A DNA stretch of 11,347 nucleotides. Source: Gammaproteobacteria bacterium (GTDB lineage: Bacteria; Pseudomonadota; Gammaproteobacteria; Enterobacterales; Psychrobiaceae). Where the stretch lies: NCBI GenBank assembly GCA_013214885.1, contig JABSRS010000041.1:3678-15024 (forward strand), read 5' to 3'. Positions 1 to 11,347 of the stretch are shown here, piece after piece (the first letter of the stretch is position 1; every line of letters begins with the position of its first letter). A model generated the notes under the pieces. It was not told the DNA's origin. It did no database searches and was given only the letters and a program-made list of their open reading frames with translations. The position numbers and the translations under genes are program-made.

Positions 1-882
1 AATGGTTTTACCAGCATACTCAGGTAATGCGGCAATTCGGTTGGCGGCAACGACTGCAGCGCCCGATGAAATACCCGCTAAAATACCTTCTTCGTCCATT
101 AAGCGGCGCGCCATCTCAATGGCTTCATCGTTATCAACTTGCTCAACAAGGTCGACTAAATCCAAGTCAAGATTGCCAGGAATAAAGCCAGCACCAATTC
201 CTTGAATTTTATGTGGACCTGGTGTTAGCGCTAGCCCTGCTTTGGCTTGCGTAATCACCGGCGAGTTCGTTGGTTCTACTGCAACCGAAGTAATGGCTTT
301 GCCTTGGGTGTTTTTAATATAACGACTAATACCCGTAATCGTGCCGCCAGTGCCGACGCCAGCAACCAAGACATCGATTTCACCGTCGGTGTCATTCCAA
401 ATCTCAGGACCCGTGGTCTTTTCGTGGATTTCTGGATTGGCTGGATTATCAAATTGACCCAGCAGTACGTATCTACTTGGATCTGAATCTTTAATTTCTT
501 GAGCCTTAGCAATTGCGCCGCCCATGCCTTTGGCACCGTCGGTTAGGACTAAGTTGGCGCCTAATGCTTTAAGCAACTGACGGCGTTCGACACTCATCGT
601 TTCTGGCATGGTAAGCGTTAGCTTATAGCCTTTTGATGCCGCAACAAATGCCAGTGCGATACCGGTGTTACCACTGGTTGGTTCAATAATTTCAGAGTCT
701 TGGGTTAAGGTGCCTTTTTTCTCAGCATCCCAAATCATATTGGCACCAATACGACATTTAATACTAAAGCTTGGATTTCGGCTTTCAACTTTAGCAATTA
801 CATTGCCACTTGATACCTTGTTTAGGCGTACCAAAGGCGTATTGCCAATGGTTAACGAATTGTCTTGTGCGATGTTAGCCAT
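1..882 (-). CDS. cysK: Cysteine synthase A, 3'-truncated by the window edge
   Basis: This is the PLP-dependent O-acetylserine sulfhydrylase, which makes L-cysteine from O-acetylserine and sulfide in the cytoplasm. Reading the minus strand from the ATG at 882 gives 294 residues with no stop before the edge. The family is about 320 residues long, so roughly the last 28 are missing. Visible signatures are the N-terminal [12 protein letters not shown], the PLP lysine K42 in [20 protein letters not shown], the substrate loop [11 protein letters not shown], the phosphate-binding GVGTGGT, and [14 protein letters not shown]. The sequence follows E. coli CysK almost motif by motif, which favours CysK over CysM. 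A purine-rich AAGGGA stretch sits just upstream as ribosome binding site. The gene is divergent from the MoxR ATPase gene, with 221 bp between the two starts. Confidence 0.97.
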
Positions 883-913
883 AATTGTTCCCTTATCCTG
901 ATGTCTGTTAAAC

Positions 914-930
914 GCTAATATATAATTAGC
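914..930. promoter_or_regulatory. Inverted repeat in the cysK upstream region
   Basis: GCTAAT-atata-ATTAGC is a perfect 6-bp inverted repeat with a 5-bp spacer, about 32 bp upstream of the cysK start. It lies in a very AT-rich stretch that probably holds the cysK promoter. It could be an operator half-site pair or simply a promoter-region coincidence. I could not match it to a CysB site. Confidence 0.25.
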
Positions 931-1065
931 TTAATACGATAAGAATAAAGTAACCAGCAAATAAGGGAAGTGACATTTTGTTATATCTATATGTAATAAA
1001 AACCTAACCTCTTATTCCATTAATGATGGACGACAGATATATATAAATTGATTTAAAATATGGTA

Positions 1066-1077
1066 ATGTTTAAACAT
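1066..1077. promoter_or_regulatory. 12-bp palindrome upstream of the MoxR ATPase gene
   Basis: ATGTTTAAACAT is a perfect 12-bp palindrome 26 bp before the MoxR ATG. It is surrounded by AT-rich sequence (883-1103) that must contain the promoters for both divergent genes. A regulatory role is only a suggestion, because short AT-rich palindromes arise easily by chance. Confidence 0.2.
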
Positions 1078-1103
1078 CCGTTTGAACCAATAAAAGAATC
1101 ATT

Positions 1104-1958
1104 ATGTCATCTCACCAATCAAATACTTTTAATAGCAGCGATAGCTATGTTGTTAGTGAAGAATTAAAGCTTGCTGTTGAAGCAGCCATTACTCTTGAGC
1201 GCCCTTTATTAATCAAGGGCGAGCCAGGCACTGGTAAAACCATGCTAGCCGAAGAATTAGCGGCGGCCTTGGGCGCGCCATTAATACAATGGCACGTTAA
1301 ATCAACAACTAAGGCGCAACAAGGGCTGTATGAGTATGACGCAGTATCACGTTTACGTGACTCACAACTGGGTGACTCAAAAGTAAAAGATATTGGTAAT
1401 TACATTGTCAAAGGTAAAATGTGGCAAGCCTTTACCAGCGATGTTCGACCAATTTTATTGATTGATGAAATCGATAAAGCCGACATTGAATTTCCAAATG
1501 ATCTATTACTTGAGCTCGATAAAATGGAGTTTTATGTTTATGAAACCCAAGAAACGATCAAGGCTGTCCAACGTCCTATCGTGATTATTACCTCAAATAA
1601 CGAAAAAGAATTACCAGACGCGTTCCTAAGACGCTGTTTTTTCCACTACATTAAATTCCCTGATGCCCAAGAAATGAAAAAAATTGTCGATGTTCATTTC
1701 CCAAATATAAAACCAAAATTATTGGAGCAAGCATTAGTGCGCTTTTTTGAATTGCGTAATGTTGCAGGGCTTAAGAAAAAACCATCAACCTCAGAATTAC
1801 TCGATTGGTTAAAATTGCTAGTAGCAGAAGACATTGATCCACAAGTTTTACGCGATGCTGACAGCAGTAAAGCGGTGATGCCTCTGTATGGCGCGCTGCT
1901 TAAAAATGAGCAAGATCTTCATTTATTCGAGAAGTTAGCGTTTATCGCCCGCAGATAA
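1104..1958 (+). CDS. MoxR-family AAA+ ATPase
   Basis: A 284-residue single-domain AAA+ ATPase. Walker A is GEPGTGKT (39-46), Walker B is ILLIDEID (117-124), sensor 1 is around TSN (163-165), and the paired arginines at 176-177 (FLRRC) are in the arginine-finger area. The C-terminal part (about 185-284) is the helical lid. MoxR ATPases act as chaperone-like motors that work with a VWA-domain partner encoded next door, often to insert metals or mature enzyme complexes. Here the partner gene starts 10 bp downstream, so the two are almost certainly co-transcribed and work as a pair. The substrate cannot be told from the sequence. The ATG at 1104 has a modest AAAAGA purine stretch upstream and no better in-frame start. 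Confidence 0.92.
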   Translation: MSSHQSNTFNSSDSYVVSEELKLAVEAAITLERPLLIKGEPGTGKTMLAEELAAALGAPLIQWHVKSTTKAQQGLYEYDAVSRLRDSQLGDSKVKDIGNYIVKGKMWQAFTSDVRPILLIDEIDKADIEFPNDLLLELDKMEFYVYETQETIKAVQRPIVIITSNNEKELPDAFLRRCFFHYIKFPDAQEMKKIVDVHFPNIKPKLLEQALVRFFELRNVAGLKKKPSTSELLDWLKLLVAEDIDPQVLRDADSSKAVMPLYGALLKNEQDLHLFEKLAFIARR

Positions 1959-1968
1959 AGAGCCCGTT

Positions 1969-3141
1969 ATGTTAATTGATTTCTTTTTTACCTTGAGGAA
2001 ATATGAGCTCAAGGTCAGCATTCGCGAGTTGCTCGATTTAATTTCAGCACTTGAGCGTCAAGTGGTGTTTGCCGACATTGATAAGTTTTATCTGCTTAGT
2101 CGCCTTATTATGGTTAAGGACGAGACGCAGTTTGATAAATTTGATCGGGCTTTTGCCGACTATTTTAAAGGGGTCAGTAGTATTGACCTGTTTAATAAAG
2201 ACATTCCCGATGATTGGCTGCGCAAAGAGCTTGAAAAAATTCTCAGTGACGAGGAAAAAGAGCAACTTAAAGCGCTTGGTTCGCTTGATGAGCTGCTTGA
2301 TACGTTGCAACAACGCTTAAAAGAGCAAGAAAAACGTCACCAAGGTGGTAATAAATGGGTCGGCACTGGCGGCACCTCACCGTTTGGAGCCTTTGGCTTT
2401 AATCCGCAAGGTGTCAGAATTGGTCAGCCAAATTCACGGCATAAAAGAGCCGCCAAAGTCTGGGATAAACGAGAATTTGCTAATTTAAGCGATCAACAGT
2501 TACTGGGTGCTCGTAATGTCCAAGTGGCATTACGTAAGTTGCGAAAATTCGCTCGAACGGGTGCTGAAGATATTCTCGATTTGGATCACACCATCAAGGC
2601 AACGGCCAATAACGCTGGCTACCTTGATATCAAGATGGTGCGCGAGCGTCACAATGCGATCAAAGTATTGATGTTTTTTGATGTTGGTGGCTCAATGGAT
2701 CCTTATATTGAACAAGTCGAACAACTATTTTCTGCTGCCAGAGGCGAGTTTAAACATCTCGAATATTTTTATTTTCACAATTGTGTTTATGAGAGCGTAT
2801 GGCAAGACAATAATCGTCGTCATCAAGATCGCAAAGATGTTTGGGAAATTATTCGCACTTACGGTAAAGACTACAAAGTTATTTTTATTGGCGATGCTTC
2901 AATGGGCCCCTACGAAATAAGTTACCCAGGCGGTAGTGTCGAGCACATGAACGAAGAGTCAGGGCAGGTATGGCTGGAGCGGATAGTTAGCCATTTCGAT
3001 AACGTGATTTGGTTAAATCCAATTGAGCTACAGCACTGGCGCTACACTATGAGCATTGATTATATCAAACAATTATTCAATCAGCAGATGTTTGAAATGA
3101 CGGTTGCTGGGCTAGATAAGGCGATAAAAGCACTAAAATGA
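1969..3141 (+). CDS. VWA-domain protein, CoxE-like partner of the MoxR ATPase
   Basis: A 390-residue cytoplasmic protein with no signal peptide. The N-terminal half (1-125) is helical and charged. A glycine-rich linker (about 126-150) follows, and the C-terminal half (about 230-350) is a von Willebrand A fold. The metal site is DVGGSMD (238-244), so the usual DxSxS MIDAS motif reads DxGxS. GDASMGPYE (309-317) follows at the position of the later VWA loop. From memory this variant is normal in the COG3825/CoxE-like branch and does not by itself mean loss of metal binding. The gene is 10 bp downstream of the MoxR ATPase gene, the typical MoxR-VWA arrangement. The pair is likely to be a chaperone or maturation module of unknown client. 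Confidence 0.88.
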   Translation: MLIDFFFTLRKYELKVSIRELLDLISALERQVVFADIDKFYLLSRLIMVKDETQFDKFDRAFADYFKGVSSIDLFNKDIPDDWLRKELEKILSDEEKEQLKALGSLDELLDTLQQRLKEQEKRHQGGNKWVGTGGTSPFGAFGFNPQGVRIGQPNSRHKRAAKVWDKREFANLSDQQLLGARNVQVALRKLRKFARTGAEDILDLDHTIKATANNAGYLDIKMVRERHNAIKVLMFFDVGGSMDPYIEQVEQLFSAARGEFKHLEYFYFHNCVYESVWQDNNRRHQDRKDVWEIIRTYGKDYKVIFIGDASMGPYEISYPGGSVEHMNEESGQVWLERIVSHFDNVIWLNPIELQHWRYTMSIDYIKQLFNQQMFEMTVAGLDKAIKALK

Positions 3142-3207
3142 TGCGTACTAAGCTAATTACCTATAAAATAGCCGCACAGTCATTTATCGACTAATCAAAA
3201 ACTTAGT

Positions 3208-3221
3208 TCAGCATATGCTGA
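3208..3221. promoter_or_regulatory. 14-bp perfect palindrome just before the FabH-like gene
   Basis: TCAGCATATGCTGA is a perfect palindrome lying directly 5' of the GGAG ribosome binding site (3223-3226) of the ketoacyl synthase gene. It could be a repressor operator or, in RNA, a small hairpin next to the ribosome binding site. It does not match the FadR, FabR or PsrA consensus as I remember them. Confidence 0.35.
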
Positions 3222-3234
3222 TGGAGTAGAATTA

Positions 3235-4353
3235 ATGTCAATCGTAATTAGTGGTACTGGTTTATATACCCCACCACATAGCATCACAAATGATGAATTA
3301 GTCGCCGCGTTTAACGCTTATGTAGCGCAATTCAATAACGAAAATGAAGCCGCCATTAGTGCGGGTGAAATTGAAGCTCTTAAGCCATCAAGCAGTGAGT
3401 TTATTGAAAAAGCTTCAGGTATTACCAATCGTTATGTGATGGTTAAAGAGGGTATTTTAGATACCGAAACCATGATGCCGCTAATTAAAGATCGCGCAAA
3501 CGATGAAGTATCTATGCAGGCTGAAATGGCGATTGCTGCGGCTAAACAAGCCATGGCAGCAGCGAACAAAACAGCCAAAGATATTGATTTAATTATTGTT
3601 GCATGTTCATACACTCAACGTTCATATCCAGCAATTGCAATAGAAGTGCAAAAGCAACTAGGTTGTGAAGGTTGGGCATTTGATATGCTGGTGGCTTGTT
3701 CGTCAGCAACGTTCGGTATTATGAATGCATCGAATGCGCTACTTGGTGGCACGGCTAAAACAGTGTTGGTGATTAGCCCTGAAATTACCTCGCCACAGAT
3801 TAATTATCGTGACCGTGATAGTCACTTTATTTTTGGTGATGTCGCAACCGCAGTAGTGGTTGAAAAGCAAGAAACAGCAACTGCAAAGCATTGCTTTAAG
3901 ATCCTATCGCAGCAGCCAATGACCACTTACTCAAATAATATTCGTAGCAACTTTGGTCATATCAACCGTTGTAACCCTGAAACGATGTTCGATAGCGACA
4001 AAATGTTTGTTCAACAAGGCCGTAAAGTCTTTAAAGAAGTATTGCCAATGGTGTACGCATTAATAGATCAGCAATTAAAAAATGCCAATCTAGAAGCGTC
4101 AGATCTAAAGCGTCTGTTCTTACATCAAGCCAACATCAACATGAATACTTTTATCGCCCGTAAAGTACTTGGTCGAGATCCTGTTGGTGATGAAGCTCCC
4201 ATTATTTTAAATCAATTTGCTAACACTGGCTCTGCTGGGTCTATTATCGCATTTCATTGCCATCATGATGATATGGTAGCGGGCGATAAAGCGATTATTT
4301 GCTCGTTTGGAGCAGGTTATTCAGCGGGTTGTTTGGTGATCGAACATATTTAA
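3235..4353 (+). CDS. Beta-ketoacyl-ACP synthase III (FabH-type, long form)
   Basis: A 372-residue thiolase-fold condensing enzyme. The Cys-His-Asn triad is visible: C155 in MLVACSSATFG, H297 in LFLHQAN, and N330 in FANTGSAGS. It is about 55 residues longer than E. coli FabH (317), mainly through an extended N-terminal region (about 25-95). This matches the longer FabH paralogues of Pseudomonas and Shewanella, such as Pseudomonas PA3286, reported to condense medium-chain acyl-CoA from beta-oxidation with malonyl-ACP. That suggests a role in recycling acyl-CoA into fatty acid synthesis rather than the housekeeping acetyl-CoA step, but substrate choice is inferred from resemblance only. The start has a good GGAG ribosome binding site 8 bases upstream. 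It stands 93 bp after the VWA gene and may have its own promoter. Confidence 0.88.
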   Translation: MSIVISGTGLYTPPHSITNDELVAAFNAYVAQFNNENEAAISAGEIEALKPSSSEFIEKASGITNRYVMVKEGILDTETMMPLIKDRANDEVSMQAEMAIAAAKQAMAAANKTAKDIDLIIVACSYTQRSYPAIAIEVQKQLGCEGWAFDMLVACSSATFGIMNASNALLGGTAKTVLVISPEITSPQINYRDRDSHFIFGDVATAVVVEKQETATAKHCFKILSQQPMTTYSNNIRSNFGHINRCNPETMFDSDKMFVQQGRKVFKEVLPMVYALIDQQLKNANLEASDLKRLFLHQANINMNTFIARKVLGRDPVGDEAPIILNQFANTGSAGSIIAFHCHHDDMVAGDKAIICSFGAGYSAGCLVIEHI

Positions 4354-4360
4354 GTAAATA

Positions 4361-4378
4361 GCTAGCAGGGATGCTGGC
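4361..4378 (+). other. Small hairpin between the FabH-like gene and rsuA
   Basis: GCTAGCA-ggga-TGCTGGC can form a 7-bp stem (one G-T pair) with a four-base loop, 8 bp after the ketoacyl synthase stop codon. It has no U-tract, so it is not a clear intrinsic terminator. At most it could attenuate transcription or protect a 3' end before rsuA. Confidence 0.3.
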
Positions 4379-4400
4379 CACATAGAAAAGTTGTTAAAAA

Positions 4401-5087
4401 ATGAGATTAGATAGATTTTTAAGTGAAAACACTAACATGTCACGTAAAGAAGCCAAGCGTGCTTTGCATCGTGAAAGTATCACCGTTGATATGCAAGTGG
4501 TAAAAAAGGGCGATGTAAAAATCATTGACCAACAAGTGCATTATGAAGGTGTGTTAGTGACGATCCGTAAGCCTGTTTTCATTATGCTGCATAAACCTGC
4601 AGGATATATATGTTCAACTGTTGATGACGATGGCATCTCAGTGCTGGATCTGTTACCAGAGGAAATGAGACATGGACTTCATATCGCTGGTCGACTTGAT
4701 AAAGATACTACTGGGTTAGTCTTAATCACCGAAGATGGTCAATGGTCGCATCGAGTTACCTCACCGAACAAAGAATGTTATAAAACATACTTGGTTGAAG
4801 TTGAATTACCACTTGAACAGCAATTAATAGAGCAGTTTAAAGCAGGTATTCAGTTAGAAAATGAGAACAAATTAACCAAGCCAGCACAACTCGAAATTGT
4901 TACCGAGAAAACTGCGCGCTTGAAAATATGCGAAGGCAAGTATCATCAAGTTAAACGGATGTTCGCAGCTGTGGATAATCGAGTGGCGAGCCTCCATCGT
5001 GAAAGTGTTGGTCCATTATCAATTGAAGATTCGCTTGCTAGTGGTCAATGGCGTGATTTAACCGAACAAGAAATTCAATATTTCTAA
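4401..5087 (+). CDS. rsuA: 16S rRNA pseudouridine synthase, RsuA family
   Basis: A 228-residue protein (E. coli RsuA is 231) that isomerises a uridine in 16S rRNA, U516 in E. coli, during small-subunit assembly. It opens with an S4 RNA-binding domain (1 to about 55, starting MRLDRFLSEN). The catalytic domain carries HKPAGYICST (64-73) and AGRLDKDTTGL, with the catalytic aspartate at D100. The later KTYLVEVE, the L(T)KPAQLE stretch and EGKYHQVKRMFAAV also follow E. coli RsuA closely. Together these favour RsuA over RluB, RluE or RluF. It lies 47 bp downstream of the ketoacyl synthase gene and is likely to be co-transcribed or weakly attenuated. The ribosome binding site is poor (GAAAAG). Confidence 0.9.
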   Translation: MRLDRFLSENTNMSRKEAKRALHRESITVDMQVVKKGDVKIIDQQVHYEGVLVTIRKPVFIMLHKPAGYICSTVDDDGISVLDLLPEEMRHGLHIAGRLDKDTTGLVLITEDGQWSHRVTSPNKECYKTYLVEVELPLEQQLIEQFKAGIQLENENKLTKPAQLEIVTEKTARLKICEGKYHQVKRMFAAVDNRVASLHRESVGPLSIEDSLASGQWRDLTEQEIQYF

Positions 5088-5195
5088 CTATTATGCCGTT
5101 ATTTTAGAAACTTAGTTGAAATGTCGCACCAATGTAGTAAATTATTAGTTTAGTTTTTCAATCAGAATCGATACCAATGGATTTATAAGGTGTAA

Positions 5196-6434
5196 ATGTC
5201 GAAGTTACTTATCATTGAAGATAGTTTTTTAATTCAAAAAGTCATTAAACATTTGGCAAGTGTTGAGTTAAATTGCGAGTTTGATTTTGCTAGCACCATG
5301 GCTGAAACAATTGAGCTAATCGCTAAAAATGATTACTTTTTAGTCTTGGCTGATCTTAACTTACCTGATGCCCCACATGGTGAAGTGGTTGACGTTGTTC
5401 TAAGTGCTGGTATTTCAACTATTGTATTGACGGCAACAATGAACGATGAACGTCGTGAGCAAATGCTGACAATGGGCGTTCTTGATTATATCTATAAAGA
5501 GAATCGAGACTCCTATACTACCGCTGTTCGGTTAGCCAATCAGCTGCTATTAAATCGAGAGATTAAAGTCATTGTCGCCGATGACTCCAAAACACTGCGC
5601 AACTATATTAGTGCTCAATTGCGTAAGCTTTTATACGATGTCATCGAAGTTGAAAATGGCATTGAAGCATTAAAAGCATTGGCTAAGTACCCCGAGGTTG
5701 GATTACTGATTACCGATTACAACATGCCAAAAATGAATGGCATGGAGCTAATTCGGGCAATTCGTCAAACTCGAACTCGTGATGAATTTCCAATTATTGG
5801 TTTGTCTTCATCGAGTGATGCCACCCTTTCTGCCCGGTTTATTAAGTACGGTGCTAACGACTTTTTAATGACGCCATTTATTCAAGAAGAGTTTCAATGG
5901 CGTATTCTAAAAGCGATGGAACAAATTTCTTTAATTAAAAAAATTAAGGAAGCAGCCAATCGAGATTATTTAACCAAACTTTATAACCGTCGTTACTTCT
6001 TTAATGTCGCAGAAAAACTATTTCGTAGTGCCAAAATTGATGACACAGAATTAACCGTGGCATTAATCGACATTGATTATTTTAAAAAGATTAATGACAC
6101 CTATGGTCACGACAGTGGTGATGCGGTACTCGTTGAACTGTCGAATTTATTAAACAAAACCTTCAATAAATACACCGTTGCGCGTTATGGTGGCGAAGAG
6201 TTTATTATTATTATTGAAGGCGTTTCACGAGTGTTCTGTGCTCAATACTTTGAACGTTTTAGAGACGCGGTGGCACGGACTAAATTCACCATTCCAGATG
6301 GCGTGATTACGGTTACCATTAGTATTGGGGTGGGTAATAGCCTAAAAAGTGATTTACTTGAGATGATCAGTGATGCCGATACCGCGCTGTATAAAGCCAA
6401 GCAGATGGGCCGAAATATGGTGGCTTGGTCTTAG
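5196..6434 (+). CDS. Response regulator diguanylate cyclase (REC-REC-GGDEF, PleD-like layout)
   Basis: A 412-residue soluble protein. The first receiver (3 to about 118) has E8/D9, phospho-acceptor D53, T79 and K101, so it looks fully competent. The second receiver (about 123-245) has D129/D130 and D174 in ITDYNMP, but the conserved lysine before PF is T226 (MTPF), which may weaken its phospho-signalling. The GGDEF domain (about 252-412) has RDYLTKLYNRR, the metal-binding DIDYFKKIND (292-301) and an intact GGEEF (332-336), so it should make cyclic di-GMP. The RxxD product-inhibition site expected at 323-326 reads FNKY and is therefore absent. A histidine kinase partner is not in the window. 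The ribosome binding site AAGGTG is good, and the gene ends at a strong terminator. Confidence 0.92.
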   Translation: MSKLLIIEDSFLIQKVIKHLASVELNCEFDFASTMAETIELIAKNDYFLVLADLNLPDAPHGEVVDVVLSAGISTIVLTATMNDERREQMLTMGVLDYIYKENRDSYTTAVRLANQLLLNREIKVIVADDSKTLRNYISAQLRKLLYDVIEVENGIEALKALAKYPEVGLLITDYNMPKMNGMELIRAIRQTRTRDEFPIIGLSSSSDATLSARFIKYGANDFLMTPFIQEEFQWRILKAMEQISLIKKIKEAANRDYLTKLYNRRYFFNVAEKLFRSAKIDDTELTVALIDIDYFKKINDTYGHDSGDAVLVELSNLLNKTFNKYTVARYGGEEFIIIIEGVSRVFCAQYFERFRDAVARTKFTIPDGVITVTISIGVGNSLKSDLLEMISDADTALYKAKQMGRNMVAWS

Positions 6435-6458
6435 TTTAGCTCTTAAATTTAGCACAGT

Positions 6459-6484
6459 AAAAAACAGCCCTAGGGCTGTTTTTT
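6459..6484. terminator. Bidirectional Rho-independent terminator
   Basis: A perfect 26-bp palindrome: an A6 run, then CAGCCC-TA-GGGCTG, then a T6 run. The GC-rich stem with a T-tract on either strand terminates the diguanylate cyclase transcript on plus and can also stop hpd on minus. Confidence 0.9.
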
Positions 6485-6552
6485 ATGTTCAGGAAGAACG
6501 GTATGTCGCGGTGCCATGGATGGCATGGAGCGACGATGTTCAGGAAGAACGG
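6485..6552. repeat. REP-like patch: 17-bp direct repeats around a short palindrome
   Basis: ATGTTCAGGAAGAACGG occurs exactly at 6485-6501 and again at 6536-6552, 51 bp apart. Between the copies lies TGCCAT-GG-ATGGCA (6512-6525), a perfect short inverted repeat. One full unit and the start of a second therefore sit in the gap between two convergent genes, directly against the terminator. This resembles dispersed intergenic repeats common in marine gammaproteobacteria. Copy number elsewhere in the genome cannot be seen here. Confidence 0.7.
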
Positions 6553-6566
6553 CGATTTAGCTGGCT

Positions 6567-7610
6567 TTAAAGTACGCCGCGTCGCTGTTGGTCACGTTCA
6601 ATTGATTCAAACAATGCTTGGAAGTTACCTTCACCAAAGCCGTCATTATCTTTACGTTGAATAATCTCGATAAAGATAGGTCCAAATAGATTTTTAGTAA
6701 ATATTTGTAATAAATAACCAGACTCATCGCCATCAACCAATATTTGATGATGCCTAATTCGGTCACGATCTTCGGTTACTTGTGGTACCCGATCATAAAT
6801 ATCATCATAGTACTCTTTAATGATATCCAAGGTCTTAATACTCGTTCCTTCCATCGCATCAAGTGAAGCAATAATATCGCGTGACTCAAAGGCTAAGTGC
6901 TGAACCCCAGGGCCATTGTATTCATTAAGGTATTCATCGATTTGGTTCTTATCGTTGCCTTTCCCTTCATTGATTGGAATGCAGAAACTGCCATCAGGAG
7001 AGCGCAGTGCATAAGAGATAAGTCCTGTTTTTGCACCTTTGATGTCAAAATAACGAACTTCGGTAAACATAAAGATATCTTTGTAGAAGTTAGCCCAACG
7101 TTCCATTGTGCCTTTATATACATTGTTAGTTAGATGATCTACGCGTAAGAACCCTTTTTCTTCAACAACCTGAGGGTTAGCCAGTGGCTCGAAATCAGTT
7201 GAGTAAATATTTCTTTGCGCACTAAATGCATCAATGAAGTAAATTAAACTATCACCAATGCCGAAAATAGCGGGGTAGGGTAAATCTTTGTCTTGATCGG
7301 CAACCGACTTAGCACCGCGCTTAACCGCTTCGTCATGTGCTTGTTGGGCGTTCTCTACGCGCCAACCCATCGAACAAATTGCAGGGCCATGCGACTGAGC
7401 GAAATCGGTAGAGAAACCTGATTTTTCAGTATTAATTAGGAAGTTGATATCATTTTGCTTATAATGAAAAATATTCTTTGTTTTATGTTTGTTGATTTTA
7501 GAAAAACCAAAATCAATAAACACCTGATGCATAAAGTCGTTGTCAGGCGTTGCGAATTCGGTGAATTCAATGCCGCATAAACCAATAGGGTTTTCTGGAG
7601 TTATCATCAT
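6567..7610 (-). CDS. hpd: 4-Hydroxyphenylpyruvate dioxygenase
   Basis: A 347-residue non-haem Fe(II) enzyme that converts 4-hydroxyphenylpyruvate to homogentisate in tyrosine breakdown. It also feeds pyomelanin formation if homogentisate is not degraded further. The two VOC half-domains are visible. The iron ligands are H159 (VDHLTNNV), H238 (GVQHLAFE) and E315 (FIEIIQR). The product-defining C-terminal helix GFGEGNFQALFESIERDQ is intact. Length and sequence match Shewanella HPPD. Two adjacent ATGs (7610 and 7607) could start it, and the ribosome binding site (AAGAG) does not separate them. The next step, homogentisate dioxygenase, is not adjacent. A LysR gene is divergent from it and is the likely regulator. 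Confidence 0.95.
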   Translation of the reverse strand: MMITPENPIGLCGIEFTEFATPDNDFMHQVFIDFGFSKINKHKTKNIFHYKQNDINFLINTEKSGFSTDFAQSHGPAICSMGWRVENAQQAHDEAVKRGAKSVADQDKDLPYPAIFGIGDSLIYFIDAFSAQRNIYSTDFEPLANPQVVEEKGFLRVDHLTNNVYKGTMERWANFYKDIFMFTEVRYFDIKGAKTGLISYALRSPDGSFCIPINEGKGNDKNQIDEYLNEYNGPGVQHLAFESRDIIASLDAMEGTSIKTLDIIKEYYDDIYDRVPQVTEDRDRIRHHQILVDGDESGYLLQIFTKNLFGPIFIEIIQRKDNDGFGEGNFQALFESIERDQQRRGVL

Positions 7611-7643
7611 TTACACTCTTATATTTAATTATTATGGTGATAA

Positions 7644-7683
7644 GGCATATTTAATGCCCTTGATTAACTTACCTTAACGTTAA
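7644..7683. promoter_or_regulatory. Inverted repeats in the hpd/lysR intergenic region
   Basis: Two dyads lie between the divergent genes: GGCAT-attta-ATGCC (7644-7658) and the perfect 10-bp palindrome TTAACGTTAA (7674-7683). LysR regulators usually bind interrupted dyads of this size between their own gene and a divergent target, so the first is the better operator candidate. Binding is inferred from position and symmetry only. Confidence 0.45.
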
Positions 7684-7745
7684 TCTTGTTCGAAAAATAT
7701 AATTATGTTTTAATTAACACAATAAAAAAAATAGATGGTTCAAAA

Positions 7746-8639
7746 ATGAAACTTGATATTGAAACCCTTAAAATTCTTGACCTGATCGTTCAATTTGGCA
7801 GTTTTGCCAAAGCCGCAGACAAACTAGGCAGAGCGCAATCAGCCGTTAGTTATCAAATCAAAAAATTAGAACAGCATCTAGGTGTTGAGCTGTTTGATCG
7901 CTCTAAATATCGCGCTGAACTTACCCCCGAAGGCAGTGCGATATTGGTTGAGGGGCGCCGCTTATTGCAACAAGTGCGTAATCTTGAAGTCCTAGCCGAG
8001 CGTTTTAGCCAAGGTTGGGAAGCCAAATTAGAAATAATTATTGATGGCGCATTACCAATGCAACCTATTATGCGAGCCTTAAAGCGGTTGTCACAAATGA
8101 ACGTGCCAACAAGGGTTCGGCTTAAAACTGAGTTTCTAAGTGGTGTTCAGCACTGTTTTGATAGTAATAACTCCGATCTAATGTTGGTTAAAAGTTATCA
8201 ATCGACGCCTTACTTAGTGTCACGTCCATTGACCGAAATGACCACTGTGTTAGTTGCCGCACCAGAACATCCATTGTCCGACCTTAAAAATATAGAATTA
8301 AAACACCTCCACGGTCATATAGAATTAACCATTGCTGATTCAGGAGATCAAGATCCTAATTTTCAAGATGAATTACAATTTGGCAGTGAGCGGGTATTCT
8401 ATCTAAGTGGCTTTATTACCAAGAAAAACGCCATTATGATGGGACTAGGGTTTGGCTGGGTGCCTGACTACTTAATTAAGCAAGAACTTGAGGACCGTAG
8501 TTTGATTGAACTCGACTACATGAGTGGATCTCGTCATTCATTTGTGCCTAAGCTAGTTCATTCATCAGAACGACCACTAGGACGCGCTGGGTGCTTACTA
8601 AGTGATTTAATCTTAGAAGAGTTTAAAGAACCTGATTAA
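7746..8639 (+). CDS. LysR-family transcriptional regulator, likely regulator of hpd
   Basis: A 297-residue protein starting at the ATG at 7746 (MKLDIETLKIL), where LysR proteins normally begin. A longer frame opens at a TTG at 7686, but its first 20 residues do not resemble a LysR N-terminus. The winged helix-turn-helix covers about 5-65, with the recognition stretch AADKLGRAQSAVSYQIKKLEQHLGVELFDR. The periplasmic-binding-protein-like effector domain covers about 90-290. The effector is not predictable from sequence. It is divergent from hpd, the standard arrangement for a LysR protein controlling its neighbour and itself, so a tyrosine-pathway compound is a reasonable guess. The ribosome binding site is weak. 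The gene ends at the hairpin terminator at 8646. Confidence 0.88.
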   Translation: MKLDIETLKILDLIVQFGSFAKAADKLGRAQSAVSYQIKKLEQHLGVELFDRSKYRAELTPEGSAILVEGRRLLQQVRNLEVLAERFSQGWEAKLEIIIDGALPMQPIMRALKRLSQMNVPTRVRLKTEFLSGVQHCFDSNNSDLMLVKSYQSTPYLVSRPLTEMTTVLVAAPEHPLSDLKNIELKHLHGHIELTIADSGDQDPNFQDELQFGSERVFYLSGFITKKNAIMMGLGFGWVPDYLIKQELEDRSLIELDYMSGSRHSFVPKLVHSSERPLGRAGCLLSDLILEEFKEPD

Positions 8640-8645
8640 TTAAAT

Positions 8646-8676
8646 AAGCCCCTTTAGCGAACGTAAAGGGGCTTTA
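8646..8676. terminator. Shared terminator of convergent lysR and comEA-like genes
   Basis: AAGCCCCTTTA (8646-8656) pairs with TAAAGGGGCTT (8664-8674), an 11-bp stem with a 7-base loop. T-rich sequence flanks it on both strands. It sits 6 bp after the lysR stop and 4 bp beyond the comEA-like stop, so it should serve both transcripts. Confidence 0.88.
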
Positions 8677-8680
8677 TGGA

Positions 8681-9169
8681 TTATTTAGCAACGAGTTTCT
8701 TTTTGCTAGACTTGGCTTTTTTTACCTTATCTGAATGGCCCACTACCGTTTTGCCCTTTAGTGAAATTTTGGTTTTATTCTTGGCCAGTATTTTCTTGCC
8801 AATGCCTTTCACTTTTAATAAATCATTAGCAGACTTAAATGCACCGTGCTTGTTACGGTAATCAACAATGGCTTTCGCTTTCTTCTCGCCAATACCACTT
8901 AACACACTAACCAACTGCTGCTTGGTCGCTTTATTAATGTTGACCATTTTATAGCTTGTGGTGATTTGGGCTTTCTTTTTCGCCTTCGATTTAGCCTTAG
9001 CTTTTTCCTTAGACTTTTTGTCTTTAATCGCAGCACTGGTGCTGACCTTGTGGGCTTTTACCTTTTCTATTTTGGCTTTCTCAGTATCACTAGTTTTTGC
9101 CAAGGCAAGAGGACTAGCTGTTAACCCTAAAGTTAATGCGGCAATCAGGATTTTTTGACATATATTCAT
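8681..9169 (-). CDS. Secreted lysine-rich helix-hairpin-helix protein, ComEA-like
   Basis: A 162-residue protein. A signal peptide (1-24, MNICQKILIAALTLGLT then ALA before K25) predicts export to the periplasm. A Lys/Ala/Ser-rich low-complexity stretch (25-70) comes next, then a ComEA-type double helix-hairpin-helix domain (about 75-137) with VNINKATKQQLVSVLSGIG and LLKVKGIGKKIL. A second lysine-rich tail closes it (138-162). ComEA proteins bind incoming double-stranded DNA in the periplasm during natural transformation. Many gammaproteobacterial ComEA homologues are only about 100 residues, so the basic extensions are unusual and should increase non-specific DNA binding. Transformation itself is not shown by the window. 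Start ATG at 9169 has a GAGAG ribosome binding site. Confidence 0.85.
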   Translation of the reverse strand: MNICQKILIAALTLGLTASPLALAKTSDTEKAKIEKVKAHKVSTSAAIKDKKSKEKAKAKSKAKKKAQITTSYKMVNINKATKQQLVSVLSGIGEKKAKAIVDYRNKHGAFKSANDLLKVKGIGKKILAKNKTKISLKGKTVVGHSDKVKKAKSSKKKLVAK

Positions 9170-9263
9170 AATTTAACTCTCGTTGTTAGCTGTATTCCAT
9201 CATGGATAAAACGATCTGCTACTTATTTGTCTTTTCCTGTGATAGTTCCAGTTGATTAGTAAA

Positions 9264-9289
9264 TCCGAGTACAGGCTTGTTCGCTCGGA
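9264..9289. other. Hairpin in the comEA-ffs intergenic region
   Basis: TCCGAG (9264-9269) and CTCGGA (9284-9289) form a 6-bp stem around a 14-base loop, followed on plus by a T-rich stretch. No gene is seen in 9170-9370 apart from the presumed comEA-like promoter. The hairpin has no identified role and does not match a tRNA. Confidence 0.25.
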
Positions 9290-9370
9290 GTCTTTATTCT
9301 AGTTGAATTTGAAAAATAGATGGATAAATAAGCATTCAGACGCTTTTTGTAAATAAATTAGCTAAATGGC

Positions 9371-9400
9371 TTGCCACAAGCGGGGTTAATCATAGATAAT
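9371..9400 (+). promoter_or_regulatory. Promoter of ffs
   Basis: TTGCCA (9371-9376) and GATAAT (9395-9400) are separated by 18 bp. Both resemble sigma-70 boxes (5/6 match at -10, 4/6 at -35). The predicted start, about 7 bases past the -10 box, falls at 9407, exactly where the 4.5S RNA pairing begins. A GCGCCTC stretch at 9401-9407 gives a GC-rich discriminator, typical of stable RNA promoters. Confidence 0.75.
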
Positions 9401-9406
9401 GCGCCT

Positions 9407-9518
9407 CGGTGACTAATCGGTCCCCTCGCAATGATACTTAGTGAACTCGGCCAGGCCTGGAAGGGAGCAACCGCAGCTAAGGACTCATGTGCCGAGGTGT
9501 GGCTGGTTAGTTACCACC
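9407..9518 (+). ncRNA. ffs: 4.5S RNA, signal recognition particle RNA
   Basis: A complete small bacterial SRP RNA of about 110 nt, which binds Ffh and directs membrane proteins co-translationally to FtsY and the Sec translocon. The apical core CAGGCCTGGAAGGGAGCA (9452-9469) has the GGAA tetraloop at 9459-9462 and the conserved internal-loop bases CAGG and AGCA. The closing stem is clear: GGTGACTAATC (9408-9418) pairs with 9505-9515 over 11 consecutive pairs, two of them G-U. GTGCCGAGGTGTGGCTGG matches the 3' arm of E. coli 4.5S (GTGCCGGGATGTAGCTGG). The gene is intact despite the transposon end only about 20 bases beyond it. No separate hairpin terminator is seen before that end. The exact mature ends are approximate. 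Confidence 0.95.
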
Positions 9519-9534
9519 TATTCTTATTAGTCTT
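9451..9534 (+). other. Candidate attachment site of the Tn7-like element in ffs
   Basis: The element sits immediately 3' of ffs, so the recognised sequence is probably inside this highly conserved gene. A 5'-CC PAM at 9451-9452 with a 32-nt protospacer at 9453-9484 would place the transposon end 50 bp downstream, the distance known for type I-F3 RNA-guided insertion. The last five bases before the end, GTCTT (9530-9534), are the predicted target-site duplication. A TnsD/TniQ protein that recognises ffs DNA directly would also explain the position. The protospacer placement is inference. Confidence 0.45.
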
Positions 9535-9540
9535 TGTCGC

Positions 9541-9603
9541 TTGCACCATAAGTCTTCTAAATTGCACTATAATTCTTCTAAATTGCACTATTAGCTTTCA
9601 TAG
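9541..9603 (+). repeat. Three tandem 21-bp TnsB-binding-site-like repeats
   Basis: Three head-to-tail copies, each starting TTGCAC(C/T)AT, lie at 9541-9561, 9562-9582 and 9583-9603. Copies 1 and 2 differ at 2 of 21 positions. Copy 3 keeps the first nine bases of copy 2 and diverges after that. Closely packed repeats of about 20 bp are the hallmark of Tn7-family right ends, where TnsB binds cooperatively. A perfect TATAAT (9568-9573) lies inside copy 2 and may be the -10 box of the tnsA promoter, with no convincing -35. TnsB binding would then repress its own operon. Confidence 0.8.
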
Positions 9604-9611
9604 ACTACCCT

Positions 9612-9645
9612 TTGTAGTAATAATACTACAAGTAGGAGTATTACT
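9612..9645 (+). promoter_or_regulatory. Palindromic tnsA leader with ribosome binding site
   Basis: TTGTAGTA-ATAA-TACTACAA (9612-9631) is a perfect 8-bp inverted repeat. AGTATTACT (9637-9645) is a second small palindrome that touches the AGGAG ribosome binding site (9634-9638) and ends against the tnsA ATG. TAGTAATA (9615-9622) can alternatively pair with TATTACTA (9639-9646), which would cover the start codon. The layout suits either a repressor operator or two exclusive RNA structures controlling translation. Neither is shown directly. Confidence 0.5.
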
Positions 9646-10281
9646 ATGTATCGTCGCAATCTGAGATACTCAAGAGTTAATAACCTTTATAAGTTTGCCA
9701 GCTCTAAAATGAATACCGTTTATACCGTTGAATCATCCCTTGAATTTGACACCTGTTTTCACCTCGAATATTCTACGAAAATAATCCAATATGAAGCTCA
9801 ACCTCTAGGCTATAAATATCAATTTGAAGGTAAGACTCAGCCTTATACTCCAGACTTTAAAATGATTGATGCTGCTAACATTGAAACTTTTATAGAGGTT
9901 AAGCCACAATCTAAAACATCAGATATCGACTTCAAAGCACGATTCAAAGAAAAACGAGCAGCGGCACTGGAACTTGGTACATCTCTTGTACTGATCACGG
10001 AACGGCAAATCCAAGTTAACCCAATCCTTAATAATTTAAAGTTATTGCATCGTTATTCTGGATTTCAGAAATTCACTCCATTGCAACTTAAGTTATTATC
10101 TTTAGTACGTAGAACTGGTATTTTGACTGTTCTGCAACTGAGTGAGCAACTTTATTTATCTATTAGAGAGCTAATGGCAAGTGTGATTGGTTTAATCTCT
10201 CATGGCGCTTTACTCACAGACTTGTCCCAAGGTGATTTTGGAATGCAATCAACGGTATGGGTGGTGGGTCATGAAAAATGA
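9646..10281 (+). CDS. tnsA: TnsA-type transposon endonuclease
   Basis: A 211-residue protein matching the Tn7 TnsA family. TnsA cuts the 5' ends of the element while TnsB cuts the 3' ends, giving full excision and cut-and-paste movement. The restriction-enzyme-like N-terminal domain (about 1-135) carries ESSLEFD (E33 as the likely first acidic residue), YTPDF (D70) and FIEVKP (E84, K86), the D-ExK core. ILNNLKLLHRYSG (127-139) links to a C-terminal winged-helix region (about 140-211) that in Tn7 contacts TnsC. A good AGGAG ribosome binding site stands 7 bases before the ATG. The reading frame overlaps tnsB by 11 bp, so the two are translationally coupled. Retaining TnsA implies simple insertion rather than cointegrates. 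Confidence 0.93.
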   Translation: MYRRNLRYSRVNNLYKFASSKMNTVYTVESSLEFDTCFHLEYSTKIIQYEAQPLGYKYQFEGKTQPYTPDFKMIDAANIETFIEVKPQSKTSDIDFKARFKEKRAAALELGTSLVLITERQIQVNPILNNLKLLHRYSGFQKFTPLQLKLLSLVRRTGILTVLQLSEQLYLSIRELMASVIGLISHGALLTDLSQGDFGMQSTVWVVGHEK

Positions 10282-11347
10282 AATCAGTTTGTTTATTGAT
10301 GAAACGAATACCGCTAATACCTCGCAAGATGAAAGTACTACCCTATCTATTTATTCCGACCGAGATCTAGCTAGCTATCCAGCTACTATTCAAATAGAAA
10401 CAATGAGGCGCGTAAAAATCCTTAAGTGGATAAAAACACGCCTGACAGGTGGCTGGACTGAAAAAAACCTTAAGGATCTGATAGTCGAAGCTAAAAAAGA
10501 TCTACAAACGGATATCCCCAGCGTCAGAACACTTGGAACCTGGTGGCGTTTATATTTCAATTCTGGCTATCAGTTGTTGTCACTTATTCCAAGGCATAGC
10601 TCCAAAGGAAACACTAACAAACGATTAAGAGATTCAGATGAAGTTTTTTTTGAACGAGCACTAGAACGATATTTAGTAAAGGAAAGACCAACCATTGCGC
10701 ATGTTTACCAATATTACTGTGACACTATTCGACTTGAAAACAAAAGTTTAGTGATCGGTGCAGTAAAAGAAATATCCAAAAGAGCTTTTTACAAACGTAT
10801 TGACGAAATGCCGAAGTATGACGTAATGGTGGCTAGGTATGGCAAATATCGCGCTGACATCGAGTTCAATGCCATTGATGGGCATTTGCCTCCACAGCGT
10901 GTGTTAGAAAGAGTCGAAATAGACCACACACCCTTGGATTTAATCCTTATTGACGATGAACTCCTTGTGCCATTAGGCCGCCCTTATTTAACGTTATTAA
11001 TTGATAGTTTCAGCAAGTGCGTTGTAGGCTTTTATTTCGGATTTAAAGAACCAGGTTATGAGTCCACTCGAAAAGCATTAATGCATGCATTGATGCCAAA
11101 GGATTATATTAAACAAAAATACCCAGAAATAGTTAATGATTGGCCTTGCCGTGGGAAAATGGAGCAACTGGTGGTCGATAATGGCGCCGAGTTTTGGTGT
11201 GACAGCCTTGAGCAAGCTTGCTTAGAAATTGGTATTAATGTTCAGTACAACCCAATAAAAAAACCGTGGTTAAAGCCATTTGTAGAGCGATTTTTTGGCA
11301 CGTTAAATAAAAAGTTTCTTGTGGATATTTCAGGTAAGACGTTTTCT
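10271..11347 (+). CDS. tnsB: TnsB-type DDE transposase, 3'-truncated by the window edge
   Basis: The first 359 residues of a TnsB, open to the window end. TnsB binds the end repeats, cuts the 3' ends and joins them to the target. The N-terminal part (about 1-205) holds the DNA-binding helix-turn-helix regions, including a tryptophan-rich TLGTWWRLYF stretch and SKRAFYKRIDEM. The RNase H-like core follows, with D218 (VEIDHTPLDLI), D303 (LVVDNGAEFW) and E339 (PFVERFFGTLN). Exactly 35 residues separate the last two, a DD35E triad, so the visible active site is intact. GRPYLTLLIDSFSKCVVGFY is typical of the TnsB/TniA branch. The ATG at 10271 lies inside the end of tnsA. The C-terminal part, which contacts TnsC, is outside the window. 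Confidence 0.95.
   Translation, partial: MKNEISLFIDETNTANTSQDESTTLSIYSDRDLASYPATIQIETMRRVKILKWIKTRLTGGWTEKNLKDLIVEAKKDLQTDIPSVRTLGTWWRLYFNSGYQLLSLIPRHSSKGNTNKRLRDSDEVFFERALERYLVKERPTIAHVYQYYCDTIRLENKSLVIGAVKEISKRAFYKRIDEMPKYDVMVARYGKYRADIEFNAIDGHLPPQRVLERVEIDHTPLDLILIDDELLVPLGRPYLTLLIDSFSKCVVGFYFGFKEPGYESTRKALMHALMPKDYIKQKYPEIVNDWPCRGKMEQLVVDNGAEFWCDSLEQACLEIGINVQYNPIKKPWLKPFVERFFGTLNKKFLVDISGKTFS

Follow-up and report, generated by a model that had tools for sequence, protein, structure and literature searches.

The 11,347-nucleotide stretch of DNA analysed here (the window) very probably holds one end, the transposase-proximal one, of a CRISPR-guided transposon (CAST) of type I-F3b, a Tn7-like element inserted at a usual chromosomal attachment gene, ffs. 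Visible in the window itself are ffs, a transposon end and its repeats, tnsA, that part of tnsB which encodes the catalytic residues, and a 50-base spacing between the predicted target and the element; tnsC, tniQ, the cas genes and an ffs-matching spacer were seen in relatives only. Because the ffs/tns arrangement recurs in other genomes, it is not attributable to chance. The features of the window are:

9415..9511, + strand: ffs, the small SRP RNA gene, intact (RF00169, 75.1 bits, model positions 1-97 of 97)
9451..9484, + strand: predicted guide-RNA target within ffs, comprising a CC PAM (9451-9452) and a 32-nt protospacer (9453-9484)
9535..9603, + strand: transposon end, with a TGT terminus at 9535 and three tandem 21-bp repeats (9541, 9562 and 9583)
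9646..10281, + strand: tnsA, endonuclease, 211 aa, complete (PF08722, E 1.8e-10; PseTnsAB structure, E 3.4e-52)
10271..11347, + strand: tnsB, DDE transposase, first 359 residues (PseTnsAB, E 1.8e-109; triad intact)

Transposon end and transposase genes

A sequence-only reading of this DNA had placed a Tn7-like element immediately after ffs, with an intact RNA gene followed within about 20 bases by a TGT-starting end, tandem end repeats, tnsA, and a tnsB with an intact DD35E triad, and our analysis bears out each of these points. The gap between ffs and the TGT terminus is 23 bases, and the three repeats that follow, which are probably TnsB-binding sites, begin at 13218, 13239 and 13260 in the numbering of locus L002 (offset 3677 from the window numbering). 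The same end, with three repeats, is present in the sister genome G007 (locus L003), and a more diverged version is found in G003. The window covers one transposon end only, with no second end or target-site duplication in view; there, the adjacent tnsA and DDE tnsB genes and the TGT terminus with repeated TnsB-type sites are features of Tn7-like elements.

The reading frames of tnsA and of the visible part of tnsB are open, and the catalytic triad of TnsB consists of D218, D303 and E339, with 35 residues separating the last two. The contig (15,024 bases, of which the window takes up 3678-15024) stops inside tnsB, and since the end of the window is the end of the contig, the truncation is a product of assembly. 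The truncated TnsB had no Pfam match at E 0.001; the PADLOC TnsB profile matches it at E 3.9e-21. Among solved proteins, PseTnsAB, from the Pseudoalteromonas type I-F CAST (PseCAST), is the closest to both TnsA and TnsB of the window, followed for TnsB by the Tn6677 protein (E 3.9e-58) and that of Tn7 (E 7.8e-16).

Predicted target within ffs

When the last spacer of the CRISPR array in G007 was scored against the whole window, its best-scoring place was the ffs site, with agreement at 21 of 27 scored positions and a runner-up at 16. Every sixth guide base is not read, and for this reason every sixth position was omitted, leaving 27 to be scored; the best of 20 offsets was taken. The same spacer has 5 mismatches of 27 against the ffs of its own genome and 6 of 27 against that of the window. 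Of 200 shuffled spacers, the best agreed at 20 of 27 positions at some place in the window, and the mean of their best scores was 16.9. A score of 21 is, by itself, only just beyond chance, and it is the position inside ffs that counts. We infer that the window element would use an ffs-matching guide of this kind.

The PAM at the window site is CC, as compared with TC in 96.6% of ffs cases according to an excerpt of PMC12774636. Attachment genes are given as ffs and rsmJ for type I-F3b and as guaC and yciA for type I-F3a in an excerpt of PMC11406308; the window element is attached at ffs, and the earlier claim that ffs is an attachment gene of I-F3 CASTs agrees with this published assignment for I-F3b. 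The distance from protospacer to TGT is 50 bases in the window, within the 47-51 bp past the protospacer reported for insertion by a Shewanella I-F3 CAST (an extract of PMC12452197). It is 51 bases in both G007 and G003, 49 in G037, 52 in G070, and 49-51 in five Pseudoalteromonas loci, several of which begin with TGTTGT and so allow offsets of 46 to 56. In four other genomes (G050, G069, G086 and G101) the TGT closest to the site is 39-40 bases away, and the 47-51 spacing was not seen at these ends.

Related elements within the genus

The host genus is probably Psychrobium; the HPPD protein encoded in the window shares 85% identity with one assigned to Psychrobium sp. 1_MG-2023. Among nine genomes of this genus, ffs was detected in eight (it was not found in G006, which is 80% complete), and tnsA lies beside it in three: G000, the window's own assembly; G007; and G003, whose contig stops within tnsA. 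These three group together in a TnsA tree (support 100/99). The tree, in which several forks are weak and G106 and G081 form long branches, was used only for this grouping; the label "CAST at ffs" requires five changes on it and does not define one clade.

In G007, genes shared with the window upstream of ffs (HPPD, a LysR-type regulator and a helix-hairpin-helix protein, by ORF reading) are followed by ffs, the end with three repeats, tnsA, tnsB and tnsC, and the proteins of the two elements are 82% (TnsA) and 76% (TnsB) identical. Another contig of this genome, C51, carries tniQ, cas8/5, cas7 and cas6 (PF06527, PF09614, PF09615, PF09618), together with an Xre regulator gene beside a CRISPR array of three repeats, the last spacer of which matches ffs. 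The Xre gene is a candidate for RtbC, the I-F3b-type regulator; the visible part of the window element has no Xre gene. The best match for TniQ and Cas8/5 of G007 is the structure pair 7u5d/7u5e, which we take to be AsCAST. Since G007 has a single match each for TnsA, TniQ, Cas7, Cas8 and TnsC, we treat the tnsABC-at-ffs half and the guide half as parts of one element, lying on separate contigs that are not physically joined. A search for the far end on C51 with the near-end repeats gave one weak match (12.5, versus 26-30 for real repeats), which was rejected.

Genes for HflK, HflC, an aconitase-like and a fumarase-like protein lie beside the guide module on C51 (L059, 16490-20000, and L064), the names other than HflK being assigned by reading. 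HflK was not used to recognise the chromosomal flank on the right: there is a second HflK on contig C74 of G007, and the C51 copy is only 32-38% identical to its best matches in other genomes of the genus. In view of this divergence and of the additional copy, the HflK block may be cargo. Just past tnsC in G007 (L003, 13167-16179, - strand) are genes for two proteins, one of the MATCAP family, carrying an N-formylglutamate amidohydrolase domain, and one that is glutathione-synthetase-like; neither has a match in the other loci compared.

Two further genomes of the genus carry remnants or isolated genes near ffs. In G008, which has no TnsA match, an isolated CAST-like end lies 26 bases downstream of ffs (L043); one repeat can be recognised in it, and it is probably the scar of a lost element. 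G004 has an Xre gene 255 bases downstream of ffs, unaccompanied by tnsA (L039, 4348-4668, - strand) and 74% identical to the array-side Xre of G007; a strong Cas7 match elsewhere in the G004 genome (508 bits) probably belongs to a canonical type I-F system.

Related elements outside the genus

TnsA matches were found in 18 of the 118 genomes searched, and stretches were read from 15 genomes, 12 outside the genus plus three of Pseudoalteromonas. Nine of the 15 combine ffs with tblastn matches for tnsABC, tniQ, cas8, cas7 and cas6 (G037, G050, G069, G086, G101, G070, G119, G121 and G120); the tniQ match of G120 contains one TAA, and tnsC of G070 matches in two pieces. Each of these nine distant genomes, like G007, has a spacer that differs from the ffs of the same genome at 4-8 of 27 scored positions, as compared with 12-18 for 22 other array spacers, those of G007 included. 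For G037 the ffs spacer has 5 mismatches, and another spacer of the same genome, counted among the 22 controls, has 15. Together with the tniQ-cas8/5-cas7-cas6 module and ffs spacer of G007, the nine full gene sets lend support, through relatives, to the I-F3 CAST type suggested by the sequence-only reading.

Other loci are less complete. G122 has tnsABC at ffs (L007), with TniQ fragments only, on another contig, and a search of its genome for Cas7 found none; G009 (L092) has ffs and a partial tnsA only. Decayed copies of such elements therefore exist. Several loci were set aside: G081 (at a contig end, with no ffs match and no cas gene seen), G106 and L009 (each at a contig end), G098 (no cas gene, and no ffs match within 17 kb), and G055 and G076 (I-F cas matches, with no ffs match in the stretch). 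The TnsA matches of G063, G115 and G014 have surroundings that lie outside the loci read.

Proposed mechanism and alternative explanations

For a type I-F3b CAST at ffs we propose the following mechanism, each step of which is conditional. The last spacer of the element's own array, a homing spacer, would supply a guide RNA, and this RNA, borne by TniQ-Cas8/5-Cas7-Cas6, would bind the 32-nt site in ffs. TnsC would then be recruited, and TnsA and TnsB would insert the element approximately 50 bases beyond it, downstream of the RNA gene, such that ffs stays intact. The window copy presumably possesses such a guide half past the end of the contig, or did so until recently.

The window's own assembly is 88.9% complete and is divided among 601 contigs. 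Searches of it, for which G007 served as the positive in the case of TniQ, Cas7, Cas8, TnsC and the repeat core, found none of the rest of tnsB, tnsC, tniQ, cas7 or cas8 (cas6 was outside the search), and the I-F-type repeat core CTGCCGNNTAGGCAG, and hence an array, was not found in it either; a separate TniQ-family search directed at this assembly alone, which had no match in any control genome, is uninformative by itself. No relative was found in the viral contigs searched. The missing parts could reflect decay, in which one end and tnsAB persist at ffs after the tnsC, tniQ or cas half has been lost, leaving a copy that is no longer self-mobile, and the decayed-looking loci of G122 and G009, the solo end of G008 and the stray Xre gene of G004 are in keeping with such a history. 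The open frames of tnsA and visible tnsB, with the DD35E triad intact, argue against it. The remainder of tnsB is also absent from the assembly, which points to a lost contig and not to gene loss; a lost contig therefore explains the missing half at least as well as decay does, and we consider decay distinctly improbable. A relic consisting of tnsAB without tnsC and tniQ, which the sequence-only reading had named as contrary to its proposal, is not what is present in G007, where both genes occur; for the window's fragmented and incomplete assembly the point stands insofar as neither gene was detected.

It is also conceivable that a Tn7-like element devoid of CRISPR components recognises ffs through a protein, a TnsD-type TniQ. 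Such targeting has precedents in glmS for Tn7 and in parE for some I-F3 elements (from an excerpt of PMC11406308), and the search for cas7 and cas8 in the window's assembly found no cas gene. Nevertheless, an ffs-matching spacer was present in all ten of the genomes read in which a tniQ-cas module was found as well as tnsABC at ffs, the sister G007 among them, and protein targeting appears to us extremely unlikely. A more elaborate possibility, to which we would give some weight while thinking it rather unlikely, is a Psychrobium lineage of ffs-homing CASTs with a CC PAM, a drifted guide, repeated occupation and loss of ffs within the genus, and possibly a large metabolic cargo. The repeated occupation is suggested by three occupied genomes, one solo end and one stray Xre gene, and the cargo is hinted at by the genes for HflK, HflC, an aconitase-like and a fumarase-like protein that adjoin the guide module in G007.

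Relation to known systems

Tn6900/AsCAST, the I-F3b element of Aeromonas salmonicida, shares ffs as its attachment gene with the window element (according to excerpts of PMC12774636 and PMC11406308). The two differ in host genus and in PAM, CC in place of TC, and the guide half of the window element is unseen in its assembly. On the presumed identity of 7u5d/7u5e, AsCAST is the best match to the TniQ and Cas8/5 of G007; for TnsA and TnsB of the window the closest solved proteins are those of PseCAST. Tn6677/VchCAST has the same general machinery; its TnsB is clearly more distant, and the I-F3a branch to which it belongs uses guaC and yciA, unlike the window element (an excerpt of PMC11406308). 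Tn7 resembles the window element in its tnsA-tnsB order, its combination of an endonuclease with a DDE transposase, and its insertion beside an essential gene, but its TnsB match is weak and it uses glmS through TnsD.

The window element is thus a sound but fairly ordinary addition to a family of CRISPR-guided transposons known to settle at ffs as a safe landing place, and the principle of ffs as a safe site selected by guide RNA is already published. Among the 20 papers listed, of 110 retrieved, in a literature search on Psychrobium and CASTs, none names the genus. What it contributes is the placement of an ffs-homing, RNA-guided transposon in probable Psychrobium, in which some genomes of the genus have an occupied ffs site, others a scarred one and others one that appears empty, a set that would be useful for studying the arrival and decay of such elements.

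Second elements and internal genes

In Pseudoalteromonas sp. CIP111854 (L062/L063) and in G037 (L080, 6280-6608), a second tnsA follows the cas genes of the first element, the copy in G037 being broken; these apparently represent tandem CASTs at ffs. In P. shioyasakiensis (L006, 12964-19664), the interval between tnsC and tniQ encodes an OLD-type ATPase with a UvrD-like helicase, and a nucleotide cyclase paired with a membrane protein, a putative cargo that, by reading only, resembles anti-phage defence.
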